Assembly: GCA_034044135.1 (NCBI GenBank)
Contig: CP139021.1
Location: 2,123,635 to 2,187,634 of the forward strand
From: Flammeovirgaceae bacterium SG7u.111
GTDB taxonomy: Bacteria > Bacteroidota > Bacteroidia > Cytophagales > Flammeovirgaceae
Direction of reading: 5' to 3'
Length of the DNA stretch: 64,000 bases
The position numbers and the translations under genes were made by a program. Below, piece after piece: positions 1 to 64,000 of this stretch (position 1 is its first letter; each line of letters opens with the position of its first letter). The notes under the pieces are model-generated. The model ran no database searches, had not been told where the DNA came from, and was given only the letters and a program-made list of their open reading frames with translations.

Positions 1-344
1 TCTTCCTTAAATACTTCCTCATCAATTTTGACTATCCGTTGATGAAAAGGTCGTACTCTAGTCAGTTTTTCTACCTCAGGGAAAATATCTCGGATGGTGG
101 TGCCTACGCCCGGAGGTGTTTGAGGGAACTCTTCATCGAAGTCGTTCCACTTGAGTTGGGTGCGCAAGCGAAAAATTTGTGATTTTTCCTTATGAAAATT
201 ATCAACTGATTTTTCGTGCTTCACGAATAGGGCAATATAGAGAAAAGCGGATATGCCTAGCGCCAAGCCAAAGAGGTTGATCGCCGTAAAAGACTTATCC
301 CTCGACATGTTTCTGTAGATGATTTTGAGGAAGTTGAGCAGCAT
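1..344 (-). CDS. ABC transporter permease, FtsX/MacB type (N-terminal part, runs off window)
   Basis: This is the first 114 codons of a minus-strand gene that continues beyond base 1. The ATG at 344-342 opens MLLNFLKIIYRNMSRDK, followed by a hydrophobic helix (about residues 20-43, TAINLFGLALGISAFLYIALF). A soluble stretch follows with EKSVDNFHKEKSQIFRLR, which resembles the 'yDrFh...iyRv' signature after TM1 of Bacteroidota permeases with a MacB-like periplasmic domain. Such proteins move lipoproteins or peptides or act mechanically in the envelope, with an ATPase usually encoded nearby; none is visible here. The exact substrate cannot be told. The family call is fairly secure; the function is open. 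Confidence 0.8.
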   Translation of the reverse strand, partial: MLLNFLKIIYRNMSRDKSFTAINLFGLALGISAFLYIALFVKHEKSVDNFHKEKSQIFRLRTQLKWNDFDEEFPQTPPGVGTTIRDIFPEVEKLTRVRPFHQRIVKIDEEVFKE

Positions 345-659
345 AATTTCGATGGGTTTGGAAAGCTAAAATCCAAAGAAGATGCCAGTTGTGTAAGGAG
401 TTGATTAAGAGTGTGTTTGCTTGAGTAGAGAAGGGAGTTGCCAAATTTGAATTGTTCTCAGGGGCACACAAGTGTCCGATTGTGGGAAAGAGTATTGGTG
501 AGGGAAAAAGTCTTTTATTGGGAAAAATTGATGTAATGTTTAGAGGGAAATGAGAAAAATGAAAAATAAAAAAAACACCACAAGGTTGTTTTACTACGTA
601 ACGCCTTGTGGTGTTCAATTGGATTTATGTGGAGCGAGCTACCCCTTTTTTGGGTTTTC
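345..659. other. Intergenic stretch, 315 bp
   Basis: No convincing ORF is present. The stretch should hold the promoter of the minus-strand ABC permease on its left, but no clear TTG/TAnnTTTG pair stands out. On its right it holds the terminator of the small gene at 660-893. ORFs reaching into it on either strand lack coding character. Confidence 0.5.
562..615 (-). terminator. Rho-independent terminator of the 660-893 gene
   Basis: AACACCACAAGG (575-586) pairs perfectly with CCTTGTGGTGTT (604-615) across a 17-nt loop. Read on the minus strand, the stem is followed by a T-rich run (the A-rich stretch 561-574 on plus). It sits about 45 bp after the stop of the minus-strand gene, so it terminates that gene. 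Confidence 0.8.
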
Positions 660-893
660 TTACTCAGAAATAAGCCCTAATATATTCGAGTCAAGTACTT
701 TGTCTGACAATAACCTTATATCTTCCACTTGCTCGGATACTAAATCGTAGCATACCTCGCATATTTCCCCTTTAAATTCGAAAAAGGCTATTCTATAGGT
801 CTCATTTTGGCTTGCAGACATGAGTTTTGCCTTAGGGAAAAGGAGGGATTTTCTTGTTTCTAATGGAAGTTGGTTAAAGTTGATAGCTCTCAT
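660..893 (-). CDS. Small protein of unknown function (77 aa)
   Basis: A 77-codon ORF starting ATG at 893 (MRAINFNQLP) that I do not recognise. It has a mixed, soluble-looking composition with FFEFKGEICEVCYDLVSEQVEDI in the middle, including two cysteines three residues apart, and no signal peptide or membrane segment. A strong minus-strand terminator right after its stop argues that it is a real transcribed gene. No promoter of the TTG/TAnnTTTG type is clear upstream. Neighbours are unrelated in function, so context gives no hint. Confidence 0.55.
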   Translation of the reverse strand: MRAINFNQLPLETRKSLLFPKAKLMSASQNETYRIAFFEFKGEICEVCYDLVSEQVEDIRLLSDKVLDSNILGLISE

Positions 894-1009
894 AGTATTA
901 AGATTTCTTCGTTTTGACTAAGGTCTTAATACTTATTGAGATTTTTTTCTCGAATTCTCGGATAAGTCACGCATGTAAACTTTAAGCGGGAATAGGTGAA
1001 AAAAACTGG

Positions 1010-1726
1010 CTACCCTTTCTCAAGTTTTACCAAGAAATGGTCTTGATCATTTTCGAATACAAAATCCGCTTTCCAGCCTGCATCGGTAGCTAGTTTAAGG
1101 AGCATCACTTTATCGAGATACAACCAGTCGAACCATTCGCCTTCTATGCTTTCCGTTGGGGTTGTGTAGTAATACTGATAGGAAACTTCTCCGAAATAAC
1201 GGTCTTTAGGTTTGGGCAATCCATCTTCGTACAAGTAGGAAATATCGCTACTGTCAAATATGACTTGTCCATCAGGCAAAAGTAGTTCGTCGAACTTGCT
1301 CAATAGCTTAATGAAGCCATCGGTATCGCCTGCCAATCCTACTCCGTTCATCAAAAGTAAAATGCTATCAAATTTCCCCTTTGAATAACTAAAAATATCA
1401 CCTTGTTCCACATGCTCTATGTTACGTTCATGCATTAACTTTACACAGTTAGGTGATATTTCCAAGGGAATGGTTTCTTTACCCCATTCTTGCAAAAGCA
1501 GCGAGTGGTCACCAGTACCTGCCCCTACGTCAAGCACCTTGCCTTTACAAAGTTGCAATGCATGAACTTCTATTTCTGGAAAGTCGTCAAAATCTCTAAA
1601 AAAAACTTCTGGAGGCATTTCCTCCACTTCATCGTAAGAAGTTTTTATCATCAGCTCACCGCCTGTTTTCCCTTTATAATAATCGTAAAGTGCCTTGCCG
1701 TGCACGTCAGGGTGCTTTTCTGCCAT
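1010..1726 (-). CDS. Class I SAM-dependent methyltransferase
   Basis: A 238-aa protein with the Rossmann-type SAM-binding signature KVLDVGAGTGDHSLLL (about residues 63-78). The acidic end of strand beta-2 (IPLEIS) and motif GDIFSY-KFDSILLLMNGVG (about 109-130) follow, as expected for motifs I to IV of class I methyltransferases. The N-terminal 60 residues are a helical cap (GKALYDYYKGKTGGELMIKTSYDEVEEMPPEVFFR), and the C-terminus contains an aromatic segment (YQYYYTTPTESIEGEWFDWLY). Length is normal. The methyl acceptor cannot be deduced; Bacteroidota carry several such orphan enzymes. The gene is monocistronic as far as can be seen. Confidence 0.85.
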   Translation of the reverse strand: MAEKHPDVHGKALYDYYKGKTGGELMIKTSYDEVEEMPPEVFFRDFDDFPEIEVHALQLCKGKVLDVGAGTGDHSLLLQEWGKETIPLEISPNCVKLMHERNIEHVEQGDIFSYSKGKFDSILLLMNGVGLAGDTDGFIKLLSKFDELLLPDGQVIFDSSDISYLYEDGLPKPKDRYFGEVSYQYYYTTPTESIEGEWFDWLYLDKVMLLKLATDAGWKADFVFENDQDHFLVKLEKG

Positions 1727-1849
1727 TTCTACTTTTTTGATGTAAAGATAGGGTGAATTCTTTTTTAAAACACAAATTGTCGTTTGTCCGAACTTTATGG
1801 TTATTGGGAGGGATGAAATTACCAGTTGGCGAAATATTTCTTATAGAAA

Positions 1850-1879
1850 TTGCGCATCTCATTTTAGCTATTAACTTTG
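1850..1879 (+). promoter_or_regulatory. Bacteroidota-type promoter candidate
   Basis: TTG at 1850-1852, a 19-bp spacer, then TAACTTTG at 1872-1879, an exact fit to the TTG-N19-TAnnTTTG consensus of the Bacteroidota primary sigma factor. Transcription would begin near 1885 and run toward the terminator at 2181-2209. No protein-coding gene lies between the two, so the product would be a small RNA or a very short peptide. Confidence 0.45.
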
Positions 1880-2180
1880 CCTTCGAATACCTACTCCTTA
1901 CCGACCTTACTTGCTGCGGTGTACTCGCTTTAGCAACAGATTATTTACATCCAAGACACAAAGATTCCATAATAAGTCAGAGGGATCAAACTACCTTTTT
2001 ATAAAAAAATACCTATCCTCAATTGAGAGAATAGTGAAATTTTTATAACATGTTAGGTTTTGAGACTGATGGCGCTTAAATGTTTATTTCTTCTTTTTCA
2101 GGTTAAGAAGGATAAGCGGTTACACAACAACTATCCTTTCAAACAAAGGACAACGACAAACAACAACCACAATTAACTTT

Positions 2181-2209
2181 GCCCGCCTATTAATTAGGCG
2201 GGCTTTTTT
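2181..2209 (+). terminator. Rho-independent terminator, plus strand
   Basis: GCCCGCCTA (2181-2189), loop TTAAT, TAGGCGGGC (2195-2203), then TTTTTT. This is a perfect 9-bp GC-rich stem with a T-run on the plus strand. No annotated gene ends just upstream. Confidence 0.8.
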
Positions 2210-2305
2210 GTTTCTGTGTGAACCGTCAGTTTTATTCTTCCATTCCTTCAACTTCTTTCTTGAATTTATACATTTGAAACAAATAGTGTATTGACTCAGC
2301 AATAG

Positions 2306-4672
2306 ATGGGATTGAAATTGAATAAAAAGGTAGGGGTTTTAATTTTTATGGCGGCTTTCGTTGGCTGGTTTTTTTGCTTGCCTAGCCAGCTATTTGACGA
2401 TCCGTATGCCACTATTTTGCTCGATAAAGATGATAACTTATTGGGCGCTATGATAGCCGAGGATGGACAATGGCGTTTTCCCGCTTCAGATTCTACCCCG
2501 CACAAGTTCTCGGAAGCCATCCGCTATTTTGAAGACCAATATTTTTACCAACATCCCGGTTTTAATCCTGTTTCTTTTTTCAAGGCCATGGTGCAAAACG
2601 TGAAAAAAGGGCATGTAGTAAGAGGGGGAAGTACCATCACTATGCAAGTCATTCGCCTTTCCCGCAAAGGGCAGCCGAGGACATTTTTTGAAAAGTTCAT
2701 TGAATTGGGGATGGCAACGAGATTGGAATTGAAGTATTCCAAAAAAGAGATTTTGGGATTGTATGCCAGCCACGCTCCTTTTGGAGGAAATATCGTAGGT
2801 TTGGAGGCTGCCGCATGGAGGTATTACGGCAGAAAACCTTCCGAGCTTTCATGGGCCGAAGCAGCTCTTCTGGCAGTTTTGCCCAACCGACCGGGCTTGA
2901 TTTTCCCGGGAAGGAATCAAGAAACGCTACATAAAAAAAGGGATAGGCTCTTGAAAAAGCTTTTCGAGGAAAAAGTATTGGACTCGTTGGGTTATCAGCT
3001 TGCCCTGTCAGAGCCTTTGCCCGGGACGCCTTTTCCTTTGCCCCAACTTGCCCCGCACTTGCTCACTCGCTGTATCAATTCAGGCTTGAAAGGGCAAAAA
3101 ATCCACACGACTATAGGTGTGGAGAAGCAAAGAGAAGTGAATGAGATAGTGAAAAGGTATTATGGTTTTTTGAAAAACAATGGCGTTCACAACATGGCAA
3201 TTCTTGTAATGGATGTGGACAAGGGAAATACCTTGGCGTATGTGGGGAATACCCAGATTGAGGGCAATGATGGACATGGCGATGATGTGGATGTAATTAC
3301 TGCTCCTCGGAGTAGCGGAAGTATCCTAAAGCCTTTGCTTTATGGTCTGATGCTGAAAGAAGGGGAGATTCTACCTAATACGCTTGTGCCTGATGTACCT
3401 ACTTTTATCGCTGGTTTTGCCCCGCAAAATTTCAGTAAAACGTACGATGGCGCAATCTCTGCTAAAGTAGCCTTGGCTCGCTCGCTCAATATTCCCCATG
3501 TACACATGCTCAGGGATTACAGCATAGAAAAACTGCATTTTAACCTCCAGAAAATGGGGATGACCACACTCCATCATCATGCCGAGCATTACGGTCTTTC
3601 GCTCATTTTAGGCGGAGCAGAAACCACGCTTTGGGATATTTCGGGGATTTATTCGAGCATGGCTCGTATCCTTAAAAATTTTCATGAAAACAGTCCTTAT
3701 CATTATAGACCAAATGAATGGCGAAAGCCACGCTTCTTGAAAAAAGAAAAAGTAGAAAAGCCTTCGGAAACCGTACCTGATGCCCTGCTCGATGCATCTT
3801 CTATTTGGTATGCTTTTGAAGCGATGCAAGATGTGTATCGGCCTGGGCGGGAAGAGTCTTGGGAACTGTATGAAACCTCCCGAAGGGTGGCATGGAAAAC
3901 AGGGACGAGTTTTGGCCACCGCGATGCGTGGGCAATTGGGGTCACGCCTGATTATTTAGTAGGGGTTTGGGTGGGGAATGCCGATGGCGAAGGTCGACCA
4001 GGCTTAACGGGAGTTACCGCCGCTGCCCCCGTGCTTTTCGATGTGTTTGGAACGTTGCCACCTACCGAGTGGTTTGAGCCGCCGTACGATGAAATGACTA
4101 CCACCAGCATTTGCCGGCAAAGTGGGCACAAAGCCTCTGAAATTTGCCCTGTAGTAGATGAGATGGATATTCCTTTTGCAGGTTTGAGCACGGAAGTCTG
4201 TCCGTACCACCAGTTAGTTCACCTTGATGCAAGTGGGCAGTTTCGGGTCAATAGCGATTGTGAAGAAGTGGCGAATATGAAGCACGAACCGTTCTTTTTA
4301 CTTCCGCCCATGCAGGCTTGGTATTACCGTACCAAGCACGCTACTTATCGACGATTACCTCCCATTCGCAGCGATTGCCTGAACAGTAGCGCAACTGTGG
4401 CAAAGCAAGTGATGCATGTGGTGTACCCGATTGAAGGAGGGAAAATTGTGATTCCAAGGTTGCTGGATGGGGAGAAAGGAGAGGCGGTGTTCCAAGTAGC
4501 ACACATCAAGCCCGATTCACAAGTCTATTGGCATTTGGATGGGCAGTACATTGGGCAGACGCAAGGTAACCATGAGCTAAATGTGCAGCCTTCGGTGGGC
4601 AGGCATCATCTGGTTGTGGTGGACGAAAATGGGGAAAGTGTGGGACGAGATTTTGAGGTGCAAGGGGAGTAA
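2306..4672 (+). CDS. pbpC: Penicillin-binding protein 1C (peptidoglycan glycosyltransferase/transpeptidase)
   Basis: A bifunctional class A PBP of 788 aa, anchored by one N-terminal membrane helix (about residues 9-26). The GT51 glycosyltransferase domain is shown by EDQYFYQHPGF, RGGSTITMQVIRLS and the LGLYASHAPFGGNIVGLEAAAWRYYG block. The transpeptidase domain has the active-site SxxK (S339-ILK342 within RSSGSILKP), SLN, and KTGTS at 531-535. The C-terminal 90 residues look like the beta-rich BiPBP_C domain typical of PBP1C (MHVVYPIEGGKIVIPR...VGRHHLVVVDENGE). The partner alpha-2-macroglobulin gene often found beside pbpC is not seen here. It acts in the periplasm in cell-wall synthesis. TACATTTG at 2269-2276 could be the -7 element. 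Confidence 0.95.
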   Translation: MGLKLNKKVGVLIFMAAFVGWFFCLPSQLFDDPYATILLDKDDNLLGAMIAEDGQWRFPASDSTPHKFSEAIRYFEDQYFYQHPGFNPVSFFKAMVQNVKKGHVVRGGSTITMQVIRLSRKGQPRTFFEKFIELGMATRLELKYSKKEILGLYASHAPFGGNIVGLEAAAWRYYGRKPSELSWAEAALLAVLPNRPGLIFPGRNQETLHKKRDRLLKKLFEEKVLDSLGYQLALSEPLPGTPFPLPQLAPHLLTRCINSGLKGQKIHTTIGVEKQREVNEIVKRYYGFLKNNGVHNMAILVMDVDKGNTLAYVGNTQIEGNDGHGDDVDVITAPRSSGSILKPLLYGLMLKEGEILPNTLVPDVPTFIAGFAPQNFSKTYDGAISAKVALARSLNIPHVHMLRDYSIEKLHFNLQKMGMTTLHHHAEHYGLSLILGGAETTLWDISGIYSSMARILKNFHENSPYHYRPNEWRKPRFLKKEKVEKPSETVPDALLDASSIWYAFEAMQDVYRPGREESWELYETSRRVAWKTGTSFGHRDAWAIGVTPDYLVGVWVGNADGEGRPGLTGVTAAAPVLFDVFGTLPPTEWFEPPYDEMTTTSICRQSGHKASEICPVVDEMDIPFAGLSTEVCPYHQLVHLDASGQFRVNSDCEEVANMKHEPFFLLPPMQAWYYRTKHATYRRLPPIRSDCLNSSATVAKQVMHVVYPIEGGKIVIPRLLDGEKGEAVFQVAHIKPDSQVYWHLDGQYIGQTQGNHELNVQPSVGRHHLVVVDENGESVGRDFEVQGE

Positions 4673-4680
4673 TTTGGTTA

Positions 4681-4719
4681 AAAAAAGAGCCCCCCACTTT
4701 TTTTGAAGAAATGGGGGCT
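4681..4719 (-). terminator. Terminator of miaB
   Basis: AGCCCCCCA (4688-4696) pairs with TGGGGGCT (4712-4719). Read on the minus strand the stem is followed by a T-run (plus A-run 4680-4686). It lies between the convergent pbpC and miaB genes and has a T-run only in the miaB direction. Confidence 0.8.
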
Positions 4720-4745
4720 GAAGATCTGACAAATAATATTGCTTC

Positions 4746-6218
4746 TTAAACCGTTTCTCCAATGAGTGTAGCTGGCGTACAGTCGGTGATTTTTACGTTC
4801 ACGTATTCACCTGGTTTGTAGTTTTTCCTTGGGAATACCACCACTTTGTTTGCCGAGTTCCTTCCCCTCAATTGATCTTTGGAACGCTTCGAGTGCCCCT
4901 CGATGAGTACTCGCTGCACTTTGCCAATGTCCATTTTGTTGCGAATGTGACCGGTTTCCTGCTGCTTATCTATAATTTCTTGCAAACGTCGTTTTTTGAC
5001 TGCCAAAGGAATATCGTCCTCAAACTTTTTAGCTGCCAGCGTGCCAGGTCGTTCAGAGTAATAGTACATATAACTAAAATCGAACTTTACATAGTCCATT
5101 AGGCTGAGCGAATCTTGGTGCTCTTCTTCTGTTTCTGTGCAAAAGCCAGTAATCCAGTCAGAAGAAATTCCGCAATCCTCACCAAGGATTCGGCGAATGG
5201 CATCCACTCGCTCTAAGTACCATTCACGCGAGTAAGTTCGGTTCATGATCTCTAACACGCGACTGTTTCCGCTCTGTGCAGGCAGGTGGATAGAGTTACA
5301 AATATTGTCATATTTATTCATGGTGTGCAGTACCTCATCAGTGATGTCTTTAGGGTGTGAAGTAGAGAAGCGAACCCTCAATTCGGGACCGACCTTGGCA
5401 ACCATTTCGAGGAGGTTGGCAAAATTCACCGTTTCTATTTCCTCCCCTTTCTTAAGCATTTTCTCAATTTGTCCTTTGCTTTTTAGATCGTCGTGAGAAG
5501 ACCAAAGATACGAATCCACGTTTTGCCCGAGCAAGGTTACTTCTTTGTAGCCTTTCTTGTACAAGTCTTGTGCTTCAGCTAAAATAGAATGTGGATCGCG
5601 GCTACGCTCACGGCCACGGGTGAACGGAACTACGCAGAAAGAACACATATTATCGCAGCCCCTCATAATGGAGATGAAAGCGGTAATACCGTTGGAATTG
5701 AGCCTGACGGGAGTTATTTCTGCATACGTCTCTTCCTTTGAAAGGAATACGTTCACGCCTTTTTGCCCATCATCCACTTCCGAAACGAGTTTGGGAAGGT
5801 CGCGGTAAGCATCGGGCCCAGCAACGATATCTACTATTTTTTCTTCTTCTAGCAATTGCGTTTTCAAGCGCTCGGCCATGCAGCCCAATACACCAATGGT
5901 GAGGTCGGGGTTGCGTTTTTTCATTTTGTTGAAATCGGTCAGCCTTTTCCTTACGGTTTGCTCCGCCTTCTCACGGATGGAGCAGGTGTTGAGGAAAATC
6001 AAGTCCGCTTCTTTGAAATTGGAGGTTGTCCCAAATCCATTTTCCGACATAATGGAAGCGACTATCTCGCTATCCGAGAAGTTCATTTGGCAGCCGTAAC
6101 TCTCAATATACAATTTCCGCTGCCCAGGTTTGTTATCGTCTTTCGACACATTTACCACCTCACAAGCCTCTTGGCTTTTGCCGTCTAGAATTCCAATATC
6201 TTTAATCAACTCACCCAT
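4746..6218 (-). CDS. miaB: tRNA-2-methylthio-N6-dimethylallyladenosine synthase
   Basis: A radical-SAM methylthiotransferase that adds the methylthio group to i6A37 of tRNAs reading U-starting codons. It is 490 aa long. The N-terminal UPF0004 domain supplies the three cysteines of the auxiliary cluster: C43 (SYGCQMN), C79 (NTCS) and C113 (VLGCMAE). The radical SAM triad is C188, C192, C195 in [20 protein letters not shown]. The C-terminal TRAM domain runs from about residue 415 ([14 protein letters not shown]...) to the end. A roughly 30-residue N-terminal extension precedes the core, common in Bacteroidota homologues. It is monocistronic, with its own terminator and a likely -7 box at 6255-6262. 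Confidence 0.96.
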
Positions 6219-6254
6219 GCTGGTGTTTTTTTAATCTTGATTTGTTTGAACTTG

Positions 6255-6262
6255 CAAAAATA
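6255..6262 (-). promoter_or_regulatory. -7 box candidate of miaB
   Basis: Minus-strand TATTTTTG (TAnnTTTG) lies 37 bp upstream of the miaB ATG. The -33 element is T-rich rather than a clean TTG, so the call is moderate. Confidence 0.35.
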
Positions 6263-6332
6263 GGGTTTTAGCTGAAGAAAAAAACAGCATTGGTGGGGTT
6301 TCTTGGCTGATTTTTTGGAAGTTGGAACGAGC

Positions 6333-6373
6333 ACAGCCGCGAATTAGGGGAAGAGGGCAACGGAGGGGCCGAA
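6333..6373. repeat. Degenerate intergenic repeat, copy 1
   Basis: The stretch containing GAAGAGGGCAACGG and GGCCGAAATGGCG resembles 37164-37204 (GAAGAGGGTAGGG...GACCGAAATGGCG), roughly two thirds identical over about 41 bp by eye. Both lie in gaps just past gene ends and are GC-rich relative to their surroundings, suggesting a decayed dispersed element. Confidence 0.35.
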
Positions 6374-6462
6374 ATGGCGGTGACCCGACGGCACGGGGTG
6401 GGCAGAAGCGTTGGCTTTTCTGTGTAGTGGGGAAGCAAGTTGGTTCAAGTAGATTTTGAATA

Positions 6463-6498
6463 AAAAAAATGCCCACTCTCGAAACATCAAGAGTGGGC
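6463..6498 (-). terminator. Terminator of araA
   Basis: GCCCACTCT (6471-6479) pairs with AGAGTGGGC (6490-6498) around a 10-nt loop. On the minus strand it is followed by TTTTTTTTATT (plus 6461-6470), 40 bp past the araA stop. Confidence 0.85.
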
Positions 6499-6539
6499 TA
6501 GGATTTAATTTGATTGGTATAATACCGCTTGGGTTTTTG

Positions 6540-8045
6540 CTAAATCCCCTTGCCTAAGCCATAGTACATCTGGTTCCAGTTAAGCTCGTTTTTGAAATTG
6601 TGAAGCCTTGTCTCACTGTCTATGGTCACATATTCCAAACCGGCCATTTCGGCGTAGTCTTCCAAATATTCGGCGGTGATGGCTTGGCTGAAAACGGTGT
6701 GGTGTGCTCCTCCAGCCAAAATCCAAGCCGAAGCTGCTACTTTCAAGTTCGGCTGGGGAATCCATAATGCACGTGCTACAGGAAGGTTTGGCAAGTCTTG
6801 CTCTGGCTCTACCACATCTACTGTGTTTACCAATACCCTGAACCTATTGCCCATATCAATGATGGACGCATTGATAGCTGCGCCTGCTGGGGCATCGAAT
6901 ACGAGCCTTACGGGGTCGGCTTTGCCGCCTATAGAAAGTGGATGGACTTCGCACTTTGGCTTGCTTGAGGCGATAGATTCGCAGATTTCGAGCATGTGTG
7001 CGCCAAGTACTTTCTGGCCGCCTGGGTGGAAGTGGTAGGTGTAGTCTTCCATGAACGAATCGCCACCGGGCAAACCGACCGCCATGACTTTCATTGCTCT
7101 AACCAAAGCCGCAGTTTTCCAGTCACCTTCGCCACCGAAGCCAAAGCCTTGCGCCATTAACCTTTGAACAGCGATACCTGGAAGCTGGTCCATTCCGTAA
7201 AGGTTTTCGAATGTATCGGTGAAACCTTTGAAGCCACCATCTATCAAAAATTTCTTGAGGCCTAGCTCTATTTTAGCTGCATTGTATAATGATCCTCTTT
7301 GAGAGCCGCCTTTTTTGAGGCTGTTGGCCATTATGTACGATTCCTCATATATGCCCATCAGTTCTTCTACCTCAGCATCTGGAATAGCGTCGATAACTTT
7401 AGTTACATCGCCTACGCCATAGCCGTTCACACAGTAGCCTAATTTGATTTGAGCCTCTACTTTGTCGCCTTCTGTTACAGCAACTTCACGCATGTTGTCG
7501 CCTATGCGGGCGAATTTTGCTCCTTGCTGATCAGCCCAAGCTGAAGCGACCCTTGTCCAAACAGCAATTCTTTCTATTGTTTCTGGGTCTTGCCAGTGCC
7601 CTACCACCACCTTGCGGTTGATACGCATTCTTGAACCGATGAAGCCAAATTCTCTGCCTCCATGAGCAGATTGGTTGAGGTTCATGAAGTCCATGTCAAT
7701 TGCGCCCCAAGGAATATCTCTGTTGAATTGGGTGTGAAGGTGCATGAAGGGCTTTTGCAAGACTTTCAACCCGTTGATCCACATTTTAGCAGGGGAGAAA
7801 GTATGCATCCAAGTGACCAAGCCGATGCAATTTGGGGCGTTGTTTGCTTCAAGGCAAAGTTTTGTGATCACGTCGGGGGTGGTGAGGACAGGCTTAAATA
7901 CCACTTTGACAGGGATTGTGCTTTGGTCGTTGAGGTAAGTTGCTATTTCTTTCGAATGTGTGTCAACTTGCTTTAAGGTTTCTTCGCCATAGAGGTGCTG
8001 GCTGCCAGTTACAAACCAAACCTCGTAGTTACTTAAATTGATCAT
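6540..8045 (-). CDS. araA: L-arabinose isomerase
   Basis: Interconverts L-arabinose and L-ribulose, the first step of cytoplasmic arabinose use. The 501-aa protein has the usual length and co-linear catalytic residues: E306 ([10 protein letters not shown]), E333 ([10 protein letters not shown]), H350 (GAHMLE) and H448/H449 (GGAHHTVFS), matching the Mn-binding glutamates and histidines of the E. coli enzyme. The start [22 protein letters not shown] is typical. Ribulokinase and epimerase genes, normally adjacent, are absent, so araA stands alone here with its own terminator. No AraR-type regulator is nearby. Confidence 0.96.
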
Positions 8046-8362
8046 TTCCTATTTTTTATGTGTATAGATATGTAAAAAAAAATCACTTTTGAAAGCTCTA
8101 CTATTGAGACCTTATATAAGGTAAAAAGGATTCAATTTTAAAATTTAAATGTAAATATTACATTTATAATAATACTTTCCAAATCTTACCAAAAAAATAT
8201 CTCTTGTGAAGGCCGAAAGGGTAAAGTATAAATATATGGGTAAGGTGGCTGAATGGGTTATTGCAAGAATACCTAATTATTAAGAATTGTTAACTGATAG
8301 TATTTTGCTTGTATGTGCAATAATGCGTAATTCGATTTATAATTAATAAAATATTTTTTCAG
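8046..8362. other. AT-rich divergent promoter region
   Basis: A 317-bp gap between divergently transcribed araA (minus) and the lipoprotein gene (plus). It is strongly AT-rich and must contain both promoters, but I see no exact TTG/TAnnTTTG pair for either. Confidence 0.4.
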
Positions 8363-9265
8363 ATGAAACTGCATTATTATCTATGGTCAACATTGTTGGC
8401 TATGCTTCTATTTGCTTGTTCACCCCAAGAATATGAACCTGCTGAGGATCTCGTTGAGTTTACATTTACTGTCGATCCAACATTTTTAGATTTTGAATCA
8501 ACGCCATTGCCCAATGGAAGGACGGCTGGGGCTCCTGATTTTACAGAAGAATTTCAGCTCAATTGGTATGTTGATTATTTTCGGACAGGTGTTGTGACCT
8601 TAGGCGGAGAAAAAGGCAATACGTTTAAATTATATATTCCGTCTGGCTCTCAGACTATCATTTTTACTTATCCTGGTTCTCCTCCTCCAACTCAAGGAGG
8701 TGGTATCATGTTTAAAGTCCAAGCGTTTCATGCTCAACCTATTTTCTTTTCCATATTGAAACTTGATGCTCCAGATAATGGAGGTGCTGCCGAAGTTGAA
8801 CTCAGGAGGTTTGGTCATGAAATAGAAATAGAGCTGCCATTAATTGGGAAGTATTATAATGTAAGCAATGTGAAGTTCGGCTTGTCAATAGTCGAAGGAG
8901 AAGCAAGTATGGTTGGTTATACTCCAAATGGAGCATTTAAGCTTCATGATATTTATCCTCCCTATGATGGAGTGTCTGCGGATTATACTGAAGTTACAAA
9001 AGACGAGGTATCGGATGAAGTACGGTTTTATTTATCTCCAATGTTTAATGATGTTTCTGGAGAAGTAAACTTTGAGTTATCTATTCTGAATTTAGAAGAT
9101 TCTCTTCTCAATAGTTTCCCCTTTACTCTACCATTGGATAAGCCTGATTATATGCCAACACTTTGGTCAACAGTTTTAGATCATGACAAATCCCTAGGAA
9201 GTACTATTGAAATATCGTTCAAAGATAGCCTCCAAAACAAAGGGTTTGAATTGGAGTATGAGTAA
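8363..9265 (+). CDS. Lipoprotein of unknown function (300 aa)
   Basis: Starts MKLHYYLWSTLLAMLLFACS, a type II signal peptide with lipobox LFAC and lipidated C19, followed by a short acidic linker (PQEYEPAEDLVEFTF). The remainder is beta-rich with alternating hydrophobic residues (FKLYIPSGSQTIIFTY, RFGHEIEIELPLIGKYYNVSNVKFGLSI), suggesting an immunoglobulin- or fimbrial-type sandwich. I do not recognise the family; Mfa2/FimB-like or DUF-type Bacteroidota lipoproteins are possible. It opens the AT-rich accessory stretch and has no operon partners. Anchored in the outer membrane or facing the periplasm. Confidence 0.7.
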   Translation: MKLHYYLWSTLLAMLLFACSPQEYEPAEDLVEFTFTVDPTFLDFESTPLPNGRTAGAPDFTEEFQLNWYVDYFRTGVVTLGGEKGNTFKLYIPSGSQTIIFTYPGSPPPTQGGGIMFKVQAFHAQPIFFSILKLDAPDNGGAAEVELRRFGHEIEIELPLIGKYYNVSNVKFGLSIVEGEASMVGYTPNGAFKLHDIYPPYDGVSADYTEVTKDEVSDEVRFYLSPMFNDVSGEVNFELSILNLEDSLLNSFPFTLPLDKPDYMPTLWSTVLDHDKSLGSTIEISFKDSLQNKGFELEYE

Positions 9266-9901
9266 TATATGCTGCTCGTACTAGTGCACAGAAGTGATAT
9301 GTGTTATTCCGTCAATTGATATTAAGCCCTTGATTTTGGAAGATTATTAGAGTCTTAGTTTGTGTGCAGATGTAAGGCTTTGAAAGAATATCAATATTAA
9401 AAGGGAATGCTCTGGTAATGAAGTGTTGCTATTTGATGTTTCTATAAAAGGTTGATTTAAAGTAGGTAACTTACTAAGTTTGTGAATCCTCTGAGCTACA
9501 AACAGCTCATTTCTACTCTAATCACTCATTGCTATCTATATTTCAACTCCTAAAGTTGCCCTATTTTTTATAGGAAAATTTTATGTGGCATAATCGCTTT
9601 TCTCCCTTTTTATATTAACTCAAAGAAGAAGTTGTGCTTATTTTATTATAGTATTAAGGAGGTTTGCTTTTATTGGAAATAAAAACATTCTCTGTTTCAT
9701 AAGGAGTGTAAGTTTTTTTATAGACTTTTCGTTTTTTGAGGAAATAATAATTCTCTGCTAAAAGTTATATTAATACTTGAGAATTAAACATTATTAACAA
9801 TAAGTGTCCGTAAAATTTATATAGATTTAATCATATTTACTGTTAAAATATTACCATAATTACTAGCGATAATTTGTCCAACGTCCAATCCAAATAACCC
9901 A
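9266..9901. other. 636-bp AT-rich gap
   Basis: No ORF, tRNA or clear repeat is visible. Base composition is markedly AT-rich with frequent stops in all frames. It may contain the promoter of the 44-codon ORF at 9902, but no clean consensus is seen. Confidence 0.4.
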
Positions 9902-10036
9902 ATGAAAATTAAAAAAATTACTCCAAAAGAGCATGCTGAAATAAAAGAGTGGTTCAATAAGATAGATGAGATAGTAGCTACCAAGTCAAAGCCTAAAGGT
10001 AAAGGAGGAAACAAGGCTCCTTGGTCAAGAAATTAG
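9902..10036 (+). CDS. Possible 44-aa basic peptide
   Basis: ATG at 9902 to TAG at 10034-10036 encodes MKIKKITPKEHAEIKEWF followed by a lysine/glycine-rich tail (KSKPKGKGGNKAPWSRN). It has an amphipathic helical first half and a basic, low-complexity end, which looks more like a protein than random translation of AT-rich DNA. It has no recognisable family. It sits upstream of the KAP NTPase in the accessory stretch, so a linked role is possible but unproven. Confidence 0.4.
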   Translation: MKIKKITPKEHAEIKEWFNKIDEIVATKSKPKGKGGNKAPWSRN

Positions 10037-10085
10037 TTGACGATTTCTGCAAATAATTTTAGTTGCTTAAAACCCCCATTTGATA

Positions 10086-10271
10086 CTAAATAAATCGGTA
10101 ATTATCATTTTTCAAGCCTTTTGGTTTTGAATAGTAGGGATGCTTTGTTGACCCTACATATTTTTTTACATAGCGGAACATTTTTTTTGTGCTTATTTTT
10201 AAGGCTTTTACCTCCTCACTAATCCTTTCACCTTTTTCCATTCCATTGTTACCACTGGCAATCTGTGTCAA
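10086..10271 (-). CDS. Doubtful small ORF, possibly a gene relic
   Basis: This 61-codon minus-strand ORF can only start at TTG (10271). Just upstream the frame continues as RLNRENLTQIASGNNGMEK, which is protein-like, back to a TAA. The translated part (SEEVKALKISTKKMFRYVKKY) is basic and helical. The lack of an ATG and the in-frame upstream stop suggest a decayed fragment rather than an intact gene. No family recognised. Confidence 0.25.
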   Translation of the reverse strand: MTQIASGNNGMEKGERISEEVKALKISTKKMFRYVKKYVGSTKHPYYSKPKGLKNDNYRFI

Positions 10272-10373
10272 ATTTTCTCGGTTTAGGCGAGTAGATTAGA
10301 ATTTATTTGAAATAATAGTCTTTTTCGATTGTGATTTATATCTTAACAAAGATAAATACAGTAGATTAAAGGT

Positions 10374-11807
10374 ATGGCAGAGGAATACATTGAATTGAAA
10401 GAAGAGCATGAGAGGTTTGGAAAGCATTTAGAAGAAAACAATAGAATTTTCTTCTCTGGGATTTTTGGAATAGGTAAAACACATTTTTTAAGAAGTTTTT
10501 TCGATAAGAGAAAAGATGCCATCGTTGCCATACGGCTCTCACCTGTTAGCTATTCTGTTTCAAGAAACGAAGATATTTTTGAGTTGATCAAAACAGATAT
10601 ATTGTTACAGCTTCTTGCCCAAGAAGTAGAAGTACAAGAAACTGCACTTTCAAAAGTAAATGCTGCAATTTTATTCGCGCAACAATCCATTGGAAGTTTC
10701 CTTTCTCCTTCAATAATGACAGCAACTGCAATCGCTGGAGCAGGTTCTGTCCTAAGCGGAGAACCAACAGGTGCGTTAATGGCTGGTATTCTGAAAGTAG
10801 GTCCAACTATTTCCAAGAGTATAGATGGATTTCTTGGATTAAAGGAAAAGTTAGCTGAGAATTATAAGAAAGTCAATGAGGATCAGATAGGTAAGGAAAA
10901 GGTATGGGACTTTATAAAAGAACAATTAAAGCAAAAGGGCTCTCCATACGAATCTGATCCAATTACTATTTTGATTCAAGATTTAGTTGTACAGCTAAAA
11001 GAGAAGGGTGTAAAAAAAGAAAAGGACATAGTAGAGGAAGAGGAGATAAAAGAGAAAAATGGTAAAGAAGTAGTGCTTTATATTGATGATTTGGACAGAA
11101 TTGACCCAGCCCACATTTTTAGGATACTCAATGTATTTAGTGTGCACATAGATGAAGAGCTTTTTCATGGAGGGGAGAATGGATTATCAAACAAGTTTGG
11201 TTTTGATAAAATAATATTGGTAGGGGATATTCAGAATGTTCGAAACATTTTCCACCATCAATATGGTCAGGAAACTGATTTTAGTGGGTATATCGATAAG
11301 TTTTATGATGGGGAGGTTTTTAGATATGACCCAATTAAAGAAATAATTGGATGGTTATATTTAAAACTACAGATGATTAAATCTCCAGATAATTATCCTA
11401 GGAGTTTTGGGTTTAACACACTGCATTTTATTCTTAAAGCTTTTTTACAGTATGATCTTATAAATCTTAGAAAGTTATTAGAGCTTCTTAAGTATAAGGG
11501 AATAGATGATTTTAATTTCTATGTTCCACCTGATACTGATAGGGTTAATGATTATTATCTTTCTGGTCTGAGTTTCTGTTATATGTCTCAAGTGTTACGG
11601 TTACTGTTTGGCTCTAAAGAAATACTAATTAATACTGCCGAAAAACTAAAGTATAAATCTCGGTTTACCAAGAAAGATTCAGATTCAAAGTTATTACTGG
11701 AGTATTATTTGACTTTAGTATTATTGGAAAGTGATAATGCAAAAGAAAAATTTGACCCAGATGATAATTCGCGTTTTAATATCAACTTAGAAATCCACGC
11801 TCTATGA
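10374..11807 (+). CDS. KAP-type P-loop NTPase, 5' part, interrupted by an IS200-type element
   Basis: The 477-codon reading frame has Walker A (SGIFGIGKTHFL, K35 T36), a hydrophobic segment (about 105-140, MTATAIAGAGSVLSG...GALMAGILKV) and Walker B VVLYIDDLDRIDP with D238-D239-L-D241. This is the DDLDR signature and membrane-segment layout of KAP NTPases (STAND-related), several of which act in phage defence. Native coding ends at 11780; the last nine codons (INLEIHAL and TGA) come from the left end of the inserted element, and the stop lies in its hairpin. The native 3' end resumes in frame at 12449. Rejoined, the protein is 527 aa. As it stands it is truncated by 58-59 residues and its activity is uncertain. 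Confidence 0.8.
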   Translation: MAEEYIELKEEHERFGKHLEENNRIFFSGIFGIGKTHFLRSFFDKRKDAIVAIRLSPVSYSVSRNEDIFELIKTDILLQLLAQEVEVQETALSKVNAAILFAQQSIGSFLSPSIMTATAIAGAGSVLSGEPTGALMAGILKVGPTISKSIDGFLGLKEKLAENYKKVNEDQIGKEKVWDFIKEQLKQKGSPYESDPITILIQDLVVQLKEKGVKKEKDIVEEEEIKEKNGKEVVLYIDDLDRIDPAHIFRILNVFSVHIDEELFHGGENGLSNKFGFDKIILVGDIQNVRNIFHHQYGQETDFSGYIDKFYDGEVFRYDPIKEIIGWLYLKLQMIKSPDNYPRSFGFNTLHFILKAFLQYDLINLRKLLELLKYKGIDDFNFYVPPDTDRVNDYYLSGLSFCYMSQVLRLLFGSKEILINTAEKLKYKSRFTKKDSDSKLLLEYYLTLVLLESDNAKEKFDPDDNSRFNINLEIHAL

Positions 11808-11813
11808 GCGTGG
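11795..11813 (+). repeat. Left-end hairpin of the IS200-type element
   Basis: CCACGCTCTATGAGCGTGG: an 8-bp perfect stem with a TAT loop, 14 bp inside the left boundary. This is the kind of structure bound by a Y1 transposase. It also supplies the premature TGA of the split KAP gene. Confidence 0.7.
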
Positions 11814-11896
11814 TTAATAACCGCTCTGCGTGGCTAAGCCAGAAAACGGCCCAATGATTATATTCAAGAGTTGTCCCCACAACCGAAGAATATATT

Positions 11897-12316
11897 ATGA
11901 GCCGTTTTCACAAATTGTCACATTGGATCTGGTATTGCAAGTACCATATAGTTTGGACACCTAAATATAGGTATAGGATCCTCGAAGGAGCAATAAAAAG
12001 GGCAGCAATAGAGCATATAATGCAGTACGCCGCCCAAAAGAAATATATTATCGATACGCTGAACGTCCAAAAGGGCCATGTTCACTTGATTATCGATATC
12101 CCTCCCAAATATTCGGTTTCCGATGTGGTGGGGATCTTGAAGGGCCGGACAGCCATACGGTTGTTTTCAAAGTTCAAGAAGCTGAAGCAACGCCCCTATT
12201 GGGGCAACCGTTTTTGGGCAACAGGCTATTGTGTTGATACGGTAGGGCTTGACCCAGAAAAGATAAGGCTTTACGTGGAGTATCAAGAAGAACAGGAAAA
12301 AAAGAACGAGAGCTAA
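11897..12316 (+). CDS. tnpA: IS200/IS605-family Y1 (HUH) transposase
   Basis: A 139-aa transposase that cuts and joins single-stranded DNA through a tyrosine. It opens MSRFHKLSHWIWYCKYHIVWTPKYRY, typical of TnpA. The HUH metal-binding motif is GHVHLIIDIP (about residues 58-67). The nucleophile is a tyrosine in the C-terminal helix, in IRLYVEYQEEQ. The usual core GILKGRTAIRLF and WGNRFWATGYCVDTVG are intact, so the enzyme looks functional. Normal length for the family. It is the only gene of the element inserted in the KAP NTPase gene. Confidence 0.95.
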   Translation: MSRFHKLSHWIWYCKYHIVWTPKYRYRILEGAIKRAAIEHIMQYAAQKKYIIDTLNVQKGHVHLIIDIPPKYSVSDVVGILKGRTAIRLFSKFKKLKQRPYWGNRFWATGYCVDTVGLDPEKIRLYVEYQEEQEKKNES

Positions 12317-12419
12317 GAATAACAAAGTAATAAAATAGATTTATAACCGGGGACAATGAATTCCTTTGCCTCCTTTGGGGGCAAGGGCAGTTTACCCCCT
12401 TACAGGGGTTATCACAATT

Positions 12420-12438
12420 CCCCGCCCTTTGGGTGGGG
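12420..12438 (+). repeat. Right-end hairpin of the IS200-type element
   Basis: CCCCGCCCTTTGGGTGGGG forms an 8-bp stem with one G.T wobble and a TTT loop, 10 bp before the right boundary. It resembles the left-end hairpin in size and position, not in sequence. Confidence 0.65.
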
Positions 12439-12448
12439 ATCTTTTAAT

Positions 12449-12625
12449 CAAAAAATATTCTTCAACATTAGTAGTGAAACAACTTACGAGTGGAGATATT
12501 ATATTGAAGGTTTTGAATATAAAAGGTTTACAAGGTTAGATGATGAATCCTTACCGGAAGAATTTCCATTATGGCTTTTTTTTCACGAGGCGCTGGTAGT
12601 GCTCGACCAAAAGGGCGTTCTTTAA
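12449..12625 (+). pseudogene. Displaced 3' end of the KAP NTPase gene
   Basis: 59 codons (QKIFFNISSETTYEWRYYIEG...ALVVLDQKGVL, TAA at 12623-12625) continue the frame of the KAP gene once the IS is removed. A longer ORF beginning at 12356 merely runs from the IS into this segment. The fragment has no start of its own and is probably untranslated or junk. Its stop lies 2 bp from the stop of the convergent flippase gene. Confidence 0.75.
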
Positions 12626-12627
12626 AA

Positions 12628-14127
12628 TCACCTCCTCAAAAAGCCCATTATCTTTTTCCTTTCCTTCAAGAATACCACAGCCAAAAAAGTGAGTAAAAGC
12701 AGGTTGTTTGCCAGTAGGTTCATAAAAAAGCTACCAAAGTCAAGCTGTGTAGTAGCCCAGCTCATAGCCCCCGCCAATAGGAGGTAGAAAAGCCCAGAAA
12801 GTACTCGATAGGGGATAGGGTAATATTTCCTACCCAAGAGGTAACAGAGCAACATCATGCTGCCGTAGCAAGTAAAGGTTGCCCAGGCGCTGCCAAAATA
12901 CCCGATGTGCGGAATGAGGTAGAAGTTGAAACTGATGGTGAACAGTGCGCCTATGCTGCTGATAATTGCTCCAAAATAGGTGCGATCGGTGATTTTGAAC
13001 CAAGCGGCAAGGTTGTAGTAAATGCCTAAAAATACGTTTGCCATGAGCAAAATGGGTACTACGCCCAATCCTACCAAATAGGCTTTATCTCGAATGAATA
13101 TTCTGGAAAGCCAATCTACATTTGCCATTACGGCTACCAACATGAGGCAGCAGGCAATGATAAAATAATTCATCACGATGCTGTAGGCTTCCTTGTGGTC
13201 TTTGTCTTTTGCCTTGGCAAAAAAGAACGGCTCGGCTGCGAATCGGAATGCCTGCACCGCTAAGGTAATGAACATGGAAAGCTTGTAGCAGGCGGAGTAG
13301 ATTCCCACTGCATCCATGTTTTCCTTGTCGGGGTAAAAGTCTGCCGGAAGCAGGTATTTGAGCAGAACCCGGTCGGAAACCTCGTTGATGCTAAACGCCA
13401 AGCCAGAGAAAATGATGGGAAACCCGTAGATCAACATGGGTTTCAGCTGGCTCATGTTCAGGCTGTATTTCAAGGTTCGGAACACGGGCAGTAAAATGGG
13501 GACGAGCATGGCATTTGCCAAAAGGTTTGCCAAGAAAGCGTAGCCTAGCCCCAGTTCAGGGTCGTAAAATGAGCTGATCATTGGCTGCAAGCTGGCTAAA
13601 TATTTCCCTTCAAATACGCCTTTGCAGAAAATGAGGAAAAATATGTTCAGACCAAAATTGATACAGATGTTACCCAACTTGGCGAGGGCAAAATACTTGG
13701 CTTTGTGCTGGATGCGAAGCCTTGCAAAAGGGATGGCGACAATGGCATCGATGCCGATGAGGAGGGCAAACCACACGATGTATTTCTGTCCGTCTGGGTA
13801 GCCGAGGGCTTGGGCGATGGAGCTGGAAAAAGCAATGAGGATGCCCGAAAAAAGCAAACTGGTGGTGAGCAAACTGCTAACCGCTGAGTTGAAGCTTTTG
13901 GTTTCATCTCCGCCTTCGCGGGTGGCAAAGCGGAAATAGGCGGTTTCCATTCCGTAGGTAAAAAGCACGTTGAGCACGGCGGCATAGGCATAAAACTCGG
14001 ATACAATTCCGTAACTTCCTGGAGCAAAAACTCCTGTGTGCAGAGGCACTAGCGCATAGTTGAGCAGCCTTGCCATAATGGTCGTTCCCCCATAAATCGC
14101 CGTTTCCGAAGCTAGTTTTTTGAGCAT
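12628..14127 (-). CDS. Lipid-linked polysaccharide flippase (Wzx/MVF-type)
   Basis: A 499-aa polytopic membrane protein of about 14 helices. It begins MLKKLASETAIYGGTTIMARLLNYALVPLHTGVFAPGSYG, a classic opening of the oligosaccharide flippase (polysaccharide biosynthesis protein) family, with a conserved central FPIIFSGLAFSINEVSDRVLLKYL. Such proteins flip undecaprenyl-linked saccharides across the inner membrane. No glycosyltransferases are adjacent, so this is an orphan copy of unknown substrate. Length is normal. Its end lies 2 bp from the end of the convergent KAP gene. Confidence 0.85.
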   Translation of the reverse strand: MLKKLASETAIYGGTTIMARLLNYALVPLHTGVFAPGSYGIVSEFYAYAAVLNVLFTYGMETAYFRFATREGGDETKSFNSAVSSLLTTSLLFSGILIAFSSSIAQALGYPDGQKYIVWFALLIGIDAIVAIPFARLRIQHKAKYFALAKLGNICINFGLNIFFLIFCKGVFEGKYLASLQPMISSFYDPELGLGYAFLANLLANAMLVPILLPVFRTLKYSLNMSQLKPMLIYGFPIIFSGLAFSINEVSDRVLLKYLLPADFYPDKENMDAVGIYSACYKLSMFITLAVQAFRFAAEPFFFAKAKDKDHKEAYSIVMNYFIIACCLMLVAVMANVDWLSRIFIRDKAYLVGLGVVPILLMANVFLGIYYNLAAWFKITDRTYFGAIISSIGALFTISFNFYLIPHIGYFGSAWATFTCYGSMMLLCYLLGRKYYPIPYRVLSGLFYLLLAGAMSWATTQLDFGSFFMNLLANNLLLLTFLAVVFLKERKKIMGFLRR

Positions 14128-14194
14128 GTTGTTTTTTGAATGGCTTTCAATGCCTAGTTTTGGTTCAATGGCTAAAGATAGGTTGTTTGAAATT

Positions 14195-14352
14195 AAACCC
14201 CGTGAGGGGTTTCAAATTTGTAGTTATTTGAGAAGTTGAAAGGTCAACGCCCTAGGTGTTGCACAAGTGCAAATTTTCCTTTTTATGCAACCCGCTACGG
14301 GGTTGTTTTTTTCTCTTTTCAAAGCTACAAATATGCAACCTCTTCGAGGTTG
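14195..14352. repeat. Cluster of REP-like palindromes
   Basis: Four short hairpins share an AAC/GTT-edged pattern: AAACCCC-GTGA-GGGGTTT (14195-14212), CAACGCC-CTA-GGTGTTG (14245-14261), CAACCC...GGGGTTG (14288-14305) and CAACCTC-TTC-GAGGTTG (14336-14352). TTGCAC-AA-GTGCAA overlaps the second. Short CAAATTTGTAG / GCTACAAATATG segments alternate with them. Palindromes of this type recur in Bacteroidota genomes. The third is followed by seven T residues and could act as a terminator. They fill the divergent flippase-menD gap. Confidence 0.65.
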
Positions 14353-14497
14353 GGGAATATCTTATACTTGACTGTACAAAAGAACGAGTCTTCCGCACAT
14401 GGTTAAATGTGATAAGAGGAGGTTGTCACTTTCGTGAGAATGACTTGAAAGTAGAAGAAAATGAATTAGTATTGCAAGAAAGTGTTAGGAGGAAAAA

Positions 14498-16195
14498 ATG
14501 GAAGAATACCCTTACCAACCCATCATCAATATTTCGGGGATTTGTGCTGCCCATGGCATGAAAGAAGCCGTGTTGTCCCCAGGCTCACGTTGCGCCCCGC
14601 TTACGCTTGCTTTCACTCGCCATCCGACCATCAACACCTACACCATCACCGATGAACGGTCGGCGGGTTTCATTGGCTTGGGTTTGGCTCAGCAAACGGG
14701 GAAGCTTGTTGGGTTGGTCTGTACTTCGGGTACGGCAGCGTCTAATTATGGACCAGCAATAGCCGAGGCATTCTACCAACATGTTCCGCTAATTGCATTC
14801 ACAGCTGACCGCCCACCCGAATGGCTCGACCAACTCGATGGGCAGACGATCAGGCAACAAAACTTGCATGCCAACCATGTGAAGGGCTTTTTCCAACTTC
14901 CCGTCGATTATTCGCACCCCGATGCGAAGTGGCATATCCAACGAACCATTTCGGAAGCCATTAACTTGGCGACGACTTTCCCACAAGGACCAGTGCAGGT
15001 AAATGTGCCGTTTCGTGAGCCGTTTTACCCTACCGCTTCTCAGCAGTTTGAAATTGAAAATCCAGAAAACATTATTTTGGAGGAAGATTCGGAGCAAGTA
15101 CTAAGCGAGTTGGTTTGGGAGAAGTTGAAAACAGAAGCTCAGGGTTATAGGAAAATATTGCTAGTTGCAGGGCAGGGGAAACGAGATGAAAAACTGCTGG
15201 ATGCGCTAAGGAAATCAGGTTTGCCCGTAGTTTCCGATGTGATTTCAAATGCTTCGGAATTGGAAAATGCCATTCGCCACCAAGATGCTTTTTTGGCTAG
15301 GGCAGATTTGCACGAAGAGTTAAAGCCTGACCTTATCGTAAGTTTTGGAAAGTCGGTGATTTCGAAAAACTTGAAGCTCTTTTTGAGGAAAAATAAACCA
15401 GCAGCGCATTGGCATACCCAGCCAGCGGGGCAAGTAGCGGATACGTTCCAGTCGCTCACAAAAATACTTCGATGCGAGCCTGCTTATTTCTTTACAGAAG
15501 CAAGAGAAAAAGAGCTTTTTCAGCCTGAAACTTCTTTTACCGAAAGGTGGAAAAATGTAGATGAGCAAACGAGAAATTTTACCAACGAGTTTTTGGGAAG
15601 CAAGCCCGACAACGAATTTTCTTTTGTGAAAGAGTTGATGCAGAATTTGCCCCAAAATGTCAGTTTTCATTTGGCAAATAGCATGTCGGTGCGCTATGCG
15701 AACTTTGTAAACCAGCTTCCCGAAGGGGCAGAGGTTTGGGCGAACAGGGGGACAAGCGGAATAGATGGGAGCAATAGCTCAGCGGTTGGGCATGCCCTGG
15801 CTTCACCCGAAAAACTACACGTATTGCTCACAGGCGATCTGGCTTTTTTCTACGATAGAAATGCTTTTTGGAACAAATACCTTCCTCCAAACCTCAAAAT
15901 TATTTTGTTGAACAACAAAGGTGGGGGCATTTTCCGAATGATTCCTGGACCAGTTGCCCAACCCGAGCTCGAGGAATATTTCGTGACGTCAAGCCATCTC
16001 GATGCTTCATATCTGTGCCAAGAGTTTGGGATGGATTATTTTCAATCTAATTCTGTTTTTGAAGGCAAAATACACCTTAAAAGGTTTTGGGAAGTTGGCT
16101 CAGTACAAAGTTTGTTGGAATTTGGCTCGGATGGAAAGCAAGGGCAAGAAATATTTCAGGAGTTTAAGGGCGAAGTAAAGAACTTGCAATTTTGA
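14498..16195 (+). CDS. menD: SEPHCHC synthase (menaquinone biosynthesis)
   Basis: ThDP-dependent 2-succinyl-5-enolpyruvyl-6-hydroxy-3-cyclohexene-1-carboxylate synthase, joining isochorismate and 2-oxoglutarate in menaquinone synthesis. It is 565 aa. The N-terminal part has VLSPGSRCAPLTLAF and the cofactor-activating glutamate E53 (TDERSAGF), followed by GLVCTSGTAASNYGPAIAEA. The C-terminal ThDP fold has GTSGIDGSNSSAVGHA and LLTGDLAFFYDRNAFW...LLNNKGGGIFR. A strong Shine-Dalgarno AGGAGG about 6 bp before the ATG, unusual for this phylum, supports the start. Other men genes are not adjacent. Confidence 0.95.
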   Translation: MEEYPYQPIINISGICAAHGMKEAVLSPGSRCAPLTLAFTRHPTINTYTITDERSAGFIGLGLAQQTGKLVGLVCTSGTAASNYGPAIAEAFYQHVPLIAFTADRPPEWLDQLDGQTIRQQNLHANHVKGFFQLPVDYSHPDAKWHIQRTISEAINLATTFPQGPVQVNVPFREPFYPTASQQFEIENPENIILEEDSEQVLSELVWEKLKTEAQGYRKILLVAGQGKRDEKLLDALRKSGLPVVSDVISNASELENAIRHQDAFLARADLHEELKPDLIVSFGKSVISKNLKLFLRKNKPAAHWHTQPAGQVADTFQSLTKILRCEPAYFFTEAREKELFQPETSFTERWKNVDEQTRNFTNEFLGSKPDNEFSFVKELMQNLPQNVSFHLANSMSVRYANFVNQLPEGAEVWANRGTSGIDGSNSSAVGHALASPEKLHVLLTGDLAFFYDRNAFWNKYLPPNLKIILLNNKGGGIFRMIPGPVAQPELEEYFVTSSHLDASYLCQEFGMDYFQSNSVFEGKIHLKRFWEVGSVQSLLEFGSDGKQGQEIFQEFKGEVKNLQF

Positions 16196-16223
16196 AGCTT
16201 GAGCAAATTACGGGTAATGAGTT

Positions 16224-16264
16224 AAAATGAAAAAGGTCACCAAATCGGTAACCTTTTTCATTTT
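16224..16264. terminator. Bidirectional terminator between menD and rmuC
   Basis: An 18-bp stem (16224-16241 with 16247-16264) with one mismatch and loop AAATC. The arms AAAATGAAAAAGG and CCTTTTTCATTTT give U-rich tails in both directions. It overlaps the rmuC stop codon by 2 bp and serves both convergent genes. Confidence 0.85.
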
Positions 16265-17609
16265 AACTACCCTTTTCCCCATCTTCTATTCTATTGATGA
16301 CATGGTCGGAAAGTTTTTTGCTGGCATCTGCGCCAAGTTCTCGTATCCGCTCTATTCGTCCTACTATCGTATCGCCTTTCTTTTTCGATTTATAAAGTTT
16401 GTTTATGGCACTTTCGTAAGTGATGTGTAGTTTTTCAATGCTCGATTCTATTTTGCCCATATCGTCCATAAACCCAGTGAACTTATCGTAGAGTGCACCA
16501 CTTTCTCTGGCTATTTCTAGTACGTTTTTCTTCTGGCTGTCTTGCTTCCAAATAAACGCTACGGTTCGTAAGGTTGCCAATAGGGTAGAAGGAGCGACCA
16601 TTACCACATTTTTGTCCAGTGCTTTGTCAAAAATGCTAGGGTCTTCCCTAAAAGCCAAGGTGAGCGCAGGTTCTATTGGCATAAAAAGCATTACATAATC
16701 AGGCTGATTGAGCTGGTTGAGCTGTTGATAGTTTTTACTGCCCAAGTCTTTTATATGTTGCATTACACTTTTGAGGTGTTCTTGCAAATAAAGCTGCTTT
16801 TCAGCCTGGTCTATTTCGTTGAAATAGCGATTGTACGCCGTAAGTGACACTTTTGAGTCAATCACGATGTATTTGTCCTCAGGAAGCTTCACTATATAAT
16901 CGGGGCGAAGAACGTTGCCTGCGTCGTTTTTGAGTACTTCTTGCTTCAAGAAGTGGACACCTTTTATCAACCCAGCTTTTTCTAAAATCAGTTCTAGCTG
17001 CATTTCTCCCCAGTCGCCCTGCACTTTTGAGTCTCCTTGCAGTGCATTGGCTAGGCGCTGGGCATCTTCCCCAACTTTTGTGTTGGCTTGGTGAAGGTGT
17101 TTTATCTGCTCTTTCAGCGTAATTATTTCCCTAGCCTCGGCTTGGTAAGTTTTTTCTACTTTGTCTTTAAATTCGTTCAGACGGTCTTGGAAAGGGTTTA
17201 GAATTTCGCCCAACCTACCATTGTTTATTTCGAGGAACTTTTTGCTTTTTTCGTCCAATATATCATTGGCAAGGCTCTTGAATTCAGCCCTGAATCGTTC
17301 TTCCATCTTTTCTACCTGCTTATTTCCTTCTTGCACTTTCTGGTGGAATTGCTTCACCATTTCTTCTCTGGCAGCTAGTTTTTCTCTTAGAACATTGATT
17401 ACTTCTATTTTATCTTTCAGCTCCACTTCGTTTTTCTTAAAGTATAACTCCAAATGCTGGTATGTTTCTTTTGATACATAATTTTTTTCTAACTCCATTT
17501 TATCAATCCATTTTTCGGCTCTGAACTTATTTATCGCCAGTAGCCATGCTATAAAAGCCCCAATAACTCCACCTAGTACTAAGCCAGTGAATAATACAGA
17601 TAGTTCCAT
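16263..17609 (-). CDS. rmuC: RmuC-family DNA recombination protein
   Basis: A 448-aa protein with an N-terminal membrane helix (MELSVLFTGLVLGGVIGAFIAWLL), a long coiled coil (about residues 45-175) and the RmuC nuclease-like domain (GDWGEMQLELILEKAGL, RPDYIVKLPEDKYIVIDSKVSLTAYNRYF, YVMLFMPIEPAL, FIWKQDSQKKNVLEIA). RmuC is implicated in limiting inversions at short inverted repeats; its biochemical role is not settled. Length is typical. It is monocistronic, convergent with menD, and its stop lies inside the shared terminator. Confidence 0.92.
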   Translation of the reverse strand: MELSVLFTGLVLGGVIGAFIAWLLAINKFRAEKWIDKMELEKNYVSKETYQHLELYFKKNEVELKDKIEVINVLREKLAAREEMVKQFHQKVQEGNKQVEKMEERFRAEFKSLANDILDEKSKKFLEINNGRLGEILNPFQDRLNEFKDKVEKTYQAEAREIITLKEQIKHLHQANTKVGEDAQRLANALQGDSKVQGDWGEMQLELILEKAGLIKGVHFLKQEVLKNDAGNVLRPDYIVKLPEDKYIVIDSKVSLTAYNRYFNEIDQAEKQLYLQEHLKSVMQHIKDLGSKNYQQLNQLNQPDYVMLFMPIEPALTLAFREDPSIFDKALDKNVVMVAPSTLLATLRTVAFIWKQDSQKKNVLEIARESGALYDKFTGFMDDMGKIESSIEKLHITYESAINKLYKSKKKGDTIVGRIERIRELGADASKKLSDHVINRIEDGEKGS

Positions 17610-17880
17610 ATTTTATAGTAGAAAATTAGTTAGAGGGACAAGGTAGCAAATGAGACCGTAAAAGAAGTACGGTGTAGGTTTATTACCTATAGTATTTGAG
17701 TTGCACTTATTGCAAAAGTACCTATTATATTAACTAATAGACATGCCATGTAACCTTTGGGTGGCATTTAAAAGCAGAGATTAAGATTTGTTTAGAGTTG
17801 GGCAGTGAGGTGAGTGTGGTAATCAACAAGTTGCTATTTCTTTATTCCTAGTGTTTTTATGAGGTAAGCCTTAAAAAGGT

Positions 17881-18957
17881 TCAATCTGCAGTAACTTCGT
17901 TTTCAAACGCTGCCCAATCAAAATTATGATGTGCGATTATTGATATAAAATCATCTTTTTGTATTATTTCGCTCAACTTTGGGCAAGTATCTGGTTGACC
18001 GCCTCTTATAAGTGCAAAGGGATTGCAATTAGTTCCCGTGCTTTCGCTAAACTCGATAGATTTTTTCAAAAAGCCTCCCCAAGTCATTCCCACTATTTTG
18101 TTAGGTTTGCAGGTTTTAGGGTTGGCTCCTTTACTGTTGAGCAATAGTTTTTCCACTATTTCAGCTGAGTAGATATCTTGGCATTCTTGCACAAGAGCCA
18201 ATAGTTCGAAGCTTTCCATGATTTGGGTCGATTTTACATTATCGAACATCCATGAGTTGGAAGGATCTACCAATAGGTGCAAAATTCGAGTGTTTCCTTC
18301 ACCTATAAACCTCGATACAAGATCGATAATGGTTTTGGTAGCCCCATCTGAATCTGGGACATTGGCTACTGTGGGGAATATGATAACGGATTTGTTGTCA
18401 CAGATTTCAGCTCTTTCATACGTTTCTTTGCTGAGGGTGTTTCCTCTTACAAAATGAATTTTGGGCAAAACGGAAATGCTTTGGGGCAACTCTTCTAACC
18501 TGCTGTCCACTATGCAAATTCCCACGTCGTTTTCCACACTCCTCAGTTCTTTAATGAAGTTAATCAACTGGTATTCGCCAGGGAAATTAAAAATCACATA
18601 TCCGTCTTTGAAAGGGTTTATCATGAGTCCAAGCCTTTTTTTATTGATCAAATGTTGTCTGTAGTCGAATGCTGCTGAAAATAGCGCACCTAAAATAGCG
18701 ATGCCCAATGTGCAGAGTACAATAGTGAGCCACCTGCCTATGGAGGTTTCGGCTGGGCGGTTACCGTAGCCCACTGTAGTAAAGGTTTGCCAGCCTTGCC
18801 AAAATGCCTCTTCAAAAGAAACATCTTCGACAAGGAAAAAGCCTAAAATATAAACTATGAAAAGCGACAAAAACCAAACTGTCACTTTTACCAGCCACGA
18901 AAGCGGCTCTTGTTCTTTTATTTTTTGGGAAAATTCCCTGAAAAGATGCAGTATCAT
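17881..18957 (-). CDS. Potassium channel, two-TM with RCK-like cytoplasmic domain
   Basis: Two membrane helices (about 24-42 and 77-95) flank a pore loop with the K+ selectivity filter TTVGYGN (about 60-66), the 2TM ion-channel fold. About 250 cytoplasmic residues follow, with a Rossmann-like start (DGYVIFNFPGEYQLINFIKELR...GICIVDSRLEELP, FVRGNTLSKETYERAEI), as in TrkA-N/RCK gating domains. The nucleotide-binding glycine motif is weak (NFPGEY instead of GxGxxG), so the ligand may differ. ATG at 18957, preceded by an AG-rich GGAGGAAAG about 20 bp upstream. Monocistronic. Confidence 0.85.
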   Translation of the reverse strand: MILHLFREFSQKIKEQEPLSWLVKVTVWFLSLFIVYILGFFLVEDVSFEEAFWQGWQTFTTVGYGNRPAETSIGRWLTIVLCTLGIAILGALFSAAFDYRQHLINKKRLGLMINPFKDGYVIFNFPGEYQLINFIKELRSVENDVGICIVDSRLEELPQSISVLPKIHFVRGNTLSKETYERAEICDNKSVIIFPTVANVPDSDGATKTIIDLVSRFIGEGNTRILHLLVDPSNSWMFDNVKSTQIMESFELLALVQECQDIYSAEIVEKLLLNSKGANPKTCKPNKIVGMTWGGFLKKSIEFSESTGTNCNPFALIRGGQPDTCPKLSEIIQKDDFISIIAHHNFDWAAFENEVTAD

Positions 18958-19350
18958 GGACTAAACATATCTACTTTCCTCCAGATTGTCAACATTATTT
19001 TGCCAAATAGACTGATTGGGATAGATTCTATTTTGACTTTCATCATTTTAGAAATTCTTCAAGACTGGGAGGAGAATGGTTTTAAGTGTGTCAAGCCTAG
19101 ATGATTTAGCTTTATAGGCTTTAACTGAACTGGCATAGTATCTTAGGATCAAAATAATTTCTCAAAACGTTCATTTCTACTTGGCTACAGATAATAGCCG
19201 AGGCTTAAATTGGTTTAATATGAAAACAGTTTTCCATACTGCTTTATATTGTTATTTTTGGATGTTTTATCATTACAGAGAAATTTAAGACAACCTTTTA
19301 AGGTATTGGTTATCAAAATCAATTTTTATAAAAAAAGCATAAGCGCTTAG
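18958..19350. other. Divergent promoter region, 393 bp
   Basis: No gene is visible. It contains a plausible -7 box TATTTTTG at 19253-19260 on the plus strand, 91 bp before the RDD gene; the -33 position is TTT rather than TTG. The promoter of the K+ channel on the other strand is not clear. Confidence 0.4.
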
Positions 19351-20079
19351 ATGAAGACCATAGATATAACTACTCCCCAAAACGTGACCATTCGGTACGA
19401 ACTTGCCGACCTTAAAGACAGGATAATAGCTTTTGTGATTGATTTTTTGATCTTGGTCACAGGAATTTCGATCATGAGTGCGATCCTTACTTTTGCCTTT
19501 ATAGATACATGGGGGATGGAGTTTGTGATGGTTATAAATGTGTTGGTTTTTGTTTTTTATACCCCAGTCTCCGAAATTTTGACAAATGGGCAAACCTTGG
19601 GTAAAAAGTCATTGAAAATCAGGGTAATTCACCTCACAGGCAGACCGCCTAATATTAGTGATTATCTTATCCGCTGGAGCTTTAGGATGGTTGATATCTG
19701 GTTCTCTTCAGGGACAATAGCTGCCGTACTTTGTAACACCACTTCTACTGGGCAAAGGCTAGGTGGCATGCTTTCGAATACTACAGTGATAAAGGAACGC
19801 CCGAGCAATATGTACTCGCTTCACGATCTTGAAAAAATTCAGACGGCTGATCATTATGAACCTACATACCCTGCAGTTGCTTCTTTTAAAAATGAAGATA
19901 TGTTGCTTATAAAAAGGGTGATAGACCGTGCTTTGAAGTACAAGAATGGGGCACATTCGGAAGCCTTGGTGCTGATGACGGAAAAAGTAGCCGAAAATTT
20001 AGGTATTCCTACGCCTAAATCGGATAAAATGGGTTTTCTGAAAACCGTTATCAAAGATTATATTGTGCTTACAAGGTAG
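19351..20079 (+). CDS. RDD-family membrane protein
   Basis: A 242-aa protein. The N-terminal half is an RDD domain: YELADLKDRIIAFVIDFLIL (the RDD-type arginine/aspartate start), two further helices (SAILTFAFI, MVINVLVFVFYTP) and TNGQTLGKKSLKIRVIHLTGRPPNISDYLIRW, then GQRLGGMLSNTTVI. The C-terminal third is soluble and helical (ALKYKNGAHSEALVLMTEKVAENLG). RDD proteins are poorly characterised; some affect Na+/K+ exchange. The C-terminal arrangement is the one often seen in Bacteroidota. It precedes lepA by 124 bp on the same strand. Confidence 0.85.
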   Translation: MKTIDITTPQNVTIRYELADLKDRIIAFVIDFLILVTGISIMSAILTFAFIDTWGMEFVMVINVLVFVFYTPVSEILTNGQTLGKKSLKIRVIHLTGRPPNISDYLIRWSFRMVDIWFSSGTIAAVLCNTTSTGQRLGGMLSNTTVIKERPSNMYSLHDLEKIQTADHYEPTYPAVASFKNEDMLLIKRVIDRALKYKNGAHSEALVLMTEKVAENLGIPTPKSDKMGFLKTVIKDYIVLTR

Positions 20080-20191
20080 GCGCAACCTTTCTAAATGGAG
20101 ATCAACCTTTGTTTTTAGGGTAAAAAGTGCACTTTGCCTTTTCCCGAACATTTATAAGGTTGATTGATAAAAAAAATCATCGAAACCTTCT

Positions 20192-20199
20192 TACATTTG
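20192..20199 (+). promoter_or_regulatory. -7 box candidate directly before lepA
   Basis: TACATTTG fits TAnnTTTG and lies only 4 bp before the lepA ATG. If used, the transcript would start at or next to the start codon, giving a leaderless message. No TTG is found at the right -33 distance. Confidence 0.35.
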
Positions 20200-20203
20200 C
20201 AGA

Positions 20204-21991
20204 ATGAAGAATATCAGGAATTTCTGTATCATAGCCCATATTGACCATGGTAAGAGTACCTTGGCCGATAGGCTACTAGAGCAAACCAAGACAGTGGGGA
20301 TGCGAGATATGCAAGCCCAATTGCTCGATAGTATGGATCTGGAGCGCGAGAGAGGCATTACGATTAAGAGTCATGCCGTTCAAATGATTTATGATTACAA
20401 AGGTGAAGAATATACACTCAATTTGATAGATACTCCAGGGCACGTTGACTTTTCTTATGAAGTCTCCCGCTCAATAGCCGCTTGTGAAGGTGCGTTGTTG
20501 ATAGTAGATGCGGCTCAGGGCATTGAAGCTCAGACTATTTCCAACCTGTATTTGGCACTAGACCATGACTTGGAGATTATCCCGGTGATGAACAAGATAG
20601 ATTTGCCAAGTGCTCAGCCAGAAGAGATATCAGATCAAATAATTGACCTAATTGGTTGCGAGCCAGAAGATATAATTAGGGCAAGTGCCAAAGAAGGAAT
20701 TGGTATAACCGATATCCTAGAAGCTATAGTAGAAAGAGTACCAGCGCCTCAAGGCGACCCGGAAGCTCCTTTGCAAGCCTTGATTTTTGATTCTGTATAT
20801 AATCCTTACAGAGGCGTTGAGGTATATTTCAGGGTGCTCAACGGCACAATGAAAAAGGGCGACGAAGTGAAGTTTGTTGCTACAAAAAAGACGTATCATG
20901 CCGATGAAATTGGTGTGTTGAAGATAAAGCAGTTTCCGCTAAAGACGATTTCTGCAGGTAATGTAGGATACATTATTTCGGGTATCAAACAGGCAAAAGA
21001 GGTGAAAGTTGGAGATACGATCACACATGTAGATCGCCAATGTGCTTCAGCTATCCAAGGTTTTGAAGATGTAAAACCGATGGTTTTTGCAGGCATCTAC
21101 CCAGTAGAGACTTCGGAGTTTGAGGAGCTAAGGGCTTCTATGGAGAAGCTGCAACTCAACGATGCGTCCTTAGTATGGGAGCCAGAAACTTCTGCTGCGT
21201 TGGGCTTTGGTTTCCGATGCGGATTTTTGGGCATGCTCCACATGGAGATCATCCAAGAGCGCCTGGAAAGGGAATTTGATATGACGGTGGTTACCACTGT
21301 GCCTTCGGTTTCTTACATAGCAAAAACTACGAAAGGAGAGGTGGTCCATATAAATGCACCTTCGGATATGCCACCGCCGAACTTACTTGAGTATGTGGAA
21401 GAGCCGTTTATCAAGGCGTCCATCATCACCAAGTCGGATTTTGTAGGGCCTGTCATCTCACTTTGTATGGACAAGCGGGGTATTTTACAAAACCAGGTTT
21501 ACCTCACTTCCGATAGGGTAGAGTTGAAGTTCGACATGCCACTTGCCGAGATCGTTTTTGATTTCTACGATAAACTCAAAACCATTTCAAGAGGCTACGC
21601 TTCTTTCGATTATGAAGTGAACGAATATGTAAAATCGAAGTTGGTAAAGCTCGATATTATGCTCAATGGCGAGCCAGTAGATGCGCTTTCAGCCATCGTT
21701 CACCGAGACAAGGCGTATGAATGGGGTAAAAAGATTTGTGAAAAACTTCGCGAATTGCTTCCAAGGCAACAGTTTGAAATTGCTATACAAGCGGCTATTG
21801 GCCAGAAGATTATAGCAAGGGAAACGGTGAAGGCTTTGAGGAAAAACGTATTGGCCAAATGTTATGGTGGTGATATTACCCGTAAGAGAAAGCTTTTGGA
21901 AAAGCAGAAGAAGGGTAAGAAAAGAATGCGTCAGGTGGGTAACGTAGAAATCCCGCAAGAGGCATTTATGGCTGTATTGAAACTTGATTAA
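20204..21991 (+). CDS. lepA: Elongation factor 4 (back-translocating GTPase)
   Basis: A 595-aa translational GTPase acting on the ribosome. The G1 motif AHIDHGKST (residues 11-19) follows immediately after [10 protein letters not shown], which fixes the start. G2/G3 are [10 protein letters not shown] and [11 protein letters not shown], and G4 is MNKIDLP. Domains II, III and V follow, then the EF4-specific C-terminal domain ending in [27 protein letters not shown]. Length matches the family. It is followed at 82 bp by thyA, with a weak hairpin between them. Confidence 0.97.
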
Positions 21992-22006
21992 TTAAGAAGA
22001 ATATTG

Positions 22007-22054
22007 CTTCCCTTTTTGATTCCTCACTTGAGGTTTTCAAGAAGGGAAGTGCTT
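22007..22054 (+). terminator. Weak terminator or attenuator between lepA and thyA
   Basis: CTTCCCTT (22007-22014) pairs with AAGGGAAG (22042-22049); an inner CCTCA/TGAGG pairing is possible. Only four T residues follow (TGCTTTT). It would partially separate lepA from thyA. Confidence 0.45.
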
Positions 22055-22073
22055 TTAAAAAGTATAAAGATTA

Positions 22074-22868
22074 ATGCAACAATATCACGATCTGCTTAGA
22101 AGGATTTTAGATGAAGGGGTTTCAAAAGATGATAGGACCGGAACAGGGACAATCAGTGTTTTTGGTCACCAGATGAGGTTCGATTTATCGGAAAATTTCC
22201 CACTTCTTACTACTAAAAAGCTGCATCTAAAGTCAATCATCCACGAGCTGTTGTGGTTTTTGCAAGGCTCTACCAATATCCAATATCTCAAAGAAAATAA
22301 GGTGAGGATTTGGGACGAATGGGCAGATGAAAACGGAAATCTAGGACCTGTTTATGGCTCTCAATGGCGCTCTTGGCAAGGGGCGGATGGGCAAGCCATC
22401 GATCAGATAAGCCAAGTAGTGGGGCAAATTAAAACCAACCCGGATTCGAGAAGGCTTTTGGTGAGTGCATGGAACGTAGCCGATGTGCCCAAAATGGCTT
22501 TGCCCCCCTGCCATATTATTTTCCAATTTTATGTAGCTAATGGAAAGCTTTCTTGCCAGCTCTACCAGCGTAGTGCTGATGTGTTTTTAGGCGTTCCTTT
22601 CAACATTGCTTCGTATGCTATTCTAACGCTTATGATAGCGCAAGTTTGCGATTTGAAACCAGGTGAGTTTGTTCATACATTGGGAGATGCTCATTTGTAT
22701 AAAAACCATTTGGAGCAAACAGAACTACAGCTTTCAAGAGATTTCAGGGCATTGCCACAAATGAAGTTAAACCCTGAGATCAAGGATATTTTTAGCTTTA
22801 AATTCGAAGACTTTACGTTGAAAAACTACAACCCGCACCCGCACATAAAAGCGGTAGTTTCCGTTTAG
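22074..22868 (+). CDS. thyA: Thymidylate synthase
   Basis: Folate-dependent methylation of dUMP to dTMP. At 264 aa, it has the length of the E. coli enzyme, and residues are co-linear with it: catalytic C146 in [14 protein letters not shown], phosphate-binding R21 (DDRTGTGT) and the [12 protein letters not shown] arginines. The dUMP-contacting [19 protein letters not shown] is intact, and the end [11 protein letters not shown] is typical. The commonly linked folA is not adjacent. Convergent with the following lipoprotein gene. Confidence 0.97.
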
Positions 22869-22888
22869 CAGAATTTGTTTTTAGGAAA

Positions 22889-24568
22889 TCAAGATTCCTC
22901 TTTTTTACTATCAGCAAGGGCTTTTTCCCTCCTTTTTTGCCTTTTATTTTTTTCACTGAGGTTTCTGTTCATGATTTCGATCACTTTTACGGTTGGAAAA
23001 AAACCGTTTTTATCTTTGTCGTCGAAACTCAGGCTGAAATAGGAGTGGATCACCTGTCCATCCAAAGGTTCTACATAAAACCTCATGCTGCTTAAGGTGT
23101 TGTTTAACTCGGTTAGGTGCTCTTTCTTTACAAATAGTTTTGTGAGTTCTGGATATTTTACCGCCATTTTATCAAAATTGAGATAGCTAGAAATGGGATA
23201 TTGCGTTCCAAGCTTGTGAAGATCTGAAGTAGGTTCTCCTATAATCCTTCTTTTTACTTTCTTTAAAAAGCGGCTGTCTGTCGTAATGATCAGCTTATCT
23301 TTTTGAAGATGGAAATAGGTGTCGAACCCTGTTATTTCCCCCAAATTGTAATAAATACTATCTTTTTTGACCAATCCTTGCCCCGAAAGATGTTCCAAAA
23401 AATGCATAGTGTTTGCTTGCGCATTTAGCTCGGCTACAAAACCGGGTGCATTGATAACCTTTGGCTGGCGGACTTCTTTTCTGTTTCCATCGCTATCTGT
23501 CTCATATGTTACTACTTCTCTTATTGATTTTATCTCATTGAAATAAACGATCATAGCATCTCCACCTGTAAGGGTAAACAGCTCATTTTCATTAGTGCCA
23601 AGCATTAGGATTGCAGCTCGTACGGCAAGCCTGAAATCGTAACTTCGCATCATTTTGGGCAAGATGGCGCGGTTGTACTTGAAATTGATAAACCCTACCA
23701 GTTCTTCTTCTTCTAACCTTCCAAATAGCTCTTGGTGATTGTTCCCGGTTAGAATTTCCGAATATGCTTGGATATTGTCAGTGTGGAGGAACTGGGCTAC
23801 TTTCATTTCCATTTTTCCTTTTTCAAAAATCAAATGGGCATTGATGTAGGCTACATCTTCATTCATGTAAGCAGTAGGCACAAACTCGTTGGTGTATTTT
23901 AAATAAGGAGGTTGGGCAAAAATAGAAATCCCTGAGGGGCTTTCTATCATCTTCGTGAAATTGTCATCTTGCAAAATGCAATTTTCTGGGGAGAGGTTGA
24001 AAACGGAGGCAATGTGTTTTTTGAGGTTAATCCTGGAGGAGCGGTTGCGGGGGTATACCAAGAGAACCACGTTGTCGTCCCAGGCTAAAGCAAACTGTTT
24101 TTGTGCAAAAACAGCTTCTGTATACCCGTCCTGCTTTTCTAAGTAGAAGTTGTCTGTGATTTTAGTTTGATCTTCTACAAAATCATTGAATTTATCGGCA
24201 TCGCTAAGTTTAAAAAATACCCCTGCAAAGCGTTTGTCTTTTTTAAGGTCGTCACTTAGATAAAAAACGATATTGTTGTATTTGGAAATCCCTAGCTCTT
24301 TATCCTCGAAAGAACCTTCTTCCATCATCTTTCCGAAGTTTCTAACTACTTCTCGGTCCATAAAGCTGGCTACACCAGCTATTGCAGTTTTAGGATCTAT
24401 ATTAAATTCCCCATCAAGCATCAGTTTTGCACCTAGCCTTTTGGTGTTCAGCGTCATAATCAACCCTGTGTTGGTTGGCAAATATTCCTCAATAGCCTTT
24501 TCTTTTCCGCAGCTTTGAAATAGCAGCGGTATGAAGAGTAAGAATGTAAGGTGCCTTCCATTTTTCAT
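22889..24568 (-). CDS. DUF4836-like lipoprotein (559 aa)
   Basis: Lipoprotein signal MKNGRHLTFLLFIPLLFQSC (C20), then a long soluble protein. The opening EEYLPTNTGLIMTLNTKRLGAKLM resembles the 'iPadat.vv.in' start of DUF4836, a Bacteroidota family of large lipoproteins of unknown role that are related in fold to DUF3352-like envelope proteins. Repeated motifs such as AFAWDDNVVLLVYPR and KLIITTDSRFLKKV fit two similar halves. A highly basic tail (NKRQKRREKALADSKKEES) ends the protein. The assignment is by eye; function unknown. Confidence 0.6.
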   Translation of the reverse strand: MKNGRHLTFLLFIPLLFQSCGKEKAIEEYLPTNTGLIMTLNTKRLGAKLMLDGEFNIDPKTAIAGVASFMDREVVRNFGKMMEEGSFEDKELGISKYNNIVFYLSDDLKKDKRFAGVFFKLSDADKFNDFVEDQTKITDNFYLEKQDGYTEAVFAQKQFALAWDDNVVLLVYPRNRSSRINLKKHIASVFNLSPENCILQDDNFTKMIESPSGISIFAQPPYLKYTNEFVPTAYMNEDVAYINAHLIFEKGKMEMKVAQFLHTDNIQAYSEILTGNNHQELFGRLEEEELVGFINFKYNRAILPKMMRSYDFRLAVRAAILMLGTNENELFTLTGGDAMIVYFNEIKSIREVVTYETDSDGNRKEVRQPKVINAPGFVAELNAQANTMHFLEHLSGQGLVKKDSIYYNLGEITGFDTYFHLQKDKLIITTDSRFLKKVKRRIIGEPTSDLHKLGTQYPISSYLNFDKMAVKYPELTKLFVKKEHLTELNNTLSSMRFYVEPLDGQVIHSYFSLSFDDKDKNGFFPTVKVIEIMNRNLSEKNKRQKRREKALADSKKEES

Positions 24569-25112
24569 GTGATATGGTCTTCTTTTTATGTAAAAAATAC
24601 CTTCTTATTAATTTGTACGATCGGACAAAAAGCTATATGAGATCTGATGGGAATTAAGCTTTTTCTAGTTTATTTTCCAAATAAAAGAAATTAGCTACTT
24701 ATTCCAACCAGATATGGAGAAACAATACATTTTACCAAATGTACGGTTGCTATTTTATTTGTACGAAATATTACTGAAGGTAGTTTGTCTTGGATTATTT
24801 GTAGAAATCAAGAATGGTAGGGAAACTAAACTAAAAATCCCGCTGGTCTATTGTTGCCAATGCGTGAAATTGATTGGCTGACTTTGATATTTCTGCAAAA
24901 ACGCATCTGATTTTATCATCTATGTGCTATCATTGCAAGTATTTTAGAAATATGTATAAGGTACACGCCAATAACTACCATTTTGAAAAATGTGCTATTT
25001 TTTGAAAACTATACTTCACATACCCCACAAAAACTTTTTTTTACTAAACTAGTGTTCAAACACTTTTTATTATTAGCAAAACAGTTTAATTAATACCTAA
25101 TCAACAATTTGT
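24569..25112. other. Divergent intergenic region, 544 bp
   Basis: No ORF, RNA gene or strong hairpin is visible. It must carry the promoters for the DUF4836-like gene (minus) and for the transketolase operon (plus). Neither has an exact consensus match. Confidence 0.4.
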
Positions 25113-25955
25113 ATGGCAGAGACAGTAGAATTGAAAAAAGTAGCATCTCAAGTGAGAAGGGACATTCTCAGAATGGTTCATGGTGTAGGAAATGGGCATC
25201 CCGGTGGGGCAATGGGCTGTACTGAGCTTTTTGTATTGCTTTATTTCAAAATGATGGAACACAATACTGAATTTTCGATGGATGGAAAAGGTGAAGATAT
25301 GTTTTTTCTTTCCAACGGACATATTTGCGCAGGGTGGTATAGCACTTTGGCAAGGGCAGGTTATTTTCCTATCGAAGAGTTGGCTACGCACCGTAAAATG
25401 AGTTCTAGGTTACAAGGACACCCAACTCCTCACGAAGAGCTTCCAGGTATCCGCATGGCTTCTGGTTCATTGGGGCAGGGTCTTTCGGTAGCTATAGGTG
25501 CAGCTCTTTCCAAAAAACTTAGTGGAGATGACAAAGATGTTTTCGTACTGATGGGCGATGGTGAGCAGCAAGAAGGGCAAGTATGGGAAGCAGCTATGTT
25601 CGCACCTCATCACAAAGTAGATAACCTTTTTGCATTTGTAGATGTAAACGGGCAGCAGATTGACGGTACGTGTGAAGAAGTAATGAATAACCGCGATTTG
25701 AAAGCAAAATACGAGGCTTTTGGGTGGGAAGTTTATTCTTGTGACGGTAATGACTTTGAAGACTTGGAAGCTACTATCTTGAAAGCGAAAGCGAACAAAG
25801 GAAATGGTAAGCCAAAAATGTTTGAGTTGAAAACTGCTATGGGCTTTGGGGTTGATTTCATGATGAACGACCACAAATGGCACGGCGTAGCTCCTAGCGA
25901 CGAACAACTAGAAAAAGCACTAGCCCAATTGGACGGATCATTAGGTGATTATTAA
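25113..25955 (+). CDS. Transketolase, N-terminal (ThDP-binding) subunit
   Basis: One half of a split transketolase, which moves two-carbon units in the non-oxidative pentose phosphate pathway. The 280-aa chain corresponds to the pyrophosphate-binding domain: GNGHPGGAMGCTEL, FLSNGHICAGWYSTLA, GSLGQGLSVAIGAAL and the ThDP motif MGDGEQQEGQVWEA...VDVNGQQIDG. The pyrimidine-binding and C-terminal domains are in the next gene 72 bp downstream. The two-gene arrangement is common in Bacteroidota and archaea. Confidence 0.94.
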   Translation: MAETVELKKVASQVRRDILRMVHGVGNGHPGGAMGCTELFVLLYFKMMEHNTEFSMDGKGEDMFFLSNGHICAGWYSTLARAGYFPIEELATHRKMSSRLQGHPTPHEELPGIRMASGSLGQGLSVAIGAALSKKLSGDDKDVFVLMGDGEQQEGQVWEAAMFAPHHKVDNLFAFVDVNGQQIDGTCEEVMNNRDLKAKYEAFGWEVYSCDGNDFEDLEATILKAKANKGNGKPKMFELKTAMGFGVDFMMNDHKWHGVAPSDEQLEKALAQLDGSLGDY

Positions 25956-26027
25956 ATTACCAGCTTTTTTTATTGAATCAACTTACTCCAAGCTCAGTTT
26001 TTATTACTGACAAAACTTTAGAATAAA

Positions 26028-26981
26028 ATGAAAAAATACACATATACAGAAAAGAAAGATACTCGTTCAGGATTTGGTGTTGGCTTGCACGAAGCTGCGA
26101 AGAAGAATGATAATATTGTTGGACTTTGTGCCGATTTGACGGGCTCTCTTAAAATGAATGCTTTCCAAAATGAATTTCCAGAGCGTTTTTTCCAAACTGG
26201 TATTAGCGAGGCTAACATGATTGGGATAGCAGCTGGGATGACTATTGGTGGTAAAATTCCTTTCACAGGTACTTTTGCTAACTTCTCAACTGGTAGGGTT
26301 TATGACCAAATCCGTCAGTCAATCGCATACTCTCATAAGAATGTTAAGATTTGTGCTTCACATGCAGGCCTGACACTTGGTGAAGATGGCGCTACCCACC
26401 AAATTCTCGAAGACATAGGGATGATGAAAATGCTTCCTGGCATGGTTGTGATCAATCCTTGTGACTTCAACCAAACAAAGCAAGCTACTATGGCAATTGC
26501 TGAGTACGAAGGCCCTGTATACCTAAGGTTTGGTCGTCCTTCTATTCCAGTTTTCACTACAGATGAAACTCCTTTTGAGATTGGAAAAGCATTGATGATC
26601 AATGAAGGTAAAGATGTTACTATTATCGCTACTGGGCATATGGTGTGGGAAGCGATCCAAGCAGGTGAGAAGCTTGAAGCTATGGGCATTGATGCGGAAA
26701 TCATTAACATCCATACAATCAAACCACTTGACGAAGAGGCTATCCTTAAGTCTGTAGCTAAAACAGGTTGTGTAGTAACTGCCGAAGAACACAATATTTT
26801 GGGAGGTCTAGGTGAGAGCGTTGCCAGAACTTTAGCGGTTAATACGCCAGCCCCTCAGGAGTTTGTAGGAACTCAAGATACATTTGGTGAGAGTGGTACT
26901 CCAGCAGAATTGATGTTGAAATACGGTCTTTCTTCAGACAGTATCGTAGAAAAAGTTAAGAAAGTAATGGCGAGAAAATAA
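26028..26981 (+). CDS. Transketolase, C-terminal (pyrimidine-binding) subunit
   Basis: A 317-aa partner of the preceding gene. It has the ThDP-activating glutamate region FFQTGISEANMIGIAAGMTIGGKIPFTGTFANF, then SHAGLTLGEDGATHQILEDI, and the transketolase C-terminal domain (GHMVWEAIQAGEKLEAMGIDAEIINIHTIKPLDEEAI, VTAEEHNILGGLGESVA). The two chains should assemble as a heterotetramer. A strong terminator follows the gene, defining a two-gene operon. Confidence 0.94.
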   Translation: MKKYTYTEKKDTRSGFGVGLHEAAKKNDNIVGLCADLTGSLKMNAFQNEFPERFFQTGISEANMIGIAAGMTIGGKIPFTGTFANFSTGRVYDQIRQSIAYSHKNVKICASHAGLTLGEDGATHQILEDIGMMKMLPGMVVINPCDFNQTKQATMAIAEYEGPVYLRFGRPSIPVFTTDETPFEIGKALMINEGKDVTIIATGHMVWEAIQAGEKLEAMGIDAEIINIHTIKPLDEEAILKSVAKTGCVVTAEEHNILGGLGESVARTLAVNTPAPQEFVGTQDTFGESGTPAELMLKYGLSSDSIVEKVKKVMARK

Positions 26982-27012
26982 TTTTATAAGTCGCAGCTTT
27001 ACCCCAACAAGA

Positions 27013-27045
27013 AAGCCCTTGCATTGAAAGATGCAAGGGCTTTTT
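27013..27045 (+). terminator. Terminator of the transketolase operon
   Basis: AAGCCCTTGCAT (27013-27024), loop TGAAAG, ATGCAAGGGCTT (27031-27042), then a T-run. This is a perfect 12-bp stem 32 bp past the stop codon. Confidence 0.9.
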
Positions 27046-27071
27046 GCTTAGAATAGTTCTGAAAATATTGA

Positions 27072-28490
27072 CTAGAACTCTGTATAATACAGTTGAAGTT
27101 TCATTTCCTTATCAAACTCATAATTAGGGCCGCCAATAATCAACTTACCTGTTGATTCAGGGTTTGCTATTGCTGCTTCTTGGTAAGCCGATACATTGCC
27201 AAATACATCAGAGCTCTCCTTGGTAATAGGAGTAGTCAATATTAATCCATTATTATCAATAGTCTTATTCATAACCCCTTGAATATATGTAGTGATTCTA
27301 GGGATAGTGTAGTTCCTTCCACTGAAATTATAAGTCAGTGTCAACATGGATGCGCTAGCTTCACCAAAAAGAAATGATGGGCCATCTTCTGCATTCAAAG
27401 ATCCATCGCTGTTTGGTAGGAGGAAGATGAGGTCGGCAGGAGGAGTGGCGTGGTCATCTACTGTAGATGGTGGTGGGCTAAAGAAGAGTTCTGCTCTATT
27501 AACCACTGCCAACTGATCGGTTATCAAGTTTTCTAAGCCTGGGAATTCGATTTTGGTAGCAATGCCAATACCTTCTTGGATATACAATTCATTATTGGTT
27601 TCAGAAGTAGGTATCGGATTGTCTTTAGTAAGACCCGATAAGTACTTGCTTTCAGAAAAGTCATTTTCGATGTTGTGAAACGCTCTTCCAAACCCAATAG
27701 TTTTGTAACTTGATACCGTGTCGCCAGGCTCAGAATAATAAACTCTGAGGTAAGCAACTGCACCGGTTGTATAAGGGCGTAAAGCTAACAAATGTCCTTT
27801 GTCACCTTCTTTTGGCCTTAGTCTAATTCCATTTATAAATGCCTCAAACTCATCTTGAAACTGAAGGACAGAATTCCCGCTCTCGTTGAAGATCTTCGTC
27901 CCAAAGTCGTCGCTAAGCCTAATTATAAGCCTACGTAAAGAGTCTTGAGAGAAATCATAGGTTTTCTCCCCAAGTAACTCAGGTTTGACGTTCTCAATCT
28001 TCTCGCTGTGGTAATAGACAGTAGTATCAAGTTGTTCGGCAAGCTCGTGCACCTCGTAAGTTACTGGCAAATTAGTATCGCCAAAAATCTCAGCTAGCGG
28101 CAAAGAGAATACAATTGAATCAAAAACAGCATCGTCGCTGCCAAAGACCAATGCACTGTCTTCCGTAGGCAAAATAAGTTGCATGAAGCCTTGTGCCGAG
28201 GTTTCTCCAAACTTCTCGTCAGCATAGCGCCCTACTAGTGTATAGCGGGTATCGCTGGTGTTGATCGAGTCTAGCAACACTATTGAGGTTTTTACTTCTA
28301 GCGAATCGGTGAAGAATGTGCCCTCTATCAAGTTGTCCCCTTGGAGCTCTAGCCCTATCCTGTTCGTAGTTCCGCAGGATGTAAAGTATAAAAGGATTAC
28401 TACTAAAAGTAATCCTTTATAGGGTGAATAAATCTTATTAGGCTTTTTGCTGCCGTTCAATTTATTTAGTAAGATCATTATAAAGTTCAT
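27072..28490 (-). CDS. DUF4270 lipoprotein
   Basis: A 472-aa lipoprotein. The lipobox is YFTSC with C39, after a basic N-terminus and the helix GLLLVVILLYF. An internal ATG four codons downstream (28478) is an alternative start. The body (LIEGTFFTDSLEVKTSIVLLDSINTSDTRYTLVGRYADEKFGETSAQGFMQLILP, then FGFGRAFH...) matches the DUF4270 family, which in Bacteroidota is repeatedly found beside a short glycogen-synthase-like gene, as here. It overlaps that gene's end by 29 bp, so the two are cotranscribed and probably coupled. Function of DUF4270 is unknown. Confidence 0.85.
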   Translation of the reverse strand: MNFIMILLNKLNGSKKPNKIYSPYKGLLLVVILLYFTSCGTTNRIGLELQGDNLIEGTFFTDSLEVKTSIVLLDSINTSDTRYTLVGRYADEKFGETSAQGFMQLILPTEDSALVFGSDDAVFDSIVFSLPLAEIFGDTNLPVTYEVHELAEQLDTTVYYHSEKIENVKPELLGEKTYDFSQDSLRRLIIRLSDDFGTKIFNESGNSVLQFQDEFEAFINGIRLRPKEGDKGHLLALRPYTTGAVAYLRVYYSEPGDTVSSYKTIGFGRAFHNIENDFSESKYLSGLTKDNPIPTSETNNELYIQEGIGIATKIEFPGLENLITDQLAVVNRAELFFSPPPSTVDDHATPPADLIFLLPNSDGSLNAEDGPSFLFGEASASMLTLTYNFSGRNYTIPRITTYIQGVMNKTIDNNGLILTTPITKESSDVFGNVSAYQEAAIANPESTGKLIIGGPNYEFDKEMKLQLYYTEF

Positions 28491-29271
28491 AATAAGAATC
28501 TTCGTATTGTTCGTTTGGTTCTATCGTATCGATAGTTTTGTTTGAAAAATCGGCAAATAAGCCGTTGATTTTCTCATCTACTTCTTTGCTGGCCTTGGTT
28601 ACCAAATCAGAGTATTCAGCTCCTATTTTGATGAAACCTTGGTAATCTTGAGACTTGAGGTTTACCAGCATATCGTCCTCAATGTCCATCATTTTTACTT
28701 TGCTTAGCAAGTTTTCATCAAACTTGTGGGCAAACTCAGTGTTGTAAACGGTGAAGACTGTTTTCGCATCCTTAAACATAGGATCGTTTTTGTAAGTAGT
28801 CTTCAAATACATCGGGATCAAACTAGTCATCCAATCGTTACAGTGAACGATATCTGGTGCCCAGCCTAATTTTTTAACCGTTTCGATCACGCCTTTGCAG
28901 AAAAAGATTGCACGCTCATCATTATCAACATGGAACTGCTCCTGCTTATCGGTAAATACCGACTTGCGGTGGAAGTAGTCTTCGTTGTCAATGAAATACA
29001 CTTGCAATTTTGCACTTGGGATTGAGGCAACCTTAATGGTCAATGGTTTTTCTTCATCGCCAACAGCAATGTTGATACCTGATAGCCTCACTACTTCATG
29101 CAATCTGTTCTTTCTCTCGTTGATAAGACCGAATCTTGGCACCATAATCCTTATTTCCATGCCTCTTTCTTGCATGGATTGAGGCAGCTTTCTTACGTAG
29201 TTGGCTACTTCTGAACTGTTAAGGAAAGGATTAATCTCGCTTGAGACATATAGGATTTTGAGCTGTGACAT
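28462..29271 (-). CDS. Glycogen/starch synthase-like protein, GT5 N-terminal domain only
   Basis: 269 aa matching only the N-terminal (ADP-glucose synthase-type) Rossmann domain of GT5: LKILYVSSEINPFLNSSEVANYVRKLPQSMQERGMEIRIMVPRFG, then DNDERAIFFCKGVIETVKKLGWAPDIVHCNDWMTSLIPMYLK. The usual 'KtGGLaDv' donor-binding motif is replaced by NSSEVANYV. The C-terminal GT1-type domain, needed for catalysis in full synthases, is absent. It is therefore unlikely to be a normal glycogen synthase. It is cotranscribed with the DUF4270 lipoprotein gene and is preceded by a clear promoter. A carbohydrate-binding or regulatory role is a guess. Confidence 0.82.
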   Translation of the reverse strand: MSQLKILYVSSEINPFLNSSEVANYVRKLPQSMQERGMEIRIMVPRFGLINERKNRLHEVVRLSGINIAVGDEEKPLTIKVASIPSAKLQVYFIDNEDYFHRKSVFTDKQEQFHVDNDERAIFFCKGVIETVKKLGWAPDIVHCNDWMTSLIPMYLKTTYKNDPMFKDAKTVFTVYNTEFAHKFDENLLSKVKMMDIEDDMLVNLKSQDYQGFIKIGAEYSDLVTKASKEVDEKINGLFADFSNKTIDTIEPNEQYEDSYYELYNDLTK

Positions 29272-29299
29272 ATTCTCTGTTTTTTACATTAAATAACTG

Positions 29300-29329
29300 C
29301 AAAAATACAATAAATCACGGTCTTTTCAA
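29300..29329 (-). promoter_or_regulatory. Promoter of the GT5-DUF4270 operon
   Basis: On the minus strand: TTG (plus 29327-29329), a 19-bp spacer, TATTTTTG (plus 29300-29307). It is an exact Bacteroidota consensus, 29 bp before the ATG at 29271. Confidence 0.7.
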
Positions 29330-29564
29330 TATTGTTTATTTCATCGAAATTTGTTATGATATAAGAAGAAATTTCCTTTTCTAGCTTTAAAGGCTTGTTT
29401 TTTTTTGACAATACTTCCAATAACTAAAGCTTAGCAAGTAGATCTGATTTAGTTTGAAGCTATAATCAATATAAAAGCCCTGTTGGCCGAAAACCAAAAT
29501 ATTCTTTTGTCATGAAATAAATGCAAGTGAGAGAGAAATGGATGCCTGAGAGGTTGTGCTTTTT

Positions 29565-30272
29565 TTAGTTTTTTCCGAAGTCTATGGCTTTCATTTCTAA
29601 GAATACTCCACCAATAATGCTGTCTTGGCCATAAAATGGATCTTCAGAATTGGTGATGTATTTGAAAAGCTCTACTTTTTTATAGACCATCCCTACGCTA
29701 TCTGCATATACTTCCCAGCGCACATCGCGGTTTACAAGAGAAGAGTCGTATTGTTGGTTTACAATGAGCGTACGAGGGAATACGGTGCTGGCTACTTCGT
29801 AGCTATTACCGAGGCTATCTATCTGGAAGTTGTCTTCTCCTTGGTCATTGTAGATATTTGCATTCCACGTTTTACTATTTTCCACAGGAAGGGCAAGTTT
29901 CACTATGGGGATATTATTTTCGGTTTTGATGATTTTAAGGTTTTTTTCCCTAGCTGTCCACACCGAATCTATCCTCCAGCGGTCAGCAGAGTTTTCCCTT
30001 CTAAATCGTTCTATCCTATAAAAAGGAAGGTTGTCAAGTCCTGTTTCCAGAGCAGCTACCTCTTCTTTTATCTGGTATTCGCTACTGTCGTTGGGGTTAA
30101 GCTCATCGTACAAAATTTGTTGAACGTCATAGACTACATAATGACCCACTTCTAAGGGTAAAAAACTATTGCCATAGCGGGTGTTTTGTGGTTCTATATC
30201 GCCCAAGTCACATGAAATGACCAATACGGGCACAGCTAGCAGTAAAAATAGAAATTTGACCAATGATCTCAT
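29565..30272 (-). CDS. Lipoprotein of unknown function (235 aa)
   Basis: Signal peptide II MRSLVKFLFLLLAVPVLVISCD with C21. The mature part is a small beta-rich domain (FLPLEVGHYVVYDVQQILYD, NLPFYRIERFRRENSADRWRIDSVWTAREKNLKIIKTENNIPIVKLALPVENSKTW) of the kind often found as uncharacterised Bacteroidota envelope lipoproteins. No family name can be given. It lies 74 bp downstream of the lipidated RidA gene on the same strand and could be cotranscribed with it. Confidence 0.75.
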   Translation of the reverse strand: MRSLVKFLFLLLAVPVLVISCDLGDIEPQNTRYGNSFLPLEVGHYVVYDVQQILYDELNPNDSSEYQIKEEVAALETGLDNLPFYRIERFRRENSADRWRIDSVWTAREKNLKIIKTENNIPIVKLALPVENSKTWNANIYNDQGEDNFQIDSLGNSYEVASTVFPRTLIVNQQYDSSLVNRDVRWEVYADSVGMVYKKVELFKYITNSEDPFYGQDSIIGGVFLEMKAIDFGKN

Positions 30273-30346
30273 TTTCTTCTATTAATATAAAGATGATACC
30301 AAATCCTAACGCCTTTTGTACCCGCATGGTGCATCAAAGAATCAAA

Positions 30347-30811
30347 TTAACGGGCGGCGGTCAGGGCTATTTCAATGAGAGCGTTTCCAGGTAGCGAGTC
30401 CACTTGAACGGTTGCTCTTGCAGGTGCCCCTTCGGTAAAATAAGAGCCGTAAAGTTCATTTACTTTACCATAGTTTGCCAAATCGGTAAGGTAGATCGTG
30501 CAACTTACCGTATTGGCATAGGTAAAACCCTCTGCTTCCAAAACAGCTCCAAGGTTGCTCATTACTTGTGTAGTTTGGGCCTCAATACCTTCCACCAATT
30601 TCTTTGCTTCAGGATCTATGCCTATCTGCCCAGCAGCATAAAGGGTGTTTCCTACCAATATGGCTTGGCTGTATGGTCCCACGGGCAGAGGGGCCTTGTC
30701 AGTTTTTACGATTTTCCTGTTAGAGGCAGCTTCTTCTCCCTTTTGGGGAGCGGCGCAGCTAGCAAGCAAAGAGAGGGTAAATAGAACAGCAACTGATTTT
30801 CTGAAATTCAT
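30347..30811 (-). CDS. RidA-family protein with a lipoprotein signal peptide
   Basis: The C-terminal 120 residues are a full RidA/YjgF domain: APLPVGPYSQAILVGNTLYAAGQIGIDPEAKKLVEG, then a central TIYLTDLANYGKVNELYGSYF and the signature GAPARATVQVDSLPGNALIEIALTA, including the substrate-anchoring arginine of PARATV. Canonical RidA is cytosolic and deaminates reactive enamines. Here MNFRKSVAVLFTLSLLASC adds a type II signal peptide with lipidated C19 and a short linker. The protein should be exported and membrane-anchored. There is no alternative start that would skip the signal. Confidence 0.88.
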   Translation of the reverse strand: MNFRKSVAVLFTLSLLASCAAPQKGEEAASNRKIVKTDKAPLPVGPYSQAILVGNTLYAAGQIGIDPEAKKLVEGIEAQTTQVMSNLGAVLEAEGFTYANTVSCTIYLTDLANYGKVNELYGSYFTEGAPARATVQVDSLPGNALIEIALTAAR

Positions 30812-31038
30812 AGCATTGTGGTTTTAAGTGTAGAAAATTTCTAATTGTGCTGTTTTGGTAGGGAGGGGGTGGAAAGTGATTGTGAACGCATGTTTAAACT
30901 TTAAGTTTTTAAGCTAAAATTAAAACATGCTCTAAGTTATAAATATCAATTGAATTAAAGAAAGAGAAGTTTAAGTTCGGGAATGTGAGGTACAATTCAA
31001 AACTTAAACTCGCTCCAAAAGAAAGGTAGGAGGTGGGA

Positions 31039-31689
31039 TTACACTTTTTTCATCAGCGAAATAGCCTCCCTAGGATTTTCAGCTTTGAAAACGGCGCTTC
31101 CAGCTACCAAGATATTCGCCCCTGCTTCTACTATGGCTTTGGCGTTGCCCAAATCGGCTCCACCATCTATTTCTATCATCACTTCAGGCTTTACCTCGTC
31201 TAGCAGTGCCCTTAGCTTTCTTATTTTTTTGTAAGAGTGCTGGATGAACTTTTGCCCTCCAAAGCCAGGATTTACCGTCATCAGGTTTACATAGTCAATA
31301 TCAGGAATGATATCTTCCAGTACCGAGATCGGCGTATGAGGATTGAGTGCAACTCCAGGTTTACAGCCAGCATCTTGGATTTGCCCAATCACACGGTGGA
31401 GGTGGGGGCAAGCTTCGTAGTGTACCGAGATGGATGCTGCACCTAACTTGGCAAAAGTCTCTATGTACTTATCGGCATTTACAATCATCAGGTGGACGTC
31501 CAAGGGTTTCTGGGCATGTCTATTGATTGCTTCTATTACCGGCATCCCAAACGATATGTTAGGCACGAATACGCCGTCCATTACATCTATATGGAACCAG
31601 TCGGCATCGCTGCCATTCACCATTTCAATTTCTTTTTGGAGGTTGGCAAAATCAGACGCCAACATCGATGGAGCTACCATCGTTTTCAT
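31039..31689 (-). CDS. rpe: Ribulose-phosphate 3-epimerase
   Basis: Interconverts ribulose 5-phosphate and xylulose 5-phosphate, the same pathway as the split transketolase 4 kb away. A 216-aa TIM barrel with APSMLASDFANL at the N-terminus and metal-binding/catalytic segments WFHIDVMDGVFVPNISFG, HLMI, MTVNPGFGGQKFI and EIDGGAD, all intact. It is probably monocistronic; the upstream SDR gene on the same strand is 89 bp away. Confidence 0.96.
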   Translation of the reverse strand: MKTMVAPSMLASDFANLQKEIEMVNGSDADWFHIDVMDGVFVPNISFGMPVIEAINRHAQKPLDVHLMIVNADKYIETFAKLGAASISVHYEACPHLHRVIGQIQDAGCKPGVALNPHTPISVLEDIIPDIDYVNLMTVNPGFGGQKFIQHSYKKIRKLRALLDEVKPEVMIEIDGGADLGNAKAIVEAGANILVAGSAVFKAENPREAISLMKKV

Positions 31690-31778
31690 ATATTTTCTAT
31701 TTTAATGTTTTGCCAATGAGTTCAACCCATTGGGTCAAGTTGTTTTTCTAAAAGGTCAAAACTCTTTTATAGTTGAAT

Positions 31779-32591
31779 TTATGGCTTTTTTAATGGAGAA
31801 TTTGGCTCTTTTGCCATCGCATTGTAAGTCATCCTGTCCATAAAGCTAGGGAAGAACTTATTAAAGAGGACCGTTAGTTTTCCCAGCATAGTCAATATCA
31901 AAAGCTTTTTCCTTTTTTTGTTCGCCTTATAGATGTGTGCCGCACATTCTTCTGGTGGCATCATCTTTCCTTCGTTTCTTGGAGAGTCTTTCTGGGCAGT
32001 GCCATCTTCGGTCAGCGATTTCTTACGGATATTGGAAGCGGTGAAGCCAGGGCAGGCGATCATTACATGGACCCCTTTGTAGCGCATTTCGGTGCGGAGT
32101 ACTTCCAAAAAGCCTTGTAGGGCAAACTTAGACGCTGTGTACCCAGCTCTTGCGGGTAAGCCTCTAAATCCGGCAATAGAAGAGATGCCAATCACCGATC
32201 CTTTGTTTTCTATAATAGAAGGCAGGCAATATTTGGTTGCGTACACTGTGCCATAGAAGTTGATGTTCATTAGCTGGTGCATCACGGAGAGGTCAAGGTC
32301 TTCAAAAAGGGCTCGCATGGAAATCCCAGCATTATTAATGAGGATGTCGATTTTTCCCCACTGGGAAAGTACCTCGTCAGCCATGCGTTTGTTATCCTCT
32401 TCTTTGCTTACGTCAGCAACTATCCCCATTACCTCTATGCCTAGGGCGGCAAATTCTGCCTGTGCTTCGGCAACGGCTTCTGGTCTTCTACCTGTAAAGG
32501 CTACTTTCGATCCTTTCGAACCATATTCTTTCACCAGTGCCTTGCCTATTCCCGAATTTCCCCCAGTTATTACAACGACCTTTCCTTTCAT
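31779..32591 (-). CDS. Short-chain dehydrogenase/reductase
   Basis: A classical SDR of 270 aa. NAD(P)-binding TGGNSGIGK (residues 9-17), RRPE at the end of beta-2 suggesting NADPH preference, NNAG (about 88-91), catalytic Ser in GISSIAG and Y-x-x-x-K in GYTASKFALQG. The C-terminus carries a hydrophobic/basic tail (KKLLILTMLGKLTVLFNKFFPSFMDRM) as in DHRS7B-like SDRs and may associate with membrane. Substrate unknown. Confidence 0.9.
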   Translation of the reverse strand: MKGKVVVITGGNSGIGKALVKEYGSKGSKVAFTGRRPEAVAEAQAEFAALGIEVMGIVADVSKEEDNKRMADEVLSQWGKIDILINNAGISMRALFEDLDLSVMHQLMNINFYGTVYATKYCLPSIIENKGSVIGISSIAGFRGLPARAGYTASKFALQGFLEVLRTEMRYKGVHVMIACPGFTASNIRKKSLTEDGTAQKDSPRNEGKMMPPEECAAHIYKANKKRKKLLILTMLGKLTVLFNKFFPSFMDRMTYNAMAKEPNSPLKKP

Positions 32592-33113
32592 CTATAAACT
32601 ATTGGTTGAATGAGAGTGCATTTGAAATTGCTCTCGGTTGATCTAGCCGCAAAAGTACTCAGACCTAGATTAAAAAATGGGCTAAATCAGTAAAAAATGA
32701 GCAGAACCAAAAATGCTTTTTTTACCAAAACCAGTTTTTTTTACATGGCAAAGAAATTTGGCAAACTAGTATTAGAAATTGGTTTTTTTTTAAGACGTGT
32801 TTTAAAACAGTAATCATATAATAAAGAATAGAATGGGTATTCCCCATGTTTTTATCTTTAAAAGCCAATATATACTTATTAAAGTACAAGTTTTGAATAT
32901 TGCTCTCATTAACGTTTGTTAATAAGTGGTGGTGGTGCTTTTAGTAGCTTTTTAGCTGGTTTTGATGTGGTTAACGGGTAAAAAGTTGACAAGCCGTCAA
33001 ATCTTACATGCTATATTTAGCGGCATTTAATAAACTGCTTGGTTTCCAGTTCTTTTTATGAAAATAGTTACAACACCTACTCACTTATCTACTTCTCAAA
33101 ATTTAGTTTAGTT
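32592..33113. other. 522-bp intergenic region
   Basis: A divergent gap between the SDR gene (minus) and the secreted-protein gene (plus). It contains a possible SDR -7 box on the minus strand (TACTTTTG, plus 32650-32657) and otherwise AT-rich sequence without ORFs or strong hairpins. Confidence 0.4.
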
Positions 33114-33767
33114 ATGGAAACCAAGAAATTAATCCTTGCCTGCACACTCGTGTTATTAGTAATAGCACAATCATCTGCCAAAAATAAAATAAGGTGGACA
33201 TCAGGTTCGGTAATGACTACCGAGCACCAATATTATAATGGGAAAGTTTTTTATGATTATGAAAAGAAAGTTTTTCTTTATCAAAAAGATGATTCAAATA
33301 TCCAGACTTTTACACCAAGTATGGTTTCTTATTTTTCTTTTTTCGATGCTGAGTTAGAAATTATTCGCGACTATGTTTCAGTTGAAATGGACGGTGAAGA
33401 AGGCTACCAAACAAAGACCTTTTTGGAAATTGTAGGGGACCATGAGCTAACTTTGCTTCGTCAAGAAAAATCGAAAAAGAAGTATGAAATTATGGATCCA
33501 GGTACAGAAGCTGAATTTCTATTACACGCTAAGAACTTCGATTATTATGTATTTGTAAGTGGGAAATTTGTGGAGGCTAACCAATTTATAGAAAAAGTCT
33601 ACCCATTGCTCCATAAAAAACTCGACAAAGACTTTTCAAACTTGCTCACAAAGGATAATTTGAATAACAATATGTTGAGCACAGTAAGTTTTTTTCTTTC
33701 CTACTTTGAAAGAATTTTAGAGAAAGAGCCTAATCAACAAAAGATCTTTACACGAAAATCGCGCTAA
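33114..33767 (+). CDS. Secreted protein of unknown function (217 aa)
   Basis: The ATG at 33114 opens METKKLILACTLVLLVIAQSSAKNK, a clean Sec signal peptide with an AxA-like cleavage site. It is preferred over an in-frame ATG at 33039 that would add 25 residues ahead of the signal. The mature protein (VFYDYEKKVFLYQKDDSNIQTFTPSMVSYFSFFD...LVSVEMDGEEGYQTKTFLEIV) resembles the beta-rich periplasmic proteins of unknown function common in Cytophagales. No catalytic motif is evident. Confidence 0.7.
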   Translation: METKKLILACTLVLLVIAQSSAKNKIRWTSGSVMTTEHQYYNGKVFYDYEKKVFLYQKDDSNIQTFTPSMVSYFSFFDAELEIIRDYVSVEMDGEEGYQTKTFLEIVGDHELTLLRQEKSKKKYEIMDPGTEAEFLLHAKNFDYYVFVSGKFVEANQFIEKVYPLLHKKLDKDFSNLLTKDNLNNNMLSTVSFFLSYFERILEKEPNQQKIFTRKSR

Positions 33768-33910
33768 GGGCAGAGCCTAACCGTACGATATGCTTCATCA
33801 AACAGAAAGGAATGAATAAATTATTGAATAGTCAAGAGGTGGCAATCAATACGATAGAACTGCGTATCAAACAAGTTAGAGGACTGATAGCCAATGTAAT
33901 TGCCATAGGT

Positions 33911-34774
33911 TTAAAGCTTCAGCCCATCTTTACTGTACTCAGCAGGTTGCCAATTACCCTCCTTCAATATCATTAATTCCTTAAAGCCAATGTTTTGGAG
34001 TATTTCTGCCGTTTCGCCAAAGTACGAGGTGATCTCGGAAGGAACATGTGAGTCTGAATTAAGCATAATAGGGACTTTCAGTTCGAGCAAATGCTCCAAA
34101 ATCCACTTTGAAGGATAAGTTTCGACCGTCTTCTTTTTATATACCCCTCGGGTATTTACTTCTACTATCACGCCTGAGTTGGAAATTTCTTCTAGAGTTT
34201 CCAAAACAGCCTTCTGGTACCAATTAGCTGTTTCCGAAAAGAGTTTTCCGTCTTCGTCTTGCATTTTTATTTTGTCCATGTGCCCAAGCACGTCGGGGCA
34301 AGCCTCTTTGAGCATCATGCGGGTGAGTTCAAAATAACGGCTGATAAACGCCTCTACATCTCCTTCGTAGCTTGTCTGCAAGCCTTCTAAAAATGTGTTG
34401 TGTGGCCCGTCTATCTCGCAAGGTCCGCCATTTTTCTTTTCCCCTGTAAAATGAATAGAGCCAACGGTGTAATCTAGCCCAAGATTTTCTTTTTCTTCTT
34501 GGTCGATTTTAAGCAATCCCGGCACATAATCCGTTTCTAGCCCCACGTAGACCTCTATTTGGTCTTCGTATTTTTTCTTCAGGGCGTTGATTTCAGCAAG
34601 GTATTTAGGAAAATCCTCATTTTTCATGTTCCACACCGAGTCGAAGGGAACGGGAGTGTGTGAGGAAAATCCATAGCAAATCAACCCTTTTTCAATGGCG
34701 CTTTCTAGGTGTTTTTCTGGGGCTTCTTTGCCGTCGCAGTAGTGGCAGTGGCTGTGGTAATTTGTCCAAGTCAT
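33911..34774 (-). CDS. PHP-family phosphatase (histidinol-phosphatase-like)
   Basis: The 287-aa chain opens MTWTNYHSHCHYCDGKEAPEKHLESAIEKGLICYGFSSHTPVPF, the H-x-H metal motif and second metal site of PHP phosphoesterases of the HisK type. Later metal ligands sit in GLETDYVPG, GSIHFTG, VLGHMDKIK, EVNTRGVYK and NSDSHVPSE. Length and motifs fit histidinol-phosphatase (histidine biosynthesis), but no his genes are near and Bacteroidota often use HisB for that step, so another phosphate ester is possible. Confidence 0.82.
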   Translation of the reverse strand: MTWTNYHSHCHYCDGKEAPEKHLESAIEKGLICYGFSSHTPVPFDSVWNMKNEDFPKYLAEINALKKKYEDQIEVYVGLETDYVPGLLKIDQEEKENLGLDYTVGSIHFTGEKKNGGPCEIDGPHNTFLEGLQTSYEGDVEAFISRYFELTRMMLKEACPDVLGHMDKIKMQDEDGKLFSETANWYQKAVLETLEEISNSGVIVEVNTRGVYKKKTVETYPSKWILEHLLELKVPIMLNSDSHVPSEITSYFGETAEILQNIGFKELMILKEGNWQPAEYSKDGLKL

Positions 34775-34958
34775 TTCAATAGCTCTTTTGCTTTGTTCGA
34801 ATCTAAACTATCTCACCTTTTTTTTGACAAAAAACATAGAAGATTCACGCCTAATTTACCTTTCGTTAAATTTCAATAGTTCTTTAGTTTTTACCATTGC
34901 AAATGCTAAAAAGAACCCATACCTTGGCTTCGACAATATCTAAATAAAATATAAAAAC

Positions 34959-36275
34959 ATGAGCGACGAAATGCCTAATGCTGAGGAATACGAACAACAG
35001 GCTCGACTGTTGATGGATGAGGGGAAATACAATGAGGCTTTGAGAGAGACAAGCGATGGGTTTCGTACTGACGCGAGCTATATGCCACTTTACCACTTGG
35101 CAGTGGCATGTTTAAGGGAAATAGGTGGAGATGAAGAAAGAGCATTATTCGAAAATGTATTAGAAAATCCGAATGAGGCTCAAGGTTATTATAAGATAGG
35201 GGCACATTTCATTACCTATAGCGATTATGATTTAGGGCTGCCTTTTATAGAAAAGGCGTTTAAAATGGATCCTGACAATGAATATTATGCGTATGATCTT
35301 TCGGTTTGCTATGGCTCCCGGTTCGATATCCAGAAGGCATATGATACCTTGGTTAGGTTTGAGGATTCGGAAGATATAGCTGTGAGAATTAGGCTGGCTT
35401 ATTTGAATATTTTACTCGGGCAAACGGAAGGAGTGGGGGAAGAGCTGATGAAGCTGGCAAAGGAAATACCTCCTTCGGTCGATAATTACTCATCTGTGCT
35501 GGAAGTGCTCAAGGTAGATCATATGAACATGCGACAAGATGCCCTCGAAAATCCTCAGGTGGATATTATGGATTGGCATTTTATCCAATATGGAGGCGTG
35601 TTGCTTAATATTTTTGGGGAGTCGGATGAGGAGTTTGAAGTAGCGGGAGGAAGGTTTGTTGCGCTTTGGCTTTCTATGGAACAAGTGCAGCGTACGCTTG
35701 CTAACTTGTTGGTTTTGCTCAAGGCTTTAGGCAAAGTGCCGGAAAATCTATTTTATATAGATGACCGTGACTCGGAGATTCTTGCGAGGGCTTTGGGGCA
35801 AATGTTGAACCTTTACCCGGTGCCTGTGGAAGAAAAGCATACCGATATCAAAAAGAGCTTGATTGTGGCGGCTGAAGCTGATTCGTTTCAAACGGAAGAA
35901 TACTTTTTCTTAAAGTTTCAGCAGGAAGACCAAGTGCTTTTTGCCTTTAACCAAAACTGGTTGCAAGACTTATCTATTTGCCCCGATATTACCGGGTTTC
36001 TGACCCAATCCATTGGATTGCCGTGGCAAGGTGGTGAGCTAAAAATGGATACGGACGAAGACGGTGAAGTAATAAGCTCTCCAACTGATGACAGAAAGCC
36101 AGAGGTCATTGCCCAAGAGTTGGCGGTGGAAGAGTATGAAATTGATGAAGAATTTGAAGAATTGCTCGGGTTTTATACCGATTTTTCCGAATTTTTGAAG
36201 ATAAACCATGCCCAAATTAAAACCCGATTTGAGTTTGCAGTAGAAAGTCCTGTTCCAGGATCTTATTTTCATTAA
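34959..36275 (+). CDS. TPR-repeat protein
   Basis: A 438-aa acidic soluble protein. At least three tetratricopeptide-like repeats are seen in the first 180 residues: AEEYEQQARLLMDEGKYNEALRETSDGFRTDASY, AQGYYKIGAHFITYSDYDLGLPFIEKAFKMDPDNEYYAYDLS and CYGSRFDIQKAYDTLVRFEDS. The second half has no recognised domain (YFFLKFQQEDQVLFAFNQNWLQDLSI). No signal peptide; presumably a cytoplasmic scaffold. It lies 20 bp before the EEP-family gene and probably forms an operon with it. Confidence 0.75.
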   Translation: MSDEMPNAEEYEQQARLLMDEGKYNEALRETSDGFRTDASYMPLYHLAVACLREIGGDEERALFENVLENPNEAQGYYKIGAHFITYSDYDLGLPFIEKAFKMDPDNEYYAYDLSVCYGSRFDIQKAYDTLVRFEDSEDIAVRIRLAYLNILLGQTEGVGEELMKLAKEIPPSVDNYSSVLEVLKVDHMNMRQDALENPQVDIMDWHFIQYGGVLLNIFGESDEEFEVAGGRFVALWLSMEQVQRTLANLLVLLKALGKVPENLFYIDDRDSEILARALGQMLNLYPVPVEEKHTDIKKSLIVAAEADSFQTEEYFFLKFQQEDQVLFAFNQNWLQDLSICPDITGFLTQSIGLPWQGGELKMDTDEDGEVISSPTDDRKPEVIAQELAVEEYEIDEEFEELLGFYTDFSEFLKINHAQIKTRFEFAVESPVPGSYFH

Positions 36276-36295
36276 ACCTAAAAAATTTTAACCAA

Positions 36296-37144
36296 ATGAA
36301 ATTACTAGCTATTCCCTTTTTGATTTTGATGTCCGCTTTTTCCTTGTCAGCTCAAAAGCTGGAACTAAGAGCAATTAGTTTTAATATTCGTTACGATAGC
36401 CCGAAAGATGCAGAAGAGGGAAATGGTTGGGAAAGGAGAAAACCGAGAGTTGCCGAGCTTATCCGTTTTCATCAGCCCGATGTGGTTGGGATGCAGGAAG
36501 TATTGAAGCACCAAGCGGGTGACCTAGCGGAAGTCCTGCCCAACTATGGCTGGGTAGGAGTAGGAAGGGACAATGGGAAAACGAAAGGGGAATATTCCCC
36601 AATTTTCTATAGAAAAAATAAATTTGAACTGGTTGAAACGGAGACTTTTTGGCTAGCAGAAAGAACGGATAAGCCGGGTAAGAGCTGGGATGCGGCCTTG
36701 CCAAGAATTATGACTTGGGCGAAGTTAAAAGTGATAGAAAGTGGCGAGGAGTTCTTCGTTTTCAATACCCATTTTGACCATAAGGGGGAAGTTGCCAGGG
36801 TAGAAAGTGCCAAGCTCATAGTAAAGAAAGTGGAAGAGATAGCTGGAGATTCACCTTTTGTGATTACAGGTGATTTCAATTGCAGCCCTGTTTCTGACCC
36901 ATTTGAAACCCTTGTTGCCAGTTCTCTGATTATGGACTCATTTTTAAACTCAGAAGCAATTCCTTATGGGCCTGAAGGGAGTTTTAGTAGTAGCTTTGAG
37001 GCTGGGAAAGAAAATCAAGAACGCATCGACCATATTTTTGTAAGGTCGGGTGCGAAGGTGATAAAATGTGCGGTGCTCACCGATAATTATAGAGGAAAAT
37101 ATCCTTCTGATCATTTGCCGGTGTTGGCTGATATTGAATTTTAG
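36296..37144 (+). CDS. Secreted endonuclease/exonuclease/phosphatase-family protein
   Basis: A signal peptide (MKLLAIPFLILMSAFSLSAQ) is followed by a complete EEP fold of about 260 aa: ISFNIRYDSP, VVGMQEVLKHQ (catalytic Glu), FVFNTHFDHKGEVAR, VITGDFNCSPVSDP (D-x-N) and IDHIFVR...YPSDHLPVLADIEF (SDH). This subgroup of exported EEP proteins in Bacteroidota acts on phosphodiesters; nuclease versus phosphatase or sphingomyelinase activity cannot be told. Second gene after the TPR protein. Confidence 0.9.
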   Translation: MKLLAIPFLILMSAFSLSAQKLELRAISFNIRYDSPKDAEEGNGWERRKPRVAELIRFHQPDVVGMQEVLKHQAGDLAEVLPNYGWVGVGRDNGKTKGEYSPIFYRKNKFELVETETFWLAERTDKPGKSWDAALPRIMTWAKLKVIESGEEFFVFNTHFDHKGEVARVESAKLIVKKVEEIAGDSPFVITGDFNCSPVSDPFETLVASSLIMDSFLNSEAIPYGPEGSFSSSFEAGKENQERIDHIFVRSGAKVIKCAVLTDNYRGKYPSDHLPVLADIEF

Positions 37145-37163
37145 AAAATGCGGGTTTGGCTTC

Positions 37164-37232
37164 TTGCGTACTAGGCGAAGAGGGTAGGGTCAAGACCGAA
37201 ATGGCGTTTGTGCGTTAGGTGGCTTGCCCACC
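37164..37232. repeat. Degenerate intergenic repeat, copy 2
   Basis: Resembles the segment at 6333-6373 (shared GAAGAGGG and ACCGAAATGGCG/GCCGAAATGGCG words). It is followed by a small hairpin AGGTGG-CTTG-CCCACCT that overlaps the 3' end of the BASS transporter gene. Confidence 0.35.
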
Positions 37233-38117
37233 TGGGGAAGGCTCTGCGAGAGTACGCCCCGACCTTTTGAGTTGGTACATTTGGTAAGAATTATAAACAT
37301 TGTGCCAAAGAATGTATATCATTGGCCCAAGGGCTGCCATAGGGCTTATGAAAGTGAGTGCCAGCCAAACGCTGAACATGGTGTTTTTCCTGCCGAGGGC
37401 TTGGCTGGTTTCCAAAGAAAACCCTTCTTCGCCTAGTTTGCTCCCAAAGGCAAAGTTTAAAATACAGATAAGTAAAGTAACCAAAGCGATACCTAAAATA
37501 AGCGGCAAAGTTCCAGAAGGCTGGTTGGTAACAAAATCCGTTGCCTTTGCTGTAGCTATATAGATATTTAGCAAAAAGCAATAGAAGGAGGCTTTTTTGA
37601 ATGGGCGTAGAGTATCGATGACTTTAGAAGGCAAAGCTCTTAGGAAACGTGCAAGAAAAAGAGGGGTGAAAACCAATAAAAACACGGGAAACAAGACTTT
37701 TTCTATAGAAATTGGGGCAGTTGTCTGTACCATTGACGGGATGGCAAAAGGTACAATAAGTGCTACGCCAATACTGGTTACTATTACCGAAATAGTGACG
37801 TACTCGACCCTGCCTTTGAGGTACCCTGTGATGACGGGAGCTGCCGCCGCCGTAGGCATAATTCCGGTGATAAATGCGGTAACCGCCAGTTCTGTATGGA
37901 AAGGAAGTATAATAAAATAAAAAAGGAATGCTACTCCAATATTGGCGAGCAGTACCCAGAGGTGGCTTCGCATGAGCATCTTTTTGTGGATCTGCATGTC
38001 AAGGAATGCCAAAAAGAGCATGATCATTACCAAATAGCTCACCATAAAAGTGAGCTGGCTACCAATAGGAAACAGTACCCCCAATACCATTGCCACCACC
38101 ATCAGAATAGATTTCAT
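37215..38117 (-). CDS. BASS-type (bile acid:Na+ symporter-like) transporter
   Basis: A membrane protein of about 300 aa with nine to ten helices: MKSILMVVAMVLGVLFPIGSQLTFMVSYLVMIMLFLAFLD..., a conserved polar break FITGIMPTAAAAPVITGYLKG and a similar break in the second half, as in the BASS/SBF fold. The ORF extends 35 codons upstream to 38222, but that part is hydrophilic and overlaps the divergent gene. The ATG at 38117, which is preceded by TATTTTTG and starts the first membrane helix, is the better start. Substrate unknown (anion or organic acid). Confidence 0.82.
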   Translation of the reverse strand: MKSILMVVAMVLGVLFPIGSQLTFMVSYLVMIMLFLAFLDMQIHKKMLMRSHLWVLLANIGVAFLFYFIILPFHTELAVTAFITGIMPTAAAAPVITGYLKGRVEYVTISVIVTSIGVALIVPFAIPSMVQTTAPISIEKVLFPVFLLVFTPLFLARFLRALPSKVIDTLRPFKKASFYCFLLNIYIATAKATDFVTNQPSGTLPLILGIALVTLLICILNFAFGSKLGEEGFSLETSQALGRKNTMFSVWLALTFISPMAALGPMIYILWHNVYNSYQMYQLKRSGRTLAEPSPGGQAT

Positions 38118-38121
38118 TCTA

Positions 38122-38129
38122 CAAAAATA
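38122..38129 (-). promoter_or_regulatory. -7 box candidate of the BASS-type transporter gene
   Basis: Minus-strand TATTTTTG followed by TAGA and then ATG (38117). The spacing is the same as before lepA and implies a leaderless or almost leaderless transcript. It also supports 38117 rather than 38222 as the start. Confidence 0.4.
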
Positions 38130-38220
38130 GGTAGCTAGTACTGGATTGAGTTGGTTTTTTCCATTAAAATGCGTTTTTTGAGACAAATAAAATTCGGCAT
38201 CGTTACCAATTTTCAAAACC

Positions 38221-38911
38221 ATGACTAAAGAAGAAGCAATTGCCAGATTGGAGGCTTATAAAAATGAAAGAGGGGTGGCAAACTGGGAGCGAATGGGCGT
38301 GAGGGGAATGAGTTCTTTTGGCTTGGGGCTTACCCAAATTAAGAAAGTGGGTAAGGAAATAGGTAAAGACCATGGACTTGCACTTGCCCTTTGGGAATCC
38401 ACAAATTTTGATGTGAAAACTTTGGCGATTATAGTAGAAGAACCTAAAAAAAGTAAGCAGGGAGCAAGTGGAAAAACAAGTGGGCGACCTCCATTTTTGG
38501 ATGCTGTCCCATGCTTATTGTAGCGTGATGTTGCCCAAGGTGAAATTTGCAGTAGAACTAGCCGAAGAATGGCACAATGAAGAGGACGATCTTAAAAGGC
38601 GTTGCGCATACCTGCTTTTGTACCAAATAGCCAAGGACAACAAAAAGCTGCCCGATAGCTTTTTTGAACCGTACCTTTCCCTGATTGAAAGTAACATCCA
38701 ACAAGAGGAAAACTTTGTGAAAGATGCGATGAACACCGCATTGCTCATGATAGGGCAACGAAGTGCTGCGCTCCATGCAAGAGCATTGGGTATTGCCAAA
38801 AAAATAGGCAAGATAGAGGTGGACTATGGAGATAATTCTTGCCAAGCTGCCGACTGCGTGATGCACTTGGGCAGCGATAGGGTAAAGAAAAAGGTCGGGT
38901 TAGACGTGTAG
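38221..38911 (+). pseudogene. AlkD-like DNA alkylation repair gene, broken by one extra A
   Basis: Two overlapping frames carry one protein. Frame 1 (38221-38523) gives MTKEEAIARLEAYKNERGVANWERMGV...KTLAIIVEEPKK, then runs out of family-like sequence. Frame 2 gives QVEKQVGDLHFWMLSHAYC...VELAEEWHNEEDDLKRRCAYLLLYQIAKDNK to 38911. Frame 2 has no proper start. An A7 tract at 38446-38452 sits at the junction; with six A residues the reading becomes PKKVSREQVEKQVGDLHFW, a continuous 229-aa HEAT-like AlkD-family protein. The break is either a true frameshift, a sequencing error in the homopolymer, or slippage during expression. Confidence 0.72.
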
Positions 38912-38919
38912 AGTAGGTT

Positions 38920-41199
38920 TCAATTTAAGTCTGTAAGAATCAAATCGGCTATATCGAACCTTGGGAAATCTCCTGTGTTGTTGAGCAGGATGATGGTAAT
39001 TCCTTCGTCGGGTTGTTTGAGGAATAATGAGTTGAACCCGAAGTCTGTGCCAGGATGGTAAAGTATTTCATGCTTTTTCGATTCTTCGAATAAAAACCGA
39101 TCAATCATCCAGCCATATCCATAGTCGGCATCCCAGTCTTCATACTTTACCCTTCTTGCCCACATTTCTGCTTTTCTATCGGAGCTTAGTAGCGTGTTCT
39201 CGTCAAGGGCTTTGCTCCATTTTAGTAAATCCGCCGAGGTGGAAGTTATCCCTCCTGCACCTCCAACATTTTGTGGGAAATACATGGGTTCTGGTTTGCC
39301 GTACATAAATGCGGCGGCAAGGTTAGAGGTATCCTCTTGCTGCCCAAAATAAGTGTCCTTCATTCCCAATGCACTGAATATCTTTTCTTTCAGCACTTCT
39401 CCCAAAGGCTTTCTGGTTACTTTTTCTATTACCAAACCTAGGAGTACATAACCGGAGTTGGAGTAGGCAAACTTAGCTTCAGGCTCAAATTCTAGCGAAT
39501 CGCTACAAAACTGGGTAACGATTTCTTGGAGAGGGTAGGGCTTTTCAAAAAGCTTGACTAGGTAGTTGTTGTTGTCGAGGTAATTTGGGATGCCCGATTG
39601 GTGCGTGAGTAACTGAGCCAAGGTGATTTGAGGATGTGGGTAGTGGGGTATGAATTTTCCCACCGAGTCTTTAACGCTAAGCTTTCCTTCGTTTTGGAGC
39701 ATCATAATCAACATGCCCGTGAAGGTTTTGGCAACCGAGCCTATCCTAAACTGTGAGTTTTCTTTATTTTGGGTGAGCTCATTATTGTAGCTTTTTTGAA
39801 GAAGTATTTCATTGTTGTAAGTGACCAACACATTTCCATTGAAAATATCTTGGCTGTTGTAGTAGGAAAGTATAGAATCTAGCCTTGCCTCCTTCTCTTT
39901 TGGGAACTTGTTTTTCAACTCTTCAACTTTCAGCTTGTGGTCGTTAGCTTTATTTTTTGCTTCTATATCCTTCGCTATAGAAGCAAAATCGTGGTCGGGC
40001 AAAATGATGTTATAATTTTTCCAAAAGTCAGGGTCGTACATCGAATTTTGGTTTTCAATAAATTTGCCCTTTCCCAATAATTCGTCTGAAGAGAAAGGGG
40101 TATAGGCTTCTGTCTGGATGGAAGTCACTAAGTAATCCACCCTTGTTTCCAGCTCAAACTCATAATGGTTGCGAGAGCTCTTAAATGAAATACGGGCATC
40201 GTTTCCAACATGGTTGAGGTAGTATTTTCCACCTGTTTTTTTGTAAGATAGCTGGTATTCATCTTTATCCATTTTTAAGTGGATATCGAGCAAAGACATA
40301 AGTACACGGGTTCCCTTGTCCCCATAGCTGAAATAGGCTAAACCCTTTGGGCTTATTCCATAGTCGATGTAGAGAAAGGCAAAAGTGTTGGCATCGATGA
40401 AGAGCTTTCCTTTATACCCCGCTATTTTCTTCCCGTCCTTTTGGTCGAAGGAGAGCACAAATGCTTTTGTATCGTCATAGTTTGCAGTCCCTTCCAATAC
40501 AAAATCGTGATTTTTTAACCCTTTTTTATTGAGCAAATCAAAATCGCCTAGCTGGTTGATCACATCAAACTCAAAAATTGAATTCACCCTCAAGCCCATA
40601 TTGATACCATGGGAAGCTTTTTCATCTTTGATCGCCCGCATTTTATCTAATTTGAATTGTTGTTTTTTATGTGGGACTTTGGACTGGAAAAGGTCAAAAA
40701 CCGCTTCAGACAGATGGATGTATTCTTGGTTTTTGGTGGAAGAGACCCGGTAAAAGCCCTTGCTCAGAAAAGCGGAACCGTAATAATTCTCAGGAATTTT
40801 TTGTAGAGCGGTAGCGAGGATATTTTGTGCAGAAAGGTCGGTGATAAATACCTCTTGAAGCAAAAGAGGATCTTCTGTGAGCTGGCAATCTAAGAAAGCA
40901 CCAATGTTGTTTAAGGAAAATAGAGCGGTGTTGTATCCAATAAATGAGATTCTCAGGCTATCATTTGCAGTGTTTGAAGGGATAATTAGCTTAAATTCTC
41001 CTTGCAGGTTGGTTATAGTCCCCATGTTGCTTTTTTGAAGGGCTACATTGGTGTAGGGCATGGGTTCTCCACTTCCTTTTGCTGTTACTCTTCCTTTTAG
41101 GATGATACTTTTTTGTGCCAAAAGTGTTTGGGCAGAGAAGAGGGAGAACAGTATAAAGAAAGTAAGATGAGGAATGGAAATGTATTTATTGGGGTTCAT
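38920..41199 (-). CDS. Serine hydrolase (class C beta-lactamase/PBP fold) with CarboxypepD-regulatory N-domain
   Basis: A 759-aa exported protein. It has a signal peptide (to about residue 28, LLAQ), then a CarboxypepD_reg-like beta-sandwich (ILKGRVTAKGSGEPMPYTNVALQ...GTITNLQGEFKLIIP). A DUF-like beta-rich region to about 400 is followed by a beta-lactamase-like domain with SVAK (S-x-x-K in FRIGSVAKTFTGML), YSN (FAYSNSGYVLLG) and an HPGTDFG motif. The catalytic Ser, Lys and Tyr are intact. Members hydrolyse D-amino-acid peptides, esters or lactams. The pairing with a carboxypeptidase-regulatory domain and a long unassigned middle is less usual. Confidence 0.82.
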   Translation of the reverse strand: MNPNKYISIPHLTFFILFSLFSAQTLLAQKSIILKGRVTAKGSGEPMPYTNVALQKSNMGTITNLQGEFKLIIPSNTANDSLRISFIGYNTALFSLNNIGAFLDCQLTEDPLLLQEVFITDLSAQNILATALQKIPENYYGSAFLSKGFYRVSSTKNQEYIHLSEAVFDLFQSKVPHKKQQFKLDKMRAIKDEKASHGINMGLRVNSIFEFDVINQLGDFDLLNKKGLKNHDFVLEGTANYDDTKAFVLSFDQKDGKKIAGYKGKLFIDANTFAFLYIDYGISPKGLAYFSYGDKGTRVLMSLLDIHLKMDKDEYQLSYKKTGGKYYLNHVGNDARISFKSSRNHYEFELETRVDYLVTSIQTEAYTPFSSDELLGKGKFIENQNSMYDPDFWKNYNIILPDHDFASIAKDIEAKNKANDHKLKVEELKNKFPKEKEARLDSILSYYNSQDIFNGNVLVTYNNEILLQKSYNNELTQNKENSQFRIGSVAKTFTGMLIMMLQNEGKLSVKDSVGKFIPHYPHPQITLAQLLTHQSGIPNYLDNNNYLVKLFEKPYPLQEIVTQFCSDSLEFEPEAKFAYSNSGYVLLGLVIEKVTRKPLGEVLKEKIFSALGMKDTYFGQQEDTSNLAAAFMYGKPEPMYFPQNVGGAGGITSTSADLLKWSKALDENTLLSSDRKAEMWARRVKYEDWDADYGYGWMIDRFLFEESKKHEILYHPGTDFGFNSLFLKQPDEGITIILLNNTGDFPRFDIADLILTDLN

Positions 41200-41290
41200 T
41201 GGCTGTTAGGGTTATGCCCTTATCAATTAGCAAGAAGCCAGAATGGTTGCCCAAAAGGAGGAGTAATGTTAAACTAAAGGTAATAGGCAT

Positions 41291-41313
41291 AAAAAAGCCT
41301 TCCGAAGAAGGCT
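41291..41313 (-). terminator. Terminator of the 41333-41752 gene
   Basis: AGCCTTC-CGAA-GAAGGCT (41296-41313). Read on the minus strand a T-run follows (plus A-run 41291-41296). It lies 20 bp past the stop of the small gene to its right. Confidence 0.75.
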
Positions 41314-41332
41314 CAATCAGTTTATTATAAGC

Positions 41333-41752
41333 TTATTCGTTTGCTGTCGCCCATTTTTTAGCATCTTCCAAGTTGTCAAAGTATTTGGAGATAACCTTTC
41401 CCTCTGATTTGTTTTCATCCATCTCGTCCAGTGCTTGATCAACTGCTAATTGAGCAATTAAATCTTCGGGAACTACCATGGCTATTCTTTGTAGGCCAAG
41501 CTTAATGAGTTGTGGGTTTATTTCGTGAGCAAACCATTCTTGTAGTTCGGGTACAATAGGGAAAGCAAATTTTTTGGTATCGCCTAACCAATTTTTAATA
41601 GTATATTCTTTGAAAAAATCTAATATCAAATTGATTACATCCTTGTAATCATCTCCAGTCATATTAGCTGTTTCAGGTAACCAAGTGACGGTCAATAGGG
41701 ACTTACTTTCTTCGTAGCTTGCCTTTACAAATTTGTTTTTAGTTAATTCCAT
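41333..41752 (-). CDS. STAS/SpoIIAA-like small protein
   Basis: 139 aa: VKASYEESKSLLTVTWLPETANMTGDDYKDVINLILDFFKEYTIKNWLGDTKKFAFPIVPELQEWFAHEINPQLIKLGLQRIAMVVPEDLIAQLAVDQ...VISKYFDNLEDAKKWA. The pattern of strand-helix-strand with a final helix resembles the STAS-like regulatory proteins widespread in Cytophagales, which usually lack known partners. No signal peptide. It has its own terminator. Function unknown; the fold call is by eye. Confidence 0.55.
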   Translation of the reverse strand: MELTKNKFVKASYEESKSLLTVTWLPETANMTGDDYKDVINLILDFFKEYTIKNWLGDTKKFAFPIVPELQEWFAHEINPQLIKLGLQRIAMVVPEDLIAQLAVDQALDEMDENKSEGKVISKYFDNLEDAKKWATANE

Positions 41753-41909
41753 AGTTTATTATTTGAGTTATGAATTAGATGTGTTTTTATAACCCATTCT
41801 TACTATAGAAATTTCTTAAGTTAACACTTAATATCTGTTGTTTTTTTAAAATATCAACTTTGCTTTTGAGTAGTATCCGCCATCCTTTATATGTTATCAT
41901 ATATTTTGT

Positions 41910-42698
41910 TTAAAAACAACAAAAACCAAATCCAAATTGGCACATTTCTCCAAATCCGGCCTCTAGTCCAAAATCTACAATCTCTGGAATGGTTTGTATT
42001 TCAAAATCGTAGGCGTAAGCCGTCACTCGCTCATGCTGAGGGGTTTGTTCCCATAGTGAAACATAGACTTTTTTAGGTTGCTTTCCCAAATATTTCAACG
42101 ACATCCCTTGGAGTGTTTTATTGGAAAAAGTAAACTTTGAATTGTTTTCACTACACCATTTTGAGTACCTGCGCAACATCGATTTGAAGAATAATTCTTG
42201 GTATTCGTCTGATTCGGGAGCTACATACCTGTTGATGGACTTGCCTTTCCTACTTCGTTCTTCTTTAGTGACCAAAATTGGAGATATTGCTTTTATAGTT
42301 TTTGAGCTTACGGGGTGAGGTTCTTGCTCAAATTCTTTCACTTCGAGGATTGCCCCTTGGTAGCTCGACCCCATCAGAAGTGAATCGGATGCGCGGTGGC
42401 CTATGTGCAGCATTCTTCCCAAAAACATATTTTGAAGCTCTGAAAAACAGCTTTCTGGTATGAGTACTGAAAAGTCTAATGTGAAAAAGCGGCAAAAAGG
42501 TTTTATAGCCTCGTGTGTGGTTTTCCAAGCACCTTCAGGATTGAGCGAAGAGAAGGTATAGAACTCAAAGTTCTTTTTCCCACCGCAGTATTTTGAGCTT
42601 TCGGCAAAAATATTTTGAAACCACAAGGAAAGGATATATTGCTGATCTAGCGGGATCAGGTCATTTTTTTTCAATTCAAAAACAATTTTTATTCTCAT
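41910..42698 (-). CDS. cas6: Solitary Cas6 CRISPR RNA endoribonuclease
   Basis: About 262 aa with the tandem ferredoxin-like layout of Cas6. The N-terminus MRIKIVFELKKNDLIPLDQQYILSLWF matches the strand of the first RRM-like domain. The C-terminal glycine-rich loop is FGLEAGFGEMCQFGFGFCCF, fitting the GhGxxxxxGFGhh hallmark. The ORF extends to 42725, but the ATG at 42698 gives the usual start. Cas6 cuts pre-crRNA within repeats. No other cas gene and no CRISPR array lies in the window, so it either serves an array elsewhere or is a remnant. A perfect 13-bp hairpin lies 86 bp upstream. Confidence 0.85.
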   Translation of the reverse strand: MRIKIVFELKKNDLIPLDQQYILSLWFQNIFAESSKYCGGKKNFEFYTFSSLNPEGAWKTTHEAIKPFCRFFTLDFSVLIPESCFSELQNMFLGRMLHIGHRASDSLLMGSSYQGAILEVKEFEQEPHPVSSKTIKAISPILVTKEERSRKGKSINRYVAPESDEYQELFFKSMLRRYSKWCSENNSKFTFSNKTLQGMSLKYLGKQPKKVYVSLWEQTPQHERVTAYAYDFEIQTIPEIVDFGLEAGFGEMCQFGFGFCCF

Positions 42699-42783
42699 AG
42701 CAGCGCAAGGTTTTAGATTGACCAAAGATGTATTGCTGTTATGTATTGGTTTTTGTTGAAAAGGATAGGAGGGTGATTAAGGA

Positions 42784-42826
42784 GACGCTTTTGGGGCTTG
42801 TCTATTTGGCTAACCCCAAAAGCGTC
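42784..42826. repeat. Perfect 13-bp hairpin upstream of cas6
   Basis: GACGCTTTTGGGG (42784-42796) and CCCCAAAAGCGTC (42814-42826) form a perfect 13-bp stem with a 17-nt loop. No T-run follows in either direction, so it is not an ordinary terminator. It lies between the NSS symporter gene and cas6, both on the minus strand, and would be in the cas6 leader if they are cotranscribed. Confidence 0.65.
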
Positions 42827-42968
42827 AAATAAATTTCCTTAATGTTAAATAAAAATCTATTTCAAATCACTATCGGCGCAATATTATATTCGTCAGAAAT
42901 CTAAAAGGACAAATGCCTTTTAGTTCTAAACGCCTTGTATCCAATTGTTTTTATAGGATAAAAGTGTT

Positions 42969-44465
42969 TTACCCCATTTTTTTGTAAATCCATTTGTTGA
43001 ACACAAGCCCAAATAGCAATACTATTCCCCATTGGGTTACAATAGTGGCATTGCTATAAGTGTCTATCACATTCCAGTTGCCAGCTTTATCGAACCAAGG
43101 GTATTCGCTGTAGCCCTGGGACATCCACCAGTATACGAGCACCACGGCCAAAAACACATTGACCATGAGGCAGATTTTGAAATAATACTTAGAAACAGAA
43201 AAGTCTGAGTCGACATCGATAAACTTGGCTTTAAAATCGAAAGCACCATATTTGAGTGCAGAAAAGGCGATAAAAAAGCCTGAAATGATCAAGCCAATTC
43301 CCCAAACCCAGTCTTGGTTGTTGAAAAACTCGAAAGACCAAGCCGAAGGAAAGCCGAGTGCTATACAGGCAACACCTCCTGCCAGAACAGCTTTGTGCCT
43401 GTCTATACCCCAGTCGCCCAAGGTCTTGATGAGCAGTTCGAGCATTGGCAAAAGAGAGCTGAATGCAGCTAATGAAAAAGCAACAAAGAAGATGATACCT
43501 AAAAATGCTCCACCGGGTATTTTGGCAAACAGTTCTGGAATCACCATAAAGGAAAGAGCTTGATTCCCCGACCTTAGCAAGGTAAGCGCTTCTGCATCCG
43601 TTCCTGCAAGGGCAAAAACAGAAGGCAAAATAGCCATTGCCGCTATAATTGAAGCTGTGTTATTTCCAAATGCACCTATAAACGTATTGAGTGTTACGTC
43701 TTCCTTGTCTCGGGAGTAAGAAGAGATGGTCATGAGCAAGCCCCAGCCGGCCCCAGTCGACCAAGCCGATTGTGAAAGCGCTTCTAACCATACCGTTGGG
43801 TTGGAAAATAACGCTACATCTACATGAAACATGTAATTAAGCCCATTGATACCATTCTCCATGTTAAGAGCAATGATACTAATGATAATGAGCATGACGA
43901 AAAGCATTGGGATAAGAATCTTATTTGCCTTTTCTAAGCCATTTTGAACTCCTCGGTACAGGAGTAAAGTACCTAAGCCCACACTTACTATATGCAGCGC
44001 TACGATCATCACATTTTCATTGGCAATCCCTTCCCATTGGAGCTTGAGATAGTCAGGATTGGAAGCTAGTTCTTGGGCTAGAGTAGTGCCACCCGAAAGC
44101 TCTGCCCATGCATTCCCAACCGATGATCCTAAATAATACAGGGCCCAGCCTGTTACTACTGAATAATAAAAAGTGATTCCAAGGGTACAAAGTGTGATAA
44201 AAACCCCCATCCATGTGTACTTCTTGCCGGTCATGCCTGCAAAGGAGCCGACTACAGCTTTCTTAAATTGTTTACCTATGGCAAATTCTGCCATGAGGAT
44301 TGGGATAGACCATACGAGTAAAAACACTGTCCAAAGTATAATGAACGTGCCACCGTATTGCCCTGCCAAGCGTGGAAAACGCCACAGGTTCCCCGCACCT
44401 ACCGCCATTCCTAGCGATGCTAAAATAATTCCCCACCTACTACTGAACTGTTCATTAATTGACAT
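42969..44465 (-). CDS. Sodium-dependent neurotransmitter-family (NSS/SNF) symporter
   Basis: A 498-aa, 11-12 TM LeuT-fold transporter. The opening is a textbook match: SSRWGIILASLGMAVGAGNLWRFPRLAGQYGGTFIILW, with the unwound TM1 AVGAGN Na+/substrate site. The TM6 region is WLEALSQSAWSTGAGWGLLMTISSYSR, and later FFVAFSLAAFSSLLPMLELL provides TM8. It takes up amino acids or related amines with sodium. Length is normal. No terminator follows; the cas6 gene lies 270 bp beyond on the same strand. Confidence 0.94.
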   Translation of the reverse strand: MSINEQFSSRWGIILASLGMAVGAGNLWRFPRLAGQYGGTFIILWTVFLLVWSIPILMAEFAIGKQFKKAVVGSFAGMTGKKYTWMGVFITLCTLGITFYYSVVTGWALYYLGSSVGNAWAELSGGTTLAQELASNPDYLKLQWEGIANENVMIVALHIVSVGLGTLLLYRGVQNGLEKANKILIPMLFVMLIIISIIALNMENGINGLNYMFHVDVALFSNPTVWLEALSQSAWSTGAGWGLLMTISSYSRDKEDVTLNTFIGAFGNNTASIIAAMAILPSVFALAGTDAEALTLLRSGNQALSFMVIPELFAKIPGGAFLGIIFFVAFSLAAFSSLLPMLELLIKTLGDWGIDRHKAVLAGGVACIALGFPSAWSFEFFNNQDWVWGIGLIISGFFIAFSALKYGAFDFKAKFIDVDSDFSVSKYYFKICLMVNVFLAVVLVYWWMSQGYSEYPWFDKAGNWNVIDTYSNATIVTQWGIVLLFGLVFNKWIYKKMG

Positions 44466-44550
44466 AAAATAATTGAATTTTTAATTGTTGTACAAGCTGG
44501 GAATATACATAATCAAAAGTAAAAGGGGAAAAGTAATGGAAAATGGCAAA

Positions 44551-44582
44551 AAAATACCCGCTACATGATAATATAGCGGGTA
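44551..44582 (-). terminator. Terminator of the 44607-45275 lipoprotein gene
   Basis: TACCCGCTA (44555-44563) pairs with TAGCGGGTA (44574-44582), with the T-run on the minus strand (plus A-run 44548-44554). It is a perfect 9-bp stem 25 bp past the stop. Confidence 0.8.
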
Positions 44583-44606
44583 CTGGAATTTCCTGTAGGA
44601 AGTTTA

Positions 44607-45275
44607 TTACTCTTTTACTCCTTCATCTTTCATCTCGGCAAGAGCATCTATGTCAATTTCTTCGGCAAATTCTTTCACATCCTCTTGTTCTACACCTTCC
44701 GATTCTATACTTACCACAAATCTGTTCTCCACTACAAAAGAAAGTGTTCCTGTTTTGTATTCAGTGTTAAACTGCTCATAAGCTTTTTGTCCTCTGTAGG
44801 TAAACGTGCGTTCTATTTCGGTATCGGACTCGCGGTCTATGTCTGCCATAAGCCAAGCTGCCATACCCATGCCGGCAAAGTTGGTCATAGAGCCCATGTC
44901 TACTATGCTCACATCTAATTGCCCACCGTCTCCATCTTCATACTCACCCGTAGCGGTTGACATTTTTATTCCCATTGCACCTGCTTTTTCTCCTTCAGAG
45001 CTTTTGCGTTCAAAACCCGCAGCTTCTTCGGGCAAGAGTGCTTTTAGTTTTCTGAAACCAACAGGCTCAATATTACCCCCGCTTTCTTCCAAAGCAGTTT
45101 CCACTTGTTCCATGGCATTTTGCATAGCGGCAAAAGGATTTTGTTCTTCTTCGCTTTCTTCTTCAACGACCTCTTCTTCTTGTTGGGCTTCTTCAGAGTT
45201 GTTGCTTCCGCCTCCGCAAGCCCATACAAACATACATGTCATTACTAGCAGCAAATTAATCGTACTTTTTTTCAT
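44607..45275 (-). CDS. Acidic lipoprotein of unknown function (222 aa)
   Basis: Signal peptide II MKKSTINLLLVMTCMFVWACGGG (C20) is followed by a glutamate-rich linker (SEEAQQEEEVVEEESEEEQN). The mature domain (RKLKALLPEEAAGFERKSSEGEKAGAMGIKMSTATGEYEDGDGGQLDVSIVDMGSMT...YRGQKAYEQFNTEYKTGTLSFVVENRFVVSIES) resembles bacterial transposase-independent 'PsbP/MOG1-like' envelope folds but I cannot name the family. It has its own terminator. Confidence 0.72.
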   Translation of the reverse strand: MKKSTINLLLVMTCMFVWACGGGSNNSEEAQQEEEVVEEESEEEQNPFAAMQNAMEQVETALEESGGNIEPVGFRKLKALLPEEAAGFERKSSEGEKAGAMGIKMSTATGEYEDGDGGQLDVSIVDMGSMTNFAGMGMAAWLMADIDRESDTEIERTFTYRGQKAYEQFNTEYKTGTLSFVVENRFVVSIESEGVEQEDVKEFAEEIDIDALAEMKDEGVKE

Positions 45276-45954
45276 AAAAGTTATTGTTAAGTTAATTGGT
45301 GTTTTTATAGTTGAGATTTACACGTTTGGGCATAGCTTCTTTGCCCAAGAATCATTGGAGTTGCGTGAAGTTAACTTGTGGGTTTATGCTAAAATTAATC
45401 GCTGTATCTCAAAAATGGAGAAGGAATTTGGGAAAATGTTTGATCTATAAAATAATACTAGACTATTCTTATATTTTTTGATACTTTTCAAAGGAAGAGA
45501 AAGTTTAAAAAGTTATAGCTTCAGTTAGTGTCTATCTTCTTAACCGTCTGTCAAATCGTCTGTCTGACCCACTGAGTTAACATGTAAATTTACCTCTTCA
45601 TATCTGCTTGGGGAGAATGGTAAACAAGTGGAAGAATTTTTTATAAAACTATTTGAGACATTGACTAACAAATTCAAAATTATGTTCTTTCCGCTTAAAA
45701 ATCGCTATTCGTTAATCCTTGTTCGAAATTCGGTTTCAGCGCTATAACCAACCCTTCAATCCCACTGACTATTTTATGGGTAAGGCTGCTTTTAGGGTAT
45801 TTGTCAAGTTTTAAAAGCTCCTCTTTATCTTGTGGTAAGATAGTGGAGTATCATTAAAAATAATTTTCCTAGGGAATTATTAAGAGCATCTTTGAATTTT
45901 AAGCAAGAGTGCATAAAGATCAGTATATTTTGATTGTGTAGTTTCCCCTTGAAA

Positions 45955-45991
45955 AATGAAAAAAGCCTTGAACTGTTATGTTCAAGGCTTT
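45955..45991 (-). terminator. Strong minus-strand terminator
   Basis: AAAGCCTTGAAC (45962-45973), loop TGTTAT, GTTCAAGGCTTT (45980-45991): a 12-bp perfect stem with a T-run on the minus strand. It is the first terminator downstream of queD-folE. Confidence 0.8.
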
Positions 45992-46082
45992 GGGATCTGA
46001 TAATAAAGCAATTGCTAACTTAGTGCGTTGTTAATTAGCACTTGAAGTACTTTTTATTTCTGCTTGTATTTTGCTTTCTTAC

Positions 46083-46352
46083 TGATAGTTACTGGTTACT
46101 TGTTACGAGTTATTAGTTTTGAAAATTCTAGCGATCATTTGCTTAAAAACTAGTAAACTGTAAATTAAATAACCGATTATTTTATTGGGTTCATTTTTCC
46201 AGTCTTTAAATACTGCTACGGTTGATAGTTACGGGTTTTAACAAATTAAACTTCTAGTTCAATCCAGTTAACTAGCTGAAATACTACGTTTTATTTTTAA
46301 GTAAGGATTGCTTTTTTTTAAAACTAGCAACCAGCATCCAGCAACTAGTAAC
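46083..46352. repeat. Degenerate repeat units in inverted arrangement (copy A)
   Basis: GTTACTGGTTACTTGTTACG-type units at 46088-46107 face AGCAACCAGCATCCAGCAAC-type units at 46325-46344 on the opposite strand, with another GATAGTTACGGG word near 46224-46235. The same vocabulary recurs in the 59868-60015 element. It looks like a decayed or variable dispersed repeat. Confidence 0.5.
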
Positions 46353-46368
46353 TTTCAATAAGCGTAGT

Positions 46369-47094
46369 CTATAAAGATCCCAAATATTTTAAAAACTCCT
46401 CCTTCACTTTAGCATCTTTAAACTTGCCGCTATATTGTGAGGTAACGGTCGAACTTGTGGTGTCTTCCACACCACGCATAGAAACACAGAGGTGCTTTGC
46501 ATCTATTACAATAGCAACATCTTCAGTGCCCAACGTCTTTTTAAGCTCTTCGGCTATTTGCACCGTCATGCGCTCTTGTACCTGCGGTCTTTTGGCAAAA
46601 TACTGCACTATTCGGTTGATCTTCGAAAGCCCAATTACCTTTCCGTTGGAAATGTAAGCCACATGCGCTTTGCCCATAATGGGCACAAAATGGTGCTCAC
46701 AACTAGAATAAAAGCTGATGTCTTTTTCCACCAACATTTCATTGTAGCGGTATTTGTTTTCGAAAAGCTTGATGTCGGGCTTATTTTCAGGGTTTAGCCC
46801 ACTGAAAATCTCTTTTACGTACATTTTTGCAACTCGCCTAGGCGTGCCCATCAGGCTATCGTCCTTGAGGTCGAGCCCCATAATGTCCATAATCTCTCGG
46901 AAATGAGATTCGATCTTATCGATTTTTTCTTCATCGCTCATTTCGAACGCATCGTCACGCAAGGGTGTATCATAGGAAGTTCCAACATGCTCATCTCCCA
47001 ATTGGTCGATGAAGTCTAAGTCGGCTTCCGTTACGTTTTGAGAACCTTTGCCGTTATGATGCAGGGTATTCAACGAAATTCCGTTCTGTTTCAT
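46369..47094 (-). CDS. folE: GTP cyclohydrolase I (type IA)
   Basis: Converts GTP to dihydroneopterin triphosphate for folate or tetrahydropterin synthesis. The 241-aa protein has zinc and catalytic residues C132, H134, H135 (SSCEHHFVPIMGKAHVAYIS) and C203 (KHLCVSMRGVEDTTSSTVTS), plus GLSKINRIVQYFAKRPQVQERMT. The N-terminal 55 residues are a variable extension. Its start lies 41 bp inside the end of the upstream PTPS gene, so the two are cotranscribed and probably coupled. Confidence 0.96.
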   Translation of the reverse strand: MKQNGISLNTLHHNGKGSQNVTEADLDFIDQLGDEHVGTSYDTPLRDDAFEMSDEEKIDKIESHFREIMDIMGLDLKDDSLMGTPRRVAKMYVKEIFSGLNPENKPDIKLFENKYRYNEMLVEKDISFYSSCEHHFVPIMGKAHVAYISNGKVIGLSKINRIVQYFAKRPQVQERMTVQIAEELKKTLGTEDVAIVIDAKHLCVSMRGVEDTTSSTVTSQYSGKFKDAKVKEEFLKYLGSL

Positions 47095-47467
47095 AAAGGA
47101 TCACTTTTAAATCAAATTTATTATCAAGTTTTGCACTAATTTTTTGCCAAATCACCACGGCTATATTTTCCGCAGTGGGGTTCAGCTCTTTAAATTCTTC
47201 GGTGTCGAGGTTTAAGTTTTTGTGGTCGAATTGCTCCAATACTTCGGCTTTAATAATGTCCCTCAGTATTTTTAGGTCTATCACATACCCTGTTTTTGGG
47301 TCAATCTCTCCAGTTACTTTTACCGTAAGGTTGTAGTTATGTCCATGATAATTTGGGTTGTTACATTTTCCAAAAATCTTCTGGTTTTGCTCTTCACTCC
47401 ATTCGGGGTTATTCAAACGGTGCGCTGCGTTAAAATGCTCTTTCCTACTAACGGTTACTCTCATCAA
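47054..47467 (-). CDS. 6-pyruvoyl-tetrahydropterin synthase / 6-carboxy-tetrahydropterin synthase family
   Basis: 137 aa. Zinc-binding histidines are H16 (HFNAAHRL), H41 and H43 (NYHGHNY), and the catalytic cysteine is C35 in FGKCNNPNYHGH. Asp and His of the second half (QFDHKNLN) and the glutamate near the end (YETERNFVEY) complete the active site. It acts on dihydroneopterin triphosphate, the FolE product, so the folE pair makes sense. Either QueD (queuosine) or PTPS (pterin) activity is possible; the sequence does not settle it. Double start MM; the second ATG lies 3 bp on. Confidence 0.93.
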   Translation of the reverse strand: MMRVTVSRKEHFNAAHRLNNPEWSEEQNQKIFGKCNNPNYHGHNYNLTVKVTGEIDPKTGYVIDLKILRDIIKAEVLEQFDHKNLNLDTEEFKELNPTAENIAVVIWQKISAKLDNKFDLKVILYETERNFVEYPAS

Positions 47468-47524
47468 TCAAAAAAATAAAATTTGTATTGCTGTTTTTGA
47501 ATTCCACAAAAAATTAGTGCGCTG

Positions 47525-47532
47525 CAAATGTA
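47525..47532 (-). promoter_or_regulatory. -7 box candidate of the PTPS-folE operon
   Basis: Minus-strand TACATTTG (plus CAAATGTA), 58 bp before the ATG. No TTG at the -33 position, so confidence is modest. The word TACATTTGCAG is identical to that before lepA. Confidence 0.35.
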
Positions 47533-47680
47533 GTAGTTTTTAATGTTTCGTTTTGGTCGCCTCTAATTAACTCAATTATCTACCTTACAGTTCAACCTAT
47601 TTTGCTTTCCAGATTCATAACATAAGGATTAGAATTAATGTTTAAGTGTTATTAAAAATAATTAAACAAAATATGGATTA

Positions 47681-49186
47681 ATGGAAAAGTATGACGTGTG
47701 CGTGATAGGTAGTGGGATGGCGGGGCTTACGGCGGCTTCGCTTCTTACCAAAAAAGGGTTGAGGGTAGGTGTGCTGGAGCACAATTACCTGCCCGGTGGC
47801 TGCACCAGTTCTTATTGGCGGAAAGGGTTTGTGTTTGAAACAGGCGCCACTACACTGGTTGGTATGGACGAGCATATGCCCTTGCGCCATCTGGTAAATG
47901 AAATTGGTTTGGAAATACCTATGAAAAAGTTGCAGTTGCCCATGCAAGTGCACCTTGCCAATGGAAAAAAAATTAACAGGTACGAGAACTTGGAAGAATG
48001 GATTGCCGAAGCCGAAAGGGTTTTTGGAAAGAAGAACCAGCGCGCATTTTGGGAGTTTTGTTACGATGTAAGCGAGTTTGTGTGGGAAACTTCGCTTAAG
48101 CAGAAGGCCTTCCCTCCCGAAAATATATCAGATTTGATGCAAGCAGCGTCGAATGCTGACCTCAAACAAGTGCGGTATGCAACATGGGCGCTCATGTCCA
48201 TGAAAAAACTTCTTAAGCGCTATGGGTTACTTGAGAACAAAGCTTTTGTCGATTTTGTAAATGAACAGTTGCTTATCACCGCTCAAAACCATATTTCGGA
48301 AGTGAATGTCCTTTTTGGGGCGGCGGCTCTCTGCTACACCAACTATGGGAATTATTATGTAGACGGCGGGCTTATAAATTTGGTGAAACCAATTGTACAT
48401 TATTTGAAAGAAAACGAATCGAGGGTGCATTTGCGCAATACAGTGGAAAAGGTGACCCAGAAGGACGATGGCTATCTTATTCACACAAAAAAGCAGGGAG
48501 ATATTGCGTGTGATTTTGTGATATCGGCAATTCCTCTCAACAACACCTTGCCAATTTTCGAAAATATCCCGAAGCCTGCTTTCTCTGAAAAAGAACTAAA
48601 ACCAGCACTGCTCAACAGTGCTTTCCAGCTAGGCATAGGTTACGAGCCGCACAAAAAACTCCCAACCCTCCACCATCAAATCCATTTGGAAGAACCACTG
48701 CCCGAAATTGGTTCGGCGAGTATTTTCCTAAGCATCAGTCACCCCGAAGACCATACCCGCACCGATGAACCCGGACAAGGAGTCGCTTCCGTCAGTACGC
48801 ATATTTCCCAGCCCAACTCAAGGTCCGCCATAGACAAAGAAAAGGTGGAAGCTGCTATTTTGAATAAGTTGGAAGAACTGGATTTTATTCGAAAAGACCA
48901 CATTATTTATACGCACTCATCTGCCCAGAAAAGCTGGGAAAAATGGACGGGGAGAGCCTTCGGTTTTGTAGGTGGCTACCCGCAATACATGAAGATAAAA
49001 CCTTGGCAAATGCCGGGAAACAGGCTGGATGGAAAAGGGGCGTACATTTGTGGGGACAGCACCTATCCGGGTCAGGGTATTCCGGGAGTAACGCTTAGTG
49101 GGATAATTGTAGCCGATAAATTTATGAGGGATCAGAAGAGTTATTTGAAAAGGAAAAAATATGAAAGGGAGATGAGCTTGCTTTAG
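47681..49186 (+). CDS. CrtI-type FAD-dependent desaturase/isomerase-like oxidoreductase
   Basis: 501 aa of the phytoene desaturase/carotenoid isomerase superfamily. The N-terminal dinucleotide-binding motif is VCVIGSGMAGLTAASLLTKKGLRVGVLEHNYLPGGCTSSY, with GFVFETGATTLVGMDEHM next. The C-terminal FAD/substrate motif is GKGAYICGDSTYPGQGIPGVTLSGIIVADKFM. The closest relatives by pattern are the CrtISO/retinol-saturase-like proteins of Bacteroidota, which may act on carotenoids or other polyenes. No crt genes adjoin. Directly after its stop lies one copy of a 33-bp direct repeat. Confidence 0.85.
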   Translation: MEKYDVCVIGSGMAGLTAASLLTKKGLRVGVLEHNYLPGGCTSSYWRKGFVFETGATTLVGMDEHMPLRHLVNEIGLEIPMKKLQLPMQVHLANGKKINRYENLEEWIAEAERVFGKKNQRAFWEFCYDVSEFVWETSLKQKAFPPENISDLMQAASNADLKQVRYATWALMSMKKLLKRYGLLENKAFVDFVNEQLLITAQNHISEVNVLFGAAALCYTNYGNYYVDGGLINLVKPIVHYLKENESRVHLRNTVEKVTQKDDGYLIHTKKQGDIACDFVISAIPLNNTLPIFENIPKPAFSEKELKPALLNSAFQLGIGYEPHKKLPTLHHQIHLEEPLPEIGSASIFLSISHPEDHTRTDEPGQGVASVSTHISQPNSRSAIDKEKVEAAILNKLEELDFIRKDHIIYTHSSAQKSWEKWTGRAFGFVGGYPQYMKIKPWQMPGNRLDGKGAYICGDSTYPGQGIPGVTLSGIIVADKFMRDQKSYLKRKKYEREMSLL

Positions 49187-49218
49187 TTTCAGGGAGGTTG
49201 GCTATTTTAGCCAAATGA
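49186..49218 (+). repeat. 33-bp direct repeat, left copy
   Basis: Begins at the last base of the desaturase stop codon and ends in ATGA. It contains GGGAGGTTGGCTATTTTAGC and matches 52098-52130 at 31 of 33 positions. The right copy contains the start codon of the osmolyte transporter ATPase, so the left copy appears to be a duplicate of that gene's leader. Confidence 0.75.
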
Positions 49219-49450
49219 ACCATTAGTCGGAACGTCCATTCCACCCAAGCAATAGGATTGCTATAAACCAATGCCGACAAGATCCAGGGGGCGCTTTGAT
49301 CGGAGGGGTGCTAATTGGAGTACTTTACATAACATTTTAGATGGGGGAATCGATGATGTTTATATGCTGTTTCAAAAAGAGAAAAATACAAATTTTGTAT
49401 TTTAAAACCGTTATTACAAGAAGTTACTTCAAAGAACAAAAAACAGAATA

Positions 49451-49669
49451 ATGGAGCCAAGAGGATATGGGTACCTAGCAGGGTTACTACTCATGTTAGC
49501 ATTAAGTGGTATTGCAATATTGTTTAACTCTATTAGAAATTATCTGGATGAGCGATACCTTAGAAAAAAAGGAACTGTCGATTTCAAAACAAAAAATGGA
49601 AAAACTAAAGGGTATTGGGTCACAAAAGATGGTGAAAAGTATGATAAGGATTTAAAATTGGAAGATTAG
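49451..49669 (+). CDS. Small membrane protein (72 aa)
   Basis: MEPRGYGYLAGLLLMLALSGIAILFNSIRNYLDERYLRKK gives one N-terminal membrane helix (residues 8-27). A basic/charged cytoplasmic tail follows with the repeat-like FKTKNGKTKGYWVTKDGEKYDKDLKL, reminiscent of an MORN/WW-like beta hairpin. Not recognised as a named family. It lies in the islet bounded by the direct repeats. Confidence 0.55.
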   Translation: MEPRGYGYLAGLLLMLALSGIAILFNSIRNYLDERYLRKKGTVDFKTKNGKTKGYWVTKDGEKYDKDLKLED

Positions 49670-49742
49670 ATATTATACATATACTTAAACTATAAGAGTA
49701 GAGAGGGATGGACAAATGCTCCGAATAATTGGGGCATCAATT

Positions 49743-50729
49743 CTAATTTAATAATTGAAAATAATAGTAGGGATAATATTCATATAGAGACAAATCATAA
49801 AGAGATTTCTTGACTATTGTTAAAACAGAGTATTTACTTCCATTTGGCGTGCAGATATAGGGTAATATTTCTTTAGGTCTAGCATCGTTAGGCAACATTT
49901 GTAGCTTACTATTTGGAATAGTCTCAACATAATATTTTGAAATAAACCCGATCATAGGTAACAACAACTCTTCATAGGTTTGATGGGATAAAAAATTGTG
50001 GCATCTGATAGATACTTCCTCCAATAAATGAATATCATAGGTCTTAATTTCGCTGTTAAGTCCAATTTTAGTAAACAACTCATTTTCAAGGGAATCCGAA
50101 AGCCTAGGAAATTCTTTGTCAAAAGAGTAATACTCAAAAATGGACGTTCCAAGATTTATGTGATATGCTTTAAAATCTTCGAAATCATTAAAGAGTGATC
50201 CATATTGAAAAGATGTGTTATTCCCTGAAATATAAGAAACTACCAAGTATTGTCCATTTTCAAGTTTTAACAACTTTTTATTTTGACAGAGAGGTTTTTT
50301 CCAAAAAGAAAAAATAGAACCATCTACTACCTCAAAAGTAAAATGGTCGAGAAGTTTTTTTATATTTTCTTCGCCAGTAATTTCAATCAAGCCATTTTTT
50401 AAGAGAGGATGTAGAAGTTTTGCCACTTCTCTTTCGTTTTCCTCTAAATCATGAGAAACATAGTCTTCTAGATATTCCTTAGAAGGAAATTTCAACATCA
50501 ACTTTTCTTTTTTACAGTCCCTCAAATAGTAAACACCCTCACAAAAATATTGCTCATAGCGAGGTCTCTCTATTCTCGAAACGATTGAATTATTTGTAAC
50601 ATAACTACTCTCGTCTTCATTTACTAAAATGATTTTCAATGGACTGTATCCAATAATTTCCTCTATGTTATCTTGTGCCACTAGATCAAAATAAGTTAGA
50701 AAAGATAAAAATAATATATATGCCTTCAT
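49743..50729 (-). CDS. Secreted protein of unknown function (328 aa)
   Basis: Signal peptide MKAYILFLSFLTYFDLVAQDN (cleavage near A19), then a mature domain with no motif that I recognise (EQYFCEGVYYLRDCKKEKLMLKFPSKEYLEDYV..., NKKLLKLENGQYLVVSYISGNNTSFQYGSLF). The gene is markedly AT-rich compared with its neighbours and lies between the direct repeats beside an IS4-type element, suggesting acquisition. No partner genes. Confidence 0.6.
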   Translation of the reverse strand: MKAYILFLSFLTYFDLVAQDNIEEIIGYSPLKIILVNEDESSYVTNNSIVSRIERPRYEQYFCEGVYYLRDCKKEKLMLKFPSKEYLEDYVSHDLEENEREVAKLLHPLLKNGLIEITGEENIKKLLDHFTFEVVDGSIFSFWKKPLCQNKKLLKLENGQYLVVSYISGNNTSFQYGSLFNDFEDFKAYHINLGTSIFEYYSFDKEFPRLSDSLENELFTKIGLNSEIKTYDIHLLEEVSIRCHNFLSHQTYEELLLPMIGFISKYYVETIPNSKLQMLPNDARPKEILPYICTPNGSKYSVLTIVKKSLYDLSLYEYYPYYYFQLLN

Positions 50730-50769
50730 GCACTAAATATATTTTAATTTTCTGGAAAATCTCCCCAAT

Positions 50770-50792
50770 GGCACAAGCGTCTCACTTGTGCC
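50770..50792. repeat. Palindromic element GGCACAAG...CTTGTGCC
   Basis: GGCACAAG (50770-50777) and CTTGTGCC (50785-50792) around CGTCTCA. A related palindrome with the same AGCGTCTC centre lies at 57061-57073 on the other strand. It may be a dispersed REP-like element; not a clear terminator. Confidence 0.45.
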
Positions 50793-50866
50793 TACAAAGC
50801 TGGATATTTCTTAGCAAACAAGAGAGCGGTTTCCTGCCCACTCTCGTCATTTTTTTTATAACTATC

Positions 50867-52031
50867 TTCTAAGTACATGACAAAAAAATCTTAAAAGCGA
50901 TTTTGATGTCGTTTCTAATTGTATTGATAAAAGCATTGGTAAGGAAATCAAGCCCGTAAGTAAAGAAGCTTACGGCCCTCCTGCCGTGGTTTTTAATTGC
51001 TATTTTTTTGACACAATCATTAAGGTAAATGCCTACGCTGTAAGACCAAACAAAAGCAATGGAAATGACTTTTATCAGGGTGTCTAATCTTTCATAATCA
51101 GTAATATGGGTATCTTCCAAATTAAAACCAGCCGACTTGAAAGCCCTGAACATAGTTTCTATCTGCCAACGGTTTTTATAGATGTCTAGGCTTAAGTCTT
51201 CTTGGTTATAGGAAACCAATATCAGGTAATCAATTTTTCCATTTTGACCAACATATTTAATACCTGAGAAATAGCCCAACGTATCATTGAGATAAACAAT
51301 TTTAGGGTGAAAATATACTCGGTTTAGCCGTTGAGCCATTAATAACCAATAAGCTTTCACCGTTTTGCCTTCCGCCAAAGTAATATGCATATTATTGCGG
51401 ACCCTGATAAAATAACGGATTTGATGGCTCGTCAAATACGCCAACCAATCTTGGCCAACAAACTCTCTATCAGCTGTCAAATAGGCAATCTTATCATCTC
51501 CAAAGTTGAGCATAAAACGATTGAGTAGGTCTTTTCGCTCTTTTTGAGAGGAATTGCCCCGCTTATTTCCCAATGTGCACCAAAATACGGGCAGGCCTAC
51601 TCCTTTATAAATTACTGATAAGAACAAAATGTTGATGTTGAGCTGTCCCAGCTTCCAATTTGTCCGGTCCAGGCTTAATTCATATTTACCTTCTATTGGT
51701 AAGGTTTTCATTATCAGCTTACAATAAAGGGCTTCTGCAAAGGTGAATTGGCTGAAGAACCGCTGGACTCTACGAAGTTTTGATGATAGAAGAACCCCAT
51801 TATCATATCCTGTCGCCAATCGTTTGAAATTCACGCTCCTTACTTTCAAAACCGATATGATTAAATAACTCAACAACGTTATTCTGGCTTTATTTCCTCC
51901 CAACTCTTGCTGCAAAATCAATTGCAATTCTTTACTTTTATACAGGCTTGTCATCTAGGTTGTTTTTTTGTCTCGCAACTCAAAAATAACCTTTTGATGG
52001 CTTGCCTTTTATTTTTGTCATGTACTCAGAA
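50867..52031. mobile_element. IS4-family insertion sequence with matching ends
   Basis: TTCTAAGTACATGACAAAAA at the left end (50867-50886) matches TTCTGAGTACATGACAAAAA on the complement of the right end (52031-52012), so the terminal inverted repeats differ at a single base. The transposase gene's stop codon lies within the left repeat. I see no clear target-site duplication, which may have been lost or obscured. The element sits inside the 49.2-52.1-kb islet, about 66 bp from the right direct repeat. Confidence 0.75.
50869..51954 (-). CDS. IS4-family transposase
   Basis: A 361-aa DDE transposase. The IS4 YREK signature is intact: YKNRWQIETMFRAFK fits Y-x2-R-x3-E-x6-K, with E the third catalytic acid. 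The first two aspartates lie in LSLDRTNWKL (D at about residue 95) and YLTADREFVGQDW (D at about 161). Full length with no internal stops, so probably active. It is encoded on the minus strand of the element, and its stop lies within the terminal repeat. Confidence 0.93.
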   Translation of the reverse strand: MTSLYKSKELQLILQQELGGNKARITLLSYLIISVLKVRSVNFKRLATGYDNGVLLSSKLRRVQRFFSQFTFAEALYCKLIMKTLPIEGKYELSLDRTNWKLGQLNINILFLSVIYKGVGLPVFWCTLGNKRGNSSQKERKDLLNRFMLNFGDDKIAYLTADREFVGQDWLAYLTSHQIRYFIRVRNNMHITLAEGKTVKAYWLLMAQRLNRVYFHPKIVYLNDTLGYFSGIKYVGQNGKIDYLILVSYNQEDLSLDIYKNRWQIETMFRAFKSAGFNLEDTHITDYERLDTLIKVISIAFVWSYSVGIYLNDCVKKIAIKNHGRRAVSFFTYGLDFLTNAFINTIRNDIKIAFKIFLSCT

Positions 52032-52097
52032 ATGGCATTAGAAAAAAATCATCTTCCATTTCCTTCGCTTTTCTTTAAATCAAGTTATTTTTCCTCT

Positions 52098-52130
52098 GTT
52101 TCGGGGAGGTTGGTTATTTTAGCCAAATGA
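52098..52130 (+). repeat. 33-bp direct repeat, right copy
   Basis: 31/33 identical to 49186-49218. It ends across the start codon of the osmolyte transporter ATPase gene (ATG at 52127-52129). Contains GGGAGGTTGGTTATTTTAGC. Confidence 0.75.
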
Positions 52131-53092
52131 TTGAAGTCAGTAAGCTGAGCAAGTCCTTTTCTGGAAACCGAGTGGTCGATAACATTTCCTTTTCGGTGGA
52201 AAAAGGTAAGACGTTGGTGCTATTGGGGAAAAGTGGGTGTGGGAAAACTACTACGCTCAAAATGCTCAACCGCTTGGTAGAGCCTGATGTGGGAGAGATC
52301 AGGATATTGGGCAAGAATGTACTTGCCATCACTCCCGAACAACTTCGCAGAAACATAGGCTACGTTATCCAAGATACTGGGCTTTTTCCTCATTATTCCA
52401 TTGCCCAAAACATTGCCGTGGTGCCCACGCTCCTTGGTTGGGAAGCAGGCAAAATCAAGAAAAAAACTTCCGAATTGCTGGAAATGTTGGATTTGCCCCA
52501 GTCTATCCTTAGCCGGAAACCTGCCGAGCTTAGCGGAGGGCAGCAACAGCGGGTGGGCATTGCCCGGGCATTGGCTGCCGAACCACCCGTCATCTTGCTC
52601 GATGAACCCTTTGGGGCGCTCGACCCGCTCACCCGTCAGCAAATAAGGAAAGACTTTAAGCAGCTAGAAACCCTGCTCGATACTACAATGGTGATGGTTA
52701 CCCACGACGTAGCCGAAGCGGTGGAACTTGCAGATGAAATTTGCCTCATGGATCAAGGGAGGATTGTTCAGAAAGGAGTTCCAAAAAACTTGGTTTTTAA
52801 TCCGAATTCTAGTTTTAGCAAAGCTTTTTTCGAAAATGATTTTTTGCAGCTTAGCTTCAGTTTGGTAAAAATAAAAGACCTTTTGCCCTTGCTCAATCCT
52901 ACTGGTAAAGAAGAAAATGGCAAGGAAATAAGCCACTTTTCTGTTCAGGAAAATTTAGCCTTAGTGCTCAATTCGGCAAATGGGCACCTGCTTGCTTTTA
53001 AAGAGGAAAGAGAAGGCAGTGAACCAGTTTATACAAACAAAGAAGCACTTTTGATCGCTTACCAGCGGTGGGTGGAAAACGGATACGCATGA
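52127..53092 (+). CDS. Osmolyte/glycine-betaine ABC transporter ATPase (OpuCA/ProV-like)
   Basis: A 321-aa ABC ATPase. Walker A GKSGCGKTTTL (about 35-45), Q-loop VIQDTGLFPH, signature LSGGQQQRVGIARALA, Walker B VILLDEPFGALD and the H-loop VTHDVAEA are intact. The sequence IQDTGLFPHYSIAQNIAVVP is typical of OpuCA/OsmV. About 80 residues follow the ATPase core but do not form a clear CBS pair, which is the usual ionic-strength sensor of this family. The stop overlaps the next start (ATGA), so it is translationally coupled to the permease fusion. Confidence 0.92.
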   Translation: MIEVSKLSKSFSGNRVVDNISFSVEKGKTLVLLGKSGCGKTTTLKMLNRLVEPDVGEIRILGKNVLAITPEQLRRNIGYVIQDTGLFPHYSIAQNIAVVPTLLGWEAGKIKKKTSELLEMLDLPQSILSRKPAELSGGQQQRVGIARALAAEPPVILLDEPFGALDPLTRQQIRKDFKQLETLLDTTMVMVTHDVAEAVELADEICLMDQGRIVQKGVPKNLVFNPNSSFSKAFFENDFLQLSFSLVKIKDLLPLLNPTGKEENGKEISHFSVQENLALVLNSANGHLLAFKEEREGSEPVYTNKEALLIAYQRWVENGYA

Positions 53093-54645
53093 ATGAGTTT
53101 TTAGATTATTTACAGGCAAATCAGCATACGCTTTGGAAGGAAACCTTGCAGCATATTTGGCTGACCTTGTTTTCCCTCTTTTTGGCAACATTGGTTGGTG
53201 TGGGGCTGGGTATTTTGCTCACTAGGTTTCAGAAAATCTCCCGCCCTGTAATGGGCGTAGTGAGCACCATCCAGACCATTCCTAGCTTGGCTTTGCTCGG
53301 TTTTTTGCTGCCCTTTTTGGGCATAGGCGTGCTGCCCTCCATTGTGATGTTGTTTCTCTATGCGCTGCTGCCCATTGTCCGAAATACCCTTACGGGAATA
53401 GAGGGAGTGGATTCTTCGGTAAAAGAGGCGGCAATGGGCATGGGATTTACCAGCCAGCAGCTGCTTTTGAAGGTAGAATTACCTTTGGCCATGCCCACCA
53501 TTTTTGCAGGAATCCGAACCGCTTCGGTCATTAATGTAGGCATTGCAACACTCTGTGCACTTATTGCCTCAGGTGGTTTGGGTACGTTTATTTATCGAGG
53601 TATTTCCCTCAACGATGCCAATATGATTTTGGCAGGGGCTATTCCCGCCACCATCCTTGCCCTTGTTTTTGATTTTCTCTTTTCCATTATCCAGCGGAAC
53701 ATCAGTCAGCTATTTAAACCAGTGCTAATCGTTGCTCCTTTGGTGCTGCTCTTGGTCTGGTTTGCTGGTAAAAATGATGCTGGGGGCAATGGGTTTACCG
53801 GAGGCTTCCACCCTGAGTTTATGGAGCGGGTAGATGGTTATGCAGGAATGTCGCAGGTGTATGGCCTGAAAATGGAAACTGTGGAGCTGGATGTTGGGCT
53901 AATGTACCAAGCCTTGGTGGAAGGGCAAGTCGATGTGATAGGAGGATATTCTACCGATGGGCGAATTGATGCCTATGGCTTAAAGGTATTGGCCGATGAC
54001 CAAAACTATTTTCCGCCTTACCAAGCTGTTCCTGTGGTCAGAAAAGAAACTTTGGAGAAATATCCTTACCTACTTCCCTTGTTGGATAAGTTGGAAGGGT
54101 TGATCGATAACAAAGCAATGCGCAAGCTTAACTACCAAGTAGACCATGGTATAGCCGATGCTAAAACAGCAGCAAAAAACTTCCTAGGGGAAAAGGGTTT
54201 CCAGACGGATATAGACAGGCAGGGCGACACAGATTTGGCAATAGGAGGGAAGATCTTCACCGAGCAATTTATCTTGGGAGAATTAGTTGCCACCTATCTA
54301 GAGAACCAAACCTCGCTTACCGTGGAGGTAAAAGGGGGTTTGGGAGGTACAAAAATTATCTTAGATGCGCTGAAGGCTGGGCAGATAGATATGTACGTAG
54401 AATATACAGGAACGGGCTTTTTGGTCTGGTTCAAGCCCGAAGAAGCGGTGATAGAAAACCTCATTCGCTCATCAGAAAAAGTGCTTGATTATGTTTCCCT
54501 CCAAAGTGACTCCCTGCTCAATATCCATTGGGGAAAACCGCTGGGCTTCAACAACAGCTACGCCCTCATGATGCGTGGGAACACCGCCGATTCTTTAGGT
54601 ATTGAAACTATGTCTGATTTGGGGAAGTATTTGGGTGGGGAGTGA
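53089..54645 (+). CDS. Osmolyte ABC transporter permease fused to a circularly permuted substrate-binding domain
   Basis: The ATG at 53089 overlaps the ATPase stop (ATGA); an in-frame ATG 21 bp earlier is less likely. Residues 1-220 form an OpuCB-type permease with the EAA loop EAAMGMGFTSQQLLLKVELPLAMP and six helices. The remainder is an OpuCC/OsmF-type binding protein in swapped order. First comes the half usually C-terminal (ERVDGYAGM...YSTDGRIDAYGLKVLADDQNYFPPY...LNYQVD). Then comes the half usually N-terminal (GGKIFTEQFILGELVA...GGLGGTKIILDALKAGQIDMYVEYTGTGF...MSDLGKYL), and the protein stops. Both lobes appear complete. Osmoprotectant uptake is likely. Confidence 0.85.
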   Translation: MNEFLDYLQANQHTLWKETLQHIWLTLFSLFLATLVGVGLGILLTRFQKISRPVMGVVSTIQTIPSLALLGFLLPFLGIGVLPSIVMLFLYALLPIVRNTLTGIEGVDSSVKEAAMGMGFTSQQLLLKVELPLAMPTIFAGIRTASVINVGIATLCALIASGGLGTFIYRGISLNDANMILAGAIPATILALVFDFLFSIIQRNISQLFKPVLIVAPLVLLLVWFAGKNDAGGNGFTGGFHPEFMERVDGYAGMSQVYGLKMETVELDVGLMYQALVEGQVDVIGGYSTDGRIDAYGLKVLADDQNYFPPYQAVPVVRKETLEKYPYLLPLLDKLEGLIDNKAMRKLNYQVDHGIADAKTAAKNFLGEKGFQTDIDRQGDTDLAIGGKIFTEQFILGELVATYLENQTSLTVEVKGGLGGTKIILDALKAGQIDMYVEYTGTGFLVWFKPEEAVIENLIRSSEKVLDYVSLQSDSLLNIHWGKPLGFNNSYALMMRGNTADSLGIETMSDLGKYLGGE

Positions 54646-54664
54646 TGATGGGTTATAGCGATGG

Positions 54665-56974
54665 TTAAAACTCCAAGCTAACCCCCAATACTACATTAAT
54701 ACCCAGATCATCGGCGAAATAGCGCCAGCGGTTGAGGTAGTCGCGATAGACTTGGTTAAGGAGGTTTTCCGCTTTGGCAAAGGTATTTAGCCTTACCGAG
54801 CCTAGTTGCTTTTCTGCCGAAACTTTTGCCCCCACCAAGTTATAGCCTTTTGGTGGCGGGGCGTAGTCTTGGGAAGGCAGCAGGTTTCTCTGTTCGAACA
54901 CGTACCTATTGTTGAGTTCTAACGTGATGTTTTCAAACCTCCCAGCCTTAGGCAGTATGTAGTTCACCGCCGCAAAAATATTATTGGATGGCATATTGAT
55001 CAGGGGCAAATCGTCCCCTTCGTTCCAACCTTTCAGGTAGCTGTATTTGAGCACGGCGTTGGTGAGGTCTGTAAATTTATAGGTCGCGGCAAAGTCTAGC
55101 CCATAAATCACCGCATCGGTCTGCTCGTATTTGAACACAGGAAATACCCCACGGATGGTCAACCTTACGGTATCTTGGGGATTGAGGTAAATGAAATCGT
55201 CTATTTTTTGCCAGTAAACCAAAGCATCCACCATCAACCTATTTTGGGAATTGGCCTTGATGGAAAATGTGTTTTTGAAAGAATTCTCTTTTTTTAGGTT
55301 GGGATCGCCTTCTTCTATTCCGCCCACCCCTTGGTGCACCCCATTGCTATACAGCTCATTCACTTCAGGGTTTCGGGAAGTCAAGCCAATGTTGTAAGCT
55401 AGCGTTACGCCCGGGCTTAGTTCATAGCTTGCCCCACCTGAGGCACTGTAGTTGGCAAAAAGGTTATTGTACCGAATGATTTCCCTCGGAACGGTTTGGG
55501 AAATAGCGGCAACCCGCTGCACATCATAATCAAACCTCCCCCCAAACTCTACAAACCACCTGTCCGAATCCCATTGGGTGATGGCAAACACACCTGTTTT
55601 GTTCGAAACATAATCTGGGATGAGGGGTAAAATCCCCGTTTCAGGCAGGTTTGTGTTGTTCACACTATTCAATTGAACACCTGTTTTTAGCAACCATTCA
55701 ATGTTCAATTCTTTCTCAAACTTAAACTCAAAAAAATGGCTGAATTGCTCTAGGCTCAAAGCAGGCATGTCTGACCGACCACTTCTTCTCACATCGAATT
55801 CTTTTCTCAAATTGAGCTGCCCAGCGTAGGTAAAATCAAGCATTGCCGTTTCGCCATATGCATAACCCGTATGGAATTTCACCAAGTGGTGATTCACTTT
55901 TTGGTACGGTGCAGAAATGTCGTACGAAAAATAGTCTTTGGTGTGAAAAGGCACTTCTCGCTCAAAAGCGTCCTCCGAATCGGTCAGGTTTCCGATATGG
56001 CTGCCCCTCAATATTCCAAGGTTCGAGTTGAAGGTGCTAAGGTACAATTCGGTTTTCCAATCGGGGGTAATCGACTTTTCTAGTTGGAGGGTAAAATTGG
56101 CTTCCTCGTGCCCCGTATTGGTCAAAAAATAATTCGGGCTTCGTTTGTCCCCACTTTTTTTGACAGTCCCAACCGCCCTCCAGGCCAACCATTTGTCTTG
56201 CTCAAGCTGCATGTTCACCCCGTGTCCTCTTCCGTTCGATTCGTAAAAGTAACTGCCCTTCCCATGCAAATGCGGCTCATTGTCAATTTCCTTAGGGTCA
56301 ATCATCACCACGCTCCCCAAGTTGCTGCCTTGGTACTCCAACGCCGCCGCTCCTTTCACCACTGTGAGCTTGTTTGCCGACCAAGGGTCGATTTCTGGCG
56401 CATGGTCTGCCCCCCACTGCTGCCCGCTTTGTGCCACGCCGTTGTTCAAAATAGTCAAACGGTTGCCGTACATCCCGTGGACAACGGGCTTGGAAATGGT
56501 GCTTCCCGTCCGCAACGTACTCACCCCGGCAATGCTCTCTAGCATATTCCCCAAGTTCTGGTTGGCATTTTCGGCAATCGTAGCCTCCCTTATCATCTGC
56601 ACTTCTTGGGTGGATTCCATCATCTCCATCCCCACTACCGACACCTCATTGAGTAAGCGAGTAGCTTTGGAAAGCCTGATCACTACTGAAGTATCTCCAT
56701 CTACTTTAAAATAAGCTTTTTGGGTTTCGTAACCGATGTAGCTCACAATCAGGTGAACATCTCCCTTGCACACGTTCTTTAGCTCAAAAGTACCATGCAC
56801 ATCACTCATCACCCCTCTTTTGCTTTCCTCAATAACAATATTGGTAAAAGGCACGTGTGTGTCCGAGCCTTGCTCTTGCACTACCCCCTTTATACTAAAA
56901 AAACAGTCCTGAGCAAAACTTAGCCCAGGAACTGCAAATGACATTAGGATGAATACTATATTTCTCAAATACAC
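54665..56974 (-). CDS. TonB-dependent outer-membrane receptor with CarboxypepD-regulatory domain
   Basis: 769 aa. Signal peptide (MYLRNIVFILMSFAVPGLSFAQ), CarboxypepD_reg domain (GVVQEQGSDTHVPFTNIVIEESKRGVMSDVHGTFEL), then a plug domain (ENANQNLGNMLESIAGVSTLRTGSTISKPVVHGMYGNRLTILNNGVAQSGQQWGADHAPEIDP, a pattern like ZnuD-type receptors). The beta-barrel ends in the aromatic terminus VNVVLGVSLEF. A likely Zn/metal substrate is inferred from the plug motif and from the operator of the adjacent lipoprotein gene. Probably cotranscribed with that gene 209 bp upstream. Confidence 0.88.
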   Translation of the reverse strand: MYLRNIVFILMSFAVPGLSFAQDCFFSIKGVVQEQGSDTHVPFTNIVIEESKRGVMSDVHGTFELKNVCKGDVHLIVSYIGYETQKAYFKVDGDTSVVIRLSKATRLLNEVSVVGMEMMESTQEVQMIREATIAENANQNLGNMLESIAGVSTLRTGSTISKPVVHGMYGNRLTILNNGVAQSGQQWGADHAPEIDPWSANKLTVVKGAAALEYQGSNLGSVVMIDPKEIDNEPHLHGKGSYFYESNGRGHGVNMQLEQDKWLAWRAVGTVKKSGDKRSPNYFLTNTGHEEANFTLQLEKSITPDWKTELYLSTFNSNLGILRGSHIGNLTDSEDAFEREVPFHTKDYFSYDISAPYQKVNHHLVKFHTGYAYGETAMLDFTYAGQLNLRKEFDVRRSGRSDMPALSLEQFSHFFEFKFEKELNIEWLLKTGVQLNSVNNTNLPETGILPLIPDYVSNKTGVFAITQWDSDRWFVEFGGRFDYDVQRVAAISQTVPREIIRYNNLFANYSASGGASYELSPGVTLAYNIGLTSRNPEVNELYSNGVHQGVGGIEEGDPNLKKENSFKNTFSIKANSQNRLMVDALVYWQKIDDFIYLNPQDTVRLTIRGVFPVFKYEQTDAVIYGLDFAATYKFTDLTNAVLKYSYLKGWNEGDDLPLINMPSNNIFAAVNYILPKAGRFENITLELNNRYVFEQRNLLPSQDYAPPPKGYNLVGAKVSAEKQLGSVRLNTFAKAENLLNQVYRDYLNRWRYFADDLGINVVLGVSLEF

Positions 56975-57060
56975 TGTTAAGTAATTTTTTGGCTGAGTGA
57001 AGATTGGTGTTAGTTGCTTTTTGCTGGGCGAACTGATAATCTAATTTGGAGTCAATTCAA

Positions 57061-57073
57061 GCGAGACGCTCGC
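57061..57073. repeat. Small palindrome between lipoprotein and TonB receptor genes
   Basis: GCGAG-ACG-CTCGC; on the minus strand it reads GAGCGTCTCGCTTG, close to the AAGCGTCTCACTTG core at 50776-50789. Probably another member of the same dispersed palindrome family. Confidence 0.4.
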
Positions 57074-57183
57074 GCCAGACAATTTTTTTAACCCTATACT
57101 GGTATGTTAGTTCAATAATTATTGTGATTTAGTTTCCAACTTATTAAACCAGCAACACATCATAAAGCTTGAAAACCAATCAA

Positions 57184-57747
57184 TTACTTTACTTCCACAT
57201 CAAACGTAACTTCTATGTCTGTTTCTCCACCTGCGTTGGTGATGTCGCCGTCTTTTACCCCGTCGGCGGTTTTGTTGGGTTCGTGCCTCAAAGTTACGGT
57301 CAATTTTCCACTTCCCGCAGTAGTGGTCGCAACTTTAGTAGCCAAGCCAACAGGATTTCCGTCACCATCTATATCGTCGTAAGCAACAGAAAGACCATTA
57401 ACGGTAGTTTGGTAAAAAAACTGGTGTTCGTCATTCTCTTCTTCTACTTCTTCCGTGATGTCTTCAGCAGGAGATTCCAATTCGTTTAATAGCTCAATAC
57501 TTCCCTCATAAGTAGTGTTTGCAGCCAATGTGCCTCCTGTTATTTCTGGATCATCTCCTCCATCACCGTCCAAATCTTTGAACTTCAGTTCAACTGTTGT
57601 TCCTCCACCCACAGGTGTAAGCGTGTAGGTAAGCGTGGTGATCAGTTCTTCTTCATTAGGGATTTCTGGTTCAGGATCGTCCGAACAAGAAGACAAAAAG
57701 GTCATCACCAATCCAAGTGAAATGAATAAGAAATTTTTAATTTTCAT
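57184..57747 (-). CDS. Surface-type lipoprotein, partner of the TonB receptor
   Basis: 187 aa. Signal peptide II MKIKNFLFISLGLVMTFLSSCSDDPEPEI with C21 followed by an acidic run like the surface-export signal of Bacteroidota lipoproteins. The mature part is a small beta-sandwich with calcium-like Asp-rich loops (FKDLDGDGGDDPEITGG, YDDIDGDGNPVG) and a C-terminal TVTLRHEPNK...GETDIEVTFDVEVK. Not a named family. It is preceded by a promoter with two copies of a 15-bp inverted repeat and sits upstream of the TonB receptor, so it probably helps capture the same ligand. Confidence 0.78.
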   Translation of the reverse strand: MKIKNFLFISLGLVMTFLSSCSDDPEPEIPNEEELITTLTYTLTPVGGGTTVELKFKDLDGDGGDDPEITGGTLAANTTYEGSIELLNELESPAEDITEEVEEENDEHQFFYQTTVNGLSVAYDDIDGDGNPVGLATKVATTTAGSGKLTVTLRHEPNKTADGVKDGDITNAGGETDIEVTFDVEVK

Positions 57748-57782
57748 TACGATAAGTTTTAGTAGGTTTTGAGTTTATCATG

Positions 57783-57790
57783 CAAAGATA
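57783..57790 (-). promoter_or_regulatory. -7 box of the lipoprotein-TonB receptor operon
   Basis: Minus-strand TATCTTTG (plus CAAAGATA), 35 bp before the lipoprotein ATG and an exact TAnnTTTG match. Operator 1 (57800-57814) lies directly upstream, between the -7 and -33 positions, where a bound repressor would exclude RNA polymerase. Confidence 0.6.
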
Positions 57791-57799
57791 AATACTAAA

Positions 57800-57814
57800 T
57801 GCAATAATGTTGCA
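57800..57814. promoter_or_regulatory. Operator 1: 15-bp 7-1-7 inverted repeat (Fur-family, possibly Zur)
   Basis: TGCAATAATGTTGCA, a 7-1-7 inverted repeat with one mismatch between half-sites, embedded in a longer palindrome (57794-57820, perfect 11-bp arms). It lies just upstream of the -7 box of the lipoprotein-TonB receptor operon. The 7-1-7 form is typical of Fur, Zur and PerR sites. Confidence 0.65.
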
Positions 57815-57830
57815 TTTAGTAAAAGGTTTT

Positions 57831-57845
57831 TGCAACATTATTGCA
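57831..57845. promoter_or_regulatory. Operator 2: inverted copy of the 15-bp repeat
   Basis: TGCAACATTATTGCA, the exact reverse complement of operator 1. The centres are 31 bp apart, about three helical turns, so both sites face the same side of the DNA and could bind dimers cooperatively. Confidence 0.6.
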
Positions 57846-57878
57846 TTTTATCTTTTTTAAGTAATGAGGAAAGGTGAA

Positions 57879-58736
57879 TTAAAGGCTATGGTATTTGCTT
57901 CGGTAAGTAGCAGGGGTAAGCCCTACAAATTTTTTGAATTGGCGGTGGAAAAAGGACATGTTTTCATAGCCACATTCCATGGCTAGTTGGTTGATGGAAA
58001 AGTCGGTGTCTTGCAAACCTTGGCAGACTTTTCTGATCCGGAATTCATTGAGGTAATGGGTGAAAGACTTGCTGAACTGCTTTTTGAAATACTTGCAGAA
58101 CGATACTTTGGTCATGAACGTCAAATCTGACATTTCTCCAATAGTAATCTTCCTAGTGAAATTTTGTTCAATAAAAGTGACAATATCTTTTACCCGATGG
58201 TCCGATTCATCCGTTTTGAGCAATTTTCCGCCAGACCCCGAAAGAGCTTTTACCTCCTTAAGCTGCGAGAGGCTGAGCAAAACCTCCATAAATGCCATTA
58301 TTTTTCGAGCACCTTCTATTTGGGGCAAGGCTTCAAGCTGCTTGCCTATCTCGGCAGTCTGTCCCGATTCTTCAAAATGCAACCCATGATCGGCTCGGGA
58401 AAGCAAGAGCCTGATGGGCTGGAACTCTACGATTTTATCTAAGAATTCCTCAAATATCTGGGGACTCCACTGGATGCAAATGGAAGCAGACCCTGCCGAA
58501 TATGTAGGGTCGTTTTTCCAAGTATGGGGCAACGAAGAGCCTAGTAACACCAAATCTCCGGGTTGGAAATTATCTATACTACTGCCTACATATCTAATTC
58601 CGCTGCTCTGGCGGATGTACGTCAGCTCAAATTCCTCGTGGTAGTGCCACGGTGCATCAAAATGATTGTTTTCGTAGAAAAAAGCATGGATCGAGCTGTC
58701 TAAGTCGTGGGGGACTAGTTCCAGTTTAGGCCGCAT
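57879..58736 (-). CDS. AraC-family transcriptional regulator
   Basis: 285 aa. The N-terminal cupin-like sensing domain has the histidine pair in FDAPWHYHEEFELTYIRQSSGIRYVGSSIDNFQPGDLVLLGSSLPHTW. The C-terminal two-HTH domain is KDIVTFIEQNFTRKITIGEMSDLTFMTKVSFCKYFKKQFSKSFTHYLNEFRIRKVCQGLQDTDFSINQLAMECGYENMSFFHRQFKKFVGLTPATYRSKY. This architecture usually responds to a sugar. It is divergent from the kinase-isomerase-aldolase cluster 128 bp away and is the likely regulator of that cluster rather than of the TonB receptor operon behind it. Confidence 0.92.
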   Translation of the reverse strand: MRPKLELVPHDLDSSIHAFFYENNHFDAPWHYHEEFELTYIRQSSGIRYVGSSIDNFQPGDLVLLGSSLPHTWKNDPTYSAGSASICIQWSPQIFEEFLDKIVEFQPIRLLLSRADHGLHFEESGQTAEIGKQLEALPQIEGARKIMAFMEVLLSLSQLKEVKALSGSGGKLLKTDESDHRVKDIVTFIEQNFTRKITIGEMSDLTFMTKVSFCKYFKKQFSKSFTHYLNEFRIRKVCQGLQDTDFSINQLAMECGYENMSFFHRQFKKFVGLTPATYRSKYHSL

Positions 58737-58864
58737 AAAGCTCTATATTTCTATTTAAAGTTCGTGTTTAATTATCAAAAGGGAAATATAGTACATCTTT
58801 TGAAGAATATAGGATTTAATGGGGAATAGTCTTACAGCGTACTTTTGTTGTAGATTAAAACGAA

Positions 58865-59779
58865 ATGGAAAGGGATATGGAAGTAATATGCAGCGGGTTA
58901 AATGTAGTTGACTTACTAGTGTCTAGCCCAGAAACGATTGCCTTTGGGCAGAAAAACGAGTGTGAGAAAATAATTATACAAGGAGGTGCCCCGGCAGGAA
59001 ATGCAGCGTGCGGGTTGGCAGCTCTTGGGCACGATACGGCTTTTTTGGGTTATTTGGGCGAGAATACGCTCAGCGAAATAGCAAAAGCAGAATTGTTGCG
59101 ACATGGGGTGAAGCCCACACTTTTTAAAGAGAAAAAAGAGGCGACTCCTGCCATAGCGATAGTTCAGATCAATAGTGAAGGCGAACGAACTGTTTTGTAT
59201 TCGATGAACGGTTACGCCCCTTTCCAACCTGAAGACCTAGATGAATCTGCCATCAAAAACTGTAAACTGATATTGGTAGATGGCTACGATGCCGTGATAA
59301 ATACGCATTTGCTCAAACTTGCAAAAAAGTACGGGATAGCCACGGTGCTCGATCTGGAAAAAGCAGATGAAGCGGTGATGAAAGAAATGGTTTCCCTTAC
59401 TTCCCACGCCATTTTGCCTCTGGAAACAGCCCAGGCACTTTCGGGCAAAACCAGCATTGAGGACTGCGTAGAGGCAATAGCCCAATTCACCAATGCCCAA
59501 GTGGTAGTGACGGACGGAAGCAATGGCTCATTTGCAATGGATAATGGGAAGCTAGTTCATCAACCTTCTTTCAAAGTTGAAGTAGTAGATACAACGGGTT
59601 GTGGCGATTCGTTTCATGCGGCGTATGCTTCGGCTCTTTTGCAAGGAATGGACTTGCCGCAGCGCATGGAATATGCCAGCTTTTTTGCCGCACAAGTCGC
59701 AACGGTATTTGGTGGGAGAACCCACTTTCCTTCAAGGGAATTCATGGAAAAACACCTTCATTCTGAAGTAATGAGCTGA
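58865..59779 (+). CDS. PfkB-family sugar kinase
   Basis: A 304-aa ribokinase-fold kinase. The N-terminal GG-type motif is GGAPAGNAACGLAALGHDTAFLGYLG, the beta-clasp lid segments follow, and the catalytic/anion-hole motif is DTTGCGDSFHAAYASALL near the C-terminus (D is the base). Phosphorylates a sugar or ketose hydroxyl with ATP. Position, followed by an isomerase and a class II aldolase gene, fits phosphorylation of the isomerised ketose. TACTTTTG at 58840-58847 is a possible -7 box. Substrate unknown. Confidence 0.9.
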   Translation: MERDMEVICSGLNVVDLLVSSPETIAFGQKNECEKIIIQGGAPAGNAACGLAALGHDTAFLGYLGENTLSEIAKAELLRHGVKPTLFKEKKEATPAIAIVQINSEGERTVLYSMNGYAPFQPEDLDESAIKNCKLILVDGYDAVINTHLLKLAKKYGIATVLDLEKADEAVMKEMVSLTSHAILPLETAQALSGKTSIEDCVEAIAQFTNAQVVVTDGSNGSFAMDNGKLVHQPSFKVEVVDTTGCGDSFHAAYASALLQGMDLPQRMEYASFFAAQVATVFGGRTHFPSREFMEKHLHSEVMS

Positions 59780-59867
59780 TCATTTTCAGCTAATTAATAC
59801 CTTGTAAACCAAGTTTTCGTGTTTTTAAAATAAAGCCTATTGTTGATTTACTACCGTATTTGATTGT

Positions 59868-60015
59868 TGCTGACGGTCCGCCGCTGCGGTTTCTCGTTAC
59901 TGGTTGCTCGTTTTTTCTTAAGAAAAGTCTTTTACTTTTTAAGAAGAAGACAGTTAATCAACTCATTACCTAGTTGAACCAGTAACCCGTAACTAGCACC
60001 TAGTAACCGTCAGCA
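59868..60015. repeat. 148-bp element with inverted ends (copy B)
   Basis: TGCTGACGGT (59868-59877) and ACCGTCAGCA (60006-60015) are perfect 10-bp inverted repeats. Inside, GTTACTGGTTGCT faces degenerate AGTAACCCGTAACTAGC words, and the centre has AAGAAAAGTC...CTTTTTAAG. The gap of 360 bp between the kinase and isomerase genes is mostly this element. It resembles a short hairpin-forming MITE or a large REP-type element and shares words with 46083-46352. Confidence 0.5.
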
Positions 60016-60139
60016 GGGTCTAAAAATCAAAATAATAAGCATTATTAAAACACTCGGTTATTTAGTTCACAGTGTATTTTAAAAAGCACATAGCCCATTT
60101 TTTTATAGATATTTTTTGAAAACATTAGGTAAATAAACA

Positions 60140-61651
60140 ATGGAAACACTAGCATTATCAAACTTGGAACATGGCATTGTTAGCCATCTTTTCGAGAAAG
60201 CGATCCTTCCTCCACAAGCAAAATACAGAGCCAATATTGGGCTGGTAGGAATAGGTTTTGAACTTCATTTCGATTGGAATTCTATTTTGGAAAACTACCA
60301 AATAGCCAAAGAAAGCCTGAAGCAGAGCCTTCCCAAAGATCGGTTCAACCTTGTTTGCTCCAAAGAGCCGCTACAAACTCCCGAAGATGTATTGGGCTGG
60401 CTAGAACAAGCAAAAAAAGAAGGACTTGATGGGGTGATTATCTACCAAGGTTCGTTCATGGCCGGGGAATTGGGCGCTACGGTTGCCCGCTGGCTCATGC
60501 AAAATCCAACACCTGTACTTAGTTGGTCGCACGACGAAGCAACGGGAGCTCGCCTTTCCAACAACCGACTCTGTGCGCAAAATTTCCTATTGAATATTTT
60601 CAAGTCTAGCGGAGTGAAATACTCTTGGTTGTTCGAGTCGCCTCGTTCGGAAAGCTTGGCGGAGCATATGATGGTTTTTGCGAAAGCGGTGTATGCCAAA
60701 GCGTCTATCAACCAACGGACAATTGGGATGATTGGAGGATTTAGAGTTCCCGGTTTTTACGATTGCGAACTAAACGAAATGGCGCTTTTGAAGCGGTTTG
60801 GAATAAAAGTAGACCGTGTGGATTTTGAAACTATTTGGGAGCATGGAAAGCGATTTTCAGGTGCGCTAATCAGCGAAATCAAAGAAGAATTACTCAACCA
60901 TCCTCTGTGCAAATACAACAATGTAGCTGCTGAGCAAATTGAAAAATCGATTAGGCTTTCCCTTGCCATAGTAGATTTCAGTAGGGAAAAGAATTATTTG
61001 GGAGTTGGGCTCAAAAACTGGCCCGAGCTTTTTGATCATTACGGCATAGCGGGAGACGGTGCTGGGGCATTGATCCAAGATTTGGGAATCCCTGTAGCAG
61101 ATGAGTCGGACATGGGCGCACTTATCACCATGGTGCTTATGAACCAACTCAGCTTGGAAGAAGCCATCCCAACACTAGTAGATTTATCCCTTATAGAAGA
61201 AAATAAAAACCGCATAGGCTTTTGGCATTGCGGTGGAGCACCTACCAAACTGATAGATACAGACTCAGGATTTGAGGTGCGAAACCATAGCATTTTGGAA
61301 AACTACGACGAGGAAAGTAGCATGGGAATGCTGTTGGAATTTTTACAAAAAACAGGCCCTGTGACCATAGCGAAGTACCAATATCCAGATGCTGGTCGGG
61401 TAATGGGCTGGGAAGGAGAGATCAAGCCTTCCAAAATGGCATTTAGAGGAAGCTATGCGGAAGTAGAGCCTAAGGAAAACGAAGCTAAGGACATTCTATC
61501 TTCGGTAATGAACAATGGGCTGGATCACCATTGGATAATAGGTAGGGGACATCTCCTGCAAGAAATTCAGGAACTCAACCACTGGTTAGAAATTCAAACT
61601 ATTGATATAGAAAAAAGTAACAGTTATTTATATGGACACAGTAATAGATAA
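60140..61651 (+). CDS. L-fucose/L-arabinose isomerase-family protein
   Basis: 503 aa in the FucI/AraA superfamily. The N-terminal domain has IGLVGIGFELHFDWNSILENY and GVIIYQGSFMAGELGATVARW. A central MIGGFRVPGFYDCELNEMALLKRFGIKVDRVDFETIW fits the substrate-domain motif, and metal-binding acids lie in VADESDMGALITMV with FWHCGGAPTKL near the C-terminal third. It should isomerise an aldose to a ketose. Sequence differs enough from true FucI or AraA that the sugar is open. It overlaps the following aldolase gene by 20 bp, so the two are coupled. Confidence 0.8.
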   Translation: METLALSNLEHGIVSHLFEKAILPPQAKYRANIGLVGIGFELHFDWNSILENYQIAKESLKQSLPKDRFNLVCSKEPLQTPEDVLGWLEQAKKEGLDGVIIYQGSFMAGELGATVARWLMQNPTPVLSWSHDEATGARLSNNRLCAQNFLLNIFKSSGVKYSWLFESPRSESLAEHMMVFAKAVYAKASINQRTIGMIGGFRVPGFYDCELNEMALLKRFGIKVDRVDFETIWEHGKRFSGALISEIKEELLNHPLCKYNNVAAEQIEKSIRLSLAIVDFSREKNYLGVGLKNWPELFDHYGIAGDGAGALIQDLGIPVADESDMGALITMVLMNQLSLEEAIPTLVDLSLIEENKNRIGFWHCGGAPTKLIDTDSGFEVRNHSILENYDEESSMGMLLEFLQKTGPVTIAKYQYPDAGRVMGWEGEIKPSKMAFRGSYAEVEPKENEAKDILSSVMNNGLDHHWIIGRGHLLQEIQELNHWLEIQTIDIEKSNSYLYGHSNR

Positions 61652-62510
61652 AGTACTCGACAAGAAATTTGATGAGCGATTTGCCACGCTTAAAGAGTTG
61701 TTTTTAGCGTATAGAAACTCAGAAAGATGCCTCCCTGCTTTCAACGTGAATGACAACTACGACCTGAGGGCTGTGGTGGAGTCGGCCAGCGAATTGGATA
61801 CAAATGTGATGGTGATGACCTATCCGCCAGTGGTGGAGTTGAACTCGCCTGAAGTATGCCGAGCGTTGGTAGATGGTATAAAGAAAACAGCAAAGCATAA
61901 TGTCTACTTGCACCTTGACCACAGTACTTCGGTGGATATGTGTAAGCATGCAATAGATGTTGGCTACGATTCGGTCATGTTTGACGGTTCTCAACTTCCT
62001 ATTGAAGAAAACATAGCCAAAACCAAAGAAGTAGTTGACTATGCAGCATCTGCCAACGTGGTGGTGGAAGCTGAGATTGGTAAGATTATGGGAAGAGACG
62101 TCATCGTAAATTCTCCTGACGACTTTTTGGCAAGTGTAGAGGATGTGGTGAACTTGTATGAAACAACTAAGGCAGATATCATTGCCGTAGGAATTGGAAC
62201 TGCGCATGGTTTTACTCCAGAAGAACCAAAAATCTACTTCGACCGTTTGAAGGAAATTTCATTGGCTATTCCCGCTCCATTGGTGTTGCATGGAGGCACA
62301 GGCATTCCCGATGCAGACATACAGAAGTCTATCACCATGGGGATTGCTAAGATCAACATAGGGACGATTGTTCACTCGACGTATATGAAGTTTGCGAAGC
62401 AGGAAATTGATAAAGCTGGGGCGGGAGCCTATCCTCCATTTATCATGAAAGAAGTGCTTCCAGAAATCAAAAAAGTGGTTGCCGACCGATTGAAAGCGGT
62501 AAATGTTTAA
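61632..62510 (+). CDS. Class II (zinc-dependent) ketose-bisphosphate aldolase
   Basis: 292 aa. Zinc- and substrate-binding motifs of class II aldolases: VYLHLDHSTSVDMCKHAIDVGYDSVMFDGS (catalytic D in the HLDH motif, ligand histidines), VEAEIGKIMG, GIGTAHGFTP and LVLHGGTGIPDADIQKSITMGIAKINIGT. It would split a ketose 1-phosphate or 1,6-bisphosphate into DHAP and an aldehyde. The ATG at 61632 is inside the end of the isomerase gene. Closer to tagatose/ketose-bisphosphate aldolases than to glycolytic Fba by motif spacing. Confidence 0.9.
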   Translation: MDTVIDKVLDKKFDERFATLKELFLAYRNSERCLPAFNVNDNYDLRAVVESASELDTNVMVMTYPPVVELNSPEVCRALVDGIKKTAKHNVYLHLDHSTSVDMCKHAIDVGYDSVMFDGSQLPIEENIAKTKEVVDYAASANVVVEAEIGKIMGRDVIVNSPDDFLASVEDVVNLYETTKADIIAVGIGTAHGFTPEEPKIYFDRLKEISLAIPAPLVLHGGTGIPDADIQKSITMGIAKINIGTIVHSTYMKFAKQEIDKAGAGAYPPFIMKEVLPEIKKVVADRLKAVNV

Positions 62511-62689
62511 TAAGCGCAAAGTTAAACTTTTCCCACCTCCTCAGGGCTATTCGTCAGTTTTGGGGAGTTTTTTCTTCCTAATCGGTTACTTGCCCCCTAC
62601 GCTAAGCCTTCGTTAACTTTCTATGAACCCCAATTGGGTTGTATCCATCTTTTGTATTTTTCGCTCCCAAACGAAACCAACACGAAAAG

Positions 62690-64000
62690 ATGCCCCAAAA
62701 AGTTTCTAACGAACAAGGTGATAACAACGTAACACCATTAAGAAAAGAATATAGAAATCAACTTAGCGATGCAACGTTAAAAGTTCTGGAAGAAGACGAA
62801 AAATACTTCTTGCACCAAGCGCTGTCCACTCCTGTGATGAATGTGCTGACCAAGACCGAAGGGGCTCGAATTACAGACTTAGATGGAAATTCCTACCTCG
62901 ACCTACATGGAAATGGGGTGCACAATGCCGGGTTTAGTAACCCAAAAGTGATAGAAGCGGTCATTAAGCAACTACAAGGCCATTTGGCTTTTACTCCCCG
63001 CCGATATACCAATATTCCCGCTATTGAGCTAGCTAAAAAACTGGTGGAAATCACCCCAGAAGGGCTAGACAGGGTGCTTTTTTGCCCAGGTGGCTCAGAG
63101 GCCATTGAAATGGCAATTATGCTTGCCAAGCAAATTACGGGCAGATGGAAAACAGTTTCTTTTTGGGATGCTTACCATGGAACAGGGTTTCAGGCTTCGA
63201 GCATTTCTGGGGAAGAGCATTTTTTGGTCGGGAATGGCCCTATGGTTCCAGGAGCATTTCATGTTGAATTTCCCAATTATTACCGAAACCCTTGGGGCTA
63301 TACTAACCAAGAGCAAATTGACCGGGAATACCTTCGCCAGCTCGCAACTATTTTAAAAAGAAATCCGGATGTAGCAGCTATTATAGCCGAACCCATTTCG
63401 GCTACGCCAGTAGTCCCATCCCAATTTTACTGGCAAGAAATAAGAAGGATGTGCGATGAATACGGGATCTTCTTGATTTTTGACGAGATAATTGAAGGCT
63501 TCGGGCGAACAGGAAAAATGTTTGCCAGCGAGCATTTTGTCACGCCTGATGTGTTGGTGTTGGGCAAATCGCTAGGCGGAGGACTGGTGCCTTTTGCCGG
63601 CATAGTCACCAAAGAAAAGTACAATGTGTTGCAGCACCGCTCTATTGGTCACTTTACTCATGAGAAAAACCCGCTTTGCTCTGCTGCTGGTCTGGCGGAG
63701 ATCGAGTACATACGGGAACATGGCTTGGTAAGAAATGCAGCTGAATTGGGCGATTACCTAATGGCTAAATTGATTGAGCTAAAAGAAGAGTTTTCGATAA
63801 TAGGAAACGTGGCGGGGAAAGGCTTTCACATTGGGGTGGATTTGGTAAAAGATAGGAGTACGAAAGAAAGAGCTGTGGAAGAAGCGGAGCAGATTATGTA
63901 TTACTGTATGGATAAGGGTTTGGCTTTTAAGATTATAGAAGGAAATATAATTACTATGCGTCCTGCGCTTATTCTTTCTAAAGACGATTGTGATTTTATC
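62690..64000 (+). CDS. Class III (PLP) aminotransferase, 3' end beyond window
   Basis: 437 codons are present from the ATG at 62690; the gene continues past base 64000. Class III motifs are SYLDLHGNGVHNAGFSNPKVI, FCPGGSEAIEMAIMLAKQ, SFWDAYHGTG (YHG stacks on PLP), IAEPISATPVVPSQFYWQEIRRMCDEYGIFLIFDEIIEGFGRTGKMFASEHF and the PLP-lysine motif VLVLGKSLGGGLVPFAGI. Fits omega-aminotransferases that act on aldehydes or terminal ketones. Placed after the aldolase at 180 bp on the same strand; its substrate could be the aldehyde the aldolase makes, but this is only inferred. Confidence 0.87.
   Translation, partial: MPQKVSNEQGDNNVTPLRKEYRNQLSDATLKVLEEDEKYFLHQALSTPVMNVLTKTEGARITDLDGNSYLDLHGNGVHNAGFSNPKVIEAVIKQLQGHLAFTPRRYTNIPAIELAKKLVEITPEGLDRVLFCPGGSEAIEMAIMLAKQITGRWKTVSFWDAYHGTGFQASSISGEEHFLVGNGPMVPGAFHVEFPNYYRNPWGYTNQEQIDREYLRQLATILKRNPDVAAIIAEPISATPVVPSQFYWQEIRRMCDEYGIFLIFDEIIEGFGRTGKMFASEHFVTPDVLVLGKSLGGGLVPFAGIVTKEKYNVLQHRSIGHFTHEKNPLCSAAGLAEIEYIREHGLVRNAAELGDYLMAKLIELKEEFSIIGNVAGKGFHIGVDLVKDRSTKERAVEEAEQIMYYCMDKGLAFKIIEGNIITMRPALILSKDDCDFI

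Follow-up and report, generated by a model that had tools for sequence, protein, structure and literature searches.

A pair of inverted 7-1-7 palindromes as a probable double Zur operator at a lipoprotein promoter in a Flammeovirgaceae bacterium

Two inverted operators between an AraC-family gene and a lipoprotein gene

The window considered here, i.e. the whole 64,000-nucleotide stretch analysed from Flammeovirgaceae bacterium SG7u.111, contains an operator stretch with the end of an AraC-family gene on one side and a lipoprotein gene on the other; behind the latter lies a TonB-dependent receptor gene (Table 1). A first-pass annotation had proposed that two inverted copies of a 15-mer occur at this place, 31 bp apart centre to centre, with a -7 box directly beside the first copy. 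Both copies were recovered as exact matches at the proposed positions and spacing, and the -7 box, TATCTTTG, lies 35 bases ahead of the ATG of the lipoprotein gene, at a distance of 9 bases from the proximal copy. The centre of the proximal operator falls 17 bases upstream of the first base of TATCTTTG, and its 15-mer forms the centre of a longer palindrome that was absent from the earlier annotation. As 15-bp palindromes with 7-1-7 symmetry, both exact copies have a form that fits a Fur-family dimer. Promoters of Bacteroidota are of the -33/-7 type, and a sigma-70 promoter scan called no promoter at the operator site.

Table 1. Features of the operator stretch and its neighbouring genes (window coordinates)
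Feature	Position	Strand	Remarks
Operator 1 (proximal), TGCAATAATGTTGCA	57800-57814	.	Exact match; in the -33/-7 spacer of the lipoprotein promoter, at register +17 relative to the -7 box
Operator 2 (distal), TGCAATAATGTTGCA inverted	57831-57845	.	Exact match; 31 bp from operator 1
Longer palindrome TACTAAAT...ATTTAGTA around operator 1	57793-57821	.	13 paired bases per side
-7 box TATCTTTG (TAnnTTTG) of the lipoprotein promoter	57783-57790	-	Identified by sequence; TAnnTTTG has fixed registers to such sites
Lipoprotein, 187 aa	57184-57747	-	Lead gene behind the operators; without a Pfam or NCBIfam match; in relatives, its homologues lie behind the receptor
TonB-dependent receptor, 769 aa, distantly ZnuD-like	54665-56974	-	Plug and CarbopepD_reg_2 domains; NF038289 at 107 of 950 bits
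AraC-family gene	57879-58736	-	Ends 33 bases from the distal operator

Within the window, the two copies are the sole matches to the 15-mer when up to 2 mismatches are allowed, for an expected number of 0.29, and two or more such matches (inexact ones counted) arose in 5 of 100 window shuffles. Exact TGCAATAATGTTGCA does not occur elsewhere in the organism's 7.7 Mb genome (G000, two contigs), i.e. both copies are found in the window only. A chance origin of the operator pair was ruled out on the basis of these window shuffles and the genome-wide count of exact matches.

The operators had been assigned to a TonB receptor/lipoprotein promoter, and this assignment holds directly for the lipoprotein gene. 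The receptor gene lies 209 bp behind it, and no operator site was found in the 500 bp upstream of the receptor, this 209-bp gap included, in a scan with a site score cut-off of 8.5 that did not admit G at position 4. Among 29 receptor loci from the same order, with about 1.5 kb examined on each side, 19 have a lipoprotein homologue behind the receptor in the same orientation and none was found to have one ahead of it, so that the gene order of the window, from lipoprotein to receptor, is the reverse of that in relatives. In view of this reversed gene order, and as the 209-bp gap contains no site, the receptor is no more than a likely target of the operator pair.

The receptor plug had also been likened to ZnuD-type receptors. 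Like ZnuD, it is a TonB-dependent receptor, and ZnuD is its best NCBIfam match; the relationship is however distant, at 107.3 bits against a cut-off of 950 (NF038289), and the window receptor differs from ZnuD in its N-terminal CarbopepD_reg_2 domain and its lipoprotein partner. The low ZnuD score counts against the Zur reading. The predicted fold of the lipoprotein is beta-rich (mean pLDDT 83.7), and a comparison of this model to the PDB returned no match at E <= 0.001. Lipoprotein homologues in two other genomes (L045 and L046, from G003 and G007) carry long His/Asp/Glu-rich inserts that are fit for metal binding.

Recurrence of the motif before zinc-linked genes in the same genome

Across the organism's own genome, the pattern TGCAAN5TTGCA has 17 matches, against 5 for a reversed control. 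Eleven of the 17 have Y at position 6 and R at position 10 (TGCAAYNNNRTTGCA), and 9 of these 11 are intergenic, including one that sits inside a 122-aa reverse ORF taken as spurious. For the 6 matches without Y/R at these two positions, 5 are located inside ORFs, and some of the TGCAAN5TTGCA matches are chance occurrences. A looser pattern, TGCRAN5TYGCA, yielded 28 matches vs 19 for the control, and the additions were mostly inside ORFs, except for two before a Fur-family gene; variant sites TGCGACATTGTCGCA and TGCAATAAATTCGCA are found before the Fur-family gene L026.

The first-pass annotation had raised the question of whether the motif is scattered before non-metal genes. In this genome scan, 8 of the 9 strict intergenic sites precede zinc- or metal-linked genes or TonB-receptor units, which favours a Zur response. 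Two sites, 38 bp apart, lie upstream of a ZigA-like gene, which is followed by a second COG0523 gene, a MerC-domain gene, and a gene for a small exported protein. We use the label “ZigA-like” because this protein (L025:3737-4957), although a full-length best match to NCBIfam ZigA, scores 562.7 bits and thus below the cut-off of 600. Another site, with an imperfect partner 38 bp away, precedes a unit composed of an ABC ATPase, a TonB receptor, and two DUF3526 permeases, and single sites were found before a further TonB receptor, before a separate MerC-domain gene, and before a unit encoding a small exported protein, an ATPase, and an FtsX protein. The two TonB-receptor units (L012 and L024, one with the DUF3526 ABC-2 permease pair) are candidate new zinc-uptake systems. 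The ATPase-FtsX unit is reminiscent of the Vibrio Zrg operon, in which an ATPase, a permease, and a DUF3299 protein stand under a Zur-type site. Unlike in Vibrio, however, the small protein here is below the DUF3299 cut-off: the small exported proteins of the ATPase-FtsX unit and of the ZigA-like cluster are homologous to each other and reach 18.2 and 15.3 bits, for a cut-off of 22, and “Zrg-like” therefore denotes a resemblance only.

In other organisms, Zur is described or predicted to control COG0523 genes and Zrg operons (PMC2770081, PMC9817125). The same sources include paralogues of HisI among such targets, and the third gene, behind those for the receptor and the lipoprotein, encodes HisI (PF01502; phosphoribosyl-AMP cyclohydrolase, a zinc enzyme) in all 3 family genomes tested (L037, L038, and L042). 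Two results of the genome scan argue against a Zur reading. The one exception among the 9 strict intergenic sites, TGCAATAAAGTTGCA (L005:1501-1515), occurs with a TACATTTT box 76 bp before a PEMT/ICMT-like methyltransferase gene that has no known metal link, and no operator site was found before the two ZnuA-family genes of the genome.

This distribution also bears on whether the operators are bound by the neighbouring AraC-family protein, whose gene ends close to the distal copy. The same motif is however present at many other places in the genome and in relatives, and AraC proteins usually bind direct repeats rather than short palindromes. We consider such a local role for the AraC-family protein highly improbable.

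Conservation and promoter registers in relatives

A receptor homologue (E 1e-60) was detected in 15 of 18 family genomes, and a site is present within 500 bp upstream of the receptor in 12 of 14 family loci, the window's own locus excluded. A contig end truncates one of the two loci without such a site; the other, L059, has sites at a greater distance, next to a divergent Fur-family gene. For the wider comparisons, site score cut-offs were set at 11 for named ZigA-like loci and at 10.5 for order receptor loci, base counts, and registers; the shuffles used for the ZigA-like, order receptor, and register counts preserve base composition only, and related genomes are not independent. Outside the family, the palindrome was found upstream of the receptor (span of up to about 1.5 kb) in 24 of 29 order loci (the 29 being the top scorers among 89 matches in 88 of 118 genomes); shuffles gave a mean of 0.55. 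Named ZigA-like loci, taken as the best 80 of at least 593 and all Bacteroidota by name except L150, L173, and L212, display a site within 500 bp in 34 of 80 cases (shuffles: mean 0.12, maximum 2), with 44 sites in the 40 kb upstream vs 30 in the 640 kb of remaining sequence. The other 46 of these 80 loci lack a site within 500 bp, 18 of them having one further upstream, and this speaks against the Zur reading. Over 126 sites, the consensus is TGCAA(C/T)A-N-T(G/A)TTGCA, with the qualification that these sites were chosen by outer-base score, so that their base counts are no proof of the outer bases.

The position of the sites relative to the -7 box is restricted to a few registers. The set considered had 136 promoters: the window's own, 14 at receptor loci of the family and 29 at those of the order, 80 at named ZigA-like loci, and 12 at COG0523 loci; the COG0523 loci were picked out of 30 for having sites, hence the 90 of 136 promoters with sites do not represent a prevalence. 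Across the 126 sites of these 90 promoters, TAnnTTTG starts at -13 relative to the site centre in 38 cases, at +14 to +17 in 15, and at +23 to +27 in 31, compared to composition-preserving expectations of 2.3, 0.35, and 0.46, respectively, and to 5 cases at -13 on the other strand. In the -13 register, the first TG of the site forms the end of the -7 box, whereas the site covers the -33 position in the +23 to +27 register and occupies the spacer between -33 and -7 in the +14 to +17 register. The proximal site of the window, at +17, is in the spacer register, which also occurs in L232 and L235, two of the closest receptor relatives. With these fixed registers, the operator overlaps the core promoter. 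Where sites are paired, the spacing is 36–40 bp in 23 of 33 listed pairs, which fits a covering of both core elements. Whole helical turns were considered as a reason for this spacing and rejected, as the commonest spacing of 38 bp does not correspond to whole turns and a fixed distance to the -7 box fits better.

Conservation in relatives is also informative as to whether the inverted pair acts at the RNA level, either by ending the AraC-family transcript or by controlling read-through into the lipoprotein gene. As RNA, the whole operator stretch folds into one long hairpin (-25.8 kcal/mol, z -7.35, with 0 of 200 shuffles as good), which sits 33 bases past the stop codon of the AraC-family gene and received terminator-like calls on both strands. 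However, the tail on the minus strand, TTTATCTTTG, has no clean T run, and relatives keep a single 15-mer in fixed register to the -7 box next to other upstream genes, often with one copy only. The hairpin may have an added terminator function in this genome, but we regard it as very unlikely to be what the inverted pair is for.

Candidate regulators of the Fur family

Three Fur-family matches were identified in the genome, namely L021, L022, and L026. L021 is Fur-like, and L022 and L026 score less well with Fur models. The latter two contain the FUR domain (PF01475) at 45.4 and 42.9 bits, respectively, for a cut-off of 23.1, and two CxxC pairs in the alignment; their best PDB matches are a mixture of Fur, PerR, and Zur, and neither has an NCBIfam match at 1e-10. 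Given that sequence and fold alone cannot separate Zur from Fur or PerR, the Zur assignment rests on the target genes.

The clade of L022 (G000:C1:7565054) is found in 17 of 18 family genomes. In the tree it has 16 rows, each from a different genome (support 100/96); the G008 copy (L108) was merged as a duplicate tail, presumably that of L107, and the G014 protein is placed outside the clade. No operator site was found at the promoter of L022 itself, which argues against the Zur reading. L026 (C1:4218013) groups with one G001 protein (100/100), and both have sites at their own promoters. Members of a third Fur-family group are divergent from the receptor in 8 of 15 receptor-bearing family genomes, with sites in between. 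Fur-family genes are also present in 20 of 80 named ZigA-like loci; they occur within about 1.5 kb in only 2 of 29 order receptor loci, a further point against the Zur reading. Overall, the likeliest binder of the operators appears to be the L022 paralogue, and L026 could bind them together with L022 or in its stead.

A Cys after (Y/F)-x-x, which we take as part of Zur's regulatory zinc site, is kept in L026 and in ten aligned members of the L022 clade. It is absent from the G001 partner of L026 and from four aligned receptor-linked proteins (L054, L058, L059, and L061), which retain both CxxC pairs. Its absence suggests changed metal sensing in these receptor-linked proteins.

Alternatively, the sites could serve Fur (L021), the iron regulator, or a different Fur-family sensor (Mn or peroxide), with the TonB genes answering that signal. 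TonB receptors are often iron genes, and the genome does encode a Fur-like protein. The 7-1-7 symmetry, which the first-pass annotation had put forward as a Fur-family trait, is indeed common to the family (PMC6103462, available part). The recurrent neighbours of the sites, i.e. ZigA-like or COG0523 genes, HisI, and Zrg-like units, are however zinc-regulon genes elsewhere, and the linked Fur-family genes belong to Zur-like groups with two CxxC pairs rather than being L021-like. An iron, manganese, or peroxide signal is thus, in our assessment, unlikely.

A predicted Zur switch on a -33/-7 promoter

Our preferred reading, drawn from sequence comparison, is that the 15-mer pair is most probably a double operator for Zn-loaded Zur, which would cover the core promoter until a shortage of zinc clears it. 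The Zur-like metal response envisaged in the first-pass annotation is supported by the zinc-linked neighbours and by conservation before receptor and ZigA-like genes far outside the family. The model builds on computed features, namely the sites themselves, which recur before zinc-linked genes and are conserved, the fixed -7 registers, and the linkage to Fur-family genes, and we infer that the protein is Zur and that the signal is zinc. When zinc is sufficient, a Zn-loaded Fur-family dimer would sit on each 7-1-7 palindrome. Repression would be by occlusion, with the proximal dimer filling the -33/-7 spacer and excluding RNA polymerase, and the second copy would serve to strengthen repression through the distal dimer. 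When zinc is scarce, the protein would be released, and the lipoprotein, probably along with the TonB receptor by joint transcription, would be made to capture zinc.

Zur has been studied in depth in Proteobacteria, Firmicutes, and Actinobacteria. Zur boxes of other phyla (PMC6103462, PMC9817125; see also PMC4176598) are likewise Fur-family-dimer palindromes, with 7-1-7 among their forms, and likewise overlap core promoter elements and occur before COG0523, Zrg, and TonB genes. Unlike these, the boxes described here are placed on a -33/-7 promoter with TAnnTTTG, and the sequence TGCAAY-NNN-RTTGCA differs from the E. coli motif TRWNAYRWTATAWYRTNWCA and the Vibrio site TGAGTGTTATATTATAACACCCG given in the accessible portions of PMC6103462 and PMC9817125. 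The double-operator architecture is of a known kind, since double Zur boxes are known for B. subtilis yciC (PMC6103462, available part). According to the same portion of PMC6103462, both yciC and S. coelicolor znuA have two Zur boxes per promoter, of which one covers the upstream core element and the other the downstream one. The 36–40 bp pairs in relatives are comparable to these double boxes, whereas the window pair is unlike them, being 31 bp apart with its proximal copy in the spacer register (+17) and not on the -7 box.

The operator is thus ordinary in kind, yet we found no earlier description of it, or of any Zur box, for Bacteroidota in the open-access literature, RegPrecise and most subscription papers lying outside this search. 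None is given in the available parts of PMC6103462, PMC9817125, PMC2770081, PMC11960050, PMC6613475, PMC12574912, and PMC9976891, and a literature search with the text of the 15-mer returned no bacterial paper by title. The 15-mer switch that recurs before zinc-linked genes in many Bacteroidota is very probably a Zur site. As such, the motif would allow zinc-response genes to be predicted in aquatic, soil, and gut Bacteroidota, and its fixed -7 register provides a way to probe repressor action at a -33/-7 promoter. More tentatively, these sites could form part of a Bacteroidota-wide Zur regulon with its own code, TGCAAY-NNN-RTTGCA, used singly or doubly in a few exact registers to the -7 box and read by several Zur paralogues, among which the receptor-linked copies without the Cys could set graded or zinc-insensitive repression; this broader scheme is a possibility to which we give less than even weight.

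Finally, beyond the distal operator, TATCTTTT (57849-57856, plus strand) is one base off the -7 consensus. A divergent Fur-family gene is found in relatives at the side where TATCTTTT lies, whereas here this side leads only antisense into the AraC-family gene, and TATCTTTT is possibly a remnant.
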